A stretch of DNA of 64,000 nt from Sinosporangium siamense (lineage in GTDB: Bacteria; Actinomycetota; Actinomycetes; Streptosporangiales; Streptosporangiaceae). The notes beneath the pieces are model-generated. The model searched no databases, had not been told where the DNA came from, and worked only from the letters and a program-made list of their open reading frames with translations. Positions 1 through 64,000 of this stretch are shown in pieces. Numbering within the stretch: the stretch's first letter is position 1; each line of letters opens with the position of its first letter. The position numbers were made by a program, and so were the translations under genes. The stretch is from NCBI RefSeq assembly GCF_016863435.1, contig NZ_BOOW01000029.1, positions 1-64,000 of the forward strand, read 5' to 3'.

Positions 1-61
1 CGGCGGACCACGGCTTGGCCGGGTCCGCCGTCGGCGTTTGTGAGGACTCTAAGGCCGCCTC

Positions 62-403
62 GTGACTCCATGCGAGCGTGTCGCCGCCGTGATTGGCGCT
101 CGGATCAGGCTGTACGACGGCTTGCCTGGTCGCGGCGTTCAGAGAGAATTGGAACGGAACCGGCTCGTGACCGTTCGCTACCTGGGGTGCTTCCTGGCCG
201 ACCCGCTCAAGGTGCCGAACGAGATTCTGGACATCGTCGCCGCCCGGCTGGGGATCGAGGATTCGTCCTGAGTGAAGCGTTGCACCGAGCGGGACAAGAC
301 ACGGCTGGAACACACCTGGGAGATCGCCAAGGCATTCGGGCTGAAGGACTGTCGCACCTCACGTCCGCCGCGGCGGACGGGGATTGAGCGGATCAGGATT
401 TAA
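62..403 (+). pseudogene. Tn3-family transposase N-terminal fragment (DUF4158-like), interrupted by TGA
   Basis: The reading frame encodes a block around RYLGCFLADP followed by VAARLGIED and, after an in-frame TGA at 269-271, KRCTERDKTRLEHTWEIAKAF. This order matches the N-terminal DNA-binding domain (DUF4158) of Tn3-family transposases; the intact transposase at 57.4 kb has the corresponding LCTLPWLGF, LAERLGVAP and REQTRSDHLAQVARYLEW blocks. The reading continues in the same frame past the TGA, so the stop looks like a point mutation, probably of a Cys or Trp codon. No catalytic domain follows: the frame ends at 403, just before a gene on the other strand. The fragment begins at or before the window edge. 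It is a dead relic, different in sequence from the transposon at the other end of the window. Confidence 0.65.
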
Positions 404-422
404 TGGGGAAAGCTGGGAGCCG

Positions 423-1097
423 TCAGACGGTGAAGACGCGCTCGGCTTCGTCGCGTTGGGTGTGCAGGTCCCAGTAGAGAGGGGCGATCTCCTCGGCCTC
501 CGCGGTCGGGGTTCCGGGAGGGCCGCCCGCGCCGATCCACACGCCGATGGCGACGTGCGCGGCCTGGATGCCGGTGCCGGCCAGCTCCTTGTGCAGGTTG
601 AGCACCCAGTTGCGCAGCGCTGCCTGGGCGGGGTTTACGTTGCCGAGCATCGGGTGGGGGTCGACCGAGCCGCCTCCGTTGGTGTAGAGCAGGGTGCCCG
701 CGCCGGCCTCACGCATCGCGGGGAGGACGGCCTGGGTGGCGGTGATGGCGCTGTAGAGCAGCAACTCGATCAGCCCCTGCACATCGGACGGGTTGGTCTC
801 GGACGGGGAGGCGAGGGCCAAGGAGCCGATGCTGGGGGCCGGGGAGTGCTCGAGGACATCGATGCCGCCAAAGAGATTGGCGGCGTCCTTGAGGGCCTGG
901 GTCAGCGCGTCGTGGTCGAGCACGTCCGCCGGGAACGCGGCGCTGGTGATGCCCTCTGCGGTGAGCCGGCCGACGAGGTCGTCGAGCTTGGCTCGGTTGC
1001 GGGCGATGAGAGCGACATTGTAGCCCCGGGAGCCGAAGGTGCGGGCGATGGCGAGGCCCATGCCGGGGCCGGCGCCGACGATGGCGAGAGTAGGCAT
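423..1097 (-). CDS. SDR-family NAD(P)-dependent oxidoreductase (atypical active site)
   Basis: A 224-residue Rossmann-fold protein. The N-terminus has the glycine-rich cofactor loop GAGPGMGLAIA, an acidic PADV segment follows near residue 60, and the middle holds the helix normally carrying the SDR active site. That segment reads TNGGGSVDP then NVNPAQAALRNW, so the usual Tyr-x-x-x-Lys pair is absent. From memory, this GGGS / AALRNW arrangement is typical of a subfamily of actinobacterial SDRs, so it need not mean loss of function, but the substrate is unknown. The start at 1097 is preferred because GGAAAG lies 10 nt upstream; an in-frame ATG at 1115 has no ribosome site. It is divergent from the HxlR regulator at 1303, which probably controls it. 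Confidence 0.85.
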   Translation of the reverse strand: MPTLAIVGAGPGMGLAIARTFGSRGYNVALIARNRAKLDDLVGRLTAEGITSAAFPADVLDHDALTQALKDAANLFGGIDVLEHSPAPSIGSLALASPSETNPSDVQGLIELLLYSAITATQAVLPAMREAGAGTLLYTNGGGSVDPHPMLGNVNPAQAALRNWVLNLHKELAGTGIQAAHVAIGVWIGAGGPPGTPTAEAEEIAPLYWDLHTQRDEAERVFTV

Positions 1098-1221
1098 GAT
1101 CAGTTCACTTTCCATTGCGTATGGGGTCAGGAGGTTGCGGAGGGGACGGCTTCGATCCGCCGGGTCGAGGCCTCGGCCTGACCGCTGACCTTCATAGCGT
1201 TCCCCGCCAATTCCTACTATT

Positions 1222-1285
1222 TGTGCGTAACGTCAAGATAGGACAGTATGGAGAGGCTTACAAAAGGCACATCGCTGTGCGTAAC
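1222..1285. promoter_or_regulatory. Candidate HxlR operator: two direct copies of TGTGCGTAAC
   Basis: The intergenic region between the divergent oxidoreductase and HxlR genes contains TGTGCGTAAC at 1222-1231 and again at 1276-1285, 54 bp apart start to start. Exact 10-bp repeats between a regulator and its divergent enzyme gene are a plausible operator pair. The second copy ends two bases before the GAGGGGAA ribosome site of the regulator, which would suit autorepression. Confidence 0.45.
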
Positions 1286-1302
1286 AGAGGGGAATGTGCG
1301 TC

Positions 1303-1704
1303 ATGGAGCACGCAAGGGCATCGGCGGCCGCCGCGAGCCGGGGTGCGTGCGCGGCGGTCCCGGCCGACCAGATGGCCTTCGTCCGCCAGATCCTGGACCG
1401 GGTCGGCGACAAGTGGAGCATGCTGATCATCGCGATCCTGGAGGACGGCGCCTTGCGCTACACCGACCTGCAGCGCGATGTCTCCGGCATCTCCCAGCGC
1501 ATGCTCAGTCACACCCTGCGCCAGCTTCAGCAGGACGGGCTGATCACCCGCACGGCCTACGCGGAGGTCCCGCCGCGCGTGGAGTACACCCTCACCCCCC
1601 TCAGCCGCAGCCTGCTCGACATCGTCAAACAGCTGATCGGCTGGGCCTCCGACCACCACGACGAGATCCGCGCCCACCGCGACCGCGCCGCAGCCGGGTC
1701 CTGA
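1303..1704 (+). CDS. HxlR-family winged-helix transcriptional regulator
   Basis: A 133-residue protein with the HxlR (MarR-like) winged helix: ILDRVGDKWSMLII opens the domain, then SGISQRMLSHTLRQL is the recognition helix, and VEYTLTPLSRSLL is the wing and following helix. The canonical conserved Cys near the start of HxlR domains is replaced by the VPADQMAFV segment. GAGGGGAA lies about 10 nt before the ATG at 1303; an ATG at 1294 is also in frame but too close to that site. It is divergent from an SDR oxidoreductase gene. HxlR proteins often sense aldehydes, quinones or redox stress and regulate adjacent oxidoreductases; the actual signal here is unknown. Confidence 0.9.
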   Translation: MEHARASAAAASRGACAAVPADQMAFVRQILDRVGDKWSMLIIAILEDGALRYTDLQRDVSGISQRMLSHTLRQLQQDGLITRTAYAEVPPRVEYTLTPLSRSLLDIVKQLIGWASDHHDEIRAHRDRAAAGS

Positions 1705-1987
1705 CAGCCGCGGGTGGCCGCTGTTACTGCCGGGCGCCAAATGTACGCCCGCTGAACCCTGTGATTGTGGCGTGATATGGCCTCGATCAGGCCGGTCGAT
1801 CATCAGGATTAACGCGGCGGAAGTGATTTCGGTCCGTCGGATATCAAAGTATGCATCCCCTTTGACCTGCACGAACACCGTTTTCTGTTCCCTTAATCAC
1901 CCCATCCACACAGAATGGGGTCTTATCCAGAAACGAGGCGTCCTCGCACGAGTGTCTCGGGATCATCGTGGGACATGAGGTGCCATA

Positions 1988-2320
1988 GTGAGCGCGTTAT
2001 CCGTCCAGGCCGTCTACTACAACAGATTCTGCCTGCTGGTGCTGAGTGGCGAACTGGACGTCCTCTCGGCGCCGCAGGTTAGGCGCGCCTTGACCGAGGT
2101 GCTGTCCCGTCGCAATCGCATCGTGGTGGACGCGGCGCGCCTGACCTTCTGCGACTGCACCGGCATCCGGGTGCTGGCCGGGGGACACCGGCGTGCCGTA
2201 GCCGCCGGCGGCGGGTTGTCGCTGGCCTTCGCCCACGGCCTGCTCCAGCGGTTGCTGGAGATCGACCGCTGCATCGGCGCGGGCCCCGGCGGGGAGTTGG
2301 TGACCACGTTGCGCTGGTAG
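1988..2320 (+). CDS. STAS-domain protein, anti-sigma factor antagonist type
   Basis: A 110-residue protein consisting of one STAS domain: beta strand FCLLVLSGELDVLSAPQV, then VVDAARLTFCDCTGIRVL. The phosphorylation loop reads D-C-T-G, with Thr where SpoIIAA/RsbV proteins usually have the phosphorylated Ser. Such proteins bind an anti-sigma kinase and release a sigma factor, and phosphorylation of this residue turns them off. No cognate anti-sigma kinase or sigma gene lies next to it, so it acts with a partner elsewhere. The GTG start has GAGGTG upstream. Function is inferred from the family. Confidence 0.85.
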   Translation: MSALSVQAVYYNRFCLLVLSGELDVLSAPQVRRALTEVLSRRNRIVVDAARLTFCDCTGIRVLAGGHRRAVAAGGGLSLAFAHGLLQRLLEIDRCIGAGPGGELVTTLRW

Positions 2321-2386
2321 CAGCGGCCCTTGAGGCGCGGCGACCAGTTTAGACTATCGAACACCCGTACGACTAGAGTGCGTGTT

Positions 2387-2641
2387 ATGTCCGGTTCGGA
2401 GTTGCCGCCGCTGCCGCCGATGGTCGTCTACCGGCATCGGCCCGCCTGGTTGCGCGGCTGGTGGCGGACCGATCTCGGCGTGTGGCTCGCCGACATCTAC
2501 TGGGCCGAGTCCCGGACCACCGGCGTGCCGACGAGCCGCTACCACATCGTGGAACGGCGGGTGCCCGCCGAGGAGATCGGCCCGATCGACGGCCAGGACT
2601 ACACCCGCGTCCCACGCCGCCACACCGACACGGCAAGGTAA
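2387..2641 (+). CDS. Small hypothetical protein
   Basis: An 84-residue protein with strongly GC-biased third codon positions, which supports a real gene. It has a proline-rich start (ELPPLPPMVVYRHRP), a tryptophan-rich middle (WLRGWWRTDLGVW and IYWAES), and a charged C-terminus ending in VPRRHTDTAR. There is no signal peptide or membrane segment. It lies 66 nt downstream of the STAS gene on the same strand and could be cotranscribed with it. I do not recognise the family and assign no function. Confidence 0.6.
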   Translation: MSGSELPPLPPMVVYRHRPAWLRGWWRTDLGVWLADIYWAESRTTGVPTSRYHIVERRVPAEEIGPIDGQDYTRVPRRHTDTAR

Positions 2642-2772
2642 GACCCCGTGCTCAGGTCACCTCTCCCGGCACGAAGTCGCGGAACCTGCGAACTGCTGGC
2701 GCCCCTGCCAGGTGCGGAACTTCGGCCGGACGCCCACCGACGTCCGCAACGCCCTGCGTCCGAGGAGCGACG

Positions 2773-2794
2773 GGGCGGCCGAAACCGGCCGCCC
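2773..2794. terminator. Bidirectional hairpin between convergent genes
   Basis: GGGCGGCC (2773-2780) and GGCCGCCC (2787-2794) form a perfect 8-bp stem with a 6-nt GAAACC loop. It sits between the end of the small plus-strand gene and the end of the minus-strand phosphotriesterase-like gene. There is no U-tract, as is common in high-GC actinomycetes. Confidence 0.6.
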
Positions 2795-2805
2795 GTAGGT
2801 CATTC

Positions 2806-3777
2806 CTAAGCCGGGGTGAAGTATCGGCGTGGGTTGTCCACCATCATCGTGGTCAGTTGAGCCCGGGTGACCCCGGCGTCGAGCAACGCCGGAAGCACCT
2901 GCTCATGCAGGTGGGTGTAATGCCAGTTCGGCGCGATCTGCTCGCGCACGCCGGGTGGGAACCAGTCGATGTGGCAGGAGGCATCGTGTGACAGGACCAT
3001 CCGGTCGGCCAGTCCTTGCCCCGCGAGAGCCGCGACGGTCGCCACCCGCTGATCGGTCGGCAGCAGGACGTCCAGACCGAAGCGGTCCATGCCGAGGTAG
3101 GAGCCGTTGTCGACGAGGCGGCGCAGATAGTCCAGGTCGGCGGTGTCGCCGCTGTGCCCGATGACCACCGCGCCGAGGTCCACGCCCTCACTGTGCAGGA
3201 TGTCCTGCGCGATCAGGCCGGTGCGGGCGGGCGCACTGGTGTGAACGACGATCGGCGCCCCCGTGCCGAGGTGCGCCTGCGCGACCGCCCTCATCACGCG
3301 CTCCACGCCGGGCGTGAGAGTGTCCTCTATTGCGCATTTGAGGAAGGCGGCCCTGATGCCGGTGCCCGCGATCCCCTCGGTGAGCTCGCGGACGAACAAC
3401 TCGGTCATGCGCTCGACACCGCCAAGCAGGGTGCCCGGCCCGTGATAGCGGAAGAAGTGCGGCAAGTCTCCCAGTGTGTACAGGCCGGTCGCGACCACGA
3501 TGTTGAGCTCCACCCGCCGGTTCACCGCGGCGACGCGGCGCACGTCCCGGCCGAGGCCGATGACGGTGGGATCGACGATCGTGGTCACGCCGGTCGCCGC
3601 CAGAGCCGTCAGCCGCACGACGGCGTCGTCGACCCGCTGCTGCTCGTCCCAGGTGTCCGGCATGCTCTGCCGTAACTCCTCGCTTAAGACGAAGACGTGC
3701 TCGTGCATGAGTACGGTGCCCAACTTGCCCACGTCCACCGAACCGCGGACGGTGGGAACCTGCGGGGTCGAGGTCAT
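2806..3777 (-). CDS. Phosphotriesterase-family metal-dependent hydrolase
   Basis: A 323-residue amidohydrolase-fold protein of the phosphotriesterase-related family. All metal ligands are visible in order: the HxH of LMHEHVF (about residue 25), the carboxylated-lysine candidate in FLKCAIED (about 148), VVHTSAP and VIGHSGDT (second and third His sites), and the catalytic Asp in LSHDASCH (about 265). Members are binuclear zinc enzymes acting as lactonases, phosphotriesterases or related hydrolases; the natural substrate cannot be told from sequence, but lactonase-like activity is common. It starts at ATG 3777 and no regulator gene is adjacent. It converges with the small gene at 2387. Confidence 0.9.
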   Translation of the reverse strand: MTSTPQVPTVRGSVDVGKLGTVLMHEHVFVLSEELRQSMPDTWDEQQRVDDAVVRLTALAATGVTTIVDPTVIGLGRDVRRVAAVNRRVELNIVVATGLYTLGDLPHFFRYHGPGTLLGGVERMTELFVRELTEGIAGTGIRAAFLKCAIEDTLTPGVERVMRAVAQAHLGTGAPIVVHTSAPARTGLIAQDILHSEGVDLGAVVIGHSGDTADLDYLRRLVDNGSYLGMDRFGLDVLLPTDQRVATVAALAGQGLADRMVLSHDASCHIDWFPPGVREQIAPNWHYTHLHEQVLPALLDAGVTRAQLTTMMVDNPRRYFTPA

Positions 3778-4074
3778 GAAGTCTCCAAGAGGTTGACCGG
3801 CTTCAGGCCTCCGCGGCGAGCACGGCGTCGCTCACGGTGCTCCTTCACTGCGCCTCATGCGTGAACGGCGGGCGCGGAACGCCGCGGCCCGCCATCCACT
3901 TTCGGGCACACCCCCGGCCCCCGTCTTTCACACGAGCGCACAACCCTTGCGCTCCGGCGAAGGGCCGTCCCTCGGGATTGGACGTCTGCGGTCGCCCGCG
4001 CGGGTCCGGTCTCTCGTCATGGGTGGTCGGCCTGGCTCTGCCGTACCTCCTGGAATGTACGGCGTGAGCCGTGA
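3778..4074. other. Intergenic region between two minus-strand genes
   Basis: About 300 bp separate the phosphotriesterase-like gene from the upstream minus-strand hydrolase. It must contain the promoter of the phosphotriesterase-like gene. I see no convincing gene, operator palindrome or RNA structure; open frames here lack ribosome sites and family matches. Confidence 0.5.
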
Positions 4075-5046
4075 TCAGGGGGCGGTTGGCGTGTGGGCCT
4101 TAAGGGTGCGGGCGAGCCATTGGGTGCGGGTTTGGCGGGCGGCGGCTGAAATGTCGGCGTGGGGGAACAGGATGTCGAAGCCGTGGAAGCCGCCCGCCCA
4201 GATGTGGAGTTCGGCCTGGCCGCCCGCGGCCCAAATGCGGGTGGCGTAGTCGGTGACCTCGTCGCGGAAGACCTCGGCGGAGCCGGCGTCGATAAAGGTC
4301 GTGGGCAGGCCGGACAGGTCGTCGGCTCTGGCCGGTGAGATGTGGCCCGGGACCTGGTCGTCGGCGAGGTCGCCGAGGACGGCGTGCCAGCCGAAGGCGT
4401 TGTTCTCGCGGGTCCACACGTTGGGGTCGCCGGAGTATTGGCGGCTGGAGACGGTGACGTTGCGGTGGTCCAGCATGGGGCAAATCAAGATCTGGGCCGC
4501 GATCGCGGGGGCGCCGCGGTCACGCGCCAGGAGGGCGACACCCGCGGTGAGGCCGCCCCCGGCGCTGGTGCCGGCGACGACGATGCGGGCGGGGTCGATG
4601 CCGAGTTCGTCGGCGTGGTCGGCGACCCACAGCAGGCCCCAATAGCAGTCCTCGACGAGGGTGGTGCCGCCGGCCTCGGGAGCGAGCCGGTAGTCGACGG
4701 TGACCACGACGGCGCCGAGTTCGTCGAGCCATTCCAGGGGGATGTCGATCTGCGAGAACCGGTCACCGGCGACCATTCCGCCGCCGTGCATCCAGTAGAC
4801 GCACGGGGCTCCGGGGCGGACGTCGGCCGGGGTGAGGACCGTCAGCGGGATCTGGAATCCGTCGGCGGCGGAGACGGTGACTTCTCGCCGGTCGACCGCA
4901 CGGCCGTCCAGCAGGGTCTCGATCGGTGTAGTGGGAAATTCGCGCAACAGCTTAAGGGTTTCGGCGGTGAGCTGCGGGAAGGGCGGCATGCCGGCGATGA
5001 GCGTGTTCAGTTCGGGGTCGAAAGCGGGGCGTGCGAGGGACGACAT
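4075..5046 (-). CDS. Alpha/beta hydrolase, hormone-sensitive lipase (HSL) family esterase
   Basis: A 323-residue carboxylesterase. The oxyanion-hole motif HGGG is in YWMHGGGMVAGD (about residue 90), the nucleophile elbow GTSAGG is at about 160, the acid is the Asp in IDAGSAEVFRDE (about 260), and the His is in GGFHGFD (about 290). This is the full HSL-family set. The start at 5046 is chosen because AAAGGAAA lies just upstream; a nearby in-frame ATG at 5061 overlaps that site. It lies 32 nt downstream of an ABM monooxygenase gene on the same strand, and both are divergent from an AraC regulator, so a small regulated operon is likely. Substrate unknown. Confidence 0.9.
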   Translation of the reverse strand: MSSLARPAFDPELNTLIAGMPPFPQLTAETLKLLREFPTTPIETLLDGRAVDRREVTVSAADGFQIPLTVLTPADVRPGAPCVYWMHGGGMVAGDRFSQIDIPLEWLDELGAVVVTVDYRLAPEAGGTTLVEDCYWGLLWVADHADELGIDPARIVVAGTSAGGGLTAGVALLARDRGAPAIAAQILICPMLDHRNVTVSSRQYSGDPNVWTRENNAFGWHAVLGDLADDQVPGHISPARADDLSGLPTTFIDAGSAEVFRDEVTDYATRIWAAGGQAELHIWAGGFHGFDILFPHADISAAARQTRTQWLARTLKAHTPTAP

Positions 5047-5078
5047 GAGGTTTCCTTTCAAGCGGAGGGAGAGGGAGG

Positions 5079-5396
5079 TCAGAACGCGGCTTTGCCGCCG
5101 GCCGGGACGTAGTCGGTGTAAGGGGATTCCTCAGCGACCAGCTCCTGGACCTGGGCGATGAGGCTCTGGGCTTCTTGCCCGGCGAAGATCCGGTGGTGAT
5201 CCTCCTCGGTGGTCCAGCCCTCGGTGACGTGGACGACGTCGGGGTCCGCGGCCGATCGGCAGACGAGGTAGACCACGCAGTGCTCACTCGCCGCCGGCTT
5301 GCCTTCGTCCAGGCCGCTCAGCAGCAGGCCGGTCAGCTTCTCGCCCATGCCGGGCTTGGCCTTGAGGGTGGCGTTGAATCCGTAGCCGACGGTCAT
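5079..5396 (-). CDS. Antibiotic biosynthesis monooxygenase (ABM) domain protein
   Basis: A 105-residue dimeric alpha+beta barrel protein. VGYGFNATLKAKPGMGEKL is strand 1 and helix 1, CVVYLVCRSAADPDVVHVTEGW is the central pair of strands, and the HHRIFAGQ segment is the helix after it. ABM proteins include cofactor-free quinol monooxygenases and heme-binding relatives. The start at 5396 follows GAAGGAG at a good distance. It is the first gene of a pair with the HSL hydrolase and is divergent from the AraC gene, whose product probably controls both. Confidence 0.85.
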   Translation of the reverse strand: MTVGYGFNATLKAKPGMGEKLTGLLLSGLDEGKPAASEHCVVYLVCRSAADPDVVHVTEGWTTEEDHHRIFAGQEAQSLIAQVQELVAEESPYTDYVPAGGKAAF

Positions 5397-5472
5397 GATC
5401 GTGCTCCTTCTCCGGACGGTGATGCCGGATCCTCCCGGCCAGATGATTCCGGCCGACGTTTTCGCTGGTCTC

Positions 5473-5573
5473 ATTTCACCGCTCTGTCATGGGGCAACGG
5501 TAGAAAGAAGCTCTCGGCTTCTTGCACGATCCTCCTTACCTGTGGAGCAAGGCGGTGGCCGCTGTGGTGAAAT
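5473..5573. promoter_or_regulatory. Divergent promoter region with inverted repeats (AraC target candidate)
   Basis: ATTTCACC at 5473-5480 recurs inverted as GGTGAAAT at 5566-5573, and between them AAGAAGC / GCTTCTT (5505-5511 and 5517-5523) form a 7-5-7 inverted repeat. The elements lie between the ABM/hydrolase pair and the AraC gene. Their symmetry suggests regulator binding sites, but AraC proteins more often bind direct repeats, so assignment is tentative. Confidence 0.3.
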
Positions 5574-5579
5574 CAAGGC

Positions 5580-6488
5580 ATGGGATTCGATGAGCTCCGC
5601 ACCCTGCTGTCCCGGCACGTCCGGCCCGACGAGACCTCCGCCATCGATGGCTTACACATCGCGAAGGTGGAGCAGCCGGGCCCGCCGTCTCCCACGATGT
5701 CCGGCACGGTGCTGACGGTCCTCGCCCAGGGCGCCAAACGTCTCGCGGTGGGCGACCGGGTGCATGAATATCGGCCCGGCGCCTATCTGGTGACCTCCGT
5801 CGACCTGCCCGTCACCGGCTACTTCGTCGACGTCAGCCCGGAGCACCCTGCGGTGGGTTTGGCGATAGTGCTGGAACCATCGCTGATCGCCGACCTTCTC
5901 CTGCACGCCGGCCCCGGCGATCTTCCCCGTCTCCGGGCGACGGCACTACCGGGGATCGCCGTCGCCGCCATGACGCCCGAGTTGCTCGACGCCCTTATCC
6001 GCCTGGTGCGCCTGCTGGACCGGCCCCGTGACCAGGCGGTCCTGGCGCCGCTGATCAAACGTGAGATCTTCTGGTGGTTGATCACGGGCGAGCAGGGCGG
6101 CGCCGTACGGCAACTGGGCCTCGCCGACAGCAACCTCAGCCACATCACACGGGCCGTTCGCTGGATCCGCGACCACTACGCCGAACCGTTCCGCGTCGAG
6201 GACGTGGCCAGACTGTCCGGCATGAGCCCGTCGGCGTTCTATCGCCACTTCCAGACCGTCACCGCGCTCAGCCCCATCCAGTTCCAGAAACAGATCCGGC
6301 TCCAGCAGGCCCGTCTTCTGCTCGTCACCCACGCTCGCGACATCACCGCCGTCGCCCACCACGTCGGCTATGACAGCCCCTCGCAGTTCAGCCGGGAATA
6401 TCGCCGCCAATACGGCGTCCCACCGAGCCACGACGCCGCCCGGCTCCACAACCCCGCCCCCGGCGGACTTAAGGAGGCGTACGGATGA
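5580..6488 (+). CDS. AraC-family transcriptional regulator (AraC_N plus HTH_18)
   Basis: A 302-residue regulator. Residues about 20-165 are an AraC-type cupin sensing domain (GTVLTVLAQGAKRLAVGDR, EYRPGAYLVTSVDLPVTG), and about 195-295 is the double helix-turn-helix: WIRDHYAEPFRVEDVARLSG with MSPSAFYRHFQTVTALSPIQF, then VAHHVGYDSPSQFSREYRRQ. The second HTH is complete. It is divergent from the ABM and HSL hydrolase genes. The domain arrangement resembles regulators that activate adjacent oxidoreductase or hydrolase genes in response to small organic molecules. The effector is unknown. Confidence 0.92.
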   Translation: MGFDELRTLLSRHVRPDETSAIDGLHIAKVEQPGPPSPTMSGTVLTVLAQGAKRLAVGDRVHEYRPGAYLVTSVDLPVTGYFVDVSPEHPAVGLAIVLEPSLIADLLLHAGPGDLPRLRATALPGIAVAAMTPELLDALIRLVRLLDRPRDQAVLAPLIKREIFWWLITGEQGGAVRQLGLADSNLSHITRAVRWIRDHYAEPFRVEDVARLSGMSPSAFYRHFQTVTALSPIQFQKQIRLQQARLLLVTHARDITAVAHHVGYDSPSQFSREYRRQYGVPPSHDAARLHNPAPGGLKEAYG

Positions 6489-6503
6489 ACCACCGAGCCG
6501 CGC

Positions 6504-8363
<1,860 letters not shown>

Positions 8364-8367
<4 letters not shown>

Positions 8368-8618
8368 GCGGCGGACCCGAAGGCGTGTTCGTAGGCCGCC
8401 TGCAACCCCTCCCACGGCGCGCTCTCCGCCTTCCGGCCGTCGAGCAGGGCCGCGAGAAGGTCCAGGCCGGCGTGCCAGCCGACGGCCAGGGGAGTGGCGG
8501 AGTCGCGGCCGTCGAAGATGTTGGTGAACGTGAGGCGGCAGGCGTCCTCACCGTCGGCTTCAAGCTCGAAGCGGAGGATAGACGGATCGGCATATAAGCG
8601 GTCAAGGCCACACCCCAT
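8364..8618 (-). pseudogene. SRPBCC (AHSA1-type) protein, C-terminal half only
   Basis: The 84-residue frame carries the second half of an activator-of-Hsp90-like START domain: ILRFELEADGEDACRLTF, then ATPLAVGWHAGLDLLAALL, then GLQAAYEHAF. Normal members have about 150 residues, with an N-terminal half containing a substrate-pocket helix and strands that is missing here. The frame begins only 21 nt after the end of the TetR gene, so the 5' half seems to have been removed by a deletion up to that point. It remains translationally coupled to the ArsR gene. A functional short protein is unlikely. Confidence 0.7.
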
Positions 8619-8639
8619 CGGGGAGGCCCGCCGTACGGC

Positions 8640-9245
8640 TTAGCCTGTCACCCGGCCCTTGACCAGGGTGAGTGCGCGGCTCATGGCAAGGCGCACGTCC
8701 TCGGGCGGGTCGCCGCGGTGCAGGGCCGCGACGGCAGCGGCGCTCACCGCGCCGACCATCGCGCCGACGAGGGCGGCCGCGGTCACCGGGTCCAGCTCGC
8801 CGGGATATGCCTCATGCAGGGCGCGGGCCAGCTCGGTCTGTGCGGTGACATAGCGCTGGAGCAGCCGCGTCTGCAGCGCCGGCGCCGAGCCGGCCAGGCG
8901 GACCCGGAGGGCGGCCAGGCCGCTGCTCAGGTCGCGGTCCCAGCTGTCGGCGATCATGTGCTCCATGGCCCGGGCGAGGACGTCGGCGTGGCCCTCCCCG
9001 GCGCCGCGCTCGGCGACCACCTGCAGTGCCAGGTCGACCCGCACGTCGGCGTTGGCGAAGAGCACGTCCTCCTTCGCCTGGAAGTGGAGGAAGAACGTGC
9101 GGGTGGACACGTCCGCCGCCTCGGCGATCTCGGCGACCGTGACCTGGTCGAAGCCCTTCCGCTCGAAGAGGCGGACCGCCGCCTCGACCAGCGTCTGCCG
9201 CGTGCGCAGCTTCTTGCGCTCTCGCAATCCCAGGCTTTCCGTCAT
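8640..9245 (-). CDS. TetR-family transcriptional regulator
   Basis: A 201-residue regulator. The N-terminal HTH is LRERKKLRTRQTLVEAAVRL ... FDQVTVAEIAEAADVSTRTFF ... HFQAKEDVLFA; the C-terminal ligand domain is alpha-helical and unassigned. It is divergent from an SDR oxidoreductase gene at 9319, with nested palindromes between them, the usual layout for a self-regulated repressor of the neighbour. Start ATG 9245. Confidence 0.92.
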   Translation of the reverse strand: MTESLGLRERKKLRTRQTLVEAAVRLFERKGFDQVTVAEIAEAADVSTRTFFLHFQAKEDVLFANADVRVDLALQVVAERGAGEGHADVLARAMEHMIADSWDRDLSSGLAALRVRLAGSAPALQTRLLQRYVTAQTELARALHEAYPGELDPVTAAALVGAMVGAVSAAAVAALHRGDPPEDVRLAMSRALTLVKGRVTG

Positions 9246-9257
9246 GGCGCCATCCTA

Positions 9258-9285
9258 TTGCATTCCCTGCATGACTTCATGCAAT
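9258..9285. promoter_or_regulatory. Nested palindromic TetR operator candidate
   Basis: TGCATGA-CT-TCATGCA (9268-9283) is a perfect 7-2-7 palindrome. It lies inside a wider inverted repeat ATTGCAT (9258-9264) / ATGCAAT (9279-9285). It sits between the divergent TetR and SDR genes, which makes it the likely repressor site for both. Confidence 0.6.
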
Positions 9286-9318
9286 GTATTAATGCATCAA
9301 GTGCACCAAAGGAGAGTC

Positions 9319-10296
9319 ATGGGAAGCCTGGACGGACGTGTCATCCTCATCACCGGCGCGGGACGCGGCATCGGCCGCGAGGAGGCGCTGCTCTTCGCCG
9401 CCGAGGGAGCCAAGATCGTCGTCAACGACCCCGGTGTGGACATCGACGGCAGCGGCGGCGACGGCGGAGTCGCCGCCACCGTGGTCGAGGAGATCCGCGA
9501 CCACGGCGGCGAGGCCGTGGCCAACACCGACAGCGTCGCCGACTGGCGCGGCGCCGAGCGCATGGTCGGCGCGGCCCTGGAGGCGTTCGGCGACCTGCAC
9601 GTCGTCGTCAACAACGCCACCATCGAACGCAACCGCGGCATCGCCGACCTGTCCGAGGAGGACTTCGACGACGTCGTCGCGGTGAAGCTGAAAGGCACGT
9701 TCGCGGTCACCCACTGGGCGGCTCGATACTGGCGCGAGCAATACCACGCCGGTGTCCGCGCCGACCGGGCCGTCGTCAACACTTCGTCCGGCTCCGGCCT
9801 GCTCAACCCGCTGCCCTTGCAGACCAACTATGCCTCGGGCAACGCCGGCGTCGCCGCGATGACCGTCGTCGCCGCTCTCGAACTCGGGCGCTACGGCGTC
9901 AGGGTCAACTGCATCTCCCCGTCCATGGCCCGCACCCGGCTCACCCTTGAGGTGCCCGGCATGGACCGGAAACCCGAGGCGGGGGAGTTCGACCCGCTGC
10001 ACCCCGCCACCAGCGCCCCCATCGCCGCCTACCTGGCCACCGAGGCCTGCGCGCTCACCGGCCAGGTGCTGTCCGTCCGCGGTGGCACGGTCGCCGTCAA
10101 CCACGGCTGGTCGCGCGGCGCACACGTTCAGCGCGAGGGCGGCTGGACGGTCGCCGAACTCGCCGACGAGGTGGGCAAACTTCCGATGGTCGACCCCTTC
10201 GACCACCTCGCCGAAGTTCTCGGCAAGGCGCTCGGCGTCGGCGGGCGCGACCAACTCCAGGCAATGATCAACAACCTCCTCGACCAGGATCGCTGA
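9319..10296 (+). CDS. SDR-family oxidoreductase with C-terminal extension; catalytic Lys replaced
   Basis: A 325-residue SDR, about 75 residues longer than the minimal fold. The cofactor loop GAGRGIG is at residue 13-19, and VVNNATIERN at about 99. The active site reads NTSSGSG then NYASGNAGVAAMTV, so Ser and Tyr are present but the Lys of YxxxK is Asn. The C-terminus beyond about 255 (HVQREGGWTVAEL) resembles the tail of acyl-CoA-linked SDRs of the hydroxysteroid/MaoC-associated group. Start ATG 9319 follows AAAGGAG. It is divergent from a TetR gene and probably repressed by it. Dehydrogenase activity is doubtful without the Lys. Confidence 0.85.
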   Translation: MGSLDGRVILITGAGRGIGREEALLFAAEGAKIVVNDPGVDIDGSGGDGGVAATVVEEIRDHGGEAVANTDSVADWRGAERMVGAALEAFGDLHVVVNNATIERNRGIADLSEEDFDDVVAVKLKGTFAVTHWAARYWREQYHAGVRADRAVVNTSSGSGLLNPLPLQTNYASGNAGVAAMTVVAALELGRYGVRVNCISPSMARTRLTLEVPGMDRKPEAGEFDPLHPATSAPIAAYLATEACALTGQVLSVRGGTVAVNHGWSRGAHVQREGGWTVAELADEVGKLPMVDPFDHLAEVLGKALGVGGRDQLQAMINNLLDQDR

Positions 10297-10300
10297 GGCA

Positions 10301-11113
10301 CTACAGGCGGCGTGCCACGCCGCCGAGGACCCGGACCTGGGCTCGGTGTGGCAACTCGCCGGAGTCCGGCCGCCATTGGGAGATCTCGACGAGTCCCGGT
10401 TCCTCCAGATCGCCGAAGGTCTGAGCCAGGGCGAGGATCTCCTCATCCGTGCGCGCATGCACGGGGGTGGACGAACGCGCATAGATCGCGGCGGCCCCGG
10501 AGCGTTCCTCGGGTGTGCTCATGGAGCTGGAGCCGTGGGAGACGACCAGCGCGCTGCCCGGCACTACGGCGTCGCGCACGGCTGCCAGGATGCCCGCCGG
10601 ATCGTCGGCGTTTGAAATGAAATGGAGCACCGCGACCGTGATCACGGCGATCGGCCGGGAGAAGTCCAGGTGGTCGCGGACCTCGGGCGCGTGCAAGATC
10701 CGCCGGGGATCACGGATGTCGGCCTCCAGCACCGCCACTCCGGGGTCCCCGGCGAGCAAAGCCCGGGCGTGCACGGCGGCCACCGGGTCGATGTCGACGT
10801 AGACGACCCGCGACTCCGGCCGGGCCCGCTGGGCGATCTGGTGCACGTTCTCCACCGTGGGAAGGCCCGAGCCCAGGTCGAGGAACTGCGTGACGCCGCA
10901 CGCCGTCAGGTGGCGGATCGCCCGGCCGAGGAAGTAGCGGTTGTGGCGGGCGACCTCGTTGATGAAGGGGAGCACTCTCAGGAGTTGTTCACCGGCGTCC
11001 CGGTCGGCCGGATAGTGGTCTTTGCCGCCCAGGAGCCAGTCGTAGATGCGGGCGGCGTTCGGTATATGAGCGTTGATCTGTGAGGGGGCAGTTCTCTGAT
11101 CTTCAGCGGTCAT
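10301..11113 (-). CDS. DUF574-type SAM-dependent methyltransferase
   Basis: A 270-residue protein with the characteristic actinobacterial N-terminus NAARIYDWLLGGKDHY followed by DRDAGEQLL. The SAM site is VTQFLDLGSGLPTVENVHQ, and VVYVDIDPVAAVHARALL is the acidic second loop. Actinomycete genomes contain many copies of this family; their substrates are mostly unknown. The start at 11113 is set by the family N-terminus. It converges with the SDR gene at 9319, only 4 nt apart. Confidence 0.9.
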   Translation of the reverse strand: MTAEDQRTAPSQINAHIPNAARIYDWLLGGKDHYPADRDAGEQLLRVLPFINEVARHNRYFLGRAIRHLTACGVTQFLDLGSGLPTVENVHQIAQRARPESRVVYVDIDPVAAVHARALLAGDPGVAVLEADIRDPRRILHAPEVRDHLDFSRPIAVITVAVLHFISNADDPAGILAAVRDAVVPGSALVVSHGSSSMSTPEERSGAAAIYARSSTPVHARTDEEILALAQTFGDLEEPGLVEISQWRPDSGELPHRAQVRVLGGVARRL

Positions 11114-11478
11114 CTGCGGCCTCGGGTAGAAAGGGGAAAATACGGAAGTGCAGCACTGTGCCAAGGGCTGGGCGTTCTCTTTCACCGGCACGGATATCCG
11201 CCCTGCCGGAGTTCCGCGGTCGGTGGATCGGGGACCTGCCGGCCATGGCCGGCCCACAACGCACCGATCGCGAACGTGCCACCGACAGCGGCCCTGCCCT
11301 CCCCTGATGATCTCGCAATTTCAGGCTAAAACGCACAGCTCGTCCAGTGCTAGGCCCTCGACGATAGGTATTCGCAGAGATACGAGGTCCGACCGCTTTC
11401 CAGGCAGTACGGCATGGGCCCACCTGATCTCGACCCCTCCGCCTACGGCCGTACTGGCCGGCGCCGCGCTCCTCCGGC
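11114..11478. other. Intergenic region, 365 bp
   Basis: This stretch lies upstream of the methyltransferase and downstream of the response regulator, both on the minus strand. It should hold the methyltransferase promoter. I see no supported gene, no clear operator palindrome and no RNA gene. Confidence 0.5.
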
Positions 11479-12138
11479 TCAGCCCTCCGACCGCACCAGC
11501 CCCGCCTCGTAGGCGAGGATCGCCGCCTGCACCCGGTTGCCCACCCCAAGGCGCAGCAGGATCGCGCTCACATGCGCCTTCACCGTGCCCTCCGACAGGA
11601 ACAACTCGCGTGCGATGTCCTGGTTCGTCAGCCCACGGCCGACAAGAGCGAGCACCTCGTGTTCGCGCGGGGTCAGCACCGTGATCCGTTCACGGGCCGC
11701 CGACACGCGGGACAGGTGGCCGCCGGTGAGCCGGGTGATGACCTTCCTGGCGATCCTCGGCGACAGGTAGGCCGCACCGCCCGCCACGGCCCGCAAACCG
11801 AAGATCAGCTCACGTGGGTCGGCGGCCTTCAGCAGGAACCCGCCCGCCCCCGCTTCCAGGGCCTTCGCCACATAGTCATCCTCATCGAACGTGGTCAGCA
11901 TCACCACCGCCGCCTCCGGCACCGCGGCGCGCAACTCGGCGGCGGCCGACAGACCGTCGAGGCGCGGCATGCGGATGTCGAGCAGCGCGATGTCGGGCCG
12001 GTGGGCGCGTACGAGTTCGACCGCCTCACGCCCGTCGGCGGCCTCGGCGATCACCTCGATGCCGGGGTCGGCCGCGAGGACCGCCTTGATCCCGGCGCGG
12101 ATCATGGCCTCGTCGTCGGCCAGCACCACACGGATCAT
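11479..12138 (-). CDS. NarL/LuxR-family response regulator
   Basis: A 219-residue two-component regulator. The receiver domain has acidic residues DDEAM at about 8, the phospho-acceptor Asp in [14 protein letters not shown] (about 54), Thr in [11 protein letters not shown] and Lys in GFLLKAADP. The C-terminal LuxR HTH is [20 protein letters not shown] ... [18 protein letters not shown]. It overlaps the sensor kinase gene by 4 nt (ATGA) and is the last gene of an overlapping three-gene operon with a serine hydrolase. Targets are not evident. Confidence 0.95.
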
Positions 12139-13100
12139 GCCTCACCCCTCGGCAGCCGCGCCGTCACCGTGAAGCCGCCACGTCCGGCTCCGGCGTGGAA
12201 TATGCCGCCGAGCAGCCGCACCCGTTCTCGCAACCCGCTCAGCCCGCTCCCGTCAGGGGAGGCGGCGCCGCCCGGCCCGAGGGGGTTGCTCACCGTGACC
12301 GCCACGGTGTCGCCATCCTGCTCCATCCGCACCTCCACCGCCGCCCCCGGCGCGTGGCGCGCCGCGTTGGTCAGCGCCTCCTGCACCACGCGGTGCACCG
12401 CCCGCTCCACCAGCGTCCCCAGCGGGCGGGACTCACCCACCCGCTGGAAGCCGATCGCCATCCCGGCATCGCGCGCCCGCTCCACCAGCGCCTCGACCGT
12501 CTCGTTCGCGGGCTCGACCGGAGCCGATCCACCAGGTCGCAACACGGTGAGAGTACGGCGGAGCCGGTCGGTCGCCGTGACCGCGGAGGCCCGCAGATCG
12601 GCCGCCGCCTCGCGGTTGCGCTCGTTCATGTCGGCCGCGAGCTCCAGGGCCCCGGCGCGCAGCGCGATCAAGGCTAGCTCGTGGCCGAGCGAGTCGTGCA
12701 TGTCGGCGGCGATGCGGGCGCGTTCCTGGAGCCTGACCCGTTCGGCGAGAAGTTCCTGCTCGCGCTCCATCTGGTGCACACGCGCCCGGCCCACCTCCAC
12801 CAGTTCGGCCTGCTGCCGGCGGAAGCGGCCCGCCAGCCACGGCAGCACCACGAACACACCGAGGGCCAGCAGAGCGCCGATCCCCTCCGCGAAGTCGAAC
12901 ACCGTGTAGAGCGCCCAGGGGGCGGCCACGACCGCGAAGAGCTGCCAGGTCCACCGCACGGGCAGGTGCCTGCCGTGCAGGTAGGCGGCGACGGCGAGCA
13001 CCCCGAAAAGGAGCTGCCGCCACAGCGGGAGGGCTTCCATAGCCATCCCGTTGACCAGGGCACCCGCCGCGATCGCCACCAGGATCGCACCGTTTCTCAC
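12135..13100 (-). CDS. Two-component sensor histidine kinase (HisKA_3 type)
   Basis: A 321-residue kinase with four or so hydrophobic N-terminal segments (from [17 protein letters not shown] to about residue 95), a coiled linker, the phospho-acceptor box [20 protein letters not shown] (about 135) and a HATPase_c domain ([16 protein letters not shown], then [16 protein letters not shown]). Start is GTG 13100, which overlaps the stop codon of the serine hydrolase by 4 nt. It has no large extracellular sensor domain, so it may sense the membrane or the co-encoded serine hydrolase. It should phosphorylate the response regulator at 11479. Confidence 0.93.
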
Positions 13101-14539
13101 CCGTTCGACCTTACCGACCGCAGCCTGTGCAGCCGACTCGCGATCGCCGCCGCCCCTGCGGCGGCCATGATGACCACGGTGATCGTCAACGGCGCGGGGA
13201 AGTAGGTCATCTGCGCCCAGGTCACCGTGCGCCCGTTCATGAGGATCGAGATCAGGTCCGGCAAGGCGGCCAGGACGAGCACCGGCACCAGCGCCGGGGC
13301 CAAGCGCAGCACAATCCGCCAAACAGGCCTTCTGCCGTACCTCTCCGCCCAGCGGCGCGACCGCAGCACCGCCATCGTGCCGAGCCCCGCCGCCACCAGC
13401 GCGATCAGCCCCAGGACCAGCTCGAACTGCTGCCTGCCGCCGCCCGGCACGTCGGGCGAGTCGCCTCGCGTCAGCGCGACGAGGCCTTCGAGCACCGCAT
13501 AGGTGTCGTCCTGGAGCCCGGCACCGTTGGTCATGACGGCGAAGCCGTACCCGGTGCCGGGGGAGATCCCCTGAACGGCGGAATAGGTGAACAGGTTGCC
13601 GCTGTGCACGAGGAGAGGCGCGCCGTCGATGGTCTCCTCGCTCCAGCCCATGGCGTAGTCATGCACGGGGGAGGGCGTGTGCATGGTGCGCAGCCCCTCT
13701 TTCGACACGATCCGCGCGGTGCCGGCGCCGTTCTGGCTGATCAGCCACTTGCCCATGTCGGCCGCCGTGGTGACGACACCGCCGCTGCCGCCGTGGTTGA
13801 GGAACCCCGGCTGTTCGGCCCGCGACACCCAGGTGCCGAACAGCGAGATGAACCCGTCGGCCGGCTTGACCTCACGATCCCCGAGGCCGCTGCCCGCCAT
13901 GCCGAGCGGGCCGAACACACGCTGCCGCAGGTAGCCGTGGAAGCTCATGCCGCTCGCGACCTCGACCAGGCGCGCGGCGAGATCGAAGTTGACGTTGCAG
14001 TATTCGTAGCGGGTGCCGGGCTCGCCGGTGAGCGCTCCGGTGGCGAGCGTCGCCACATATTTCTTGAGGGAACCCGTCGCCTGTCCGGCACGAATGTCGA
14101 TGGTGGTGTCCGACAGGCCCGAGGTCTGGTTGAGCAGATGCCGCACGGTGATCCGCCCGGCCCGCCCATCCGCCATGCGGAACCCCGGCAGCTGCTCCGC
14201 CACCGGCCTGTCCAACACGATCTTCCCGGCCTCGACCAGCGTCATCACGGCGGCCGCGGTAAACGATTTGGTGAGGGAGGCCACCCGCATGGGCGTACGT
14301 TCGTTTATGGGCGCCCCAGTGGAGTCCCGCCCATATCCGGCGGCGTGCACCACCTTGTCCCCCTGGGTAACAACAACCGACAACCCGGGCAACCCTGTGG
14401 ACTCCCGAGCCTTGTTGAGATAGGCGGCAAAATCCGCCGCCGAGGGGGCACGACCCGGTACGGCATGCGCAGCCGGCGCCGCGACGGCCATCGTGACCAG
14501 GCCAACCACCGTGGCCAGGGAGAGGAACCTGTATTTCAT
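13097..14539 (-). CDS. Secreted/membrane serine hydrolase, class C beta-lactamase-like (PBP4*/AmpC fold)
   Basis: A 480-residue protein. An N-terminal signal peptide ends near APAAHAVPG. The serine beta-lactamase/D-Ala-D-Ala carboxypeptidase domain has SxxK in VASLTKSFTAAAV (about residue 90), Y-x-N in YEYCNVNF (about 180), and an HSGNLF segment in place of the KTG box. The C-terminus has three or four membrane segments (LVLGLIALVAAGLGTMAVL, then two more). Such proteins are peptidases, esterases or penicillin-recognising proteins. As first gene of an operon with a sensor kinase and response regulator it might serve as a sensor or a target of that system. Divergent from cas3. Confidence 0.88.
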   Translation of the reverse strand: MKYRFLSLATVVGLVTMAVAAPAAHAVPGRAPSAADFAAYLNKARESTGLPGLSVVVTQGDKVVHAAGYGRDSTGAPINERTPMRVASLTKSFTAAAVMTLVEAGKIVLDRPVAEQLPGFRMADGRAGRITVRHLLNQTSGLSDTTIDIRAGQATGSLKKYVATLATGALTGEPGTRYEYCNVNFDLAARLVEVASGMSFHGYLRQRVFGPLGMAGSGLGDREVKPADGFISLFGTWVSRAEQPGFLNHGGSGGVVTTAADMGKWLISQNGAGTARIVSKEGLRTMHTPSPVHDYAMGWSEETIDGAPLLVHSGNLFTYSAVQGISPGTGYGFAVMTNGAGLQDDTYAVLEGLVALTRGDSPDVPGGGRQQFELVLGLIALVAAGLGTMAVLRSRRWAERYGRRPVWRIVLRLAPALVPVLVLAALPDLISILMNGRTVTWAQMTYFPAPLTITVVIMAAAGAAAIASRLHRLRSVRSNG

Positions 14540-14858
14540 GAGTCGAACCTAGAAACCAGACCATCCCCCACGAATCCGACGACCGACCACGATCATCCCC
14601 GACGAAAGTCAGGGGTACCTCCGCACTGACTTCTTGTGCCATAAGCCCGGCGTAGCGAAAAGCTGACTTTTATGGTTAACGCAGCTTGCTGGGCGATAAG
14701 GTCCTGCTCTGCGAAGTGGGGAGTCCGTTAGGGTAAGCCGAGCCTAAAACGCACATCCCTGTAGTGTCGTGGGATGCGAGGTATCGGATGCGAGTAAATG
14801 CTGTAGCCCACTATGCGGAGTTTGCCCCATTCGTCCGACTTTTGTGGCGGATTTTCCG
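14540..14858. other. Intergenic region upstream of the cas operon
   Basis: This 319-bp region separates the divergent serine hydrolase and cas3 genes and must carry both promoters. It contains the inverted repeat described at 14728. An open frame enters from GTG 14769 in frame with cas3, but its product does not look like a Cas3 N-terminus. No CRISPR repeat or leader-like AT-rich array is present. Confidence 0.55.
14728..14747. promoter_or_regulatory. Inverted repeat TTAGG-N10-CCTAA upstream of cas3
   Basis: TTAGG and CCTAA flank a 10-nt partly symmetrical core. It resembles the 19-bp iron box of DmdR/IdeR regulators (TTAGG-N9-CCTAA) but is one base longer, so regulator identity is uncertain. 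It lies about 110 nt before the cas3 start and about 190 nt from the divergent serine hydrolase start. Confidence 0.35.
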
Positions 14859-17192
14859 ATGAGCCCAAAACCTCCATTATTGGCGGCCTGGGGGAAAGCG
14901 CAGGGGGATCGTGTTCATCCCCTTGTCGGGCATATCCTCGATACGGCCGCCGTGGCCGACTTATTGGTCGGCAGTCTCATAGGGCCGCGCAGCCGGGAGG
15001 AGTTGCGGGCGGCTTTCGGGCCGCTCGGCGCCGCTGACGCGTGGATCGCCACACTCTGCGGCTTACATGACCTCGGGAAGTGTTGTCCCGCATTCCAAGG
15101 GCTCAAGGTTGACTTGGCGACGGCCCGGTTCGGCGAGCCCGCGGCGGCGGATATACATCTGGTGCAGCGGCGAAGGGAGCCGGGGCGCCGCTACGACACC
15201 CCGCACGGCCTGGTGACCGCCATGCACATGAAGGACATGCTGCTCCAGTGGGGCGCGATCTCCGATACGGCCGACCTTATCGCCTCGGCCATCGGCGGAC
15301 ACCACGGCCACTTTCCCGATGGGACCGAACTCCGGCAGGCGCGGCGCGAGGTCAACAACCACGGCGGTCAGGCATGGAAGGCGAGGCGTGACGACCTCGT
15401 CGGTGAGGTCGTCACGTTGCGTGGGTTGCCGCAACCCGACGAGGCGCGCTGGCGGGACGTACGCATGAGCGAAGCCGCCGCCACGATGCTCGCGGCCTTG
15501 ACCACGGTGAGCGACTGGATCGCCTCCGACCTCCGGTATTTTCCCTATGCCGACACCGAGGATCTGGTCTCCTATGCGGGAACGGTGCATAAGCTAGCCG
15601 CCGACGCGGTGGAGCAGCTGAAGCTTCACCCATGGACGCCGCGCACAAGGTTCGGCGAATTGTTCCCGGGCACGACGGCACGCCCTGTGCAGATCCTGGT
15701 TGAACACCTGACCGCCGACCGCGCTGAACCGACATTGCTCCTCGTAGAGGCCCCCACCGGTGAAGGTAAATCCAAGGCGGCGTTGCAAGCCGCGGCGGCA
15801 CTGGTCCGCAATCTCGGTCTGATGGGCACCTACGTCGCTATGCCGACGAAGGCCACCAGCAATCAGATGTCGGAGGAACTCCGGGCCGTCGCCGACGGCG
15901 TCACCGTACGGTCGATCTACTCGGGCGCGGGGGAAAGCATCACTCCCACAGACGTCGGCTGCGACGAGGCCCGGGATTCCGACACCCAGGCTCAGGAGTG
16001 GTTCACCCGGAAGAAGAACCTCCTGACACCCGTCGGCGCCGGCACGATCGACCAGGCGCTCAAAGGGGCGATCCGCTCAGGACACGTGTTCGTACGCCTG
16101 GCCGCGCTGACCAACAAGGTCGTCGTGATCGACGAGGTCCACGCCTACGACACCTATATGTCGACGCTGCTCGACCGGCTCCTCGTCTGGCTCGGCCGTC
16201 TCGGCACATCGGTGGTGATGCTGTCGGCCACCCTGCCCTCCAAGCGGCGGCAGGAGTTGGTGGCCGCCTGGCAGTCCGGCCTCCTGCGATGCCTGCCGCG
16301 CGACGTGCCCCGGATGGAGCCCGCCACCGATTACCCCCGGGTGACCCTCGCAGGGACAGGTAAGCCGGTGGTCGAGCCCGCCGAGGTGTGCGAAATCAAC
16401 GACACCCGCGTGCTCCGGCTGACAAGGGTCCAGGACGATGAGATAGCCGACTGGGCGCTAGAGCAGGTGGCCGACGGCGGCGGTGCCGTGGTCATGCACA
16501 ACCTGGTCCGGCGGGTCGTCGATACCCACGCGGCCCTTGAGGCGAGGATCGCCGACCTCCCCGAGGGGGAGCGACCGCAATTGTTCGTGATCCACGGCCG
16601 ATTGCCGGACGATGAGCGCCGTGAGGTCGAATCCGCCCTCAAGAAGGCCTACGGACGAGACGGCGACCGACGCAAGGCCATCGTGGTCAGCAGCCAAGTC
16701 CTCGAACAGGGGCTGGACCTCGACTTCGACGCCCTGCTGACCGACCTCGCACCCGTGGACTGGCTCATCCAGCGCGCCGGACGCCTCCACCGCCACAGCA
16801 GAGCGGCACATCGCGGCGAACCCACCCTGGCGATCGCGGGAATCACGGACACCGGCGAAGGCCCGGTGTTCCCGCCCTACCTCCACACCGTCTACGCACC
16901 AATGACGATGCTGCGCACATGGGCGCTGCTCCGCGACAGGACAGTCCTGGACCTGTCGGGCGGCGAGGTGTCCCGGCTGGTCGACACGGTGTACGGCAGA
17001 GCGGAGGCGATCCCCTGCCCCACCGGCTGGGAGAGGAGATGGCAGGACGCGGCCGAGAAGCTGACACGCCAGCAGGAAGCCGCCGAACGGGACGCCCGCG
17101 TGATGTACCTGCCGCACCCCAACGCGGTCGACCATCTCGCCGAACTGACCAAGCACAGCAAGAACGCGGGCCAGACGAGGGGGAGACGATGA
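14859..17192 (+). CDS. cas3: CRISPR-associated nuclease-helicase Cas3 (type I-E)
   Basis: A 777-residue HD-helicase that unwinds and degrades DNA marked by Cascade. HD nuclease: HPLVGHILDTAAVADLL (about 20-36), LHDLGK (69-74), IGGHHGHF (about 145). Helicase: Walker A in APTGEGKSK (about 297), AMPTKATSNQM, DEVHAYD (about 427), SATLP in VVMLSATLPS, and motif VI in QRAGRLHRH (about 640). The start is ATG 14859, giving the normal PLLAAWGKAQ N-terminus; an upstream in-frame GTG would add 30 atypical residues. It is the first gene of six overlapping cas genes and ends in ATGA shared with cse1. Confidence 0.97.
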   Translation: MSPKPPLLAAWGKAQGDRVHPLVGHILDTAAVADLLVGSLIGPRSREELRAAFGPLGAADAWIATLCGLHDLGKCCPAFQGLKVDLATARFGEPAAADIHLVQRRREPGRRYDTPHGLVTAMHMKDMLLQWGAISDTADLIASAIGGHHGHFPDGTELRQARREVNNHGGQAWKARRDDLVGEVVTLRGLPQPDEARWRDVRMSEAAATMLAALTTVSDWIASDLRYFPYADTEDLVSYAGTVHKLAADAVEQLKLHPWTPRTRFGELFPGTTARPVQILVEHLTADRAEPTLLLVEAPTGEGKSKAALQAAAALVRNLGLMGTYVAMPTKATSNQMSEELRAVADGVTVRSIYSGAGESITPTDVGCDEARDSDTQAQEWFTRKKNLLTPVGAGTIDQALKGAIRSGHVFVRLAALTNKVVVIDEVHAYDTYMSTLLDRLLVWLGRLGTSVVMLSATLPSKRRQELVAAWQSGLLRCLPRDVPRMEPATDYPRVTLAGTGKPVVEPAEVCEINDTRVLRLTRVQDDEIADWALEQVADGGGAVVMHNLVRRVVDTHAALEARIADLPEGERPQLFVIHGRLPDDERREVESALKKAYGRDGDRRKAIVVSSQVLEQGLDLDFDALLTDLAPVDWLIQRAGRLHRHSRAAHRGEPTLAIAGITDTGEGPVFPPYLHTVYAPMTMLRTWALLRDRTVLDLSGGEVSRLVDTVYGRAEAIPCPTGWERRWQDAAEKLTRQQEAAERDARVMYLPHPNAVDHLAELTKHSKNAGQTRGRR

Positions 17193-18826
17193 CGCACCGC
17201 GGTCGGCACGACCTCCCTCAGGAGGAGGCGTCGTTTGATCTCCTCTCCCGCCCTTGGATCCCGGCAGTCGACCTGGAAGGCACCGAAACACTCCTGGGGC
17301 TCGAAGACGTGCTCGCCCAGGCACACGAGATCCGGCGTATCGTCACCGAAGCGCCCACGATGACCGCGGCGCTTCACCGGCTCCTGATCGCCCTCCTCCA
17401 CCGTGCCCTCGACGGTCCGGCAGGCGAGGACGAGTGGGCCAGGCTCTGGGCGGCGGAGCGGTTGCCTGTCGAAGAGCTGCGCGACTACTTCCACGAGCAC
17501 CGCCACAGGTTCGACCTCTTCCACCCGGCGCTGCCGTTCATGCAATGTGCCGCCCTCGCCACCCTGGTGCCGGCCACCGCTGCCAAGCTCGTGCCGTACC
17601 GCGCGGTCGGCAACAACGTGACGCTCTTCGACCACACCACGGCGGCCGACCGCGTGAGACTCTCCCCGGCGGAGGCGGCCAGGTGGCTGGTCACTCTCCA
17701 GGCCTTCGATCCGGGCGGCATGAAGACGCCCTATGAGAAGGACAAGTCCTCCGAGCGTGCCCCCTGCAACATGTTCGGGGTCGTGCTCGTGGAGGGCGGC
17801 ACGCTCAAGGAGACACTCCTCCTCAATCTCCTCGTCTACCGCCCCGACTACGAGAAGCCCCGCATGACGACGCCTGGTGACAGACCGGTGTGGGAGGAGC
17901 TGGGCAGTCCGTCGCCGAGGCCGGAGAGGCGCATCTCGCGAGGGTGGACCGACCTGCTGACCTGGCCGTCGAGACGCGTGCTGCTGTCACCCGCGGAGTA
18001 CGGCGGAGCCACCGTGGTCGACGGCGTGGTCGTCACGCCCGGCACCCGGTGTGACGTGCATCTGCCCGACGAGGAGAAAATGGCGGCCTTCCGCCGCCCC
18101 CGCGACGCCAAGGGGCAATTCCAGCGGAACAAGTCACTCCTGCCTGTCGTGATGCATCCCCTTCGCGGCATCTGGCGGCACAGCGCCGAGCTTCTTCTCA
18201 CCGATGTGCGGGACGAGGACAGAAACCGGCAGCGGCCCTCCACGCTCGACCAGATCGCCGGACTCGCCGAGCGTGGACACCTCCCGTCGCACGCCGTCTA
18301 CACCTTGCGGGTCTTCGGGCAGCGTCTCGATTCCAAGGCGTCGGTGGTCGAGACCTGGATGGAGGCGTCGATCCCCGCCCCCGTGCCGCTTCTCCGCGCA
18401 CGCGACGAGGCTCTCGGTGCGCTCATCGGCTGCGCGATCACCCTGGCCGACGACGCGGGGGCGGCACTGCGTTCGCTGGTGAGGGAGTATCGCGCCGAGT
18501 TCAGGAACACCACGATCCCCGACATCGACCCCGACTACTGGCCCCGGCTCGCCTCGCCGTTCGGTGACTTTCTCGTCGAGTTGGCCCGGGCTCGCACTGC
18601 CGGCATGTCCGAGGGGCCGGTCATGCGCAGATGGGCATATGTCGTGACCAGGCTCGCCACCTCGGCGGCGAACCGATGGGCCTCCGGCGCGCCGGTGGAG
18701 GGGCGGGCGATGCTGGCCCTCGGCAAGCAGTACGGCCAGTTCCATAAACGGCTCCACCTGTGTGAAGAGCGTTTCCACGCCCAGGTCGTCATCTACTCCG
18801 CCGAACCGGAGGCAGCACGTGTCTGA
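17189..18826 (+). CDS. cse1: Type I-E Cascade large subunit Cse1/Cas8e
   Basis: A 545-residue Cascade subunit that recognises the PAM and recruits Cas3. It opens with the family signature FDLLSRPWIPAVDLEG, followed by the helical block ALHRLLIALLHRAL, then RFDLFHPALPFMQCAALA; the mid segment has GGMKTPYEKD and LRGIWRH. The C-terminal four-helix bundle is present (ALGALIGCAITLADDAG onward). Length is normal. ATG overlaps the cas3 stop (ATGA) and its own stop overlaps cse2 by 8 nt. Confidence 0.95.
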   Translation: MTHRGRHDLPQEEASFDLLSRPWIPAVDLEGTETLLGLEDVLAQAHEIRRIVTEAPTMTAALHRLLIALLHRALDGPAGEDEWARLWAAERLPVEELRDYFHEHRHRFDLFHPALPFMQCAALATLVPATAAKLVPYRAVGNNVTLFDHTTAADRVRLSPAEAARWLVTLQAFDPGGMKTPYEKDKSSERAPCNMFGVVLVEGGTLKETLLLNLLVYRPDYEKPRMTTPGDRPVWEELGSPSPRPERRISRGWTDLLTWPSRRVLLSPAEYGGATVVDGVVVTPGTRCDVHLPDEEKMAAFRRPRDAKGQFQRNKSLLPVVMHPLRGIWRHSAELLLTDVRDEDRNRQRPSTLDQIAGLAERGHLPSHAVYTLRVFGQRLDSKASVVETWMEASIPAPVPLLRARDEALGALIGCAITLADDAGAALRSLVREYRAEFRNTTIPDIDPDYWPRLASPFGDFLVELARARTAGMSEGPVMRRWAYVVTRLATSAANRWASGAPVEGRAMLALGKQYGQFHKRLHLCEERFHAQVVIYSAEPEAARV

Positions 18827-19412
18827 TCCACACGTCGTCCGGCGTGACCGGTATGTCAACCATCTCCTGAGCCTGGGCCGTGCCCTGAGGTCGCCCGACC
18901 CGAGGCGGGCCGCGGCGGCGCGACAGGCGCTCGCGCGGCTGCGTCACAGTTTCACCGAGGGCCGCCGGCACCAGGCGTACGAGGTCGTGTTCCAGCAGGA
19001 CACACCCCCGACCGCGGCTGAAACCGAGGTGTGGCTTCTCGTAGGTGGTCTTTTCGGGCTGCACCCGCTTCCTTGGGGTGACGGCCGTGGGCCTCGCTCG
19101 ATAGGGGCGTCCATGGGCAGGCTGCACAAAAAGCAGGGCAGCCCGGCGGTGGCCAGGCGGCTGACGCAACTGCTCTCCAGGGACAAGCGCACCCTGCCCC
19201 ACCACCTGCGCCAGACGGTCCGCCTCCTGTCCGCCCACGACGTCCCCGTGCACTACGGATGTCTCCTCGACGACCTCGTGGTTCTCCTCGGCGACGACCA
19301 CCGCGGCGACGGGGCGAGCCGGGTGCGGCTCAAGTGGGCCCAGGAGTTCCACATGCCGGTCTCGGCGGCGACGAGCGAGCCCCCCACCACCCACCCGGAG
19401 GCAACCGAGTGA
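18819..19412 (+). CDS. cse2: Type I-E Cascade small subunit Cse2
   Basis: A 197-residue, mostly helical, Arg-rich subunit that dimerises along the Cascade belly and contacts the displaced strand. Visible family features: RYVNHLLSLG near the N-terminus, ARQALARLRHSF (basic helix), and YEVVFQ followed by ETEVWLLVGGLFGLHPLPW. The C-terminal part has VHYGCLLDDLVVL and LKWAQEF, the usual ending of Cse2. GTG start at 18819 overlaps cse1. Confidence 0.93.
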   Translation: MSDPHVVRRDRYVNHLLSLGRALRSPDPRRAAAARQALARLRHSFTEGRRHQAYEVVFQQDTPPTAAETEVWLLVGGLFGLHPLPWGDGRGPRSIGASMGRLHKKQGSPAVARRLTQLLSRDKRTLPHHLRQTVRLLSAHDVPVHYGCLLDDLVVLLGDDHRGDGASRVRLKWAQEFHMPVSAATSEPPTTHPEATE

Positions 19413-20539
19413 TCATCGAGCTGCACCTGCTCCAGTCCTTTCCCGTCAGCAATCTCAACCGCGACGACGTCGGCCAGCCCAAGACGGCCACCTTCGGCGG
19501 ATACACCCGGGGGCGCATCTCCAGCCAAAGCCTGAAACGTGCGGCACGTTTGCTCTTCACGCAATACGGGCTGGACGAGTCCGAGGTCGGTGTGCGCACC
19601 AAACGCCTGCTCGACAGCGTCGTGAGCGGGCTCGTCGCGGAGGGGCACGACGAGGACCCGGCGCGGACGGTGGTGACCGCCGCCCTGCAGCAGCTCGGGT
19701 TCGGGCTCGACGCCAACAAGCGGCTCACGCAGTACCTTCTGTTCATCGGGCGCGAGTCGATCGAGCGGCTGACGTGGTATTGCCACCACAACTGGGAAGC
19801 CCTGGAGAAGTTCGCCGCCGCCAAGACCACAGCCCAGCGAGACAAGATCAAACCGGACAAGGCCGCCCTGGCCGAGGTGCGCCGCATCCTTGACGCCGGG
19901 CGGGCCGCCGATGTGGCGCTGTTCGGGCGGATGATCGCCGACAACAAGGACCTCAACGTCGACGCCGCCTCCCAGGTGGCCCACGCGATCTCCACGCATG
20001 TCGTGGCCACCGAGTTCGACTTCTACACCGCCGTGGACGACCTCAAACCGGACGCGGAGTCCGGTGCCGACATGCTCGGCACGATCGACTTCAACTCCGC
20101 CTGTTATTACCGATACGCCAATGTCGATTTGGAGCAGCTAGCCAAGAACCTCCAAGGCGACGTCGACCTGGTCCGGCGTACGGCTCGCGCCTGGTTGTCG
20201 GCCTTCGTCCACGCGGTGCCCGGGGGCAAGCAGAACTCCATGGCGGCCCGCACCATGCCCGACACCCTGCTCGGTGTCGTGCGCGACGGGGGAGCGTGGA
20301 ACCTCGCCAACGCCTTCCTCAAGCCGGTCACCGACGACGACCTCATGAAGGCGTCGACCTGGCGGCTCATGGAGCACTTCGACCGGTTGCACGAGTTCTA
20401 TGGCGGCGAGCGGATCCGTACGGCTGTCGCCGCCTCCGTGTCCGGCGAGATGCCCGAGGCCGCCGGGGCCGAGGTGGTGACCAGCCTCGACGCGTTCACC
20501 TCGGCTGTGCTCGCGAGTGCGGGGGAGTACGGCACATGA
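19409..20539 (+). CDS. cas7e: Type I-E Cascade backbone subunit Cas7e (Cse4)
   Basis: A 376-residue RAMP protein forming the crRNA-binding backbone in six copies. The N-terminal signature IIELHLLQSFPVSNLNRDD and GGYTRGRISSQSLKRAARL is diagnostic, DFNSACYYRYANVDLEQL and VPGGKQNSMAARTMPDTLL follow in the C-terminal half. GTG start shares GTGA with the cse2 stop; the gene ends in ATGA shared with cas5e. Confidence 0.96.
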   Translation: MIIELHLLQSFPVSNLNRDDVGQPKTATFGGYTRGRISSQSLKRAARLLFTQYGLDESEVGVRTKRLLDSVVSGLVAEGHDEDPARTVVTAALQQLGFGLDANKRLTQYLLFIGRESIERLTWYCHHNWEALEKFAAAKTTAQRDKIKPDKAALAEVRRILDAGRAADVALFGRMIADNKDLNVDAASQVAHAISTHVVATEFDFYTAVDDLKPDAESGADMLGTIDFNSACYYRYANVDLEQLAKNLQGDVDLVRRTARAWLSAFVHAVPGGKQNSMAARTMPDTLLGVVRDGGAWNLANAFLKPVTDDDLMKASTWRLMEHFDRLHEFYGGERIRTAVAASVSGEMPEAAGAEVVTSLDAFTSAVLASAGEYGT

Positions 20540-21267
20540 CGGGTGACGGCGTCGCGTCGCTGGCGCTCTGCTTCGACGGGCCGATGCAGTCGTGGGGCAT
20601 CAGGTCGCGCGGGATCATCCGCGACACAATGACCGAGCCAACCAAGTCGGGCGTGGTGGGTCTGCTCGCGGCGGCCCTCGGGGTGGATCGCGAGGACGAC
20701 GCCGGCTTGGCGGAACTGGCCCGGCTGCGCCTCGCCGTACGAGTCGACCGTGAGGGCACGATGGAGCGCGACTATCACGTGACGCAGAACGTGCCGACGA
20801 CGCAGGGCACCGGGCACCGCAATGTGGTGAGTGAGCGTTATTACCTGGCCGACGCGTTGTTTCTGGTGGTCCTGGAAGGCGATGGCCGCCTGCTGGCCCG
20901 TGTGGCGGAGGCGGTGCGCCGGCCGAGGTGGCGGTTGTGCTTCGGGAGGAAGTCATATCTGCCGGCGCGTCCGCTGCTCGCTCCCGGAGCACAGGCGGAG
21001 GGCCGAAGCTCGGGTGAGGTGCTGGCCGATCATCCCTGGCTGGAGCCGTCGGCCCGGCTGAGGGGCAGGATGCGGGCGCGGGCGGAACGGCAGGGCCTGC
21101 GGACCGTCGTGGAGTGCCCGCCGGATCGGCTGGGCGCGGAGGTCCGGCACGATCAGCCGCTCAGTTTCTCAAGGGCCGGCAGGCGCTTCGTGTCCCGCAT
21201 GGTGCTGACGGGTGAGGTGCCGCTGACCGACGGCATGATCACGGCGGAGGACGTGCTGTGTTTCTGA
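20536..21267 (+). CDS. cas5e: Type I-E Cascade subunit Cas5e
   Basis: A 243-residue RAMP protein that caps the 5' handle of the crRNA. Family signature: LALCFDGPMQSWGIRSR at the N-terminus, PTKSGVVGLLAAALGVDRED, and ERDYHVTQNVPTTQG; FGRKSYLPARPLL lies at mid-length. ATG overlaps the cas7e stop and its stop overlaps cas6e by 10 nt. Confidence 0.95.
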   Translation: MTGDGVASLALCFDGPMQSWGIRSRGIIRDTMTEPTKSGVVGLLAAALGVDREDDAGLAELARLRLAVRVDREGTMERDYHVTQNVPTTQGTGHRNVVSERYYLADALFLVVLEGDGRLLARVAEAVRRPRWRLCFGRKSYLPARPLLAPGAQAEGRSSGEVLADHPWLEPSARLRGRMRARAERQGLRTVVECPPDRLGAEVRHDQPLSFSRAGRRFVSRMVLTGEVPLTDGMITAEDVLCF

Positions 21268-21926
21268 CGAAGCTCACCGTCAATCGGCGTTCGCCCGCTT
21301 TCATCCGCGATGTCGCCGACGTGCACGAGATGCATCGGACGGTGATGTCCGCCTATCCGGAGCTTCACGACACGACGGTCTTCCGCGGCACACACGGTGT
21401 GCTCTGGCGGATCGACATCCTGCCCCAAGGCCAGATCGTGCAATATGTGCAGAGCCGCACCGCTCCCGACTGGGCTCGCCTCCCCGAGGGGCTGCTCCTC
21501 AAGCCCGCTGAGGTCCGCTCATTGCAGCCCGTTCTGGACGCCGTCCGGCCGGGGCGGAGGTTCTCCTTCCGGCTGGTGGCCAATCCGACCCGCTGCGTGA
21601 AGGTGGAGGGTGCGGAGGATCGGCGCAGACGTGTCCCGATCCGTCCCGCCGAGCTGGTCGCATGGCTGGCCGGCAAAGGGGAGCAGCACGGTTTCATCAT
21701 CCCTGTCAGCCGTCAGGGCGGCCCGGACGTGACCACTTCCCCCGTCCCGCGCCTTGTGGGCAAACGGCGGGAGAAGCACCCGATCACCATCCATCCCGTG
21801 CGCTACGACGGCCATCTGGTGGTCGTCGATCCCGCGGCCTTCACCGAAGCGGTCGTCAGCGGCGTCGGCCGGGCGAAGCCGTACGGCTGCGGCCTGCTCA
21901 GCCTCGCCCCCGGGCTGACCCAATGA
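21258..21926 (+). CDS. cas6e: Type I-E crRNA endonuclease Cas6e
   Basis: A 222-residue RAMP endonuclease that cleaves pre-crRNA repeats. The N-terminal ferredoxin fold has TKLTVN, and the catalytic His is H26 in DVHEMHR, the same position as in the Thermus enzyme. The C-terminal glycine-rich loop is GVGRAKPYGCGLLSLAP. GTG start. It is the last cas gene: the usual cas1 and cas2 do not follow. Immediately downstream, a relic of another gene's 3' end appears, and a second cas6e-like tail lies at 25049-25195. Confidence 0.95.
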   Translation: MFLTKLTVNRRSPAFIRDVADVHEMHRTVMSAYPELHDTTVFRGTHGVLWRIDILPQGQIVQYVQSRTAPDWARLPEGLLLKPAEVRSLQPVLDAVRPGRRFSFRLVANPTRCVKVEGAEDRRRRVPIRPAELVAWLAGKGEQHGFIIPVSRQGGPDVTTSPVPRLVGKRREKHPITIHPVRYDGHLVVVDPAAFTEAVVSGVGRAKPYGCGLLSLAPGLTQ

Positions 21927-21947
21927 CGCGCCTCTATGGGCCCGGGG

Positions 21948-21983
21948 TCAGCCGTCCTCGCCGTTGACGGGATAGGTCCGTTC
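21948..21983 (-). pseudogene. Relic of the 3' end of the secreted-protein gene found intact at 25203
   Basis: On the minus strand this segment encodes ERTYPVNGEDG followed by a stop codon. The intact gene at 25203-26021 ends DRTYPVNGEDS. Over 36 nt, 33 bases are identical to 25203-25238. The match stops abruptly at about 21984, where sequence of another gene relic begins. It lies 21 nt after the cas6e stop, tail to tail, exactly as the intact gene lies after the second cas6e-like tail. Confidence 0.7.
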
Positions 21984-21998
21984 CCGCTCCCTTCGGCG

Positions 21999-22265
21999 TC
22001 AGCGGAAGTGGTCGGCATGTCTGATGGCCCACTCGGCATATGTGCCCGGCGGGCTACCGGTGGCCAGGTGCACCCCTGGGAGGATCGGGGCGGTCGTGCC
22101 ACTGGCGGCGGCCACAACGCCGATCATGGCATCCGCGATCACGGGTGGGTGGTCGGCGGTGAGGGCCGTACGGAGCTCCACCGGCGACAGTTCGGTGAAG
22201 GCGGGGATGAACGCGAGGCCGGCTCCGGCGGCGGTGAAGCCGAGCACCGCGATGGCCAGGAAGAC
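21999..22265 (-). pseudogene. C-terminal relic of an NmrA/SDR-type NAD(P)-binding oxidoreductase
   Basis: The minus-strand frame ends in GVHLATGSPPGTYAEWAIRH followed by ADHFR and a stop; LSPVELRTALTADHPPVIAD precedes it. This is the usual C-terminus of NAD(P)H-binding oxidoreductases (a GRPPRTFAEWA..HADAF-like ending). The cofactor-binding N-terminus is absent: the frame runs upstream into an unrelated, oppositely oriented regulator tail. It is a remnant, with the junction near 22262. Confidence 0.6.
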
Positions 22266-22436
22266 CTGGCCGGCCTGGACGTCCCCACCGCCGTCGACAT
22301 CTACGCCGCCCTGTGCAATATCGACGTCTACACCACCCTCCGCACCGAACGCCTCTGGTCGCCCGACCGGATCGAGCACTGGTGGGGTGAGGCGCTGGCC
22401 CGCGAACTGCTGAGCCGCCCGGCCGGCGCCCCATGA
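22262..22436 (+). pseudogene. C-terminal relic of a TetR-family regulator
   Basis: The plus-strand frame ends VDIYAALCNIDVYTTLRTER, then LWSPDRIEHWWGEALARELL and a stop. This combination is typical of the last 50 residues of TetR regulators with a large C-terminal domain. No HTH precedes it; upstream the frame is antisense to the oxidoreductase relic. Two gene tails, pointing towards each other, are thus fused at about 22262, which implies loss of both gene bodies. Confidence 0.6.
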
Positions 22437-22628
22437 GCTCAGAGGCGCGGCAAGCGCGGCGGCCCGGTGGTCGCGGCGGTCAGCCGCGTCAGGCATCTGC
22501 GCTGACCTGACCCCCACAACGTCCTTGAACCTGCTGGGGCGCAAAGGCTGCTTCGCCGTACAGGCCCGCATGTGGACTGCCGCGCCGGCGCGCGGCAGGA
22601 GCGGACGGGGAGCCGTCGGTGTGGGCAC

Positions 22629-23090
22629 TCAGCGTGTGGCGCCCAACGCCGTGAGGGCGGCGGCCAGGTGCGGGTCCGCCTGCTTCGCCTCCTCCAGGGC
22701 GCCTTTCAGCGTCTCCTCATAGGTGTGGCTCGCTTCGGCGTGTCGCGTCCGGCCGGTCTCGGTGATGACCGTGTAGACCCCCCGCTTGTCGTCCGGGCAA
22801 AGGTCCCGGACGGCGAAGTCCGCCGTGCTCAGTCGCGCCACCAGCCGGGTCACCGAACTCTGGTTGAGCCCGACCTTGTCGGCCAGCTCCTGCATGCGCA
22901 GTTCGGAGGTGGGGGAGGCGGCGAGATGGCCCAGCGCGCGGAACTCCGACAGGCCGATGCCGTGCCTTCGCTGCAGCGCGGCGGCGAGCTTGTTCTCCAC
23001 GCGAGTGTGCAGGAGGAGGATGTGCTGCCAGGTCGCAGCGAGATCCGAGACGGGCGGCGCGTCAACCGGGCCGGGGCCTGCGGGAGTCAT
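22629..23090 (-). CDS. MarR-family transcriptional regulator
   Basis: A 153-residue winged-helix regulator. HTH and wing: LSEFRALGHLAASPTSELRM, QELADKVGLNQSSVTRLVAR, CPDDKRGVYTVITETGRT. GGAGG stands upstream of the ATG at 23090. It is divergent from the SMR exporter operon with two operator-like sites between, so it probably represses both itself and the exporters and is released by an exported or toxic compound. Confidence 0.93.
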   Translation of the reverse strand: MTPAGPGPVDAPPVSDLAATWQHILLLHTRVENKLAAALQRRHGIGLSEFRALGHLAASPTSELRMQELADKVGLNQSSVTRLVARLSTADFAVRDLCPDDKRGVYTVITETGRTRHAEASHTYEETLKGALEEAKQADPHLAAALTALGATR

Positions 23091-23140
23091 GAGACCTCCT
23101 CGTTCTTATCGCCTTCCCGATCTGTCCTGAGACCGGCTTG

Positions 23141-23200
23141 ACAGAAGCATACATGTACATGCAAGCTTCTGTCTCGGAAGAAACTTGCACGTACATACAA
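23141..23200. promoter_or_regulatory. Two MarR operator candidates between marR and the SMR operon
   Basis: Two 16-bp sites match TTGCAYGTACATRYAA-like symmetry: 23149-23164 (ATACATGTACATGCAA) and 23185-23200 (TTGCACGTACATACAA). The first is centred in a 32-bp element whose outer 8-bp arms, ACAGAAGC (23141-23148) and GCTTCTGT (23165-23172), are perfectly inverted. The second lies directly before the SMR ribosome site AGGAG (23203-23207). Confidence 0.7.
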
Positions 23201-23214
23201 ATAGGAGCCATCTC

Positions 23215-23559
23215 GTGGCCTGGATCTACCTGCTCATAGCGGCCGTCTTCGAAGTCGTCTTCGCCCTGGCCACCAACGCCACCGAGGGCTTCACCCAACT
23301 GTGGCCGTCCTTGCTCACGGCCGCGGCGGCGGCCATCGGCATCTTCTTCCTGAGCCTGGCGCTCAAGACGCTGGACGTCGGTGTCGGCTACACCATCTGG
23401 ACGGGCATCGGCTCGGTCGGCACGGTCGTGTTCGGCGCTGTGATCTTCGATGAGGAGTTCACCGTCTGGAAGGTGCTTGCCTTCATCCTGATCATCGGCG
23501 GCGTGCTGGGCCTCAAGCTCTCCGACCGCCTGACCGCCGAGAAGCCGTCCGCGGCCTGA
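23215..23559 (+). CDS. Small multidrug resistance (SMR) exporter subunit 1, SugE/Gdx-like
   Basis: A 114-residue membrane protein with four transmembrane helices. The coupling Glu lies in VFEVVFALATNATEGF (residue 13), and helix 3 has YTIWTGIGSVGTV, which fits the SugE/Gdx branch (guanidinium-type exporters) better than EmrE. The GTG start at 23215 follows AGGAG at 7 nt. It is the first of two SMR genes in tandem, the usual arrangement for paired SMR subunits that dimerise. MarR regulation is likely from the sites at 23141-23200. Confidence 0.9.
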   Translation: MAWIYLLIAAVFEVVFALATNATEGFTQLWPSLLTAAAAAIGIFFLSLALKTLDVGVGYTIWTGIGSVGTVVFGAVIFDEEFTVWKVLAFILIIGGVLGLKLSDRLTAEKPSAA

Positions 23560-23600
23560 ACACCCCTCCCTGTCACTTCGTGCCCGAAGGAAACGTCATC

Positions 23601-23921
23601 ATGGCCTGGATCTACCTCTCCATCGCGATCGTCTTCGAGATCGGCTTCGCCCTCGGCACCAACGCCACCAAGGGCTTCACCCGGCTCTGGCCGTCGGTCT
23701 TCACGCTGCTGTCGGCCGCCGGCGGCATCTTCACCCTGAGCCTGGCGCTCAAGACGCTGGACGTCGGTGTCGGCTACACCATCTGGACCGGCGTCGGCTC
23801 CATCGGTACGGTCACCCTCGGCGCCCTCATCTATAAGGAGAAGATCACCCTCGCCAAGCTCGGCTCGTTCGCCGCGATCATCGGGGGCGTCGCCCTCCTC
23901 AAGATCGCCACGGGGATCTGA
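23601..23921 (+). CDS. Small multidrug resistance (SMR) exporter subunit 2, SugE/Gdx-like
   Basis: A 106-residue, four-helix SMR protein, clearly a paralogue of the gene before it: WIYLSIAIVFEIGFALGTNA, SLALKTLDVGVGYTIWTGVG and ALLKIATGI. The coupling Glu is retained. GAAGGA precedes the ATG. The pair can work as a heterodimer, with the two subunits inserted in opposite orientations; charge bias of the loops would decide this. It is 6 nt before the deaminase gene. Confidence 0.9.
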   Translation: MAWIYLSIAIVFEIGFALGTNATKGFTRLWPSVFTLLSAAGGIFTLSLALKTLDVGVGYTIWTGVGSIGTVTLGALIYKEKITLAKLGSFAAIIGGVALLKIATGI

Positions 23922-23927
23922 ACCGCG

Positions 23928-24401
23928 ATGCCGAATGCCACCCCACCCGCCTGGCTCACCGAGCGCCTGACCCAAACCGTCGCCCTGGCCACCGCCGAGG
24001 TCCACGCCGGCGGCATCCCGTTCGCCGGGCTCGTCGTGGACGACACGGGGACCGTGCTCGGCTCGGGCGTCAACCGGGTCAGGGCGCACCGCGACCCGAC
24101 CGCGCACGCCGAGATCGTCGCCCTGCGCGAGGCGGCCCGCGAACACGGGCCCGACGCCCTCGCCGGCACCACGCTGCTCGCCTCGGGCGAGCCCTGCCCG
24201 CTCTGCTATGTGACCGCCCTGTGGTCCGGCGTCAGCCGGATCGTCTTCGCCACCGACCGGCACGCCGCCGCGTCCGCCGGCTTCGACTATGCCTCTTCCT
24301 ACGACCTCTTCGCCGTCCCCGTCGAGCAGTGGCGGCTGTCCCCGCTGCACCTGCCCGTCGAAGGCGCGCAGGAGCCGTTCCGCACCTGGCTCACCCGCTG
24401 A
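23928..24401 (+). CDS. Nucleoside/nucleobase deaminase, cytidine-deaminase fold
   Basis: A 157-residue zinc-dependent deaminase. The zinc and proton-shuttle motif is TAHAEIVALRE (about residue 62) and the second zinc motif is GEPCPLCYVTALW (about 88). This is the HAE...PCxxC set of the guanine deaminase / tRNA-adenosine deaminase family; the GIPFAGLVVDD start resembles free-base or nucleoside enzymes. It follows the two SMR genes by 6 nt and precedes the DsbA gene by 12 nt. Its presence with Gdx-like exporters might indicate that the deamination product or a guanidino compound is exported; that is inference. Confidence 0.88.
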   Translation: MPNATPPAWLTERLTQTVALATAEVHAGGIPFAGLVVDDTGTVLGSGVNRVRAHRDPTAHAEIVALREAAREHGPDALAGTTLLASGEPCPLCYVTALWSGVSRIVFATDRHAAASAGFDYASSYDLFAVPVEQWRLSPLHLPVEGAQEPFRTWLTR

Positions 24402-24413
24402 AAGGACTTGGTC

Positions 24414-25055
24414 TTGACTGTGCGCATCAAGGTCTGGTCCGACTACGTCTGCCCCTTCTGCCTGCTGGCCAAGCAGCCGCTCGCCGAAGCCACCGCCGGC
24501 CACGACGTCTCCGTCGAGTGGATGCCATTCGAGCTGCGGCCCGAGCCCACCCCCACGCTGCGCCCGGAAGGCGACTATCTGCGCGGCATCTGGTCGCGGG
24601 TGGTCTACCCGATGGCCAAGACCATGGGTGTCGCCGTCCGGCTGCCGGACGTCTCGCCGCAGCCCTACACCCGCCTGGCCTTCGAGGGTTACCAGTTCGC
24701 CAAGGAGCACCACCTGGCCGACGCCTACAACGACCGCATGCTGCGGGCCTTCTTCGAAGACGGGCTCGACATCGGCGACCTCGACGTGCTGGAGAATCTG
24801 GCCGCCGAGCTTGGGCTGCCCGCCACCGCGTATCGCGCCGCCTTGGAGAGCGGCCGATACGCCCAAGCACACCGAGCGGCGCTGGCCGAGGCCGCCGCGC
24901 GGCGTATCACCGCCGTCCCCACGATCCTCATCGAGGACATCAGGATCGAGGGCATGCCCAGCCGGGCCGCACTGCACGAGGCCGTCGACAGAGCCGCAGC
25001 CAAGCGAGGAGACCACCTTGCGCCGGGCTTGAGTTGCTCGATCGAGGGGTGTTGA
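24414..25055 (+). CDS. DsbA-family oxidoreductase, FrnE type
   Basis: A 213-residue thioredoxin-fold protein with an all-helical insert. The active site is CPFC in VWSDYVCPFCLLAKQPLAE, the cis-Pro loop is RRITAVPTILIEDIRI, and there is no signal peptide, so it is cytosolic like FrnE. TTG 24414 is the preferred start, 7 nt after AAAGGA. The C-terminal tail (GLSCSIEGC) extends past the usual end into sequence that in another frame encodes a cas6e-like tail, so the original C-terminus may have been replaced. Last gene of the SMR operon. Confidence 0.85.
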   Translation: MTVRIKVWSDYVCPFCLLAKQPLAEATAGHDVSVEWMPFELRPEPTPTLRPEGDYLRGIWSRVVYPMAKTMGVAVRLPDVSPQPYTRLAFEGYQFAKEHHLADAYNDRMLRAFFEDGLDIGDLDVLENLAAELGLPATAYRAALESGRYAQAHRAALAEAAARRITAVPTILIEDIRIEGMPSRAALHEAVDRAAAKRGDHLAPGLSCSIEGC

Positions 25056-25195
25056 ACGGCAAGAGCGAGCGGGCCGCCTTGGTGGCTGTCGACCAAGCGG
25101 TACGGCGTGGCCGGCCCGGCGGAGGGCCGATGACGCGCGGCCGACCGGTCTTCGGCTGCGGCCTGTGCGGCCTCACCTCCGCACCGGCCCGATGA
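25049..25195 (+). pseudogene. Second, degraded Cas6e C-terminal tail
   Basis: A short plus-strand frame reads VLNGKSERAALVAVDQAVRR and ends GRPVFGCGLCGLTSAPAR-stop. This resembles the Cas6e ending LVVVDPAA ... GVGRAKPYGCGLLSLAPG in both order and spacing, including the glycine-rich RNA-binding loop, and the DNA shares GGCTGCGGCCTG. No Cas6e N-terminal domain precedes it; the DsbA gene does. Eight nt after its stop the secreted-protein gene ends in convergent orientation, as after the real cas6e. Degree of identity is moderate, so it may derive from a divergent cas6e. Confidence 0.55.
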
Positions 25196-25202
25196 CCTGG
25201 TG

Positions 25203-26021
25203 TCAGCTGTCCTCGCCGTTGACGGGGTAGGTCCGGTCGAAGTGGCCGGGCCTGGCGAGCAGGGTGTGGTCCTTGCCGTTGCCGTTCTTGCCGTTTTTGC
25301 CGTTCTTCTTGGACTTCTTGCGGGGCTTGGACCACGGGTGCCGGGTCTCCCAGAAGATCCAGCCCTCCACCCTGGCCGGGATGTTGGCGATGCCGGTAGT
25401 GATCCTGCGGCGGTGGCAGTTGGTCAGCTGGGACCAGGCCGACCACCCGACGCGGTAGCCGAGCACGCGATACCACATGTTGCCGAACCTGCCCTTGTTG
25501 ATCTTGTGGGTGTATTCGTGGCCGGCGAAGACCATGTGCCGCACCTCAAGGTGGGGGGTCACCTGCTTGCGCAGTGAGCGGACCAGGTCCAGCTCGGTGA
25601 TCGCGAGCTCCTTCTGATATTCGTGCTCGATGAACGCGCGCACCTCGTGCTCGCGGGTGATCGACACCGTCATCTCGCCGCCCGGCCCGTCGATGAAGCG
25701 TGTGCGGGGGACGTAGAAGTTGTGCGGCACGAAGTTGTCGGCTTTGAAGAACGTGCGCTCGAAGCACCGGCGCCTCTCCGGGCTGACCGCCGTGGGCGAT
25801 TCGGACGGCTCCGGCTCCTCGGCGGTCGAGGTGGGCTCGGGCGAGGAGGTGGCCTCGGGGCTCTCCTGGCGGACCCACGGATCGTCGGCCCCCCGGGAGG
25901 CCAGGGCGGGGGGTACGGCAAGGCCGGCGGTGAGCGTGCCCGCGAGCGCCAGCTTCGCCAACCCGCTGATCGGCAGGGCGCGGGGGGCCGTGGCGTTCTT
26001 GCGGGGTTGGGAAGTGGGCAT
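25203..26021 (-). CDS. Secreted protein of unknown function
   Basis: A 272-residue precursor. A basic N-terminus and the hydrophobic stretch LAKLALAGTLTAGLAVPPALA form a signal peptide cleaved after ALA. A Ser/Pro/Glu/Thr-rich linker (about 50-80) follows, then a globular domain (VPRTRFIDGPGGEMTVSI, FAGHEYTHKI, ANIPARVEGW), then a Lys/Asn/Gly-rich segment (KKSKKNGKNGKNGNGK) near the C-terminus. From memory, similar secreted proteins occur in Streptosporangiaceae without known function. It lies tail to tail with the cas6e-like relic, and its 3' end is duplicated next to cas6e at 21948. Confidence 0.85.
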   Translation of the reverse strand: MPTSQPRKNATAPRALPISGLAKLALAGTLTAGLAVPPALASRGADDPWVRQESPEATSSPEPTSTAEEPEPSESPTAVSPERRRCFERTFFKADNFVPHNFYVPRTRFIDGPGGEMTVSITREHEVRAFIEHEYQKELAITELDLVRSLRKQVTPHLEVRHMVFAGHEYTHKINKGRFGNMWYRVLGYRVGWSAWSQLTNCHRRRITTGIANIPARVEGWIFWETRHPWSKPRKKSKKNGKNGKNGNGKDHTLLARPGHFDRTYPVNGEDS

Positions 26022-26367
26022 CAGGGCACCGTTCTCTGCTGTCTGTCCTATATGAGCGGGGGACGCTTTCCCCCAACGTCACACAAAGATGCTCACAGCC
26101 ACCGGTTGCCATTCCAGGGTGCCACGCCGCGTCAGAGTTCCCGTAAATGGAAAGCACACCCGAAAAAGGGGTCAATCACGACGCTCCCTTCCGAGATCCC
26201 AGACGACCACTTTCCCCAAACCTCCACCTCAAAATACGAAAAATCCGACGTCACCGGCCAATTCGTACGGCATACGCGGTACCAAACATGGATCTATGCT
26301 GCCGCCCGGGATGACGTTAAGCTCACGATGATCCCGCCGATGTGTGCGGGAACTACACGGAGGATTC
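26022..26367. other. Divergent promoter region of the secreted-protein and EF-hand genes
   Basis: This 346-bp region is markedly richer in A and T than its surroundings, as expected for divergent promoters. I see no supported gene and no strong palindrome. GGAGGA at 26359-26364 is the ribosome site of the EF-hand gene. Confidence 0.5.
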
Positions 26368-26928
26368 GTGGAAATATCCCCCTTTCTCGACCGCAAGCTC
26401 ACCCGCCGTTTCGACACCTTCGACAGCGACGGCGATGGATTCATCGCACGTGAGGACTTCGAGCTATCGGTCGCCCGCCTCGGCAGGGAGTTCGGCCTCG
26501 AACCCGAGACGCCGCCACTGCGCCGCCTGACCGAACTCTCCCTCGGCCTCTGGGCCCACCTCTCCACCGTGGCCGACGCCGACGCCGACGGGCGCATCAC
26601 CGTACGGGAATACAAGAAGGCGTTCGCCGACGGGCTGCTGGAGACCCCGGACTCCTTCGACGACGGCTACCTGCCGTTCCTTGAGGCCATCATGGCCATC
26701 GCGGACGAGGACGGCGACGGCAGGCTCAGCGAGGACGAGCAGGTGCGGTGGACCGGCGCCCTCATGGGCATGCCCGAAACGGACGCCAAGGAGGTGTTCC
26801 GCCGCCTGGACCACGACGGGAACGGCCACATCACCACCGACGACCTTCTCGAAGCCATCCGCGAGTTCTACTTCGACGACCATCCCGGCTCGACGGGAAG
26901 CTGGCTGCTCGGCCCCCTGGACCCCTGA
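26368..26928 (+). CDS. Four-EF-hand calcium-binding protein (calerythrin-like)
   Basis: A 186-residue protein with four EF-hand loops: [13 protein letters not shown] (about residue 17), [13 protein letters not shown] (about 70), [12 protein letters not shown] (about 113) and [12 protein letters not shown] (about 147). All four loops keep acidic residues at positions 1, 3, 5 and 12 or nearly so, so calcium binding is likely. The arrangement matches actinomycete calerythrin-type proteins. GTG start 26368 follows GGAGGA. Cytosolic calcium buffer or sensor; no partner is evident nearby. Confidence 0.92.
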
Positions 26929-26978
26929 CACACGGCGGGGACGACGAGGCCGCCGGGGTGTCGTTACGCTTGGGCGGC

Positions 26979-27203
26979 ATGAGACACCTGCTCGTGTTCG
27001 CCGGTCGGGAGGAGGCCGAGGAGGTCGCCGAGACGCTCGGCGAATGGCTGGGCGAGGAGCCGCGCGTCGTGCGGGAGACGCTCGCCGGGGAGGACGACGC
27101 CGAGGACGCCCAGTGGGTGGTCGTCGTCGAGGAGGCCGATTCAGCGCTGACGGGCAGGATCGACGCTCTGCTGGAGGAATACGAGGGGTGGCGCGAGGAT
27201 TGA
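26979..27203 (+). CDS. Small acidic hypothetical protein
   Basis: A 74-residue acidic protein: it starts MRHLLVFAGREEAEEVAETL and contains QWVVVVEEAD and ALLEEYEGW. The alternation of short beta strand and acidic helix suggests a compact alpha/beta fold. Third-position GC is high, supporting a real gene. It lies 50 nt after the EF-hand gene on the same strand and converges with the ABC operon. Function unknown. Confidence 0.65.
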   Translation: MRHLLVFAGREEAEEVAETLGEWLGEEPRVVRETLAGEDDAEDAQWVVVVEEADSALTGRIDALLEEYEGWRED

Positions 27204-27208
27204 CCGCC

Positions 27209-27856
27209 TCACTCGTCCTCGCGCGACAACCGGCGTGATCGGGCACTGGCCCCGCAGGTGAGGGCATGCACGGCGACGGCCAGTGCCACGGCGACGGGCG
27301 CCGCCAGCCACCAGCCCGGCAGGAGCGGCACCTGGAGCCCCCGGCCCGTCGCATAGGCGATGGGCAGCAGGTGCGCCGCCCCGGGCTGAAGGTTCACCAG
27401 CACCGCGCCGCCGAAGAGCACCGCCGCCGACAGCAGCCCCCCGAACACGGGCCCGGCGAGGGCCGCCCCGGCGAACGTCACCGCCGACAACAACGCCACA
27501 GCCGGCAGCAGCAGCCACGCCCGTGCGTCCCCCGGGACCCGCACGACGCCCGCGCAGACGGGCAGCAGCGGCAGGAGCATCCCGGCCAGCGCCGTGCCCG
27601 CCGCCAGCCGGCGCACGTGAGCGCCGCCCAGTTTCTCCCACTCCCAGAACCGCGGCCGGAGCAGCCACGCCACGGCCACAGAGGTCGCGACCGCGACCAC
27701 CTCGATCACGGGGACACGCGGGGCCCGGACGGCGGGCCCAAAGACGTCGACGACGATCGCGTACCGCGCAGCGAGGAAGGCCACCACGGAGGCGGCGACG
27801 CTCACCAGCAGCGCCGGCACGATCATGCGGGTGCGCAGCAGCAGGCTCAGCGCCAC
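27209..27856 (-). CDS. Integral membrane protein, last gene of an ABC operon
   Basis: A 215-residue protein with about six hydrophobic helices (for example MIVPALLVSVAASVVAFLAA, VIEVVAVATSVAVAWLL, ALLSAVTFAGAALAGPVF). No recognised domain. It overlaps the upstream permease gene by 10 nt, so it is part of the same transporter operon and may be a second permease subunit. Substrate unknown. Confidence 0.75.
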   Translation of the reverse strand: MALSLLLRTRMIVPALLVSVAASVVAFLAARYAIVVDVFGPAVRAPRVPVIEVVAVATSVAVAWLLRPRFWEWEKLGGAHVRRLAAGTALAGMLLPLLPVCAGVVRVPGDARAWLLLPAVALLSAVTFAGAALAGPVFGGLLSAAVLFGGAVLVNLQPGAAHLLPIAYATGRGLQVPLLPGWWLAAPVAVALAVAVHALTCGASARSRRLSREDE

Positions 27857-29094
27857 GGCAGCTCCTCAGGGTCCACAGTGCAGGCGGCGATCTCCGCACG
27901 CCGCTCTGTGACCCACCGCCGGACCTGCTCGGGCCGCGCCCGCTCGAAGAGCCCTCCGCTCGGTACGGCCAAGCCCGCCGACCGGCTCCGCAACCAGTGG
28001 CCGAACTCGGATATGACGTAGGCGCGGCGTTCGTCCACCGTGGCGCCGTCGCCGATCGAGAACGAAGCGAAGGCGCAGCGGGACAGCCGGGACAGCATGG
28101 TGTTGGCGACTTCCCCCGGCACCTCCTCGGCCGGATCCCAGCCCGGTGCGACGGTCAGCCTCACAGTGCCGGCCTGGGCGGGCGGCAAGGCCAAGGCCAT
28201 GTCACGCACCTGCCGTACACCTGTGACGTGTGGGCCGAGAGCGGCGAAGATCGGGGCGGCGGCGTCACGGATCGGCGCCAGCTCGGCGCGGTGCCCCTCG
28301 TGGACGCAATAGGTGACGCCGCCGTGCGACTCGCACACCTGGCGGCCCGGCAGAGCGGTGACCGCCTCCAGTGGGCGCAGCAGCGGGAACACCACCATCG
28401 CGACCGGGATCACCAGCAGCCCGTGGACCGGGGCCGGCCGCCGTCGCCCCCTCAACATGCGTGCGGCCAGCCACCCGAACACCAGGCAGAACACCACCGC
28501 GGCCGACAGCCGGTAGAGCGACAACCCGGCCGGCTGCTCGCGGCCTAACCTGGGAACCTGCGGCATGGTGGGGACGACGGCGTTCCACGCGTCGTCGAGG
28601 TGCGGCAGGCCGGCCACGAGGAACACCGTCGTCACCGTCAGCGGCACGGCGAGGAGGTTCTGCGTGAGCACCCCGATCAGATAGCCCAGCGCCACAAACG
28701 CCGACAGCCCGACCACTGCCCCGGCGGCTAGCAGAAGGTCGGGGCTGCCGAATGCGTTCCGCTGTGCCGTACTCCACACCAAGGGCGCCAGTCCCAGCAG
28801 ATAGGCGGGGACGAACCACCCCAGCAGCTGCCCGAGGTGCCTGAGCACCACGGGACTGCCGGCGCGCACGGACCACGGCTGGGCGAAGACGCGGGTGCGG
28901 GGTGTCAGCCGCGCCGCCAGGTGGCTCGCCGCGGCCGCCGTCAGGATGCCCGGGAGTACGAGCTGCCTGGCGAACTGCCCCGAGGTGTGCCCCCAGTGCA
29001 GTGCCCGCCAGTCCACCTGCTCGGCGACCCCGCCCCAGGCGAGCGCCGCGACCCCCGCGGCAACCACGGGGAGGAACCAGGCGTTCAGCCTCAC
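27847..29094 (-). CDS. ABC transporter membrane subunit with C-terminal soluble domain
   Basis: A 415-residue protein. The N-terminal 260 residues hold about six membrane helices (LLGWFVPAYLLGLAPLVW, LLLAAGAVVGLSAFVALGYL, LLVIPVAMVVFPLL and others), and the rest is a soluble domain beginning VCESHGGVTYCVHEGHRAEL, with two Cys that could form a disulfide. Overlaps of 4 nt with the ATPase gene and 10 nt with the next membrane protein place it in a three-gene operon. Probably an exporter permease of ABC-2-like type; the extracytoplasmic tail is unusual. Confidence 0.75.
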   Translation of the reverse strand: MRLNAWFLPVVAAGVAALAWGGVAEQVDWRALHWGHTSGQFARQLVLPGILTAAAASHLAARLTPRTRVFAQPWSVRAGSPVVLRHLGQLLGWFVPAYLLGLAPLVWSTAQRNAFGSPDLLLAAGAVVGLSAFVALGYLIGVLTQNLLAVPLTVTTVFLVAGLPHLDDAWNAVVPTMPQVPRLGREQPAGLSLYRLSAAVVFCLVFGWLAARMLRGRRRPAPVHGLLVIPVAMVVFPLLRPLEAVTALPGRQVCESHGGVTYCVHEGHRAELAPIRDAAAPIFAALGPHVTGVRQVRDMALALPPAQAGTVRLTVAPGWDPAEEVPGEVANTMLSRLSRCAFASFSIGDGATVDERRAYVISEFGHWLRSRSAGLAVPSGGLFERARPEQVRRWVTERRAEIAACTVDPEELPWR

Positions 29095-29876
29095 GACGTT
29101 GCCCCGACCCGGGCGATCAGCCTGTCGTAGGCGTGCTCGAAGGCCGAGCCGTACCTCCTGCCGGGGTCCGAGTCCTCGGCGAGCGCCTCAAGCTCGGCGA
29201 ACGTCCCCTGGAACGCGATGCGGCCCGCCGCCAGCACGCCGACCCGCTCACACAGGTGGGCGACGTCCTCGACGAGGTGGGTGGAGAGCAGCACGGTACG
29301 GCTCGCGCCCAGTCGCGCGATCACCTCCCGGGCGCGCAGCCGCTGTCCGGGGTCGAGCCCGACGGTCGGCTCGTCGAGGACGAGGATCCTCGGGTCGTGG
29401 GCGAGTGCGGCGGCGATGCCGACGCGCTGGCGTTCCCCGCCCGACAGAGTGCGCACCTTCCTGGCCGCGAGCGCAGCCGCGTCCACAAGGGCGAGTGCGC
29501 CGGCCGCCGCGCCGCCGCAGGCGCGGCGGGGGACTCCGTTGACCCAGGCGGCGTAGGAGACGGTGTCGGCGACGGTGAGTTCACCGGCGAGGGAGAACCG
29601 CTGCGGCACGAATCCGAGAAGGCGGCGGGCCTCCCGGCGTCCGGCGGGGCGGGAGACGTCGTGCTCGCCGATCAGCACGCGGCCGTGCTGCGGGGCCGCC
29701 AGGGTGACCAGCAGCGACAGCAATGTGGTCTTGCCCGCGCCGTTGGGGCCCATCAGGCCGGTCACGCCCGGTTCGACGGTCCAGGAGGCTCCCCGCAGCA
29801 CCGGTTTGCCCCGGGGGCGGAAAAGCCCGCGGTAGGAGAAATCCACGTTTTCGACAACGATGCGCACGTATCCCAT
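29091..29876 (-). CDS. ABC transporter ATP-binding protein
   Basis: A 261-residue ATPase. Walker A is GPNGAGKTTL (about 43), the Q-loop is LGFVPQRFSL, the signature is LSGGERQRVGI, Walker B is ILVLDEPTVGLDP and the H-loop is LLSTHLVEDV. It pairs with the two membrane proteins downstream. ATG 29876 is used; a GTG at 29867 is an alternative. First gene of the operon, with its promoter shared with the divergent S9 peptidase gene. Confidence 0.95.
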   Translation of the reverse strand: MGYVRIVVENVDFSYRGLFRPRGKPVLRGASWTVEPGVTGLMGPNGAGKTTLLSLLVTLAAPQHGRVLIGEHDVSRPAGRREARRLLGFVPQRFSLAGELTVADTVSYAAWVNGVPRRACGGAAAGALALVDAAALAARKVRTLSGGERQRVGIAAALAHDPRILVLDEPTVGLDPGQRLRAREVIARLGASRTVLLSTHLVEDVAHLCERVGVLAAGRIAFQGTFAELEALAEDSDPGRRYGSAFEHAYDRLIARVGATS

Positions 29877-29980
29877 CCGGTTCGGATAGCGAGTGTGACC
29901 GTTCCCAGTGCACCGACGGTGAGATCGGCTTCTGCACTATCGCATAGGGGGCGCCACATCCCCGACGGGAACGAGCATTT

Positions 29981-30010
29981 GACTATATCGACGTCTATAT
30001 GCGTATAGTC
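29981..30010. promoter_or_regulatory. Palindromic element upstream of the S9 peptidase gene
   Basis: GACTATA (29981-29987) and TATAGTC (30004-30010) form perfect 7-bp arms 16 nt apart, with an internal TCTATATGCG that adds partial repeats. It is a conspicuously AT-rich island between divergent genes and could be an operator that covers a promoter. The regulator is unknown; a TetR gene lies at the far end of the peptidase gene. Confidence 0.5.
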
Positions 30011-30088
30011 CCTGTGTAGGCCGTGCTCCGATCAGGGGTGCGGCCAGGCTGCTTTCTACCGCAGATTCGCGATTTTAGGAGCAGCCTC

Positions 30089-32203
30089 ATGTCGGTTTTC
30101 TCGCTTCCCGGGCAACTGGCCCGGACCAAGCGTTTCACCCTTGGAGTGCCGCGCCGTCTCACCGTCTTCCCCGACGGGCGGACCGTTTTCTTCCTGCGTT
30201 CCACGGCGGGGGACGACCCCATATCCCGCCTGTGGTCGTTCGACTGCGCCACCGGCGCGGAGACCCTTCTCGTTGACCCCGCCGAGCTAAACCCCGCCGA
30301 GCTGGACCGTGCCGACGTGGACCGTGCCGAGGCCGGTGGCCGGCCGCCGGCGGAGGAGGCGGCCAGGCGGAGGCGGGCCGGGGAGATGTCGTCCGGGATC
30401 GTCGACTTCGCCGCCGACGCCGCCTGCGAGACGCTGGCCTTCGCCCTGGAGGGGCGGCTGTGGACGGTCCGCCCGGCCACGGGTGAGGTGCGCCCGCTGG
30501 ACACCCCCGGTCCAGTGGTGGCCCCCCGCCCCGATCCGGCCGGCCGGCGCGTCGCCTATGTGTGCCGGGGCGCGCTGCGCGTCCAGGACCTCGGGGGCGC
30601 CGACCGCGCGGTGGCCGAGCCGGACGGCGACGAGGTGGTCTTCGGGCTGCCCGAGCATGTGGCGGCGGAGGAGATGGGGCGGGACCGCGGCTACTGGTGG
30701 GCGCCGGACGGGCGGGCGCTGCTGGTGGCACGGGTGGACAACTCACCCGTGCAGCGGTGGTACATCTCCGATCCGGCCGATCCCGCCGCACCGCCGGCCG
30801 CCTTCCGCTATCCCGTCGTCGGCACGGCCAACGCCGACGTGTCCCTCTGGATCGCCGGCCTGGACGGCCCGCCGATCCCCGTCGCGTGGGACTCCGGGCG
30901 GTTCGAGTATCTGACCGCCGCGGGCTGGGACGCCTCCGGCCCGTATGCCGCCGTGCAGAGCCGCGACCAGCGCCGCTTCCAGGTCCTCGGCGTCGACGCC
31001 GCCACGGGCGCGGCCGAGGTGCTGCACGAGCAGTACGACGACGACTGGGTGCGGCTCGTGCCCGGCCTGCCCGCCCGCACCGCGGCCGGCACACTGCTCA
31101 CCTCCGCCGACCTGGACGACACGCGGCGGCTCCTCGTCGCCGGGCGCCCGGTCACCCCGCCCGGGCTCCAGTTGGAGGAGGTGGTCGCGGTCGACGGTGA
31201 GAGAGTGCTGTTCACCGCCTCCGGCGAACCCACCGAGATCCACCTGTGGGAATACGGACAGGACAGGGGTGTGCGGCGCCTCAGCACCGAGCCCGGTGTT
31301 CACGGCGGCACGGCTGCCGGAGGCACGACGGTCACGGTCTCCGCCACGCTGACCGGCCCCGGGGTGGTGACGGTCCGCGCCGCCGACGGGCGGAGCGCAC
31401 GCATCGCCTCCCGCGCCGAGCGGCCCGTGCTGGAGCCGGACATGCGGCTGCTCACGCTGGGACCGCGCGAGTTGCGGGCCGCGCTGTTCCTGCCGTCGTG
31501 GCACCGGCCGGGCGACGGCCCGCTGCCCGTGCTCATGGACCCCTACGGCGGGCCCGCGCTGCGCAAGGTGCTGGCGGCGCGGACCTGGTGGACGTATGCG
31601 TCGCAGTGGTTCGCCGAGGAGGGCTTCGCCGTACTCGCCGTGGACGGGCGGGGCACTCCCGGGCGGGGACCGGCGTGGGAGATGGAGTTGCGGCACGACC
31701 TGGCGGGGCCGGTGCTGGAGGACCAGGTGGACGGGCTCGCCGCGGCGGCTGAGCGGTTTCCCGCGCTTGACGTCTCCCGGGTGGGCATCCGGGGTTGGTC
31801 GTTCGGCGGGTTCCTGGCGTTGACGGCGGTGTTGCGGCGGCCGGACGTGTTCCACGCCGCCGTCGCGGGGGCGCCTGTGACCGATCAGCGGATGTACGAC
31901 ACCCATTTCCGGGAGCGGCATCTCGGGCATCCGGCCGAGCATCCCGAGGCGTACGACAGGTGTTCGCCGATCCGGGAGGCGGCGGCGCTGACCCGGCCGC
32001 TGCTGCTCGTGCACGGTCTCGCCGACGACAACGTGGTCGCCGCGCACACGCTGCGCATGTCGGCGGCGCTGCTGGCGGCGGGCAGGCCGCACGAGGTGCT
32101 GCCGCTGCCGGGCGCGAACCACCTGGTCGTGCAGGAGAGCCTGCTCCTGCACGAGCTGCACTTCCTCCGCCGGGCCCTCGGCCTTCAGGGGCCGAAGGCG
32201 TAG
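30089..32203 (+). CDS. S9-family prolyl oligopeptidase / dipeptidyl peptidase IV-like peptidase
   Basis: A 704-residue cytosolic serine peptidase. Residues to about 440 form a DPPIV N-terminal beta-propeller (DRGYWWAPDGRALLVARVD and SGRFEYLTAAGWD), and the C-terminal 250 residues form the alpha/beta hydrolase domain: GWSFGGFLALTAV (Ser nucleophile), GLADDNV (Asp), GANHLV (His). The Glu pair that binds the substrate amino terminus in DPPIV is present as AAEEMGRDRGYWW. It probably releases dipeptides from peptides. TAGGAG lies 8 nt before ATG 30089. Its end overlaps the convergent TetR gene by 19 nt. Confidence 0.92.
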   Translation: MSVFSLPGQLARTKRFTLGVPRRLTVFPDGRTVFFLRSTAGDDPISRLWSFDCATGAETLLVDPAELNPAELDRADVDRAEAGGRPPAEEAARRRRAGEMSSGIVDFAADAACETLAFALEGRLWTVRPATGEVRPLDTPGPVVAPRPDPAGRRVAYVCRGALRVQDLGGADRAVAEPDGDEVVFGLPEHVAAEEMGRDRGYWWAPDGRALLVARVDNSPVQRWYISDPADPAAPPAAFRYPVVGTANADVSLWIAGLDGPPIPVAWDSGRFEYLTAAGWDASGPYAAVQSRDQRRFQVLGVDAATGAAEVLHEQYDDDWVRLVPGLPARTAAGTLLTSADLDDTRRLLVAGRPVTPPGLQLEEVVAVDGERVLFTASGEPTEIHLWEYGQDRGVRRLSTEPGVHGGTAAGGTTVTVSATLTGPGVVTVRAADGRSARIASRAERPVLEPDMRLLTLGPRELRAALFLPSWHRPGDGPLPVLMDPYGGPALRKVLAARTWWTYASQWFAEEGFAVLAVDGRGTPGRGPAWEMELRHDLAGPVLEDQVDGLAAAAERFPALDVSRVGIRGWSFGGFLALTAVLRRPDVFHAAVAGAPVTDQRMYDTHFRERHLGHPAEHPEAYDRCSPIREAAALTRPLLLVHGLADDNVVAAHTLRMSAALLAAGRPHEVLPLPGANHLVVQESLLLHELHFLRRALGLQGPKA

Positions 32204-32769
32204 TCCAGGTAGGCGTCGAGGGCGGCGAGGGCGTGCCCGCCGGGGTAGTGGCGGCGGAGCACCTGCACGCCCAGTCCCTCGACGAGGCCGATGAGGGTCG
32301 TGGCGGCCAGGTCTGGGTCGCACGGCGGCTTGGTGCCGGCGTGCTCGTGCGCGTCGCGGATGCGCCGGGCGATGTGGGCGCGGGTGGCCTCGTTCTTGGG
32401 CCGCCCGCGCTCGACGGCGGGCTGCACCGCGGCATATGCCTGGTAGGCCAGCGCCACGTGCGCCTCCATGACCCGGGTCCGGTCGAGTGGCAGCATCTGG
32501 ACGAGGAAGGCGCGCACGGCGGCCTTGGGCGTGTCGCCGTGCCCGCCTGCCGCGACCCGCTCCTTCACACGGTCGGCGACGACGTCTATGGCGAATCTCA
32601 TCATCTCGTCCTTGGTGCGGAAGTAGTGCTGCACCATGCCGGTTGAGACTCCGGCCTCGGCGGCGACATGGCGGATGCTGACGGCTTCGAGCCCCTGGGT
32701 GGCGGCGACGCGCATGAGGGCGTCGGCGATCAGGGTGCGGCGCGCGTGGTGGTCGACCTTCTTGGGCAC
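32185..32769 (-). CDS. TetR-family transcriptional regulator
   Basis: A 194-residue regulator: HTH in LIADALMRVAATQGLEAVSI and RHVAAEAGVSTGMVQHYFRT, with the TetR_C ligand domain after. It is divergent from the PEP-swivel phosphotransferase gene, with two exact 16-bp operator-like repeats between. It converges with the S9 peptidase gene with a 19-nt overlap. It probably represses itself and the phosphotransferase; ligand unknown. Confidence 0.93.
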   Translation of the reverse strand: MPKKVDHHARRTLIADALMRVAATQGLEAVSIRHVAAEAGVSTGMVQHYFRTKDEMMRFAIDVVADRVKERVAAGGHGDTPKAAVRAFLVQMLPLDRTRVMEAHVALAYQAYAAVQPAVERGRPKNEATRAHIARRIRDAHEHAGTKPPCDPDLAATTLIGLVEGLGVQVLRRHYPGGHALAALDAYLDYAFGP

Positions 32770-32782
32770 GGCTCCAGTTTAC

Positions 32783-32824
32783 ATTGCAGTCGTATTGCGA
32801 TCTGATAGATTGCAGTCGTATTGC
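32783..32824. promoter_or_regulatory. Two direct copies of ATTGCAGTCGTATTGC: TetR operator candidates
   Basis: The same 16-bp sequence occurs at 32783-32798 and 32809-32824, 26 bp apart start to start, in the 72-bp gap between the TetR gene and the phosphotransferase gene. The second copy ends 4 nt before the ribosome site AAGGGAGG. An exact repeat this close to both starts is a strong operator signal. Confidence 0.7.
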
Positions 32825-32841
32825 AAAAGGGAGGCATCGAC

Positions 32842-35202
32842 GTGCTCGTCATCGACCTGGACCGGATCGACGGCACCATGGCGGAGCTGGCCGGCGGCAA
32901 GGCCGTCGGCCTGGCCAAGATGATCAAAGCGGGGGAGCGGGTTCCCGCCGGTTTCTGCCTGACGACCGAGGCGCACAAGGCCGGGACCGTGCCCCTGCGC
33001 GAGCTCGCCGCGGCCTACGAGCGGCTCGGCGGGGGCCCGGTGGCCGTGCGTTCCAGCGCCACCGCCGAGGACCTGCCCGAGGCCAGCTTCGCCGGGCAGC
33101 AGGACACCGTCCTCGGTGTCGTGGGCGTGGACGAGCTGGCTTCCGCCGTACAACGCTGCTGGGACTCCCTGCACAGCGAGCGGGCCGTCGCTTACCGCCG
33201 CGCCGCCGGCATCGGCGAGGCCCACATGGCGGTCGTCGTGCAGCGCATGGTCGAGCCCGCGCTGGCGGGCGTGCTGTTCACCGCCGACCCTGTCACCGGC
33301 AGCCGCACCGACATGGTCGTCAACGCCGTCGCCGGGCTCGGCGACGCGCTCGTCGACGGCAGGGTCGCCGCCGACCAGGCTGTGCCCGACCAGGTGCGGG
33401 AGGAGCTGCTCGCGTGCGGCGGGCGGCTGCAGGACCACTTCGGCTGCCCGCAGGACATCGAATGGGCGCTCGACCACGACGGGGTGCTGTGGCTGCTCCA
33501 GTCGCGCCCCATCACCACGCTCTTCCCCGCGCCGCCGCCCACCGATCGGCCAGGGCTCCGCGTCTATCTGGAGCTGGGCGGGCAGTTCCAGGGTGTGCTG
33601 CGGCCGTTCACCCCGATGGGGATCTCCGCGATCAAGGTCATGGCGGCGCGCATGTCCCCGCGCACCGCCGGCGACATCGTCGACATCGCCGGACGGCTCT
33701 ACATCGACCTGACCGACCTCGTGCGCGACGCGAACTCCCGCAAATGGCTGCCGTCGATCGTCGCCACCGACCTCGGCCCGAGAGTCGCGGCGGTGCTCGA
33801 CCAGGTGCTCGCCGACCCGCGCTTCGCCCCGCTGCCCGGCCACAAGGGAGGCCCGGCCGGTCTGCTCAAATGGGCGGTCCGCGGCCTGATCGGCGTCACC
33901 CGCGCGCTGGCCCGGCCGGACGCGGCGCGGGCGCGGGCCTTCCGCGGGGTCGAGAGGTTCAAGCGGGCGAGTACGGCACCCGCCTGCGTGACCACCTCAG
34001 CCGACCGCCTGACCTATATCGAAGGGCTCAAGCTGCCCGCCGCCCACATCGAGGACCTCTTCTGGCCGCTGATGGCGGGCGTGTTGTCCGCCGCCGCCCC
34101 GGCGCCCCTGCTCAAAGGCGTCGCCACCGAGGCCGAGGTGAACACGGTGCTCGGCGGCATGCCGCACAACGTGACCGTCGAGATGGACCTGGCCATCTGG
34201 GGCATGGCCGCCCGCGCCGGGACGCACCGCGAGCTTCTGCGCGACACCCCGCCGGCCCGGCTCGCCGCCATGCACCACGAGGGCACGCTGCCCGACGTGG
34301 GGCTCTCCGCCTTCCTCGCGAGATATGGCCACCGGGCGGCGGCCGAGATCGACATCGGGCTGCCGCGCTGGGAGGAGGACCCGGCGCCGGTGTTCGCCGC
34401 CATCGCCAACTATCTGCGGGTCGTCGACCCCGATCAGGCGCCGGACCGGCGCTTCGCCCGCGCGGCGGCCCAGGCGGAGGCCACACGCGCCCGGATCGTA
34501 CGGCGGGCCCGGCGCAGGCGCCCGATCCGCGGCACGCTGGCCGGGTTCTTCCTCGGCCGGGCCCGATCGCTGGCCGGGCTGCGGGAGGCGGGGAAGTTCG
34601 CCGGGCTCTACCCGATGCGTGAGACCCGGCGTCACCTGCTGCTCGTGGGGGAGGACCTGGCCGGGCGCGGGCTGCTCGACCGGGCCGAGGACATCATGTT
34701 CCTCGACCTCGGCGAGGCGGGCGGTGCCGTACACGACGGGGCCGACCACCGCGAGCTGATCGCGGCACGCAAGGCGGCCTACCAGCGGGAGCTGCGCCGG
34801 GGCCACGTGCCGATCGCGATGTTGTCGGATGGCACCGACGTGGAGGCGCTGCGGCCACCCGCCGCCCCTGCCGAGGGCACCCTGGTCGGGATGGCCGCCG
34901 CCCCCGGCCGCGCCACGGGCCCGGCACGCGTCGTGCACGACCCGGCGGACGCCCGGGTGGAGCCCGGCGAGATCCTCGTGGCGCCCACCACCGACCCCGG
35001 GTGGACGCCTCTGTTCCTGACGGCGGCCGGACTGGTGACCGAGATCGGGGCGCCGCTGGCGCACGGTCCCACGGTGGCCCGTGAATACGGCATTCCCGCT
35101 GTCATCTCCGTCCGTGACGCCACTCGGGAGATCAGGACGGGGCAGATCATCACCGTCGACGGCGCCGCCGGAACCGTGCTGATCGCCGAGAACGCTCCGT
35201 GA
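32842..35202 (+). CDS. PEP/pyruvate-binding phosphotransferase with swivel domain, rifampicin-phosphotransferase-like
   Basis: A 786-residue three-domain protein. An ATP-grasp PPDK-type domain is N-terminal (GGKAVGLAKM at 16, VRSSATAEDLPEASFAGQQ, IEWALDHDGVLWLLQSRPIT), a middle domain of 430 residues follows, and the C-terminal swivel domain holds the phosphohistidine in IGAPLAHGPTVAREYGIPAV. This matches the length and domain order of Rph enzymes, which transfer a phosphate from ATP to rifamycins; PEP synthase is shorter in the middle domain. Substrate is not provable from sequence. GTG 32842 follows GGGAGG; an upstream TTG lies inside the operator. Likely induced by release of the divergent TetR. 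Confidence 0.85.
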   Translation: MLVIDLDRIDGTMAELAGGKAVGLAKMIKAGERVPAGFCLTTEAHKAGTVPLRELAAAYERLGGGPVAVRSSATAEDLPEASFAGQQDTVLGVVGVDELASAVQRCWDSLHSERAVAYRRAAGIGEAHMAVVVQRMVEPALAGVLFTADPVTGSRTDMVVNAVAGLGDALVDGRVAADQAVPDQVREELLACGGRLQDHFGCPQDIEWALDHDGVLWLLQSRPITTLFPAPPPTDRPGLRVYLELGGQFQGVLRPFTPMGISAIKVMAARMSPRTAGDIVDIAGRLYIDLTDLVRDANSRKWLPSIVATDLGPRVAAVLDQVLADPRFAPLPGHKGGPAGLLKWAVRGLIGVTRALARPDAARARAFRGVERFKRASTAPACVTTSADRLTYIEGLKLPAAHIEDLFWPLMAGVLSAAAPAPLLKGVATEAEVNTVLGGMPHNVTVEMDLAIWGMAARAGTHRELLRDTPPARLAAMHHEGTLPDVGLSAFLARYGHRAAAEIDIGLPRWEEDPAPVFAAIANYLRVVDPDQAPDRRFARAAAQAEATRARIVRRARRRRPIRGTLAGFFLGRARSLAGLREAGKFAGLYPMRETRRHLLLVGEDLAGRGLLDRAEDIMFLDLGEAGGAVHDGADHRELIAARKAAYQRELRRGHVPIAMLSDGTDVEALRPPAAPAEGTLVGMAAAPGRATGPARVVHDPADARVEPGEILVAPTTDPGWTPLFLTAAGLVTEIGAPLAHGPTVAREYGIPAVISVRDATREIRTGQIITVDGAAGTVLIAENAP

Positions 35203-35296
35203 TCCTCGTCAACGACCAAAGGGCCTCAACCAGCGGGACTCACCGTCAGAGGTACGGCACAGCAGAACTGTCGGCCGCCCTTCCTAAGATCACGCC

Positions 35297-36469
35297 ATGT
35301 CGAAGCGCAAACCCGCTGCACCTCCGAGACCTCTCGCCCCCGGTGACGTGGTGGCCGCCTACTCCCGCCACCTCGACGAGTGGACGGCGGCGCAAATCAT
35401 CCGGCTCGACCCCGCGACACAGACGGCGGCGGTGCTTGACCTGACCTGGTCCGGCCCCGAGCCGTCAAGCCTGTCCGACCTGGGGGACGTCGCGCCTCTC
35501 GCACTCACCCATCACACCTGGAACGGGACGCTGTCCTACTGCAATAAGGAGTGGCTCCTCCCTCGCAGCCACAAGGTCATCGGAACGATCCCTCCTCTCC
35601 TCGACCAGCCGGCGGACATGTGGGGCAGCGGATGGCACCTGGGTTTACAGCTCGCTTATCAGCGCCGCTGGGACAACGGCATCCGCGAGGATCCCGTCGG
35701 GTCATGGCGGGCGGCCTACACCGGTGAGACGCTCAACGAGTTTTTTGGGCGGTCGGCGGAGCCACGTTCAGAGGTCAAGCATCTGAGCGTCAGGGAGGTC
35801 GACTCCCTCGACTGCGAGCGATTGGTCCGGTGTTTCCCGGCCTTGACCGATCTTGATCTGTACGGACGCCTCGGCACCCTCACAGCCGCGCACAGTCTCA
35901 ACGGGCTCGCCTCGCTCCGGCGGATCGGCATCGTCGACCTGTTCGGGATGACCAAGGACGACCGTTTGACGCCGAGCCGGGTGCCTGAGCTGGAATCGGT
36001 GAAGCTCCACGGCATCCCGGCCGAATACGCCTCGGTGATGCGCACAACCTGGAACCCTGAGATCCCCAAGGGTGTCCTGGTCTCCGTCATCGGCGTCCGC
36101 ACACCCGAGTGGGTGGAGGAGAACAGAAACAACCCGCTGCGCGACTGGGACGGCCGCGACGGCATAGGCGGTGCCACCTACAAGAAATCCGTCGCGGAGT
36201 ACAAGACCACGAGAAGGTCGATCCTGAAGACGCTCGCCGAAGATCCCGCCGGCCTCTGGCCGGCACGCCTGGAAGAGATCGGACGCGCCTACGGCGAGGC
36301 CTTCAACGCGCTCGACCACCGGGCCGGCTTCATCATGACCGTCGAACGCGAAGAGCTCTACGAAGCCCTCGACCACATCATGGCCGAAGCCGAAACCCTC
36401 CAAGGTCTCGATCTCCGCGACGCGCGTGAGCACCTTTTCTCCGGTGTGGACGCCACCCGGGACTGGTAG
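35297..36469 (+). CDS. Hypothetical protein, possible leucine-rich-repeat-like middle
   Basis: A 390-residue protein. The N-terminal 60 residues (PLAPGDVVAAYSRHLDEWTA then AQIIRLD) look like a Tudor/SH3-like small beta barrel. The middle (about 155-260) has leucine-rich-repeat-like spacing: FPALTDLDLYGRL, LNGLASLRRIGIVDL, PELESVKLHGI. The C-terminus is helical (YGEAFNALDHRAGFI). No signal peptide or membrane span. It stands alone on the plus strand and converges with the hydrolase at 36495. I assign no function. Confidence 0.8.
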   Translation: MSKRKPAAPPRPLAPGDVVAAYSRHLDEWTAAQIIRLDPATQTAAVLDLTWSGPEPSSLSDLGDVAPLALTHHTWNGTLSYCNKEWLLPRSHKVIGTIPPLLDQPADMWGSGWHLGLQLAYQRRWDNGIREDPVGSWRAAYTGETLNEFFGRSAEPRSEVKHLSVREVDSLDCERLVRCFPALTDLDLYGRLGTLTAAHSLNGLASLRRIGIVDLFGMTKDDRLTPSRVPELESVKLHGIPAEYASVMRTTWNPEIPKGVLVSVIGVRTPEWVEENRNNPLRDWDGRDGIGGATYKKSVAEYKTTRRSILKTLAEDPAGLWPARLEEIGRAYGEAFNALDHRAGFIMTVEREELYEALDHIMAEAETLQGLDLRDAREHLFSGVDATRDW

Positions 36470-36494
36470 GCGCTCACGGGGAGCCGTCGTGGGC

Positions 36495-37355
36495 TCACAG
36501 TTGCGCTGTGAAGCGCGTGATGTGATCCGCGATGGTTTCGGCGTGGTCTTCCAGCGCGAAGTGGCCGGTGTCCAGGATGACGATCTCAGCGTGCGGAAGG
36601 TCGTCGCGGTAGGGATGTGCTCCCGCTTCGGGGAAGATCTCGTCGCCCGCGCCCCAGGTGATCAGGGCCGGCGGCCGGTGGGTGCGGAAGTACTCGTGCC
36701 AGCGGGGGTAGAGGCCGGGGTTGGTGCGATAGTCATAGAGCAGGTCGAGCATGGCGTCCTTGTTGCCCGGACGATTCAGCAACGCGCTCTGCAGCACCCA
36801 GTTGTCCGGGTCGATGCGGGACGGGTCGTCGACTCCGTGGGTGTAGTTCCACTCCAGCGCCGCGTCGGACATCCCCGCGGAGCGGATGGCCTCGCGGTTG
36901 GCGGTGCTGGGGTCGGCCCAGAACGCGCGCAGGGGCTTCCAGAAGCTGTCGGGCAGGCCCTGCTCGTAGGCGTTGGCGTTCTGGACGACAAGGAACGCGA
37001 CGCGATCGGGATGGCGGGTGGCCAGGCGGAAGCCGACGGGACCACCGAAGTCCTGCATGTAGAGCCCATACCGAGTCAGGCCGAGGTGTTCGGTGAGTTG
37101 TTCGACGATGTCGGTGAGACGGTCGAAGGTGTAGTCGAACCGCGATGGAGACGGCGCGTCGCTGTGCCCGAATCCGGGATAGTCAGGGGCGATCACATGG
37201 AACCGGTCGGCGACCAGCTCGATGAGTCGGCGGAACATGAACGACGAGGCCGGGAACCCGTGCAGGAGGAGGAACGTCGGATTGGCGGGGTCCCCGGCCT
37301 CCCGGTAAAAGATCTCCAGGCCGTCGACGCGGATCTTACGGTGGTATGTGATCAT
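36495..37355 (-). CDS. Alpha/beta hydrolase with Asp nucleophile (epoxide hydrolase / haloalkane dehalogenase-like)
   Basis: A 286-residue hydrolase. HGFPASS (about residue 33) is the oxyanion-hole HGxP motif, the nucleophile elbow LYMQDFGGPVGF (about 105) has Asp rather than Ser, the acid is in WGAGDEIF, and the base His is in DTGHFALED. Asp-nucleophile members form an alkyl-enzyme ester and are epoxide hydrolases or dehalogenases. GGAG lies 8 nt before ATG 37355. Divergent from an HxlR regulator that probably controls it. Confidence 0.88.
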   Translation of the reverse strand: MITYHRKIRVDGLEIFYREAGDPANPTFLLLHGFPASSFMFRRLIELVADRFHVIAPDYPGFGHSDAPSPSRFDYTFDRLTDIVEQLTEHLGLTRYGLYMQDFGGPVGFRLATRHPDRVAFLVVQNANAYEQGLPDSFWKPLRAFWADPSTANREAIRSAGMSDAALEWNYTHGVDDPSRIDPDNWVLQSALLNRPGNKDAMLDLLYDYRTNPGLYPRWHEYFRTHRPPALITWGAGDEIFPEAGAHPYRDDLPHAEIVILDTGHFALEDHAETIADHITRFTAQL

Positions 37356-37418
37356 GGACGCTCCATTAGTGGCCGATCCGGGGTCACGCACTGCGGACCC
37401 GACCAGGCGGTAGTAGAA

Positions 37419-37459
37419 TGCAACCACCATAGAGGGAAACGGTTTTATTTTGCAACCAC
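37419..37459. promoter_or_regulatory. HxlR operator candidate: two direct copies of TGCAACCAC
   Basis: TGCAACCAC occurs at 37419-37427 and 37451-37459, 32 bp apart, between the divergent hydrolase and HxlR genes. The region is AT-rich and the first copy overlaps a possible -10 element TAGAAT (37415-37420). Confidence 0.45.
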
Positions 37460-37493
37460 GTGACGTGCTGCGGTGTACGGAAGGGAGGTCGTC

Positions 37494-37949
37494 ATGAGCG
37501 CACGGCCAACCGACCCGACGTGTCCGGTCGCCCGCACCGTTGACATCGTGGGCGACCGGTGGTCCCTGCTGATCATCCGGGACGCCTTCGACGGCGTCCG
37601 GCGCTTCAGCCAGTTCCAGCGCAGTCTCGGCATCGCCAAAAACATCCTCGCCACCCGACTGCGCCACCTTGTCGACGCCGGCATCCTGCGCGCCGAGCCC
37701 TCAGCCGGCAGCAGCTACCAGGACTACGTCTTGACCGACAAGGGCACCGAACTTTTCGACCTCATCGTCAGCCTGCGCCAATGGGGGCAGGATCACACCT
37801 TCACCCCCGGGGAACAACACTCGGTCCTGGTGGACGCGGAGACCGGCCAACCGGTTCCCCGGCTCAGCTACACCACCCCGGACGGCACACACATCCGGGC
37901 AGACGACATCCGGGTCCGCAAAGTCCACGAAGCGGGCGGTCCTCTGTAA
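37494..37949 (+). CDS. HxlR-family transcriptional regulator
   Basis: A 151-residue regulator. It has the conserved Cys (DPTCPVARTVDIVGDRWSLL), the recognition region LGIAKNILATRLRHLVDAGI and the wing YQDYVLTDKGTEL. It has about 40 extra C-terminal residues containing TPDGTHIRADDI, common in one HxlR branch. AAGGGAGG precedes the ATG. Divergent from the epoxide-hydrolase-like gene; the Cys could be a redox or electrophile sensor. Confidence 0.93.
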   Translation: MSARPTDPTCPVARTVDIVGDRWSLLIIRDAFDGVRRFSQFQRSLGIAKNILATRLRHLVDAGILRAEPSAGSSYQDYVLTDKGTELFDLIVSLRQWGQDHTFTPGEQHSVLVDAETGQPVPRLSYTTPDGTHIRADDIRVRKVHEAGGPL

Positions 37950-38005
37950 GGCCGCACCTCGACTGGGGCGCCCTGCGCGATCGAACCGCCGCGTACACGC
38001 TGTAG

Positions 38006-38302
38006 CCGCTCGTACGCGGCCCCTTTCCGGTGGCCAAGGCAGTCCCACTGGTCGCGCCCTCGGCCGAGCTGCCCGGCATCGTGCCGGGCACACTGAACCT
38101 CCACGCGGGCATCCTGCTGCAGCTCGGTTCCGCCGCCCTGGTGTGGTGGTTGATCGAGCGATCCAGGTTCGGCTTCCAGGTGCGCGCCCTGGGCGCCAAC
38201 CCGCACGCGGCCAGGACGGCAGGGATGCGGGTCGGCCGCCTACAGGTGACGATCACGTTCCTGTCCGGTGGGCCTGAACCAGCACCACGCGCATGCCCCT
38301 GA
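38006..38302 (+). pseudogene. Fragment of an ABC permease (nucleoside/simple-sugar BmpA-type)
   Basis: The frame reads LVRGPFPVAKAVPLVAPSAE, then a hydrophobic segment with ALVWWLIERSRFGFQVRALG and ANPHAARTAGMRVGRLQVTI. This is the central cytoplasmic loop and adjacent helices of permeases of the nucleoside/simple-sugar ABC importers, where the EAA-like AxGxNPxAAxxAGI loop contacts the ATPase. A stop lies directly upstream at 38003 and the frame ends at 38302, so only about 85 of 350 residues remain. No partner ATPase or binding protein is near. Relic. Confidence 0.65.
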
Positions 38303-38420
38303 CCAACCAGATCACGCACGATCTACAGCCGGAGTACCAGGCAGACGGATGCGGCGTCGTGAGCCCCACAGGGAAAACGGGTTGTCGGCGGGAGGGGTAA
38401 ATCGGAAGACTGAGCAGTCT

Positions 38421-39233
38421 ATGAGCCATGACGAGATCTCTGAGACTCCCACCGGGCCGGTGCCCGTGCCCGATGTCATCGCCAAGCTGGCCGGGGGTGA
38501 CCTGGTCACGCCTGTGTGGCGGAACGAGCTTGGGGGGTTGACGTTCCGGCTCGACGGCGAGCGGGGAGCGGTCAGATACGCGAAGTGGGTCGCCGAAGGC
38601 ACACCGGAGATCGATCTCAGGGCCGAGGCGGAGCGGCTGGCCTGGGCGCAGCGGTGGGTCGCGGTGCCGCCCGTCCTCGAACACGGGAGTGACGCGGACG
38701 GTGCCTGGCTGGTGACCGAAGCGGTGGCGGGCACGTCGGCGGTGGACGCGCGGTGGAAGGCCGACCCGGCGACCGCGGCGGCGGCGATCGGGCGAGGGTT
38801 GCGGTTGCTGCACGACACGCTTCCGGTGGCGGAGTGCCCGTTCGAGTGGAGTGTCGAGAGGCGCCTGGTCCGGGCGGATGAGCGCATCGCCGACGGGGAG
38901 GGGCCGGGCGACTGGTCCCCGGAGCACCGGCACCTCGATCTCGCGGAGGCGCGGGCGCGCATCGGGGACCCACCGCCGATCGACCGCCTCGTCGTCTGCC
39001 ACGGCGACGCCTGCACGCCCAACACCCTGCTCCACGACGACGGCACGTTCGCGGCCCACGTCGACCTGGGAACGCTCGGCGTGGCCGACCGCTGGGCCGA
39101 CCTCGCGGTCGCCACGTGGAGCATGGAGTGGGACTACGGCCCCGGCTACGACACAGCCCTCTACGAGGCGTACGGCATAGCCCTCGACGCCGAGCGCCTC
39201 GCCTACTATCGCCTGCTCTACGACCTGGCGTAA
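38421..39233 (+). CDS. Aminoglycoside 3'-phosphotransferase-like kinase (APH family)
   Basis: A 270-residue kinase-like protein. VVCHGDACTPNTLL (about residue 195) is the catalytic HGDxxxxN loop and AAHVDLGTLGVADRWADLAV is the magnesium-binding Asp loop; AVRYAKWV (about 55) contains the ATP-binding Lys. The order is that of APH(3') kanamycin-type kinases. No phenotype can be claimed: actinomycete chromosomes carry many APH-like enzymes for other substrates. ATG 38421; single gene. Confidence 0.85.
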   Translation: MSHDEISETPTGPVPVPDVIAKLAGGDLVTPVWRNELGGLTFRLDGERGAVRYAKWVAEGTPEIDLRAEAERLAWAQRWVAVPPVLEHGSDADGAWLVTEAVAGTSAVDARWKADPATAAAAIGRGLRLLHDTLPVAECPFEWSVERRLVRADERIADGEGPGDWSPEHRHLDLAEARARIGDPPPIDRLVVCHGDACTPNTLLHDDGTFAAHVDLGTLGVADRWADLAVATWSMEWDYGPGYDTALYEAYGIALDAERLAYYRLLYDLA

Positions 39234-39261
39234 GGCCTGGTCATAGAGACCTGGCGTATGG

Positions 39262-39888
39262 TCAGCGCGTCTCCACGCCGATCTGGGTGTGGTGGTGCCG
39301 AGGGGTGTCGATCTCGTCGAGTACGGCTATCGCGAAGTCGTCATAGGTGATGCGGCCTGCCGCGTCGCCGGGGCCCACGGTGTAGCGGCCGGTGCGCCCC
39401 CCGCCGTGGTCGAAGTCGCCGGTGGGGTTCATGACTAGCCAGTCGAACCCGTCGGCAGCCTTGAGCACGTCGATGCCGGCCGCGTGCCCCAGCAGGAAGC
39501 CCCGGTATTCCTGCGGATAGCCGGGAGTGTCCATCAGCAGCCCGCCCGAGGCGGCCTCCAGCGTCGCCGCCACGCTGACGACGATCAGCCGCTTCACCCC
39601 CGCCAGCCCGTCGAGAAGCGCGCGGGAGGCCGCCGGGTAGAAGACGCCGGGGTCGGCGGTGGGGTCGAACACCGTGGCGATCGCGGCGTCGTGCCCCGGG
39701 GCGAGGCGGGCGACCGCGCCGGGGTCGGTGACGTCGGCCGCGACGACGTCGACGCCGGCGCCTTCCAGTTCCGTGTGATCGGCCGGGTTCCGCACGGCTG
39801 CGGTGACGTCGTGGCCGCGCCGCCGTGCCTCCCGCACGGCAGCGCGCCCGGCCCTGCCACCTGCGCCGAAAATCAGGATCTTGCTCAT
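39262..39888 (-). CDS. NAD(P)H-binding oxidoreductase, NmrA/atypical SDR type
   Basis: A 208-residue Rossmann-fold protein. The N-terminal loop FGAGGRAGRAAVREA, then VTAAVRNPAD (phosphate-binding basic residue), and LIVVSVAATLE and FDWLVMNPTGDF place it in the NAD(P)-binding-10 / NmrA group. Related proteins act as flavin, quinone or biliverdin reductases. GAGG lies upstream of ATG 39888. Divergent from an HxlR regulator 82 nt away, which probably controls it. Confidence 0.88.
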   Translation of the reverse strand: MSKILIFGAGGRAGRAAVREARRRGHDVTAAVRNPADHTELEGAGVDVVAADVTDPGAVARLAPGHDAAIATVFDPTADPGVFYPAASRALLDGLAGVKRLIVVSVAATLEAASGGLLMDTPGYPQEYRGFLLGHAAGIDVLKAADGFDWLVMNPTGDFDHGGGRTGRYTVGPGDAAGRITYDDFAIAVLDEIDTPRHHHTQIGVETR

Positions 39889-39970
39889 GTGTCCACCTCG
39901 CGAGCATGGTTCGATGTCTGTGCCCGAACAGTAGAGCGGCCGCTGGTTACCCGGGGGATACCGCATTACG

Positions 39971-40351
39971 GTGGACGATGTGACGATGCCATTGGATCCG
40001 GAGATGTTCGATACGGTATGCCCGACTGATCTGATGCCGATCCGCGTGGGGGACAAGTGGACCGGCATGATCATCCGCTGCCTTGAGCATGCCCCGCGCC
40101 GTTTCTCCGAACTACGTGTCCCGCTGCGCGGCATCACCGCCAAGGTGCTCACCCAGTCGCTGCGGACGATGGAGCGCGACGGCTTGATCACGCGTACGGT
40201 TGTCACCGGGCCGGCCAGGCAGGTCCACTACGAGCTGACGCCCCTCGGCCGCAGCCTGCTCGTCCCCCTGAACGCGATGTGCGCCTGGGCCGAGGAGCAC
40301 TGGGACGCGCTGATCGACGCTCGTGAAGCAGGCTTGAGCCGTACCGGATGA
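39971..40351 (+). CDS. HxlR-family transcriptional regulator
   Basis: A 126-residue winged-helix regulator with the Cys-Pro of HxlR (DTVCPTDLMPIRVGDKWTGM), recognition region RGITAKVLTQSLRTMERDGL, and wing QVHYELTPLGRSLL. Start GTG 39971; ATG 39986 is an alternative. Divergent from the NmrA-type gene and 45 nt before an HSL hydrolase gene on the same strand, which may be cotranscribed. Confidence 0.92.
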   Translation: MDDVTMPLDPEMFDTVCPTDLMPIRVGDKWTGMIIRCLEHAPRRFSELRVPLRGITAKVLTQSLRTMERDGLITRTVVTGPARQVHYELTPLGRSLLVPLNAMCAWAEEHWDALIDAREAGLSRTG

Positions 40352-40396
40352 AAATGCCGTTGCGCTGAGCGCAACCCGCCCGGTAGACCTCTGATC

Positions 40397-41275
40397 ATGC
40401 ATCTCACCCGTATCCCCGCCCCACCCGGCGCCGTCGACGCACTCAAGGCGGAGACGCGTGGTCTCTTCGACCGCGACTTCCCGCTGCCCGGCGACGCCGA
40501 TCTGACGCCGCTGCTCCCCGAAAGCGGAGGAGTGCCCGTCTACTGGGTCACAGCGCACGGACACACGTCGCTCGACAGGGGAGTGGTGCTCTATGTGCAC
40601 GGCGGCGGCTTTCAGAGCCGCATGCCCGAGCTCATGAACCTCTTCGCCCACCGGCTCGCCGGCGCCACCTCCCGCCCGGTGCTCGTCGTGCACTATCGCC
40701 TGGTCCCGGCCGATCCCTATCCGGCTCCGCTGGACGATGTGCTCGCGGTCTATCGCAGTCTCCTCGACCAGGGGGTGCCCGCCGGGCGGATCACCGTCGT
40801 CGGCGAGTCGTCGGGCGGTGCGCTGACGCTGTCGGCCCTGCTCGCGTTGAAGGAGCAGGGGATCGCCCTGCCCGCGAGCGTTGTCACCCTGTCGGCCGTC
40901 ACCGACATGACGGTGTCCGGCGCGTCCGTCGACACCAACAGCGCCACCGACTCCGGCATCGACCGGGCCATGCTCGGCCATCTCATCGGCCAGTATCTCG
41001 GTGCCGCCCGCCCCGATCAGGCGCCGCAGTCTCCTCTGCATGGCGCCCTCGACGGGCTGCCCCCTCTCCTGCTCACCGCCGGCGGGGCTGAGGCGCTGCT
41101 CGACGACACCCTCCGTTTCGGCGCGGCGGCCAGTGCCGCAGGCGGTGAGGTGGAGGTCGACATTTATGAGGAGATGCCGCACGGGTTCCAGCTCAGGACG
41201 CTGTTCGAGGAGAACCCGACCGGGCGGGGGCTGCTTGACCGCATCTCCACGTGGGTGGAGAAGCACACCGTTTGA
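40397..41275 (+). CDS. Alpha/beta hydrolase, HSL-family esterase
   Basis: A 292-residue esterase. HGGGFQSRM (about residue 74) is the oxyanion motif, GESSGGALTL (about 140) the nucleophile elbow; TAGGAEALLDD supplies the acid region and EMPHGFQL the His. It is complete. It follows the HxlR gene on the same strand. The second HSL enzyme of the window; the two share family only. Confidence 0.88.
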   Translation: MHLTRIPAPPGAVDALKAETRGLFDRDFPLPGDADLTPLLPESGGVPVYWVTAHGHTSLDRGVVLYVHGGGFQSRMPELMNLFAHRLAGATSRPVLVVHYRLVPADPYPAPLDDVLAVYRSLLDQGVPAGRITVVGESSGGALTLSALLALKEQGIALPASVVTLSAVTDMTVSGASVDTNSATDSGIDRAMLGHLIGQYLGAARPDQAPQSPLHGALDGLPPLLLTAGGAEALLDDTLRFGAAASAAGGEVEVDIYEEMPHGFQLRTLFEENPTGRGLLDRISTWVEKHTV

Positions 41276-41336
41276 GCTAAAACTCCATGTCGGGGAATAT
41301 GCACGTAGAGCCGCCCGCCCCCGCTGCTTCCGCCTT

Positions 41337-41750
41337 TTACCTCAGCCCCGTCGGGCACGGATAACCGGGAGCATGAAAGTTCGGACAGCAGATCACCGCG
41401 ACACTGGCGAATCTCCCCCCGGTCAACCAGTCGCCCCACTGCACATCGACGCCTCCCGGCAGATCGACCTCGGCCAAGGCGAGCCTCCTCGCCCGGTGAT
41501 CGTGGAAGTGCATCAGCATGGGCGCCACCACATCCCACTGCTCACCCAGCCAGGCCACCGCCCTGTCCGGCTCGTGAAAGGTCGCCTTGATCTGCGAAGA
41601 CCTCTTCAGCAGCCAGTCACACGTGCGATTCGGCGCTATGGCGGCCGCCGTGAAGGCCGCGTGCGCGGCGGCGTCCCGCGACGGCCGCCGCAGCGCGTCG
41701 TTCTCGCGATCGCGCCCCTGTCCCGTCCAGCTGTAGGCATGCCAGTGCAT
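41337..41750 (-). CDS. Hypothetical protein downstream of DUF397
   Basis: A 137-residue soluble protein with a helical N-terminus (SRDAAAHAAFTAAAIAP), the pair KATFHEPDRAVAWLGEQW and APMLMHFHDHRARRL, and a Cys-containing C-terminus (ICCPNFHAPGYPCPTGL). It begins 15 nt after the end of the DUF397 gene on the same strand, so the two are probably cotranscribed. I do not recognise the family. Confidence 0.55.
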   Translation of the reverse strand: MHWHAYSWTGQGRDRENDALRRPSRDAAAHAAFTAAAIAPNRTCDWLLKRSSQIKATFHEPDRAVAWLGEQWDVVAPMLMHFHDHRARRLALAEVDLPGGVDVQWGDWLTGGRFASVAVICCPNFHAPGYPCPTGLR

Positions 41751-41765
41751 GTCCTGCTCGCGAGG

Positions 41766-41984
41766 TCAGATGCGGCTGGTGTCGATGCCGACCGCCCGCA
41801 ACTCGGCCCCGGTGAATCGCAGGGCCACCCCGGGCAACTTGGAGTCGCCCAGCAGGAAGGCGTCGGCGAAGCCGGGGATTCGGGCCGCGGTGACGCAGGT
41901 TTCCTGCTCCTCCTCCTGCACGTTGCCGCCGCACAACGGCTTCAGAACGGCGTCGCCGACGAAAGCGAGATACAGGCTCGACAT
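41766..41984 (-). CDS. DUF397-like small protein
   Basis: A 72-residue protein. The segment ETCVTAARIPGFADAFLLGD followed by SKLPGVALRFTGAELRAVG matches the DUF397 pattern (CVEVA ... DSK.P ... LRFT..EW). DUF397 proteins partner with HTH regulators such as WhiJ in Streptomyces; no HTH gene is adjacent here, so it is an orphan. GGGAGG stands 5 nt before ATG 41984. The hairpin GCCGCCC / GGGCGGC at 42011-42037 lies just upstream. Confidence 0.65.
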   Translation of the reverse strand: MSSLYLAFVGDAVLKPLCGGNVQEEEQETCVTAARIPGFADAFLLGDSKLPGVALRFTGAELRAVGIDTSRI

Positions 41985-42260
41985 TGGGCCTCCCATTCGT
42001 ATCGTTTCAAGCCGCCCTCCCGCAAAAGGCGGGCGGCGCTTGCCGGACAGCCGTTGAACCACGTTGAACGTGCCTTCTGCATGCCTTGCCCCGTGTGCCT
42101 GGAGGAAGCACATGCCGATACTAGGAGAAAGACTTAATGCGATGTCATGGGAATTCCAGTTTCCAGGTAAATTTATCCCTTCATGGAATATCAGACGTCT
42201 GCTAAACAATTCGATTTCCACGGCGGATCTATTCTTGAAACACGTCCGGGCCGAGCCGGT

Positions 42261-43058
42261 TTACGCGCGGCAGAGGATTTCGCCGTGCAGGACGGTGAAC
42301 CACCCGTCCTCGGTGGCGGCCCACTCCCGCCAGCCCTCGGAGATCCTCTCCAGGTCGGCCCGGGTGGCGTAGCCGTATGCGAGGGCGTGGTCGGCGATGG
42401 CGGACTCGACGATGCGGGACGCCCACATGCCGCCCCACCAGGCCCGGTCGGCCGGAGACGCGAAGCACCACACCGAGGCGCCGGGGGTGATGTCGGTGAA
42501 GCCCGCCTGCCGGGCCCACGAGAGCATCCGGCGACCGGCGTCCGGTTCGCCCCGGTTGGCGCGGGCCACGCGCTGGTACAACGCCAGCCACTCGTCCAGG
42601 GCGGGCACCCGCGGATACCAGGTGAAGGCGGCGTAGTCGGCGTCGCGGGCGGCGACGAGGCCGCCGGGGCGGCATACGCGGCGCATGGCGGCCAGGGCGG
42701 AGACGGGGTCGGCCACGTGCTGGAGCACCTGATGCGCGTGGACGACGTCGAACGTGCCTTCGGCGTACGGCAGAGCGTAGACGTCGCCGACCTCCCACCT
42801 GATGTCCCCCTCGACGGTGGCGGCGGCCTGGGCGACGATGCCGCCGTCGGGGTCGACGGCGGTGACCGGGCCGGGGGCCACGGCGCGGGCCAGGTCGGCG
42901 GTGATGGTGCCGGGGCCGCAGCCGATGTCCAGGAGCGACATGCCGGGCCGCAGGTGCGGCAGCAGGTAGGCCGCGGAGTTGGCGGCGGTGCGCCAGGAAT
43001 GTGAGCGGATCACGGACTCGTGATGACCGTGGACGTAGGTGGCGTGCGACTCCGACAT
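42261..43058 (-). CDS. Class I SAM-dependent methyltransferase (UbiE/Methyltransf_11 type)
   Basis: A 265-residue methyltransferase. SAM motif I LLDIGCGPGTITADLAR (about 43), acidic loop VTAVDPDGG (about 65), motif GDVYALPYAEGTFDVVHAHQ (about 90) and RRVCRPGGLVAARD. The C-terminal part (SWARQAGFTDI, then WCFASPADRAWW) is that of small-molecule methyltransferases. AGGAAGG precedes ATG 43058. Divergent from the damaged gene at 43178, with a palindrome between. Substrate unknown. Confidence 0.92.
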   Translation of the reverse strand: MSESHATYVHGHHESVIRSHSWRTAANSAAYLLPHLRPGMSLLDIGCGPGTITADLARAVAPGPVTAVDPDGGIVAQAAATVEGDIRWEVGDVYALPYAEGTFDVVHAHQVLQHVADPVSALAAMRRVCRPGGLVAARDADYAAFTWYPRVPALDEWLALYQRVARANRGEPDAGRRMLSWARQAGFTDITPGASVWCFASPADRAWWGGMWASRIVESAIADHALAYGYATRADLERISEGWREWAATEDGWFTVLHGEILCRA

Positions 43059-43136
43059 GGCGATTCCTTCCTTGATCGGACAAGAGGAAGCTTACCGTGA
43101 AGTCCATATTTTGAGAGATATCGTCTTGAATATTGA

Positions 43137-43152
43137 GACAATCAAGATTGTC
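43137..43152. promoter_or_regulatory. Perfect palindrome GACAATC-AA-GATTGTC
   Basis: A 7-2-7 inverted repeat lies in the AT-rich gap between the methyltransferase and the gene at 43178, 26 nt before the latter's ATG. No regulator gene is adjacent, so the binding protein is unknown. Confidence 0.5.
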
Positions 43153-43177
43153 GGAGACCTCGTCTAAGGTCCCGATC

Positions 43178-44425
43178 ATGAAGACCGCCTGGCAGAAGGT
43201 CCGCGCCGCGATCGAGGACGCCGACACCGCCGCCCTCGTCGAACTGGCCACCGGCTGGGACGTGGACGAACGCCGGCAAATAGCCCGTGAGCTGCCCGGT
43301 TACCTGCCGGCCGCACGTGCCTTCCACCAACGCCGGCACTCGGGCGCCGCGCTCGACGGCTGGATCACCCCAATGCGCGTCGCCGGCGCGGGCTCCATCG
43401 CGGACGCGGCGGCGGTGGCGGCCTGGGTGAACCGGCGTGAGTTCGCCGACGGCGCCGTCTTCCGCTGGGATGGCGGCGAGGCCGACGACACCGAGTGGGT
43501 GGTGCGCGCGCTGGCCACCCGGCCGGTGGAGTGGCGGCAGGACCTCGCCGTACGGCTTGCGCTTCGGCTGCGCTCACTCCGCCCCGAGGCCGATCGGCGG
43601 GTGAACCTCGCGCTGACGATGCTCCGCGAATCCGGCGCCCAGCCGCCTGAGCACGCCCCGCTCACCGCGGCTTGGCTTGAGGCGACAGGCCCCGCCGACC
43701 TGGCCGGCGATCCGCTGCTGGACACGATGGTGCGCGCCCTGTTCGAGAGCGAAGGCGTGGGCAGGCTCCTTCAGGACGACCTGATGTGGCCGAAGGCGTT
43801 GTGCGCCCTGGCCGGTGCGGGGCGCCTGAGCCGCGAGGGGCTGCTCGCCGGTTGCCGGAGCCGGTTCCTCGCCGGAGGCGTAGCCGTCGACCAGCGTTTC
43901 TTCGTCCGCCTGCACGACATGCTCGACCCGACCCCCGAGGAGACCACCCCTTATGTCCGCGATTACCTGGCGCTGCTTCCCTCCGCCACACCGTACGTCG
44001 CGGGCCTCGCCCTCAAAGCCGTCCGAGGCGCGGGCACACTGCCGCCGGCGCAGGCCGGGGAAGCGGTCGAGGCATTGCTCTATCGCCCCGAGGGCAGGTT
44101 TGTGCGGGCGGGGCTCACCTGGCTTGACCGGCTGCTGAAGCACACCGACGACGGGTTGGACGCATGGGCGCCGGCGTTGTCGATCGCCCTGACGAACGGT
44201 TCCGGGCAGGTGCGCGACCGTGCGGCGCGGCTGGCGGCCGCATACGCGCCGAGGTTCAGTGCGCTTGGTGCCGCCGCGATGCGGGAGGCGCTGGAGTCGT
44301 CCTCTGAGGCGCCCTTTGTCTCTCCGCGGTTGCCGGACGTGCCGCCAATGGGTGGCCGGATGGGCGCAGGCGCGGGGCGAACCGCCGGTGGTCACGGAGG
44401 TCGCGGAGCGGAAGCGGGTCAATGA
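43178..44425 (+). pseudogene. Truncated large repeat protein (resembles DUF6493), frameshifted C-terminus
   Basis: The first 380 residues are coherent: KTAWQKVRAAIEDADTAALV, then ELPGYLPAARAFHQRR, and HEAT-like helical repeats such as LDRLLKHTDDGLDAWAPALS and RDRAARLAAAYAPRF. After LPDVPP the frame turns into a Gly/Arg/Ala-rich tail (GGRMGAGAGR), while the neighbouring frame continues sensibly as WAQARGEPPVVTEVAE and RLHDRLT to 44468. From memory, related proteins are about twice as long. I infer a deletion plus frameshift near 44360 that removed the C-terminal half. Family name is tentative. Confidence 0.55.
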
Positions 44426-44460
44426 GCTCGTATTGCACGCTCGGCGGCTGCATGACCGGC

Positions 44461-44721
44461 TTACGTGAGCGGGGGGTGCGCGGTGCCGAAGGGGCTGTCG
44501 ATGACATATCGCCAGCCCCTGTCCTGGCCCCGGCGGGCGACGTCGGTGGCGGTGCCCTCGATGTGCACGTGCTCGCCGTCCGGGGCCGTGCCGTCGATAG
44601 TCCAGTCGACGACGAGCAGGGCGAGGTCGCCCGCCACATAAGTATGCCGGGGGCGGACGTCGATCAGCAGGCCGAGGCTCAGGAACTCCGCGTTGGCCCG
44701 GCCGATGTCCTCCCCGCTCAC
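44461..44721 (-). pseudogene. SnoaL-like (nuclear transport factor 2 fold) protein, N-terminally truncated
   Basis: The 86-residue frame carries the second half of a SnoaL/YybH-type domain: SGEDIGRANAEFLSLG, VAGDLALLVVDWTIDG, IEGTATDVARRGQDRGWRYV, then IDSPFGTA. Complete members have about 130 residues. Just upstream, another frame on the same strand ends AVFVPHP, which is the sequence expected directly before, so a one-base frameshift near 44735 separates the two; what precedes that is not SnoaL-like. Hence truncated and shifted. Confidence 0.6.
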
Positions 44722-44858
44722 GGGAGCGCCGGGTGTGGGACGAACACCGCACGGGGGCGTTCACTCGGACCGGTCCCGCAGGCGCTGTGGGACTGGGGCG
44801 CCGACTCCGCGTGAGGGCGGTCGCGGGAGGGGCGTGATCGCGCCATACACTCCCACGC

Positions 44859-45422
44859 ATGGCTGACAACGAACTGGGTGTGTTTCCGCGTGCCCAAAAA
44901 GGGGCGGTCACACCCGGGGAGGTGCGGCCCACGGTGCGCGCACTGCTCGAACGGCTCGACCCGACGCCTGCCGTGGTGGTGGATCGGGTGGGCGATGTGC
45001 TGGCGCACACGCGCGGTTATGCGCGGCTGGCGGGGCCTCTGGGGCTGCTGGAGGGGCGTCCGCCCAATCTGTCGCGTTATGTGTTCACCGACAAGCGGGC
45101 CCGCCGGGCCTTTCCCGAGTGGGGACGGCTCGCCGACCACCGGGCCAAAGACCTGCGGGCCGCGGTGGCGCTCGGCGACCCGAGGGCGGTGGCCCTCGCC
45201 GAGGAGCTGTCCTCGAACGCCGGGGTCGGGTTCAGCGGCCGTTACCAGGCGTGGCCCGCCATGCCCGCCCGCACCGGTGTGGAGCGGTGGGCGCACCCGG
45301 AGGCGGGGGAGTTGCTCCTGGCCTACGAGAGCCTCGATCTGGCCGACGGGGACGAGCGGCGGCTGATCGTCTATCTGCCCGCCGACGACGCCACCTCGGC
45401 CGCGCTCGACCGGCTGACGTGA
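44859..45422 (+). CDS. MmyB-like regulator lacking its HTH domain (in-frame internal deletion)
   Basis: A 187-residue protein. Residues about 24-185 are the MmyB-like ligand-binding domain: VRALLERLDPTPAVVVDRVG, NLSRYVFTDKRARRAFPEW and ERWAHPEAGELLLAYESLDL. Family members begin with a 10-residue leader and then an XRE HTH of about 85 residues. Here the leader MADNELGVF is present but is followed within 12 residues by the ligand domain, so the whole DNA-binding domain is gone while the frame is preserved. The product cannot bind DNA by itself; it might titrate ligand or a partner, or be a relic. Confidence 0.75.
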   Translation: MADNELGVFPRAQKGAVTPGEVRPTVRALLERLDPTPAVVVDRVGDVLAHTRGYARLAGPLGLLEGRPPNLSRYVFTDKRARRAFPEWGRLADHRAKDLRAAVALGDPRAVALAEELSSNAGVGFSGRYQAWPAMPARTGVERWAHPEAGELLLAYESLDLADGDERRLIVYLPADDATSAALDRLT

Positions 45423-45479
45423 GGTCGCCCGCTGGGCCTGTTGCCGCCGGGGCCGCGTCCCGGGGATGATCGGACCGCC

Positions 45480-46022
45480 ATGACTAGCGACCTCCCTTCC
45501 CAAAGCCGTGATCCCGGGCGTGACCGCCGGCGAACCCTCCTCAGCACCTTTCGTCCCGGCCAGGTACGCCGGGGCACCGTAACGTCGATCCCTCATTTCG
45601 GGGTGTTTGTGGATTTAGGGGGTGTGGATGGGTTGATCAACGTGGCGGAGTTGTCCTGGACCCACTACAACCACCCAGGTGAGATCGTCGAGGTGGGCCA
45701 GGAGATCACCGTGGAGGTCCTCCACGTGGACATGGCGCGTGAGCGGATGTCGTTGTCGTTGCGGGCCCTGCGGGAGAACCCGTGGCCGGAGTTCCGCCGG
45801 GCGCACCGGAACGGTCCGGTCGTGGTGGGGGAGGTCACGAGGCTTGCGCCGTTCGGGGTGTTTGTGCGCGTCGCCGATGGTTTCAATGGGCTTGTGCACA
45901 ACGACGCGCTGGGCGACCTGCAGGTGCGGCTGGGGGACGAGCTGCGGGTCAGGGTGGTCGACGTCGACCCCGATCGGCGGCGCATCAGGTTGTCCCTCGC
46001 GGAGGCCGGCCGCGACGGTTAG
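45480..46022 (+). CDS. S1-domain RNA-binding protein (two S1 repeats)
   Basis: A 180-residue protein with two S1 folds: GTVTSIPHFGVFVDLGGVDG with INVAELSWTHYNHP (about 33-100), and GEVTRLAPFGVFVRVADGF with NGLVHNDALGDLQV (about 115-175). Each ends in the usual R(M/I)SLSL-type strand. Actinomycetes carry such small S1 proteins besides ribosomal S1; they bind RNA, perhaps aiding translation or stress response. ATG 45480. Confidence 0.9.
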   Translation: MTSDLPSQSRDPGRDRRRTLLSTFRPGQVRRGTVTSIPHFGVFVDLGGVDGLINVAELSWTHYNHPGEIVEVGQEITVEVLHVDMARERMSLSLRALRENPWPEFRRAHRNGPVVVGEVTRLAPFGVFVRVADGFNGLVHNDALGDLQVRLGDELRVRVVDVDPDRRRIRLSLAEAGRDG

Positions 46023-46126
46023 CGGTGCGGGCTCGCTTATGTCCGCGGACGTGAGTTCACCGACGGTATCCGTTCGTTGCCGCCCGCGCCCCGAACGAAT
46101 GCACACTTAGTGAGTGATGTGGCCGT

Positions 46127-47353
46127 CTATCGCGCCAGTCGCGCCGCACGGGCCGAGAGGTGGCGACGTTCGGGGGAACTGGTGGTACGGCGCGCCGCCT
46201 CGCGGTAAGACTCGGCGGCCGCCGCGCGGTCGCCGAGAAGTTCGAGAAGGTGAGCTCGGGTCGCGGCGAGGCGGTGGTGGCGGGCCATACGCTTGTCGGA
46301 CTCCAGCCCGGCGAGGAGGGCCAGACCGGCGGCGGGGCCGTACACCATGGCGGTGGCGACCGCCCGGTTGAGAGTGACGACGGGGCCCGGAGCGACACGT
46401 TCCAGCAGCTCGTAGAAGACGAGGATCTGCGGCCAGTCCGTGGCGTCCACATCGTCCGCCTCGTCGTGGATCGCGGCGATGGCCGCCTGGAGCTGATAGG
46501 GACCGACCTGTCCGCGCGGCAACGCCTGCCCGACCAGCTCGACGCCTTCGGCGATGAGCGCCCGGTCCCAGAGCGCGCGATCCTGCTCGGCCAGCGGCAC
46601 GAGGTCGCCGCGGGAGGTGGTGCGGGCGGGCCTGCGTGCGTCGGTGAGCAGCATGAGGGCGAGCAGCCCGGTCACCTCGGCTTCGTCCGGCAGCAGGCGG
46701 TGCAGGAGCCGGGTGAGCCGGATGGCCTCGGCCGACAACGCGGGCGCGGTCAGATCGGCGCCGACGGTGGCGGTGTAGCCCTCGTTGAAGATGAGATAGA
46801 GCACGTGCGTGACCGCCTCGACGTCGGTCACGCCGGGCTCGCCGAACGCGACGCCCTTGACGGTCTGCTTGGCCCGGCTGATGCGCTGCGCCATGGTCGC
46901 CTCCGGCACGAGGAAGGCGGCGGCGATCTGCGCGGTGGTGAGACCGCCGACGGCGCGTAACGTCAGGGCGATGCGGCTGCCGATCGCCAGAGCGGGATGA
47001 CAGCACAGGAACAGCAGCGCCAGCGAGTCGTCCCTGTCGGCCTGCGGGTCGGCGTCGGCGGGCCGGCTGAGCAGCTCCGACTGGGGTGTGGCGAACATGA
47101 TGCGGTCCTCGCGGTCGCGCCGCGCCCGCTCACTGCGCACCTGGTCGATCAGTTTGCGGTTGGCGACCGTCAGCAACCAGCCGCGTGGGTTGCCGGGCAC
47201 GCCGTCGACCGCCCACTGGAGGGCGGCGGCGAGCAGCGCCTCCTGCACGGCGTCCTCGCTCGCGTCGAACTGCCCGTGCCTGCGCACAAGCGCACCGAGG
47301 ACCTGCGGCGCGAGATCGCGCAGCAGATCCTCGATCCGGGGGCCTGAACTCAC
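46127..47353 (-). CDS. ECF42-type RNA polymerase sigma factor with C-terminal TPR-like domain
   Basis: A 408-residue sigma factor. Region 2 spans DASEDAVQEALLAAAL to RGWLLTVANRKLIDQ, region 4 is GGLTTAQIAAAFLVPEATMA followed by QRISRAKQT, and the C-terminal 230 residues form the DUF6596/TPR-like extension (YLIFNEGYTATVG, LTRLLHRLLPDE, AVATAMVYGPAAGLAL). This is the ECF42 layout, in which the extension replaces an anti-sigma factor. GTG 47353 overlaps the stop of the DGPF gene by 4 nt, which is the typical partner. Confidence 0.93.
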   Translation of the reverse strand: MSSGPRIEDLLRDLAPQVLGALVRRHGQFDASEDAVQEALLAAALQWAVDGVPGNPRGWLLTVANRKLIDQVRSERARRDREDRIMFATPQSELLSRPADADPQADRDDSLALLFLCCHPALAIGSRIALTLRAVGGLTTAQIAAAFLVPEATMAQRISRAKQTVKGVAFGEPGVTDVEAVTHVLYLIFNEGYTATVGADLTAPALSAEAIRLTRLLHRLLPDEAEVTGLLALMLLTDARRPARTTSRGDLVPLAEQDRALWDRALIAEGVELVGQALPRGQVGPYQLQAAIAAIHDEADDVDATDWPQILVFYELLERVAPGPVVTLNRAVATAMVYGPAAGLALLAGLESDKRMARHHRLAATRAHLLELLGDRAAAAESYREAARRTTSSPERRHLSARAARLAR

Positions 47354-47712
47354 AGGTCCGCTGCCGCCTCGTGCAGGATCGGCCACACCTCGATGGGGTC
47401 GACGTCCGCGGACGGCATCTCCGCCGCGATCTCCAACGCCCGCTCCTCGCTCTCGACGTCGAGCAGATAGAAGCTGGCCATGTATTCCTTGGTCTCCAGG
47501 TAGGGACCGTCGGTCACCGCCGGGGCGCCGCCCTCACGCCGCACGAGCCGGGCCGCGACCACGTCGGCCAGACCGTAGGCGCCCAGCAGCTCGCCCGTCT
47601 CGCGGTACTTGGTGTTGAAGGCGTCCTGGCGGGCGATGAAGACGGGCCATTCCTCGGCGGGGATGGAGTTCCACTTCTCCTGGTTGCCGTAGATCATCAG
47701 CAGATATTTCAT
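47350..47712 (-). CDS. YCII-related DGPF-domain protein
   Basis: A 120-residue ferredoxin-like protein with the namesake motif DGPYLETKE at about residue 72 and YLLMIYGNQEKW at the start. DGPF proteins are regularly encoded with ECF42 sigma factors, though their biochemical role is unclear. ATG 47712 is preceded by GGAAGGG. It is the first gene of the two-gene operon and is divergent from the secreted beta-propeller gene. Confidence 0.9.
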   Translation of the reverse strand: MKYLLMIYGNQEKWNSIPAEEWPVFIARQDAFNTKYRETGELLGAYGLADVVAARLVRREGGAPAVTDGPYLETKEYMASFYLLDVESEERALEIAAEMPSADVDPIEVWPILHEAAADL

Positions 47713-47963
47713 GAGAGACCCTTCCTGTGCTTGCTTGTCACCCCTTGGTCGGAGCGGGAGTCGGGTCCTCGACATCCGAAAGGACAAATTCTGCCCGAAG
47801 TACGGCAGAGCCAAAACGACAGCGGCCGGGCGGTAGACGCGGCCCCGGACATCCAAATACCGAAGCCGAGGCGCCCATCCACCTGGGCACCGTATGCAAT
47901 CGATCCCACACTTTGTGTGCATAAAGGGTTGATCATCAAGCGGATCACGGAGAGACTTCAGGC

Positions 47964-49247
47964 ATGCTCCGGAGATCAAAAGCCCTGCTAGTGGCCCTTT
48001 TAACCGTGTTTGTCCTAGGTGCTGCGGATCCCCACGGGGAACCGTACGAAGTGTGGCTTGTCGACCAGTCCGACACCAACGGGCTCACCTACGGCGGCAC
48101 CGTACACATCTACCGCGGCGCCCGAGCCGTCCCAACCCAGACCATCGACCTCGGCGCGGCCACCTCCACCCTCTGCCAGGCCCGGACAGGCCGAAACCCG
48201 GTCCGGCCGCACATGATCGTCTTCAACCAGAAGAACACCCACGCGGCGATCTCCTTCGTGGCCAGCGGGCACGTCGCCCTGATCGACACCCGCACCCGGC
48301 AGCCCGTCGGCTGCGTGTCCACCGAGGTGGGCGCGGGCGGCGCCCGGCAGGCCCACGCCATCTGGCCGACGGAGGACGACCGCTACCTGCTCGTCGCCAA
48401 CCAGAACGGCAAGAAGATCGAACGCGTCCGCACCGAATACGCCACGAACACCTTCACCCCCGAACCCGCCGCGACCGTCGACCTGGCCGGCTGCACGACC
48501 CCCAACGGCGCCCCCTGCCAGAGCGTCGACTTGCGGCCGGACAACGCGCCCATCTGCCCCTACATCGGCAGCGACAACGGCCCGCTGTTCGTGAGCCTGC
48601 GCGGCGGCGGCATGCTGGTGCTGAACTGGCGGACCACACCGATGGCGATCGTCGCGGAATACGACAAGCACAACATCCCCAATAACGGCTGCGGATTCGC
48701 CGAGGCGAAGGGGAAGATCTTCGGCGACGGGGGCGGAGGCACGGCCAACCACCTGGACGGCTTCAGCGTCTTCCGGCTGCCGATGACCGGCTACTCCGCC
48801 ACGAACCCGCCCAACACGCCTGCCGTAGAGCGCCTGTTCGACGACCACTCGCCCAACCGGGACGCCCACGGCACGGCGGTGACACGGGGAGAGCGCTACG
48901 TGTGGGTCGCCGACCGGGCGTCCAACGTCGCCGAGGTCTTCGACGCCCGCTCGGGAGCACGGGTCAACACGATCAACCTGGTCTCGCCGTACTCCGCGGA
49001 TCCCACGGTCGACCTGCTCGACATTTCGCCCGACGGGAAGTGGATCTTCGCTTCGACCCGCGGACCCAACCCGCTGTCGGGCGACCCGCACGCCTCCCAC
49101 GGCACCGACCCGGGCATGCTGGTCATCCGGGTCACCGATGGCGGCCGCTCGGGTGAGGTGCGAGGGCTGGCCCGCATCACCAACATCGACGCGGGCGGCG
49201 TGCAACGAGCCGACGGCCACGGCATCCGGCTGCGCACGATCCCGTAG
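47964..49247 (+). CDS. Secreted beta-propeller protein (YncE/lactonase-like repeats)
   Basis: A 427-residue protein. The N-terminus is a signal peptide (ALLVALLTVFVLGAA). The rest has repeats of beta-propeller blades: VASGHVALIDTRTRQPVGCV, YLLVANQNGKKIERV, RYVWVADRASNVAEVFDARS, and LLDISPDGKWIFASTRGP. Six or more Cys suggest disulfides outside the cell. Blades of this kind occur in YncE and in quinoprotein-like domains; no enzymatic residue set is clear. A strong terminator follows. Confidence 0.85.
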   Translation: MLRRSKALLVALLTVFVLGAADPHGEPYEVWLVDQSDTNGLTYGGTVHIYRGARAVPTQTIDLGAATSTLCQARTGRNPVRPHMIVFNQKNTHAAISFVASGHVALIDTRTRQPVGCVSTEVGAGGARQAHAIWPTEDDRYLLVANQNGKKIERVRTEYATNTFTPEPAATVDLAGCTTPNGAPCQSVDLRPDNAPICPYIGSDNGPLFVSLRGGGMLVLNWRTTPMAIVAEYDKHNIPNNGCGFAEAKGKIFGDGGGGTANHLDGFSVFRLPMTGYSATNPPNTPAVERLFDDHSPNRDAHGTAVTRGERYVWVADRASNVAEVFDARSGARVNTINLVSPYSADPTVDLLDISPDGKWIFASTRGPNPLSGDPHASHGTDPGMLVIRVTDGGRSGEVRGLARITNIDAGGVQRADGHGIRLRTIP

Positions 49248-49253
49248 TTCCGG

Positions 49254-49307
49254 GGTGAGGACGGGGGACTCGGCGGCAACCTCGCCGCCGAGTCCCCCAT
49301 CCTCACC
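49254..49307. terminator. Long hairpin terminator after the beta-propeller gene
   Basis: Arms 49254-49277 and 49284-49307 are complementary over 24 nt with a single mismatch, around a 6-nt loop. It starts 6 nt after the stop codon. Its stem is far longer than usual, and it could terminate from both directions. Confidence 0.85.
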
Positions 49308-49472
49308 TGCCACTTCGCCCTCTCGGGGCGGCGGGCGGACGTCGGCCGGGTCGGGATCGGTGGCTTCGGAGATATGCGGCCCGGCTGCCTGTTTGACCTC
49401 AACCGTGCTTGAGATTGCACGATGTCGTCACCGGGGGGCCGCCCCCCACATCCGACCTTGAGGGGTGTTTCC

Positions 49473-49835
49473 GTGAGCACGGATTCCGGTTTCTATTCCA
49501 TCATCGACTACACCGTCGATGGCTCTGACACACAGCGTGAACTTGTGGAGGCCTTTGCGGAGATTCAGGAGCGGTGGGTGCGTTTCTATCCCGGCTACCG
49601 CTCGGCCCGCTTCCATGTGAGCACCGACGGCACCCGCGTGTACAACATCGTGCATTGGGCGAGCGAGGCGGACTATCGCCACTTCGTGGAAACCTCCGAC
49701 ACCGACGGCCGGATAGCCGCCATCGGTAAGGCACTCGAGGGCCTGTCCGGCAAAGCCGAACCACGCATGACCGGCGCCCCCACCTACACCGTCGTCCGCG
49801 AAATCGCCCCCGGGCCCCAGCGCCTGGACGCCTGA
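49473..49835 (+). CDS. Antibiotic biosynthesis monooxygenase (ABM) domain protein
   Basis: A 120-residue protein with an ABM-type fold: YSIIDYTVDGSDTQREL (strand and helix), ERWVRFYPGYRSARFHVSTD and RVYNIVHWASEADYRHFVET. The repetition of W/Y/F at strand ends fits the heme- or quinone-binding branch. GTG 49473 follows GAGGGG. It lies 70 nt before the FrnE gene on the same strand. Function unknown beyond the family. Confidence 0.85.
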   Translation: MSTDSGFYSIIDYTVDGSDTQRELVEAFAEIQERWVRFYPGYRSARFHVSTDGTRVYNIVHWASEADYRHFVETSDTDGRIAAIGKALEGLSGKAEPRMTGAPTYTVVREIAPGPQRLDA

Positions 49836-49905
49836 TAACCCGGCGCCTGTGCCCGACACCAGGCGAACCCCTGGCCATGAACCACGAGCACTGTCGAGGA
49901 AATCC

Positions 49906-50553
49906 ATGAAGCTCGAGATATACGCCGATGTGCTGTGCCCCTGGTGCTACATCGGCAAAAGACGCCTGACGGCCGCGTTGGCCGAGCACACCGACCGCGA
50001 CCAGGTAGAGATCATCTGGCGCAGCTTTGAACTCGCCCCAGACGGAAGCCGTACCCCCGGCCCGACCGCAGCGGAGGCCATGACCGGCTGGTGGGGCGAC
50101 CAGGCTCCCGCCCGCATAGCCCGGATCCAGTCGCTGGGCGCGGCGGAGGGCCTGGAGCTGAACCTGCATCTCGCTCGCCCGGTGAACACCTTCGACGCAC
50201 ACCGCCTGATCAAGCTGGCCGCCGACCGCGACCGGGCCGACCAGATGATGGAGCTCCTGCTGCACGGCTATCACACAGAGGGACTCAACGTGGCCGATGC
50301 ACAGGTCCTACAACGCCTGGCCGGCGAAGCAGGCCTGAACGGCGACGAAGTGCGCGCCGTCCTGGCCGGTGACGACTACGTCGAACAGGTGCACACCGAC
50401 CGGCGCCGCGCCGCCGAACACGGCGTTACCGGCGTCCCCAACCTGGTGATCGACGGCCGGCCACCGGTCTCCGGAGTCCAGCCCGTCGCCGACCTGCAAA
50501 AGCTATTGGGAGTACGGACCGACCAGCTCACACAGCGTCCCGGCCAGGCATGA
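49906..50553 (+). CDS. DsbA-family oxidoreductase, FrnE type
   Basis: A 215-residue thioredoxin-fold protein with helical insert. Active site CPWC in YADVLCPWCYIGKRRL (residues 11-14), cis-Pro loop GVTGVPNLVIDG, and FDAHRLIKLAADRDRAD in the insert, all typical of FrnE. No signal peptide, so it works in the cytosol, on disulfides or polyketide-like substrates. A second FrnE-type gene is at 24414. ATG preceded by GAGGAAA. Confidence 0.93.
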   Translation: MKLEIYADVLCPWCYIGKRRLTAALAEHTDRDQVEIIWRSFELAPDGSRTPGPTAAEAMTGWWGDQAPARIARIQSLGAAEGLELNLHLARPVNTFDAHRLIKLAADRDRADQMMELLLHGYHTEGLNVADAQVLQRLAGEAGLNGDEVRAVLAGDDYVEQVHTDRRRAAEHGVTGVPNLVIDGRPPVSGVQPVADLQKLLGVRTDQLTQRPGQA

Positions 50554-50967
50554 CCAGCCTCTTGCACCCTCCGCGCGCCTGCTGAGGGGCCGATCCCGGC
50601 GGCGAGCACCGCGCGGTCGACTGCGGGCCTGGCCGGCCAGGTCGCCGATCTTCAGCGGCTCGTGCTTCGATCCGGATGTCAGCCGGTCTCGGATCCGCGC
50701 AGACGGTGTGGCGCGTGGTCTGGAGGGGCGCTCGTATGGACAGTCAGCCGGGCGAGGGCGGGTGCCAGTCGCGGATCACCGGATGTCCGCCGCGGCAGTC
50801 AGGTGGTTCACCGGCTCCGCGGGCTCCCTGGTGGCGCTGTGGCGCCGTTCAACTGCGAGCTCCTCCGCGGTCGACGTCATGCGTACGGCGGCAGCCGTAC
50901 GGTTGTGGCGGGTCCGGAATCGGGCTGGATGTCATCCTTGGAGCATCGTTGTAAGGTCGGTCGGTCC
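50554..50967. other. Intergenic region, 414 bp
   Basis: The stretch lies between the FrnE gene and the convergent GPP34 gene. Open frames present lack ribosome sites and family similarity. An unusual CGTACGGCGGCAGCCGTACG hairpin lies at 50881-50900, and could be a terminator for one or both genes. Nothing else supported. Confidence 0.45.
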
Positions 50968-51726
50968 CTAGGTCCGGGGAAGCACGGTCGCCGCGATGAT
51001 GACGTTGTTGACGATGGTCGCGGTGACGGTGCGCGCAACCGCTTCGGCGGCGGCTCCGGCTCCCCAGTTGCCTCGCTCGAGTTCCTTGGCGCGGGTGATC
51101 ACGGGGGAGGTCCAGGGGATCTCAGGGTCGAACTGGGGAAGCGTCCCGCTTCCTGAAAGCAGTGCCGCGAGCGCGGCGACACGGGGCTGTGGTTCCACGC
51201 CCTCGACAAGCACGTCACGGACGTCCTCAAGGAGCCGGGACCGGCGCCCGCTTCCACCGTCCTCGAGGACCGCCATGTCGAACAGGCCAAGCGCCTTACG
51301 GCTTCCGCGGCGGATGTCGCCGCGTTCGACGAGCCTGTCGAGCAGCGGGCCACGCAATGTCGGCCCGATCGCGGCGAGCACCGTCTGGACGCCCCTGGGC
51401 TTTTCGGAGAGGTAGTCCCACGCGAAGCGGAGGATGTCATCCGACGGCGGGCGATCCTCGATCGCCTCCACCTGCGTCGTCCCGCCCCAGCCGGAACGGG
51501 TCCGGACATGGTCGCCGAGCCCGAGATCCGCGAGCACCGCTCCCGCGAGAGGGTAGAAGAGCGTGTTCTCGCCTGCGATGGTCCCGGTGCCGGACTGGAG
51601 GCCGGAGTCCGGCTGGAACAGGAGGAGCAGGAGATCCTCCGCCAGGGTCGGCGCCCCGAGCCGTTTCGCCTCGCCTGGCGTCCCGGTCTCGCCGCCGACG
51701 AACGGCTCGTCAGGTTGTTGATTCAT
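50968..51726 (-). CDS. GPP34 (GOLPH3-like) family protein
   Basis: A 252-residue protein of the GOLPH3/VPS74 fold: LAEDLLLLLFQPDSG near residue 28, YPLAGAVLADLGL, DDILRFAWDYLSEKPRGV, and LLDRLVERGDIRR, with AALAALLSGSG near the C-terminus. Eukaryotic members bind phosphoinositides; actinomycetes have multiple copies whose role is unclear, sometimes beside antibiotic genes. GGAACGACCG precedes ATG 51726. It may be cotranscribed with the small membrane protein and MerR genes upstream. Confidence 0.88.
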   Translation of the reverse strand: MNQQPDEPFVGGETGTPGEAKRLGAPTLAEDLLLLLFQPDSGLQSGTGTIAGENTLFYPLAGAVLADLGLGDHVRTRSGWGGTTQVEAIEDRPPSDDILRFAWDYLSEKPRGVQTVLAAIGPTLRGPLLDRLVERGDIRRGSRKALGLFDMAVLEDGGSGRRSRLLEDVRDVLVEGVEPQPRVAALAALLSGSGTLPQFDPEIPWTSPVITRAKELERGNWGAGAAAEAVARTVTATIVNNVIIAATVLPRT

Positions 51727-51809
51727 CGGTCGTTCCTTTCTGTCGTGGACCGGTTCTCTCGTCGATCGGGATGGCGCCGACGTCACGATAAAGGTCTGCC
51801 GCGGTGTGT

Positions 51810-51995
51810 TCAGGTCGGCAGGGTGGTCGTGAGCATGCCCCAGGTCAGGGTCGTGGTGGCGGTCGCCCAGAGAACGATCGCCACCGCATGCCACAGCAGG
51901 ACTCGATGGGGTTCACGAGGGCTCCTCGGGCTGCGTCTCGCGGATATCGCGATCTGTTTCGACTCAGTCCAGTAGAGACCGTGTTCTTGGAACAT
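51810..51995 (-). CDS. Small single-span membrane protein
   Basis: A 61-residue protein with a charged N-terminal half (WTESKQIAISARRSPRSPRE) and one transmembrane segment (VLLWHAVAIVLWATATTTLT). AAGGGG precedes ATG 51995. It lies between the MerR and GPP34 genes on the same strand, which supports a real gene in one operon, but I do not recognise a family. Confidence 0.5.
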   Translation of the reverse strand: MFQEHGLYWTESKQIAISARRSPRSPREPHRVLLWHAVAIVLWATATTTLTWGMLTTTLPT

Positions 51996-52020
51996 GGTCA
52001 AACCCCTTGGGAGGCGACGG

Positions 52021-52749
52021 TCAGGCGTCGCCGTCCGCCTCCCGCGCGAGGATGCCGGCGCGGTGAAGCACATCGAGCTGGGCGGTGCTGTACAGCTCGA
52101 TCAACGCTTCGGTGAACGTCTGCCGCGTGACATGCTCACTCTTCGACAGATGTGCCGCCGGATCGCTCAGCCAGGGATAGTCGATGAGGTGCTGTGCGAG
52201 GATCGGCGCGAGCCTCTCGGCGAGGCGCTGCCGGGTCGCCTCGTCCGCGTCAGGCGTCAAGGCGTCGATGTCGGCGCCGATGGAGCCGATGTCGGCCTCC
52301 ACGATGCGCCGTAGGTCCGCCATCGCATCCTCGTCGTAGAGCTGCGTGTAGATGTGGATGATCGAGCTATCGGCCTCGGACAGGCGTGAAGCGACGGACT
52401 CGAACCCCGCCGGCACATCGACCGGCGCGCTTTCGCGCAGGATGGCAGCGATGTCGGACCGGGCTTTCTGCAGGCGCTCGATGCTCGCCGCGAGTTCGGC
52501 GTCGAGCTGTCGCAGTGCATCCCGGGTGCTGTCCCCGCCCGCGCCGACTTCTCCGATCTGCGAGAGCGGCACGCCGAGCTCCGCGAGCCGCCGGATGCGC
52601 AGAAGGCGCACGAGATCCTGCACCCCGTATTGTTTGTATCCGTTGTACCTGCGCTCGGGCTCGTCGAGCAGGCCGAGCCGGTGGTAGTGCCGAATGGTGT
52701 TCACCGTGGTGCCGGCGAGTTCCGCGAGTTCGCGTGTACTCCAGGCCAC
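52021..52749 (-). CDS. MerR-family transcriptional regulator
   Basis: A 242-residue regulator. The N-terminal winged helix is STRELAELAGTTVNTIRHYH, RLGLLDEPERRYNGYKQY, then VQDLVRLLRIRRLAELGVPL. A coiled-coil (about 75-105) and a larger C-terminal effector domain follow (HIYTQLYDEDAMADLRRI, IELYSTAQLDVLHRAG). Start GTG 52749. It lies upstream of the small membrane protein and GPP34 genes, which it may control. Confidence 0.92.
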   Translation of the reverse strand: MAWSTRELAELAGTTVNTIRHYHRLGLLDEPERRYNGYKQYGVQDLVRLLRIRRLAELGVPLSQIGEVGAGGDSTRDALRQLDAELAASIERLQKARSDIAAILRESAPVDVPAGFESVASRLSEADSSIIHIYTQLYDEDAMADLRRIVEADIGSIGADIDALTPDADEATRQRLAERLAPILAQHLIDYPWLSDPAAHLSKSEHVTRQTFTEALIELYSTAQLDVLHRAGILAREADGDA

Positions 52750-53110
52750 GTCTTCACCTTTCCACGCTCAGGGCGCGTTGTCGTCTCGCCCGCCGGCATT
52801 TCAGGTCCAGCGGATACGTCGCCGCAGGTGCTGAAAGAGACCGTAGCCGACCGCATGAGGGATTGGCCGAGGCGCTCCTCCATGGAGCGGTTCGGACCAC
52901 GACCCTTTCCGAGGGCCATCCTGGATGCCTGACAGTGCATGGCACGCTGTCGGTAGGCGACGGAGGTCGGCCCGCGCGTGATCTGCTCGCCGGCTGGCGG
53001 AACGATGCGGGCCGACGCCTTGAGCGGGTACAACAGAGTAGGGCCGGTCGGCAATTCCGCGGGAACATTTCTCCAAGACCGACAGTCGACCGCCCATGCA
53101 TAGTCTCCGT
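52750..53110. other. Intergenic region, 361 bp
   Basis: Between the MerR gene and a truncated hydrolase on the other strand. Several short frames exist on both strands, none with a ribosome site and recognisable family. It may contain decayed coding sequence, given the relic next to it, but I cannot identify it. Confidence 0.4.
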
Positions 53111-53440
53111 ATGAGTGAGCACGACATTGAGCACTCGCATGGGATGCACGTGGTCCATGACGGCCCGCGGCAGGCGCCGCCGTTGTTGCTCATCCACGGA
53201 TCGGGGGCCTCTGGCGGCTTCTGGGGCCCGGTGGTCCCGCCGCTGGCCGGCCGCCATCACGTCATCCGGGTCGACCTCCCGGGTTGTGGCCAGTCTCCGC
53301 CCGCGCCGCCGTACGACGTGCCTGTGCAGGCGGGCCGGGTGGCGGCGGTGCCGCCGCGACCGGTGACCGCCCGGGACGGTGCTCGCGTCGCGGACGGTCG
53401 CGGACGAGCGTGGGCGTGGCCAGGAGGTCCGGCTAGGTAG
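53111..53440 (+). pseudogene. Alpha/beta hydrolase, N-terminal 70 residues only
   Basis: The frame starts SEHDIEHSHGMHVVHDG, reaches the HG oxyanion motif in LLLIHGSGASGGFWGPVV and RVDLPGCGQS, all typical of the first third of an alpha/beta hydrolase, then loses similarity after PYDVPVQAGRV and ends in an Arg/Gly/Ala-rich tail. The nucleophile elbow, acid and His are missing. About 190 residues are lost; the next gene begins at 53534. Confidence 0.7.
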
Positions 53441-53492
53441 ACCCCCATCCGGACGAACAGAGTAGAGGGGGCGGGTCGGCGCGCCTTAATAT

Positions 53493-53516
53493 GTAAACGC
53501 ATCCGTTTGCGTTTAC
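53493..53516. promoter_or_regulatory. Palindromic operator GTAAACGCA-N6-TGCGTTTAC
   Basis: A perfect 9-6-9 inverted repeat lies 17 nt before the start of the metallo-beta-lactamase-fold gene and just before its ribosome site. The TetR gene at 55051 is translationally coupled to that gene and is the natural candidate to bind here, giving autoregulation of the operon. Confidence 0.7.
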
Positions 53517-53533
53517 GAAATGAGGTGGGCCGG

Positions 53534-55054
53534 ATGCTGAAGACCCTGGGCAAGGTCGCTCTGCTTGTCCTGGCCGTGCTGGTGGCCGGTGCCTGGCTTG
53601 TCGTGCTGAGGCTCAAGAATGTCCCCCTGCCGCTGCTCGTCGGCTACGGGCTGCTGCTGCTCGGCCTCGTCGCCGGGCTGCTCTGGCCGGGGAGGTTCAC
53701 ACGCGCCCGCGTGCTGCTCTTCGCCGGCGCGCCCGCCGCGCTCGCCACGCTTGGGATCTACTTCGCCGTCGTCTTCTACATCTCCGACACCCCCGTGCTC
53801 ATCGGCCTGGCAGCCGCCACCGCGCTCGCCTCGGCGGGAGCCGCGCGGCTGCGTGCCGCGCGGCGGCCGGCCGGGGCGGCCAAGGCCGGGCACTCCAGGC
53901 GGGCGGTTCTGCTGGCCGGGGCCGGGGTCGCGCTCGGGGCGGTGAGTGTGGTGTCGGCCGGGCAGGTCGAGCGGCGGCGCGCGGCGCTGGCCGAGCAAGG
54001 CCGGGGCGCGCGGGAGGAAGCCCTGCGGGCGCCGGGGGCGCGGCGGCGGGTCACCGACGGCGCGGTGCGTGTGTTCCCGATCCACACCGGTGACACCATC
54101 GTCACCTACGGCCAGTTCTACGGTGGCCTCGACGGCTGGGAAGGTGGGTCCGGTTATCTACGCACACTGCTGGACAAGGCGGAAATCGCGGTGCCGGTCT
54201 ACGCCTACCTGATCGACCACCCCAGGCACGGCACGATGATGGTGGACAGCGGTGTCAACTGGGAGCAGGCGCACGATCACGACGGCTACTACAACCACAA
54301 CGCCATGGTGTCGCGGCTGCTCTCCCAGCGTGACGAATACAGGATGGCCCCCGGACAGGACCTGCGTGTGCAGGTGGCCCGGCTCGGCTACGACATAAAG
54401 GACATCACTACTGTGTTCCTCACCCACGTGCACGACGACCACGCGGGGGGTCTGCGGCACCTGCCGCAGGCGAAGGTGGTCATGGATCGGCACGACTGGG
54501 ACGGCGGCGTGCTCTATCCGCACTCGTTCGACCTGGTCAAGGACAACCTCGACTTCCCCCGATTCGACTCGGGCACCTATTCCTCCTTCGCCCAGAGCAA
54601 GGACTACTTCGGCGACGGCAGCGTCATGCTGCTCCCCACCCCCGGCCACTCCCCGGGGCACCTGTGCGTCGCACTGCGCATGGACGGCGGAAGCGCGCTT
54701 TTCATAGGAGACACCCTCTACACGCTGCCCCACCTGGCGAGCGGGCAGGTGCGGCAGATGACCATCGGCGGCGAGGACACCGCGCGCCAACTCGACGCCG
54801 CCCGCCGCATCCAGGCCCACCTGCGCGCCGAGCCCGCCGCCGCGCCGCTGTTCGCCCACGACAACACGCCCTACCAGGCCGGCGTGGTCTCCTCCGTACT
54901 CTCCTCGGGGCTGCCGGGAGCGGACGGGTTCCAGCGGATGCGCCGGCACATGGACACCGTGCTGACGCCGTCGTACGAGCTGCGTCCCGGCCACGCGCCG
55001 TCTTACATCCCGGCTGCGGCGGGGGCGGGCGCCGGGCGGGTGGAGTTCCGGTGA
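53534..55054 (+). CDS. Membrane-anchored metallo-beta-lactamase-fold hydrolase
   Basis: A 506-residue protein. It has four hydrophobic helices in the first 110 residues (VALLVLAVLVAGAWLVVL and later ones), then a Tat-like HSRRAVLLAGAGVALGAVS segment near residue 120-140, then the MBL domain: FLTHVHDDHAGG (HxHxDH, about residue 298), PGHSPGHLCV (third His) and FIGDTLY (bridging Asp). The metal ligands are complete. The best match in style is lactonase/AttM-type. It is in an operon with a TetR gene that overlaps by 4 nt, and has a palindromic operator upstream. Confidence 0.88.
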   Translation: MLKTLGKVALLVLAVLVAGAWLVVLRLKNVPLPLLVGYGLLLLGLVAGLLWPGRFTRARVLLFAGAPAALATLGIYFAVVFYISDTPVLIGLAAATALASAGAARLRAARRPAGAAKAGHSRRAVLLAGAGVALGAVSVVSAGQVERRRAALAEQGRGAREEALRAPGARRRVTDGAVRVFPIHTGDTIVTYGQFYGGLDGWEGGSGYLRTLLDKAEIAVPVYAYLIDHPRHGTMMVDSGVNWEQAHDHDGYYNHNAMVSRLLSQRDEYRMAPGQDLRVQVARLGYDIKDITTVFLTHVHDDHAGGLRHLPQAKVVMDRHDWDGGVLYPHSFDLVKDNLDFPRFDSGTYSSFAQSKDYFGDGSVMLLPTPGHSPGHLCVALRMDGGSALFIGDTLYTLPHLASGQVRQMTIGGEDTARQLDAARRIQAHLRAEPAAAPLFAHDNTPYQAGVVSSVLSSGLPGADGFQRMRRHMDTVLTPSYELRPGHAPSYIPAAAGAGAGRVEFR

Positions 55055-55632
55055 CGGGGCGCACCCGCGGCAGGCCGCGCGATCCCGGGGCCGACGGGCA
55101 GATCATGAAGGCCGCGCTGGAGTTGTTCACCGAGCGCGGCCTTGAGGGCGCGAACTTCGAGCAGATCGCCAAACGCGCGGGCGTGGCCAAGGTGACGATC
55201 TACCGGCGCTGGTCGTCGAAGGAGGAGCTGCTCGTCCAGGCCATCGAACAGGCGCGTACGGTGCCCCACGAGGCGGAGGTGTGGGCCGGGGCCGAGGCGC
55301 CCGCCGAGGAGCTGATGGACTCGTGGGTGGCGACGTTCGGCGACGCGCGCTTCCGGGCGGTGCTCGCGCAGCTCGTCGGCTCCAGCGTCACCCACCCGGC
55401 GCTGCTTGCGACCTACCGCGAACGGTTCATCGCGCCCCGGCGCGCGCTGATCCGCGCCGCGCTCGCCCGCGCCGGGCACGAGGGCGACCTCGACACGGTG
55501 ATCGACATGGTGGTGGGCGCGGCGATGTACCGCATGCTCATCGACCCCGGCTCGTTCGACGACCCCGCGGAGGTCCGCCGCTATCTGCAGGCCGTCATCG
55601 GGCAGGCAGGCCGCCTGCTGCCGCCTGAGTGA
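55051..55632 (+). CDS. TetR-family transcriptional regulator
   Basis: A 193-residue regulator: RGRPRDPGADGQIMKAALEL, NFEQIAKRAGVAKVTIYRRW and SSKEELLVQAIEQ give the HTH; the rest is a TetR_C_16-like ligand domain (RFRAVLAQLVGSSVTHPALL, YRERFIAPRRALI). GTG start overlaps the stop of the MBL gene (GTGA). Its 3' end overlaps the convergent ABC exporter by 38 nt. Confidence 0.93.
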   Translation: MTGRTRGRPRDPGADGQIMKAALELFTERGLEGANFEQIAKRAGVAKVTIYRRWSSKEELLVQAIEQARTVPHEAEVWAGAEAPAEELMDSWVATFGDARFRAVLAQLVGSSVTHPALLATYRERFIAPRRALIRAALARAGHEGDLDTVIDMVVGAAMYRMLIDPGSFDDPAEVRRYLQAVIGQAGRLLPPE

Positions 55633-57277
55633 CGCCGTCGCGATCCGCGTTCCAGAAGCCGGCGTAGCGGCCACCGCGGCGTAGCAACTCGTCGTGGCCG
55701 CCCTCCTCCACGATGCGGTAGCCGTCCAGGAAGGCGATGCGGTCGGCGCGTCGCACGGTCCGCAGCCGGTGCGCGACCATGACCACGGTCCGGCCCGCCG
55801 TCAGGCGCTCGATGCCCTGGTGGACTGCCGCTTCGTTCACCGGGTCGAGCGCGGAGGTCACCTCGTCCAGCAGGACGACGGGCGCGTCCTTCAGCAGCGC
55901 GCGGGCGATCGAGACGCGCTGACGCTCCCCGCCCGACAGCAGCGCGCCGCCCTCGCCGACGTTCGCGGCCCATCCGCCGGGCAGCCGCTCGACCACCTCG
56001 TCCAGCCGGGCGGCGCGCGCCGCCGCCCGCACCTCGGCGTCGCCGGCGCCGGGACGGCCGAGGCGCACGTTCTCCTCGATTGTGCCGTCGAAGAGGTAGA
56101 CGTCCTGGAAGACGATCGCGATCCGCTCCGTGAGCACCTCGCTGCTGATCGCGCGCACGTCCACGCCGCCCACGCGCACCGCGCCGCCGTCCACGTCGTG
56201 GAACCGGGCGAGTAGCTGCAGCAACGTGCTCTTTCCCGCACCGGACGGTCCGACCACGGCGAGCGTCTGCCCTTCCGGCACGGACAACGACAGGTCCTGA
56301 AGCACGGTGCGGTCGCCGTGCCGGAAGGTGACGGACTCGAACCTCAGGTCGTGGTGTTCCGGCCGGACCGGTTCACGGGGTTCCGGCAGCGGCCGGGTGC
56401 GCAGCAGAGTGTCGAGCCGTGCCAGTTCGGCGTTCGCGATGCGAAGCTGACCGCCGATGTCCGACAGCGACAGCAGCGGATCGGCGCAGCGGGCGGCGAG
56501 CACCAGGATCGTCAGCACCTCCGCCGCTCCGATGTCCCCGCCGAGCGCGAGGTAGGCCCCGAGGACCAGCAGTCCGGTGAACACCGCCTGCCCCGCGAGG
56601 GTCAGGCCCACCGCCCCGGGCAGCGTCGCGAGCACCGTACGGCGGGAGGCCCTCCGAGCCTCCAGCAGCGAGTCGTCGAGCAACCGGAAGCATTCGCCGG
56701 TCCTGCCGCCGGCCCGCAGCACCGGCTGGGCCTGGAGATATTCGACGACTCGGCCGCCGGCCTCCTTGTCGCGTTCGTGACGCTCGGCGTCCGCAGCCGC
56801 CGTCGCGCGTCCCGTCCAGATCTGGATCGCCGCCACGACCGGTGCGGCGGCCAGCGTGGCCAGCCCCATCCGCCGGTCGAAGGCGAACATGACCACCACG
56901 ATCGTCAGCGGCGTCACGCAGGCGGAGACGAACGGCGCCAGCAAATGCGCGATCACGCTCATCGCCTGCATGACGCCGCGACCGGCCAGGACCGACACCT
57001 CGCCGACACGGCTTGTGCCGTACCACCCGAGGGGCAGCCAGGCCAGGTGATCGCCGAGGCGGCGATAGATGCCGCGCAACAGCGTGGTCCCGACCCGGAA
57101 ACCGGACAGGTCGCTGACATAGCGGAGTACGGCATAAGCCGCGACCGCCGCCCCAAACGCGGTCAGCCACGGCCACACATCCGCGGGTGTGCCGCCGAAC
57201 AGCGCCCGCAGCACCGGCACCAGCAGGGCATAGGACAGGCCTTCTAGGGGTCTCGGTAGCAACGAAGAATTTTCCAA
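55595..57277 (-). CDS. ABC exporter (fused membrane and ATPase domains), 5' end replaced by transposon
   Basis: A 560-residue half-transporter. Membrane domain: LSYALLVPVLRALFGG, VVVMFAFDRRMGLATL, VFTGLLVLGAYLAL. ATPase: Walker A GPSGAGKSTLLQLL, Q-loop IVFQDVYLFDG, signature LLSGGERQRVSIARAL, Walker B VVLLDEVTSALDP, H-loop MVAHRLRTV. The sequence resembles siderophore exporters of the IrtA/IrtB type, which come in pairs. The first ten residues (ENSSLLPRP) are encoded by the inverted repeat of the Tn3-type element at 57247; about 30 native N-terminal residues and the promoter are gone, as is the partner gene. Probably not expressed. Confidence 0.85.
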   Translation of the reverse strand: MENSSLLPRPLEGLSYALLVPVLRALFGGTPADVWPWLTAFGAAVAAYAVLRYVSDLSGFRVGTTLLRGIYRRLGDHLAWLPLGWYGTSRVGEVSVLAGRGVMQAMSVIAHLLAPFVSACVTPLTIVVVMFAFDRRMGLATLAAAPVVAAIQIWTGRATAAADAERHERDKEAGGRVVEYLQAQPVLRAGGRTGECFRLLDDSLLEARRASRRTVLATLPGAVGLTLAGQAVFTGLLVLGAYLALGGDIGAAEVLTILVLAARCADPLLSLSDIGGQLRIANAELARLDTLLRTRPLPEPREPVRPEHHDLRFESVTFRHGDRTVLQDLSLSVPEGQTLAVVGPSGAGKSTLLQLLARFHDVDGGAVRVGGVDVRAISSEVLTERIAIVFQDVYLFDGTIEENVRLGRPGAGDAEVRAAARAARLDEVVERLPGGWAANVGEGGALLSGGERQRVSIARALLKDAPVVLLDEVTSALDPVNEAAVHQGIERLTAGRTVVMVAHRLRTVRRADRIAFLDGYRIVEEGGHDELLRRGGRYAGFWNADRDGVTQAAAGGLPAR

Positions 57278-57284
57278 CGAAATA
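57247..57284 (+). repeat. Terminal inverted repeat of the Tn3-family element (left end)
   Basis: The 38 bp starting GGGGTCTCGGTAGCAACG have the GGGGTC start typical of Tn3-family ends. The ABC exporter gene homology stops exactly here, which places the outer edge at 57247. No matching end was found elsewhere in the window. Confidence 0.65.
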
Positions 57285-57454
57285 CCATCTGACCTGCGAT
57301 AATTGGTGCATTTGACGGGTTAGTGATCACTGCCGCTACGTTCGTTCCGCTTTCATCCGGTACGGCAGGTAGAGGTGGTGCGTTGTCCGAGAGGATGTTC
57401 TCTGAGGAGTAGCTGGAGCAGCTGCGTTCATTTCCGGAGATCACCAGCGATGAG

Positions 57455-60424
57455 TTGATCCGGTATTTCACTCCCACAGCGGCGGACGTGGCGTTCGTCG
57501 ACCCGGGGCGCGGCCGGGGCCCGGTCGACCGGCTGGGCATGCTGGTCCAGCTGTGCACGCTGCCCTGGCTAGGGTTCGTGCCCGATGACGTCACCTCGGC
57601 CCCGCCGGCGGTGGTCGCACGCCTTGCCGAGCGGCTCGGGGTGGCCCCGGCCGCGCTGCGGTTGTACGGCAAGCGGGAGCAGACCCGCTCCGACCACCTG
57701 GCCCAGGTCGCCAGGTACCTGGAGTGGAAGACCGTCCCGGCGGGAAGCCCCGCTATGAAGGAGCTGGAGCAGTTCCTGCTGGACCGGGCGATGGAGCACG
57801 ACTCGCCGACGCTGTTGTTCAACCTGGCGCGCGAGTACCTGATGGCCGCCAAGGTGATCCGTCCGGGTGCGCTCACCCTGGCCAAGATGGTCGGCACCGC
57901 CCGCCGCGCCGCCGGCGAGCTCACCTCGCAGACGGTGGCGCACCTGCAGACCGATGAGCTGCGCGCGGATCTGGAGCGGATGCTGGTGGTGGACGCCGGG
58001 CTGGGGATGACCCGGCTGGAGTGGCTGGTGCGCCCGGCCCGGGACGCCTCGGCGGCCTCGGTGAAGACCTCGATCGACAAGCTGCTGTGGCTGCGCGGGG
58101 TGGACGCCCACCGGATGGACTTGTCCATGCTGCCCAACGAGCGGCGCCGGTTCCTGGCCCAGGTGGCGCGTCGTTCCACCAGCCAGGGGCTGGAGCGGCG
58201 AAAAGACCGCAAGTTCCCGATCCTGCTGGCCTTCCTGGCCCAGGCTGCGGTGGATCAGCTGGACGAGGTGGTCGCCCTGTTCGACCAGGCCGTCAGCGCG
58301 CGGGAGTCGCGGGCCAAGGCCAAGACCGATGAGGCGCTGGTCGAGCGGGCCAAGAAGGGCGAGGCCCGGCAGCTGGTGATGGAGCTGATCCTGCCGGTGC
58401 TCGCGGATCCGTCGATCCCGGACGAGCGGGTGGGAGGGCTGCTGCGGGAGCGGATCGGCATGCGGCGGCTGCGGGAGATCACCGCCGATGCGTGGAATCC
58501 GCTGCCCAGGGACCACGGCCGGCTCTCAGAGCTGGAGTCCTCCTACACCTACCTGCGCCAGTTCACCCCGAACGTGCTGGCCGCGATCGACTTCCAGGGC
58601 GGGCCGGGCATCGGCGGGCTGATGGAGGCCGTGGCCGTCCTGCAGGGGATGAACCGGCTGGGCAGCCGCAAGGTGCCCGCGGGCGCGCCGACCGGCTTCG
58701 TACCCGCCCGGTACGCCGACTACCTGGACAAGGCCCGCAAGTCCGAGCAGGACACGGCGTTCCGGCACTACTGGGAGCTGTGCGTGATCTTGTGCCTGCG
58801 GGACGGGCTGCGCAGCGGGGACGTGTTCGTGCCCGGCTCCCGCCGCTACGCCGACCCGGCCACCTACCTGTACACCCCCGAGCAGTGGGCACCGCGTCAG
58901 GCAGACTACTGCCGCCTGGTGGGCAAGCCGTCCGATCCGGCCGAGGCGATCGAGCAGGGCAGGCACGAGATGCACGAGGCGCTGACCCAGCTCGAGCAGC
59001 CCCTCGCGCAGGCCTCGCCCGGCGATGCGGGCTCGGTGCGCCTCGATGAGCACGAACACCTGGTGGTGCCGCCGCTGTCGGCCGAGGACGTGCCCTCCGA
59101 GGCCAAGGCGCTGCGGGACGAGCTGGCCGGGATGCTGCCGTTCGCGCCGATCGCCTCGCTGCTGATCGAGCTGGACACCCGCACCCGCTTCCTGGACTGC
59201 TTCACCCACGCCGGCGGGCGCAAGCTGGCCACGACCAGCGAGACCAAGCGCAACGTCTTGGCCGTGCTCATCGCACTGGCCACCAACCTGGGACTGGCCC
59301 GCATGTCGGAGGCCTGCGGCGTCTCCTACGACGTGCTGGCCTGGACGATGGAGTGGTACGTCCGTGAGGAGACGCTGCGCGAGGCCAACACGCGCATCGT
59401 CAACCACCACTACGGCCTGGAGCTGGCCAAAGTGTTCGGCGGCGGCACCATGAGCTCCTCCGACGGGCAGCGCTTCCCCGTCCGCGGCAGGAGCACGACC
59501 GCCCGCACCATGGTCGTCCACGGCGGTCAGGTGCTGTCCACCTACACCCACGTCTCCGACCAGTGGTCCACCTACGGCACGAAGGTCATCGTGCCGACCG
59601 CGCGGGAGGCGCACTTCGTCCTGGACGACTTCCTCGGCAACGCCACCGATCTGCCGGTCGATGAGCACGCGACCGACACCCACGGCGCCACGCTGATCAA
59701 CTTTGCCCTGTTCGACCTGGTGGGCAAGGCCCTCACTCCGCGGATGCGGGACCTGACCCGCATCACCCTGGTGCGTGACGGTACCCCGGCCGAGACCGCC
59801 AGACGCTACCCGCACGCCGGGCCGCTGCTGGCCGCGCGCTGGAATGAGGACCTCGTCGCCGCCTGCTGGCCGGACCTGCTGCGGATGGCCGGATCGCTGA
59901 AGTACGGCCAGGCCACCGCCTCGCTGATCGTCGGCAAGTGGTCGGCCGCCTCCCGGCAGAACACCCTGGCCGCCGCGCTGAAGGAGTGGGGCATGCTGCG
60001 CAGGACCGTGCACCTGGCGAAGTACCTGGCCGACCCGGCCTTCAGGCGGAAGATCTCCCGCCAGCTGAACAGGGGGGAGAGCCTGCACGCGCTGCGCCGC
60101 GACCTGCACTACGCCCAGCAGGGCGCCGTCACCCGCCCGCATCTGGAGCAGCAGACCGAGCAGGCCTGGTGCCTGACCGTGCTGACCAACGCCGTGGTCG
60201 CCTGGACGACGGAGTACTACTCCAGGGCGGTGACAGAGCTGCGCTGCCAGGGCAGGGAGGTGCCCGACGAGCTGCTGTCGCACATCTCGCCCGGGCGCAG
60301 CGACAACGTCAACTTCTTCGGCGTCATCAACGTCGACGTCGATGCTGAGCTGGCCAAGCTCGGCACCGGCGGATGGCGGCCGCTGCGGCCCGCGCAGTTG
60401 CGCGAGCTGGGGCTGACGCCGTGA
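57455..60424 (+). CDS. tnpA: Tn3-family transposase TnpA (amber codon near its 5' end)
   Basis: A 989-residue frame. The N-terminal DUF4158 domain is followed by the DDE domain: first Asp in MSSSDGQRFPVRG (about 669), second Asp in EHATDTHGATLINFALF (about 745), Glu in AWTTEYYSRAV (about 920). The C-terminus FFGVINVDVDAELAKLG ... WRPLRPAQ is typical. The open frame starts at TTG 57455, but homologous-looking sequence extends upstream to ATG 57395 (FSEE then LEQLRSFPEITSDELI), interrupted by an in-frame TAG at 57410 where CAG would be expected. Either an internal start, readthrough or inactivation must apply. Confidence 0.92.
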   Translation: MIRYFTPTAADVAFVDPGRGRGPVDRLGMLVQLCTLPWLGFVPDDVTSAPPAVVARLAERLGVAPAALRLYGKREQTRSDHLAQVARYLEWKTVPAGSPAMKELEQFLLDRAMEHDSPTLLFNLAREYLMAAKVIRPGALTLAKMVGTARRAAGELTSQTVAHLQTDELRADLERMLVVDAGLGMTRLEWLVRPARDASAASVKTSIDKLLWLRGVDAHRMDLSMLPNERRRFLAQVARRSTSQGLERRKDRKFPILLAFLAQAAVDQLDEVVALFDQAVSARESRAKAKTDEALVERAKKGEARQLVMELILPVLADPSIPDERVGGLLRERIGMRRLREITADAWNPLPRDHGRLSELESSYTYLRQFTPNVLAAIDFQGGPGIGGLMEAVAVLQGMNRLGSRKVPAGAPTGFVPARYADYLDKARKSEQDTAFRHYWELCVILCLRDGLRSGDVFVPGSRRYADPATYLYTPEQWAPRQADYCRLVGKPSDPAEAIEQGRHEMHEALTQLEQPLAQASPGDAGSVRLDEHEHLVVPPLSAEDVPSEAKALRDELAGMLPFAPIASLLIELDTRTRFLDCFTHAGGRKLATTSETKRNVLAVLIALATNLGLARMSEACGVSYDVLAWTMEWYVREETLREANTRIVNHHYGLELAKVFGGGTMSSSDGQRFPVRGRSTTARTMVVHGGQVLSTYTHVSDQWSTYGTKVIVPTAREAHFVLDDFLGNATDLPVDEHATDTHGATLINFALFDLVGKALTPRMRDLTRITLVRDGTPAETARRYPHAGPLLAARWNEDLVAACWPDLLRMAGSLKYGQATASLIVGKWSAASRQNTLAAALKEWGMLRRTVHLAKYLADPAFRRKISRQLNRGESLHALRRDLHYAQQGAVTRPHLEQQTEQAWCLTVLTNAVVAWTTEYYSRAVTELRCQGREVPDELLSHISPGRSDNVNFFGVINVDVDAELAKLGTGGWRPLRPAQLRELGLTP

Positions 60425-60460
60425 GCACCCCTGCCCGTGCCGGCTGGGAGGAGCCGGGGG

Positions 60461-60493
60461 GTGACGGACCGCGCACAGGGGGCGGTCCGCCAC
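60461..60493. terminator. Hairpin after tnpA
   Basis: GTGACGGACCGC (60461-60472) pairs with GCGGTCCGCCAC (60482-60493) with one mismatch around a 9-nt loop. It lies 37 nt after the tnpA stop and before the convergent unknown gene, so it may stop transcription from both sides. Confidence 0.6.
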
Positions 60494-60512
60494 GCTGCCG
60501 ACAGCGCGCCGG

Positions 60513-60905
60513 TCAGCAGATGCCCGGCGCCGACCGCGAGTGGACCAGCACCATCGCGGCCTGCCCCTCGGCGGCGGGGCAGAAGGTGAACCCGAACCCG
60601 GCGGCCATCAGGATGTCGGTGATCGCGCTGAGCATGGCCGTCTCGATCCGGCGGCCAAACAGCACCCGCGGATGCTCGGGATGGCTCGGATGGTCGGCCC
60701 CGTCCGGGCGGGACAGCAGGAACAGCTCGTCGGCCGCCTCGTAGCGGACCTCCACCTTGTCCCCGTGCCCGACCAGCCGGTAGCCGGAGCGTTCCCGGCT
60801 GCTCTGCGGTTCGCCGTCCTCGTCCACGCCGTCCAGTCCGGCCGCGTCCAGCACGCACCACACGTTGGTGGCCAGGTCCTTGCCCGCCGGGGTGCAGAAT
60901 CCCAT
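60513..60905 (-). CDS. Hypothetical protein inside the Tn3-family element
   Basis: A 130-residue protein: GFCTPAGKDLATNVWCVLD near the N-terminus, YRLVGHGDKVEVRYEAADEL in the middle, and AAGFGFTFCPAAEGQAAMVL near the C-terminus. No signal peptide. A GTG at 60962, inside the recombinase site, would extend it by 19 residues. Convergent with tnpA and divergent from tnpI. Family not recognised; probably cargo or an accessory of the element. Confidence 0.6.
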   Translation of the reverse strand: MGFCTPAGKDLATNVWCVLDAAGLDGVDEDGEPQSSRERSGYRLVGHGDKVEVRYEAADELFLLSRPDGADHPSHPEHPRVLFGRRIETAMLSAITDILMAAGFGFTFCPAAEGQAAMVLVHSRSAPGIC

Positions 60906-60930
60906 GCCGGTCACGGTAGCCGCCCAGTGG

Positions 60931-61043
60931 CGATGTGACACAGAACTTGGATTATCTGTCACACTGGCCCTCGTCGGATCATGTCCGCACAGCTCGGCGT
61001 TCGCCGCCGTGAGAGCGACTCGACAACATTATGTGTCACATCG
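60931..61043. other. Candidate TnpI resolution site (repeated CGATGTGACACA motifs)
   Basis: CGATGTGACACA at 60931-60942 recurs inverted at 61032-61043 (TGTGTCACATCG), and a third related copy, inverted, is at 60954-60963 (ATCTGTCACA). The close pair (TGTGACA / TGTCACA, 60934-60963) looks like a crossover core and the distant copy like an accessory site. The total length of 113 bp and position directly before tnpI recall the internal resolution site of Tn4430. Confidence 0.6.
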
Positions 61044-61063
61044 TCCGTCGGGAGGGACGCCCC

Positions 61064-62029
61064 GTGTCCGTCGTGGCCTTCCCCGGCCAGCCCGGCTCCG
61101 TCCCCGACCCGGCGACCGGCATGACGACGATGGTCGCGGTCGAGCGCTTCCTCGACTCCCTCGCCACGGTCACCACCCGCGTCGGCTACGCCGAGACACT
61201 CGCCCGGCTGACCGCCGTGGCCGGCCCGGCGCATCCCGTCGACGACCTGACCCCCGAGCACTACGCCGCGGTGATGGACCGCTGGAAGACCGCGGCCGCC
61301 GCCACCTGGAACCGGCACCTGTCCGCCTTGTGCTCCTTCACCACCTGGGCCCAGCGCCAGGACATCCTCGCCACCAACCCGGCCCGGCGCCTGGAACGCC
61401 GCAAACCCGCCCGCCGCGGCGACCGCTCCATCCCGCGCACCCGGCTGGAGACGCTCTTCACCGACATCGGCCACGCCCTGCGTGAACGACTGCTGTGGCG
61501 GTTCCTGTACGACACGGCCGCCCGCGCCGAGGAAGTTCTCACCCTCAACGTCGAGGACCTCGACCTGGAGTTCCGGCGCGCCCGCGTCGTCTCCAAGGGC
61601 GGCGCCATCGAGTACGTGCACTGGGCCACCCCGACCGCGCGGCTGCTGCCCCGTCTGCTGACCGGTCGCACCACCGGGCCGGTCTTCCTCGCCGACCGGC
61701 GCGCTCCTGCCTCCGGCCCGCGCACGCCCGCCGCTGCCGACATCGACCCGACCACCGGGCGCGGACGGCTGTCCTATCCGCGCGCCGAGTACCTGTTCAA
61801 GACCGCCTCGGCCAAGCTGGACCCGCACCGGCAGGGGTGGACGCTGCACCAGCTCCGCCACAGCGCGCTCCAGCATCTGGCCCAAGCCGGCCGGACCACG
61901 CCCGAGCTGCAGGCCAAGAGCCGCCACCAGCACCTGGCCAGCCTCGGCCGCTACGTCCGCCTTGGCGAGGAGACCTCCGCCCGCGTCACCGCCGAAGCCG
62001 ACCCCATCCAACGTCGGCGTCCCCGATGA
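61064..62029 (+). CDS. tnpI: Tyrosine recombinase of the transposon (TnpI-type resolvase)
   Basis: A 321-residue phage-integrase-family recombinase. The N-terminal SAM-like DNA-binding domain runs from AVERFLDSLATVTTRVGY to NPARRLERRKP; catalytic Arg in LYDTAARAEEVLTLNV, Lys in VVSKGGAIE, HxxR in LHQLRHSALQHLA, His/Arg in KSRHQHLASLGRY with the nucleophile Tyr. GTG 61064 follows GGGAGG. It would resolve cointegrates at the repeated sites at 60931-61043. Confidence 0.88.
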   Translation: MSVVAFPGQPGSVPDPATGMTTMVAVERFLDSLATVTTRVGYAETLARLTAVAGPAHPVDDLTPEHYAAVMDRWKTAAAATWNRHLSALCSFTTWAQRQDILATNPARRLERRKPARRGDRSIPRTRLETLFTDIGHALRERLLWRFLYDTAARAEEVLTLNVEDLDLEFRRARVVSKGGAIEYVHWATPTARLLPRLLTGRTTGPVFLADRRAPASGPRTPAAADIDPTTGRGRLSYPRAEYLFKTASAKLDPHRQGWTLHQLRHSALQHLAQAGRTTPELQAKSRHQHLASLGRYVRLGEETSARVTAEADPIQRRRPR

Positions 62030-62045
62030 ACTCAGATGCCGTGAT

Positions 62046-62438
62046 CTACACCATGAGCCGGTCTGGCAGCGTATCGGCGGCGTAGACGATCGCGGGCAGG
62101 GCGTAGCGTTCCCGCAGGCTTTCCACGGCCTTCCAGTGGGCCGGGGACGGTGCGCTCCCGTTGGTGATCGTGGTGGTGGTCACGCCAGGAAGGCGGGCGA
62201 TCAGAGACTGCGCGAGCGCGAGAGTCTGCGTATGGCTGCCCCCGCAGGCGAACGCGACCTCGCCTCCCTCGGTGACGACGGCGATCTCCTGGTCGACGAG
62301 CCAGCACGCGAACGCCGAGCCGGAGGGCTTGATCAACACGTGGCTGTAGGACCCGCTGGGCCCGAGCAGAGCAGCGGTGGAATCAGCCTGCGCCGCCTCG
62401 AAGTGGGGTGTCGGTAAGAGTCGTGCAACCAGGTGCAC
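62046..62438 (-). CDS. Hypothetical protein, accessory region
   Basis: A 130-residue protein: VARLLPTPHFEAAQADSTAA, then SAFACWLVDQEIAVVTEGGE, and VTTTTITNGSAPSPAHWKAV. No signal peptide or membrane span. It starts 30 nt after the recombinase relic on the same strand, and its end lies 17 nt from the end of tnpI, convergent. Third-position GC is high. Family unknown; likely carried by a mobile element. Confidence 0.6.
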   Translation of the reverse strand: MHLVARLLPTPHFEAAQADSTAALLGPSGSYSHVLIKPSGSAFACWLVDQEIAVVTEGGEVAFACGGSHTQTLALAQSLIARLPGVTTTTITNGSAPSPAHWKAVESLRERYALPAIVYAADTLPDRLMV

Positions 62439-62468
62439 CCGTTTGAGTTCGCCCAGTTCAGCGGTGCC

Positions 62469-62714
62469 CTATTGATCGGTGGGGAGGCGTCCGACGGCGT
62501 CTTCGAGGTCGGCGTGGGTGGGGAGGGTGTAGCGGCGAGTGGTGTCGAGTCGGGCGTGGCCGAGGAGTTCGGCGACGACGACGATGTCGACGCCCGCGCG
62601 CAGCAGGTTGGTGGCCAGGGTGTGCCGAAGGGTGTGGGCGGACAGGAGCGCCGCGGCGTAGGCGGCGTGGATGGTGGTGAACGCTTCGGGTACCGCTTCG
62701 TGCCGCCGCCCCAC
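62469..62714 (-). pseudogene. C-terminal fragment of a tyrosine recombinase
   Basis: The 81-residue frame holds only the end of the catalytic domain: [19 protein letters not shown] (HxxR), [20 protein letters not shown] (His and the Tyr nucleophile), and [14 protein letters not shown]. The first Arg/Lys and the whole DNA-binding domain are missing. It is distinct in sequence from the TnpI at 61064. It is evidence of an earlier integration event at the same place. Confidence 0.75.
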
Positions 62715-62762
62715 ATGGCCCTCGCAATATCAGAAGTGGTTTCGCGCGGGTCCTTGGCGGTG

Positions 62763-63716
62763 TCAGAGCCAGGGGGAGGGGGTGCCGCGGTCGCCGTGTC
62801 CGCCAGTCGGCGCGATTTCGGCGATCTGCGCGAGGTCCTCGGCGGTGAGGGTTAGGTCGGTGGCGGCGATGTTCTGCGCGACGCGGTCGGGGTTGCGGGA
62901 GCCGGGGATCGGCACGATGTAGTCCCGCTGGGCCAAGAGCCATGCCAGCGCCAGCTGGAAGACCGTGGCGCCTTTGGACGCCGCGAGCTCGGTGAGCCGC
63001 TCGACGATCGCGGTGTTGGCCGGGTAGTTGTCCGGGCTCCACCATTCCAGCAGGCGGCGGAAGTCGTTGTCCTCGTAGGCGTCGGCCGGCTGGACCGCGC
63101 CGGTGAGGAATCCCCGCGCGAGCGGCGAGTAGGCGACGAACCCGATACCCAGCTCCTCCAGCAACCCGAACAGCGGCTCGACATCCCGGGCGAAGATCGA
63201 GTACTCCGACTGGAGCACCGAGATCGGGTGCACGGCATGGGCGGCGCGGATGTGCTCGGGGCCGGCCTCGGACAGGCCCAGGTACTTCACCTTGCCAGCC
63301 TTCACGAACTCGGCCATGGTGCCCACGACGTCCTCGATGGGGACCACGGGGTCCACGCGGTGCTGATACAGCAGGTCGATGGAGTCGACGCCGAGATTGC
63401 GCAGGCTGTTGTCGACCACCTCGCGGATGTGCTCAGGGCGTGAATCGAGGCCGTATTCGCGGGTCAGCCCGAACTTGGTGGCGATCACCACCTCGTCGCG
63501 GATCGGCGCCAGGGCGCGACCCAGCAGTTTCTCCCCTTCCCCCCACCCGTACATTTCGGCGGTGTCGAAGAAGTCCACGCCCAGCTCGTGCGCGCGGCGG
63601 ATCGCGGTGACCGACTGATCGTCGTCGCCGGCGCCGTAGCCCACGACCGTGCCCATCGAGCCGTAACCCATCGCCGAAACCCTCAAGCCCTGAGCGCCCA
63701 GTGTCCGGTGCTGCAT
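62763..63716 (-). CDS. Aldo/keto reductase
   Basis: A 317-residue TIM-barrel oxidoreductase. Catalytic tetrad: Asp in GVDFFDTAEMYGWGEGE (with Tyr), Lys in VIATKFGLTREYG, His in LLYQHRVDPVVP. The C-terminal NADPH-binding loop is IVPIPGSRNPDRVAQNI. It belongs to the AKR11/AKR13-like branch common in actinomycetes. GGGAGG before ATG 63716 sets the start. Single gene; no regulator adjacent. Confidence 0.95.
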   Translation of the reverse strand: MQHRTLGAQGLRVSAMGYGSMGTVVGYGAGDDDQSVTAIRRAHELGVDFFDTAEMYGWGEGEKLLGRALAPIRDEVVIATKFGLTREYGLDSRPEHIREVVDNSLRNLGVDSIDLLYQHRVDPVVPIEDVVGTMAEFVKAGKVKYLGLSEAGPEHIRAAHAVHPISVLQSEYSIFARDVEPLFGLLEELGIGFVAYSPLARGFLTGAVQPADAYEDNDFRRLLEWWSPDNYPANTAIVERLTELAASKGATVFQLALAWLLAQRDYIVPIPGSRNPDRVAQNIAATDLTLTAEDLAQIAEIAPTGGHGDRGTPSPWL

Positions 63717-63833
63717 GATTTCCTCCCTCATGGTCAACCGAACCTGCTGGATCGGCGACATATCCCGCTACTGATTGTTATTTGTCGGCTACGTATGGCC
63801 GACGAACGCGGCCGCGCGGCGGCCCGGAGGGTT

Positions 63834-64000
63834 CTAGGCCGGTTCGATGGTGAGACCGACGGTGGCGTCCGCTCCGCGCGCGAACCTGCTGACATAGATC
63901 ATGGCGAGACCGATCAGACCGTATTTCCTGCCGACGACGGCGCGGGTGCGCTTGGTGGCGGCGCCGTCCTGGACGCTCGCGCGCCCGTGGACGATCTCGC
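63834..64000 (-). CDS. C-terminus of a probable PPOX-class (F420-dependent) oxidoreductase, cut by window edge
   Basis: The last 54 codons read IVHGRASVQDGAATKRTRAV, then VGRKYGLIGLAMIYVSRF and TVGLTIEPA-stop. The RKYGL ... L.I.P ending is that of split-barrel PPOX-class F420-dependent oxidoreductases, about 130-150 residues long. The rest lies beyond the window. Upstream neighbour unknown. Confidence 0.65.
   Translation of the reverse strand, partial: EIVHGRASVQDGAATKRTRAVVGRKYGLIGLAMIYVSRFARGADATVGLTIEPA

Follow-up and report, generated by a model that had tools for sequence, protein, structure and literature searches.

Regulators of the MmyB-like (MLTR) family combine an N-terminal XRE-type helix-turn-helix (HTH) domain with a C-terminal ligand-binding domain (PF17765) and bind DNA as dimers. 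A usual, if not strictly defining, feature of their loci is a neighboring and often divergent gene that encodes an oxidoreductase or is related to antibiotics. MmyB is said to recognize pseudo-palindromic B-boxes, and the natural ligand of the family member MltR (3pxp) has been reported to be unknown (PMC3406030). A related domain occurs in SLCG_7083 of Streptomyces lincolnensis, a 223–amino acid PAS protein that is distantly homologous to pfam17765 (residues 30 to 131 on profile positions 7 to 107); SLCG_7083-like proteins are described as spread across Streptomyces (PMC10717218). Section 5 of that article mentions no HTH for SLCG_7083 and the length of the protein leaves little room for one, from which we infer that it has none. 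Among the titles and abstract openings listed for MmyB and MLTR, none reports a deletion derivative of the kind described below.

We analyzed an open reading frame (ORF) in a 64,000-nt stretch of DNA, hereafter the window, from the draft genome (8.86 Mb, 84 contigs) of Sinosporangium siamense (contig NZ_BOOW01000029.1, positions 1 to 64,000). An earlier note had described the ORF as an MmyB regulator that has lost its HTH domain by a precise in-frame event. The coordinates of all features are collected in Table 1.

Table 1. Features of the locus, with positions in the window.
Feature	Position	Strand	Basis
Remnant of uncharacterized large-protein gene	43133..44468	+	Frame comparison with L160
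5′-truncated DUF4440 (SnoaL-like) fragment, profile 57–106 of 107 only	44461..44721	-	Pfam, frames of relatives
Site matching the palindrome position by L011 spacing (by eye), unrecognizable	44818..44834	.	
TACACT, −10-like box, 7 nt before ATG, as in relatives	44846..44851	+	Comparison with relatives
ORF with MLTR ligand-binding domain and family leader, without HTH	44859..45422	+	ORF call, Pfam, 31-member alignment
Leader remnant, codons 1–20, homologous to N-terminal leader of full-length relatives	44859..44918	+	Alignment
Deletion junction, codons 20–23 (G-E-V-R), ~84 codons missing compared to closest homologues	44916..44927	+	
MLTR_LBD (PF17765), profile 1–168/168, predicted to adopt a PAS-like fold; top PDB hit 3pxp	44922..45416	+	Pfam, Foldseek

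Results

An MLTR ligand-binding domain without the HTH domain

The ORF starts with ATG and stays open over 187 codons at the coordinates first given for it. The sole Pfam match of its product is MLTR_LBD, which spans residues 22 to 186 and the full profile (E = 1.2e-37), placing the protein in the MmyB-like family. No N-terminal XRE-type HTH was found in it either by Pfam or in a 31-member alignment of the window protein with 30 relatives chosen among the fetched loci described below. In this alignment MLTR_LBD was present in 31/31 proteins and HTH_31 in 30/31, the window protein matching MLTR_LBD alone. The AlphaFold model of the protein is of moderate confidence (mean pLDDT 66.9, with residues 142 to 166 mostly below 50), and the leader, at a very low pLDDT of 28 to 41, is predicted to be disordered. 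The best Foldseek match of the model was 3pxp (E = 9.5e-7; TM 0.54 by query length), which was also the best match in a PDB profile search with the ligand domain; a PDB search with the single sequence of the window protein gave no match.

The same genome contains a full-length paralogue (L002, contig C43) that is 55% identical in the ligand domain. A scan of genome contigs revealed only two distant relatives (31 to 32% identity). One other genome of the genus was searched and gave three matches, 28 to 32% identical. A family-wide search of 341 genomes, in most of which at most nine candidates per genome were scored, produced matches in 317, and among the matches listed the best outside the window genome were 60 to 68% identical. 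No relative nearer than 68% was present among the matches listed when 345 genomes of the order were searched.

From a larger number of matches, 138 loci (L002 to L139) were fetched for the protein. An HTH lies upstream of the ligand domain, in frame and with no intervening stop, in 135 of them. In L110 and L139 the HTH stretch is gone and the leader is joined out of frame to the linker or the ligand domain (frames were read by eye), with a TAG stop in addition in L139, while L138 lacks the HTH together with the beginning of the ligand domain. All three look broken and are apparently pseudogenes, and no second intact short form was found among the 138 fetched loci. Judging from these frames, HTH-removing deletions recur in the subfamily, the in-frame case in the window being one of four. 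Loss of an essential domain compared to homologues, a criterion by which pseudogenes are recognized, is likewise seen in the window gene. The three HTH-less loci were left out of the conservation and promoter counts below, which are based on the 135 HTH-bearing relatives; because some of these are distant, the closest 40 or 45 were also analyzed apart.

The earlier note had named one outcome that would overturn its claim, namely that all homologues of this subfamily lack the HTH and start identically. For the relatives examined, such an ancestrally HTH-less subfamily has practically no probability and was rejected: not only do 135 of the 138 carry the domain in frame, but the leader of the window protein is homologous to the N terminus of full-length relatives. 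The claimed loss of the HTH is thus borne out by Pfam, the fetched relatives, and the alignment.

In a phylogenetic tree, the window gene has a long terminal branch (0.34, the 24th longest of 136; median 0.13). We name no sister since its nearest grouping has a support of only 0.585. The locus L015 (genome G167), which shares a neighbor with the window gene, was examined for wider synteny and not accepted as the orthologous locus: of 54 coding-like frames of the window, only the two adjacent genes are matched there within the 38 kb fetched.

Edges of the deletion

Relatives broadly read M..NELGAFLR.RREAVTPA.VGLP..RRRTPGLRR...(HTH)...VRPTVRALLDRLEP, compared to MADNELGVFPRAQKGAVTPG-EVRPTVRALLERLDP in the window. 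Alignment with full-length homologues, which the earlier note had proposed as a check, places the junction at codons 20 to 22, where VTPG is followed by EVRP, with the preceding leader aligning to the family leader. Among the 11 closest relatives listed with this distance, the two valines that flank the edges are 84 residues apart in 8; the distance is 83 to 87 residues in 91/125 relatives (the pattern missed the edges of the other 10 of the 135, which are not part of the edge counts). The proposed loss of about 85 residues is therefore accurate.

The short direct repeats that the earlier note had proposed to look for were not clearly present at the edges. The candidate repeat, GAGGTG, occurs at the left edge in 8/125 relatives and at the right edge in 8/125 as well, but at both in 1/125 only, and no clear short-repeat cause of the deletion was found. 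The longest identical in-register run between the edges is 2 to 4 bases in 110/125 relatives; it is 4 bases or fewer in 113/125 and 7 at the most. These runs also bear on whether an intact gene was collapsed by the assembler. The genome is a draft in 84 contigs, which speaks for such an artefact, but the bases shared by the edges are too few to mislead an assembler, the leader has acquired substitutions of its own at conserved positions, and a neighboring gene carries a separate deletion. We consider an assembly artefact very improbable.

Upstream region and neighboring genes

A divergent reductase gene lies within ~1.2 kb upstream at 10 of the 14 loci that were read, these 10 having been picked on seeing a reductase-like frame. 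By Pfam they encode aldo/keto reductases (seven), short-chain dehydrogenases/reductases (SDR; two), and an FMN reductase (one); no reductase was identified at L015, L016, L036, and L039. This is in line with the SDR/MDR neighbors reported for the MLTR family (PMC3406030). No divergent reductase gene is found in the 1.7 kb upstream of the window gene, which is filled by two gene remnants, the upstream neighbor being the truncated DUF4440 fragment.

The DUF4440 fragment lacks the N-terminal half of its profile: frames in 14 relatives extend at least 47 residues further upstream, compared to 13 in the window. The fragment has a GTG at the break, and the rest of it is well conserved. The other remnant belongs to an uncharacterized gene for a large protein (43133–44425 as an open gene). 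L160 has an open frame of 981 residues, of which residues 71 to 521 correspond to the N-terminal part of the remnant (43148–44347) and residues 930 to 967, in another frame, to its C-terminal end (44352–44465), so that ~400 codons between them are missing in an internal, out-of-frame deletion. The best nine matches outside the window genome end at query residues 386 to 389, within open frames of 856 to 1285 residues. Single genomes of the bacterial family contain as many as ten matches to the family of this large protein. On the other side of the ORF, at 46127–47979(−), a sigma-70–type (ECF-like) factor with DUF6596 stands beside a YCII-domain protein, an ordinary pairing.

The 17-bp palindrome TGGCCC-N5-GGGCCA, with no more than 2/12 mismatches, was found within 80 bp upstream of 106/135 relatives (for instance L013, L016, and, before the start at 2307 on the minus strand, the paralogue L002). 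In 76 of the 106 it starts 51 to 53 nt before the start codon, and 1.8% of shuffles, which kept base content only, reach such a match. A TAnnnT box ends 4 to 8 nt before the start in 121/135 relatives, which suggests a leaderless-type promoter and leaderless transcripts. The two elements, both of which are retained by L002, are probably the operator and the leaderless promoter of this MLTR subfamily. Neither TGGCC nor GGGCCA occurs in the main text of PMC12565409.

The −10-like box of the window gene is in place, but the best match to the palindrome in the 80 bp upstream has 4/12 mismatches, the commonest value among shuffles. The absence of the palindrome alone proves little since 29/135 intact relatives also have no recognizable copy.

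Sequence change in the leader and the ligand domain

The leader, which the earlier note had called normal, is homologous to the family leader as noted, but its residues P10, Q13, K14, and G15 each occur in 0/135 homologues. When columns conserved at ≥90% among the 40 closest relatives were considered, the window protein was off at 3/10 leader columns, where no homologue exceeded two, versus 2/60 domain columns, where the homologue mean was 1.95 (Fisher P = 0.019). The contrast was similar at ≥95% (3/8 versus 2/47, P = 0.018; the homologue mean for the domain was 0.82, and two changes were reached by 7/40). With all 135 homologues, the counts were 2/5 versus 0/20 at ≥95% (P = 0.033) and 2/6 versus 1/38 at ≥90% (P = 0.045), while at ≥80% P rose to 0.06 to 0.08 in both homologue sets. 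The GC content at third codon positions is 0.58 in the leader (homologue mean 0.89; as low in 1/135) and 0.88 in the last 160 codons (homologue mean 0.93; as low in 21/135).

In the ligand domain, pN/pS was 0.52, compared to 0.50 to 0.64 in 45 relatives, 41 of which were at or above the window value. Amino acid changes unique to the window protein averaged 16.2 versus 15.3 in sisters, and third-position changes 38.8 versus 24.0. Judged by the changes at conserved columns, the GC content of the leader, and the pN/pS and unique changes of the domain, the leader looks relaxed, while the ligand domain does not. Relative to the ≥90% columns of the 135 homologues, the ligand domain deviates at one residue only, K97, which aligns with Gln178 of MltR, one turn before Arg181 (counted by eye on the profile alignment). 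In MltR, the HTH domain is contacted by two ligand-domain residues, Arg181 and Leu185 (PMC3406030). The change at K97, though a single residue, would fit the release of an HTH-facing surface.

The two upstream remnants served as a control for this preservation. The DUF4440 fragment was changed at 2/44 conserved columns (0 to 7 in 14 relatives), and its pN/pS, 0.50, is at the high end of the 0.26 to 0.52 of the relatives, with a higher value in 1/14. In the broken large-protein gene, the N-terminal part was changed at 13/104 conserved columns (0 to 13 in nine relatives), with a pN/pS of 0.60 (relatives 0.57 to 0.76). Fragments unable to make a whole protein are thus still rather well preserved, somewhat less than the ligand domain. 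The preservation of the ligand domain could likewise be a residue of recent breakage, and it is weak evidence of selection because the truncated DUF4440 neighbor is nearly as well preserved.

The earlier note had taken the open frame to suggest either a very recent event or a selected function. We find the open frame itself to be weak evidence of function, since only 38/1683 single substitutions in the ORF sequence create a stop and, when substitutions are placed at random, the first stop appears after a median of 31. A very recent event is not favored either, the leader having drifted; a selected function may apply, given that the ligand domain shows no acceleration.

The protein might be kept without its HTH as a ligand sink, as a partner that draws an intact MLTR paralogue (L002, for example) into inactive heterodimers, or as an HTH-less regulator resembling SLCG_7083, a reading that we hold to be possible, if tentative. 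It would account for the combination of a relaxed leader with a conserved domain (3/10 versus 2/60 columns) and unraised pN/pS, for the very low third-position GC content of the leader, for the retained −10 box and ATG, and for a change at K97, close to the HTH-contacting residue. The same genome also has an intact paralogue whose palindrome is intact too, and SLCG_7083, a distant homologue, has a knock-out phenotype (PMC10717218). However, the short form is found in one genome, the contrast between leader and domain weakens at ≥80% columns, the neighboring leader changes at positions 13 to 15 may stem from a single event, and the few changes in the DUF4440 fragment demonstrate that conservation is no proof of use. 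A dominant-negative role is harder to envisage because, in MltR, the HTH domain and the linker contribute to the dimer interface as well, and the full-length protein is described as a monomer in solution (PMC3406030). It is unlikely, in our estimate, that one in-frame deletion yielded a free ligand domain that still senses, titrating ligand or poisoning the intact paralogue, while selection was lifted from the operator and the DNA-facing surfaces and the pocket was kept, which would have turned a regulator into an anti-regulator.

Discussion

Our results suggest that the ORF is a disabled MLTR autoregulator in a decaying locus, a reading to which we give a probability of roughly 0.57; it is most likely a regulator in decay and not a novel type of protein. 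The in-frame deletion would have taken DNA binding and hence autoregulation and control of the target reductase gene, and the locus would have been deprived of both the operator-like palindrome and that target gene. Transcription of the ORF may continue from the retained −10 box; its product would then be a stand-alone ligand domain that no longer regulates anything and is heading for loss. By chance, a deletion stays in frame in one case out of three, and the frame may have been kept in this way here, not necessarily by selection.

Decay is supported by the state of the relatives, nearly all of which have the HTH (135/138) while the other three look broken, and by the two adjacent genes, which are deletion remnants. 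The absence of the reductase gene and palindrome upstream and a leader that is predicted to be disordered and has residues unseen in homologues point the same way. Against decay, the ligand domain has no visible sign of it, being changed at 0/20 columns (≥95%, 135 homologues) and 2/60 columns (≥90%, 40 homologues); its pN/pS does not exceed that of 41/45 relatives, and its unique amino acid changes are near those of the sisters despite more third-position changes. The gene has also kept its start codon and −10 box. The DUF4440 control is not fully equal to the domain, its pN/pS being exceeded by 1/14 relatives. A recognizable palindrome is lacking in 29/135 intact relatives as well, and no reductase was identified at 4/14 loci.

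If the gene is decaying, the case is an ordinary one, four apparently disrupted genes being present among the 139 examined (the window gene and 3/138), and it illustrates cleanly how little an open frame says about function when the genome is rich in GC. Should selection be keeping the domain, the MmyB family would have given rise in one step to a free-standing sensor or anti-regulator. Even so, a retained stand-alone domain would be no new category because SLCG_7083 has already been published. A free ligand domain would then be a handy protein with which to look for ligands, the natural ligand of MltR being reported as unknown.

With MltR (3pxp) and the MLTR family, the window protein has in common the whole ligand-binding domain and a leader homologous to the N termini of the full-length proteins; it differs from them in lacking the HTH, a divergent oxidoreductase gene on its upstream side, and a recognizable operator-like palindrome. 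SLCG_7083, by its description, stands alone as the window protein does, but its like are spread across Streptomyces, whereas the window form is a deletion product found in one genome.
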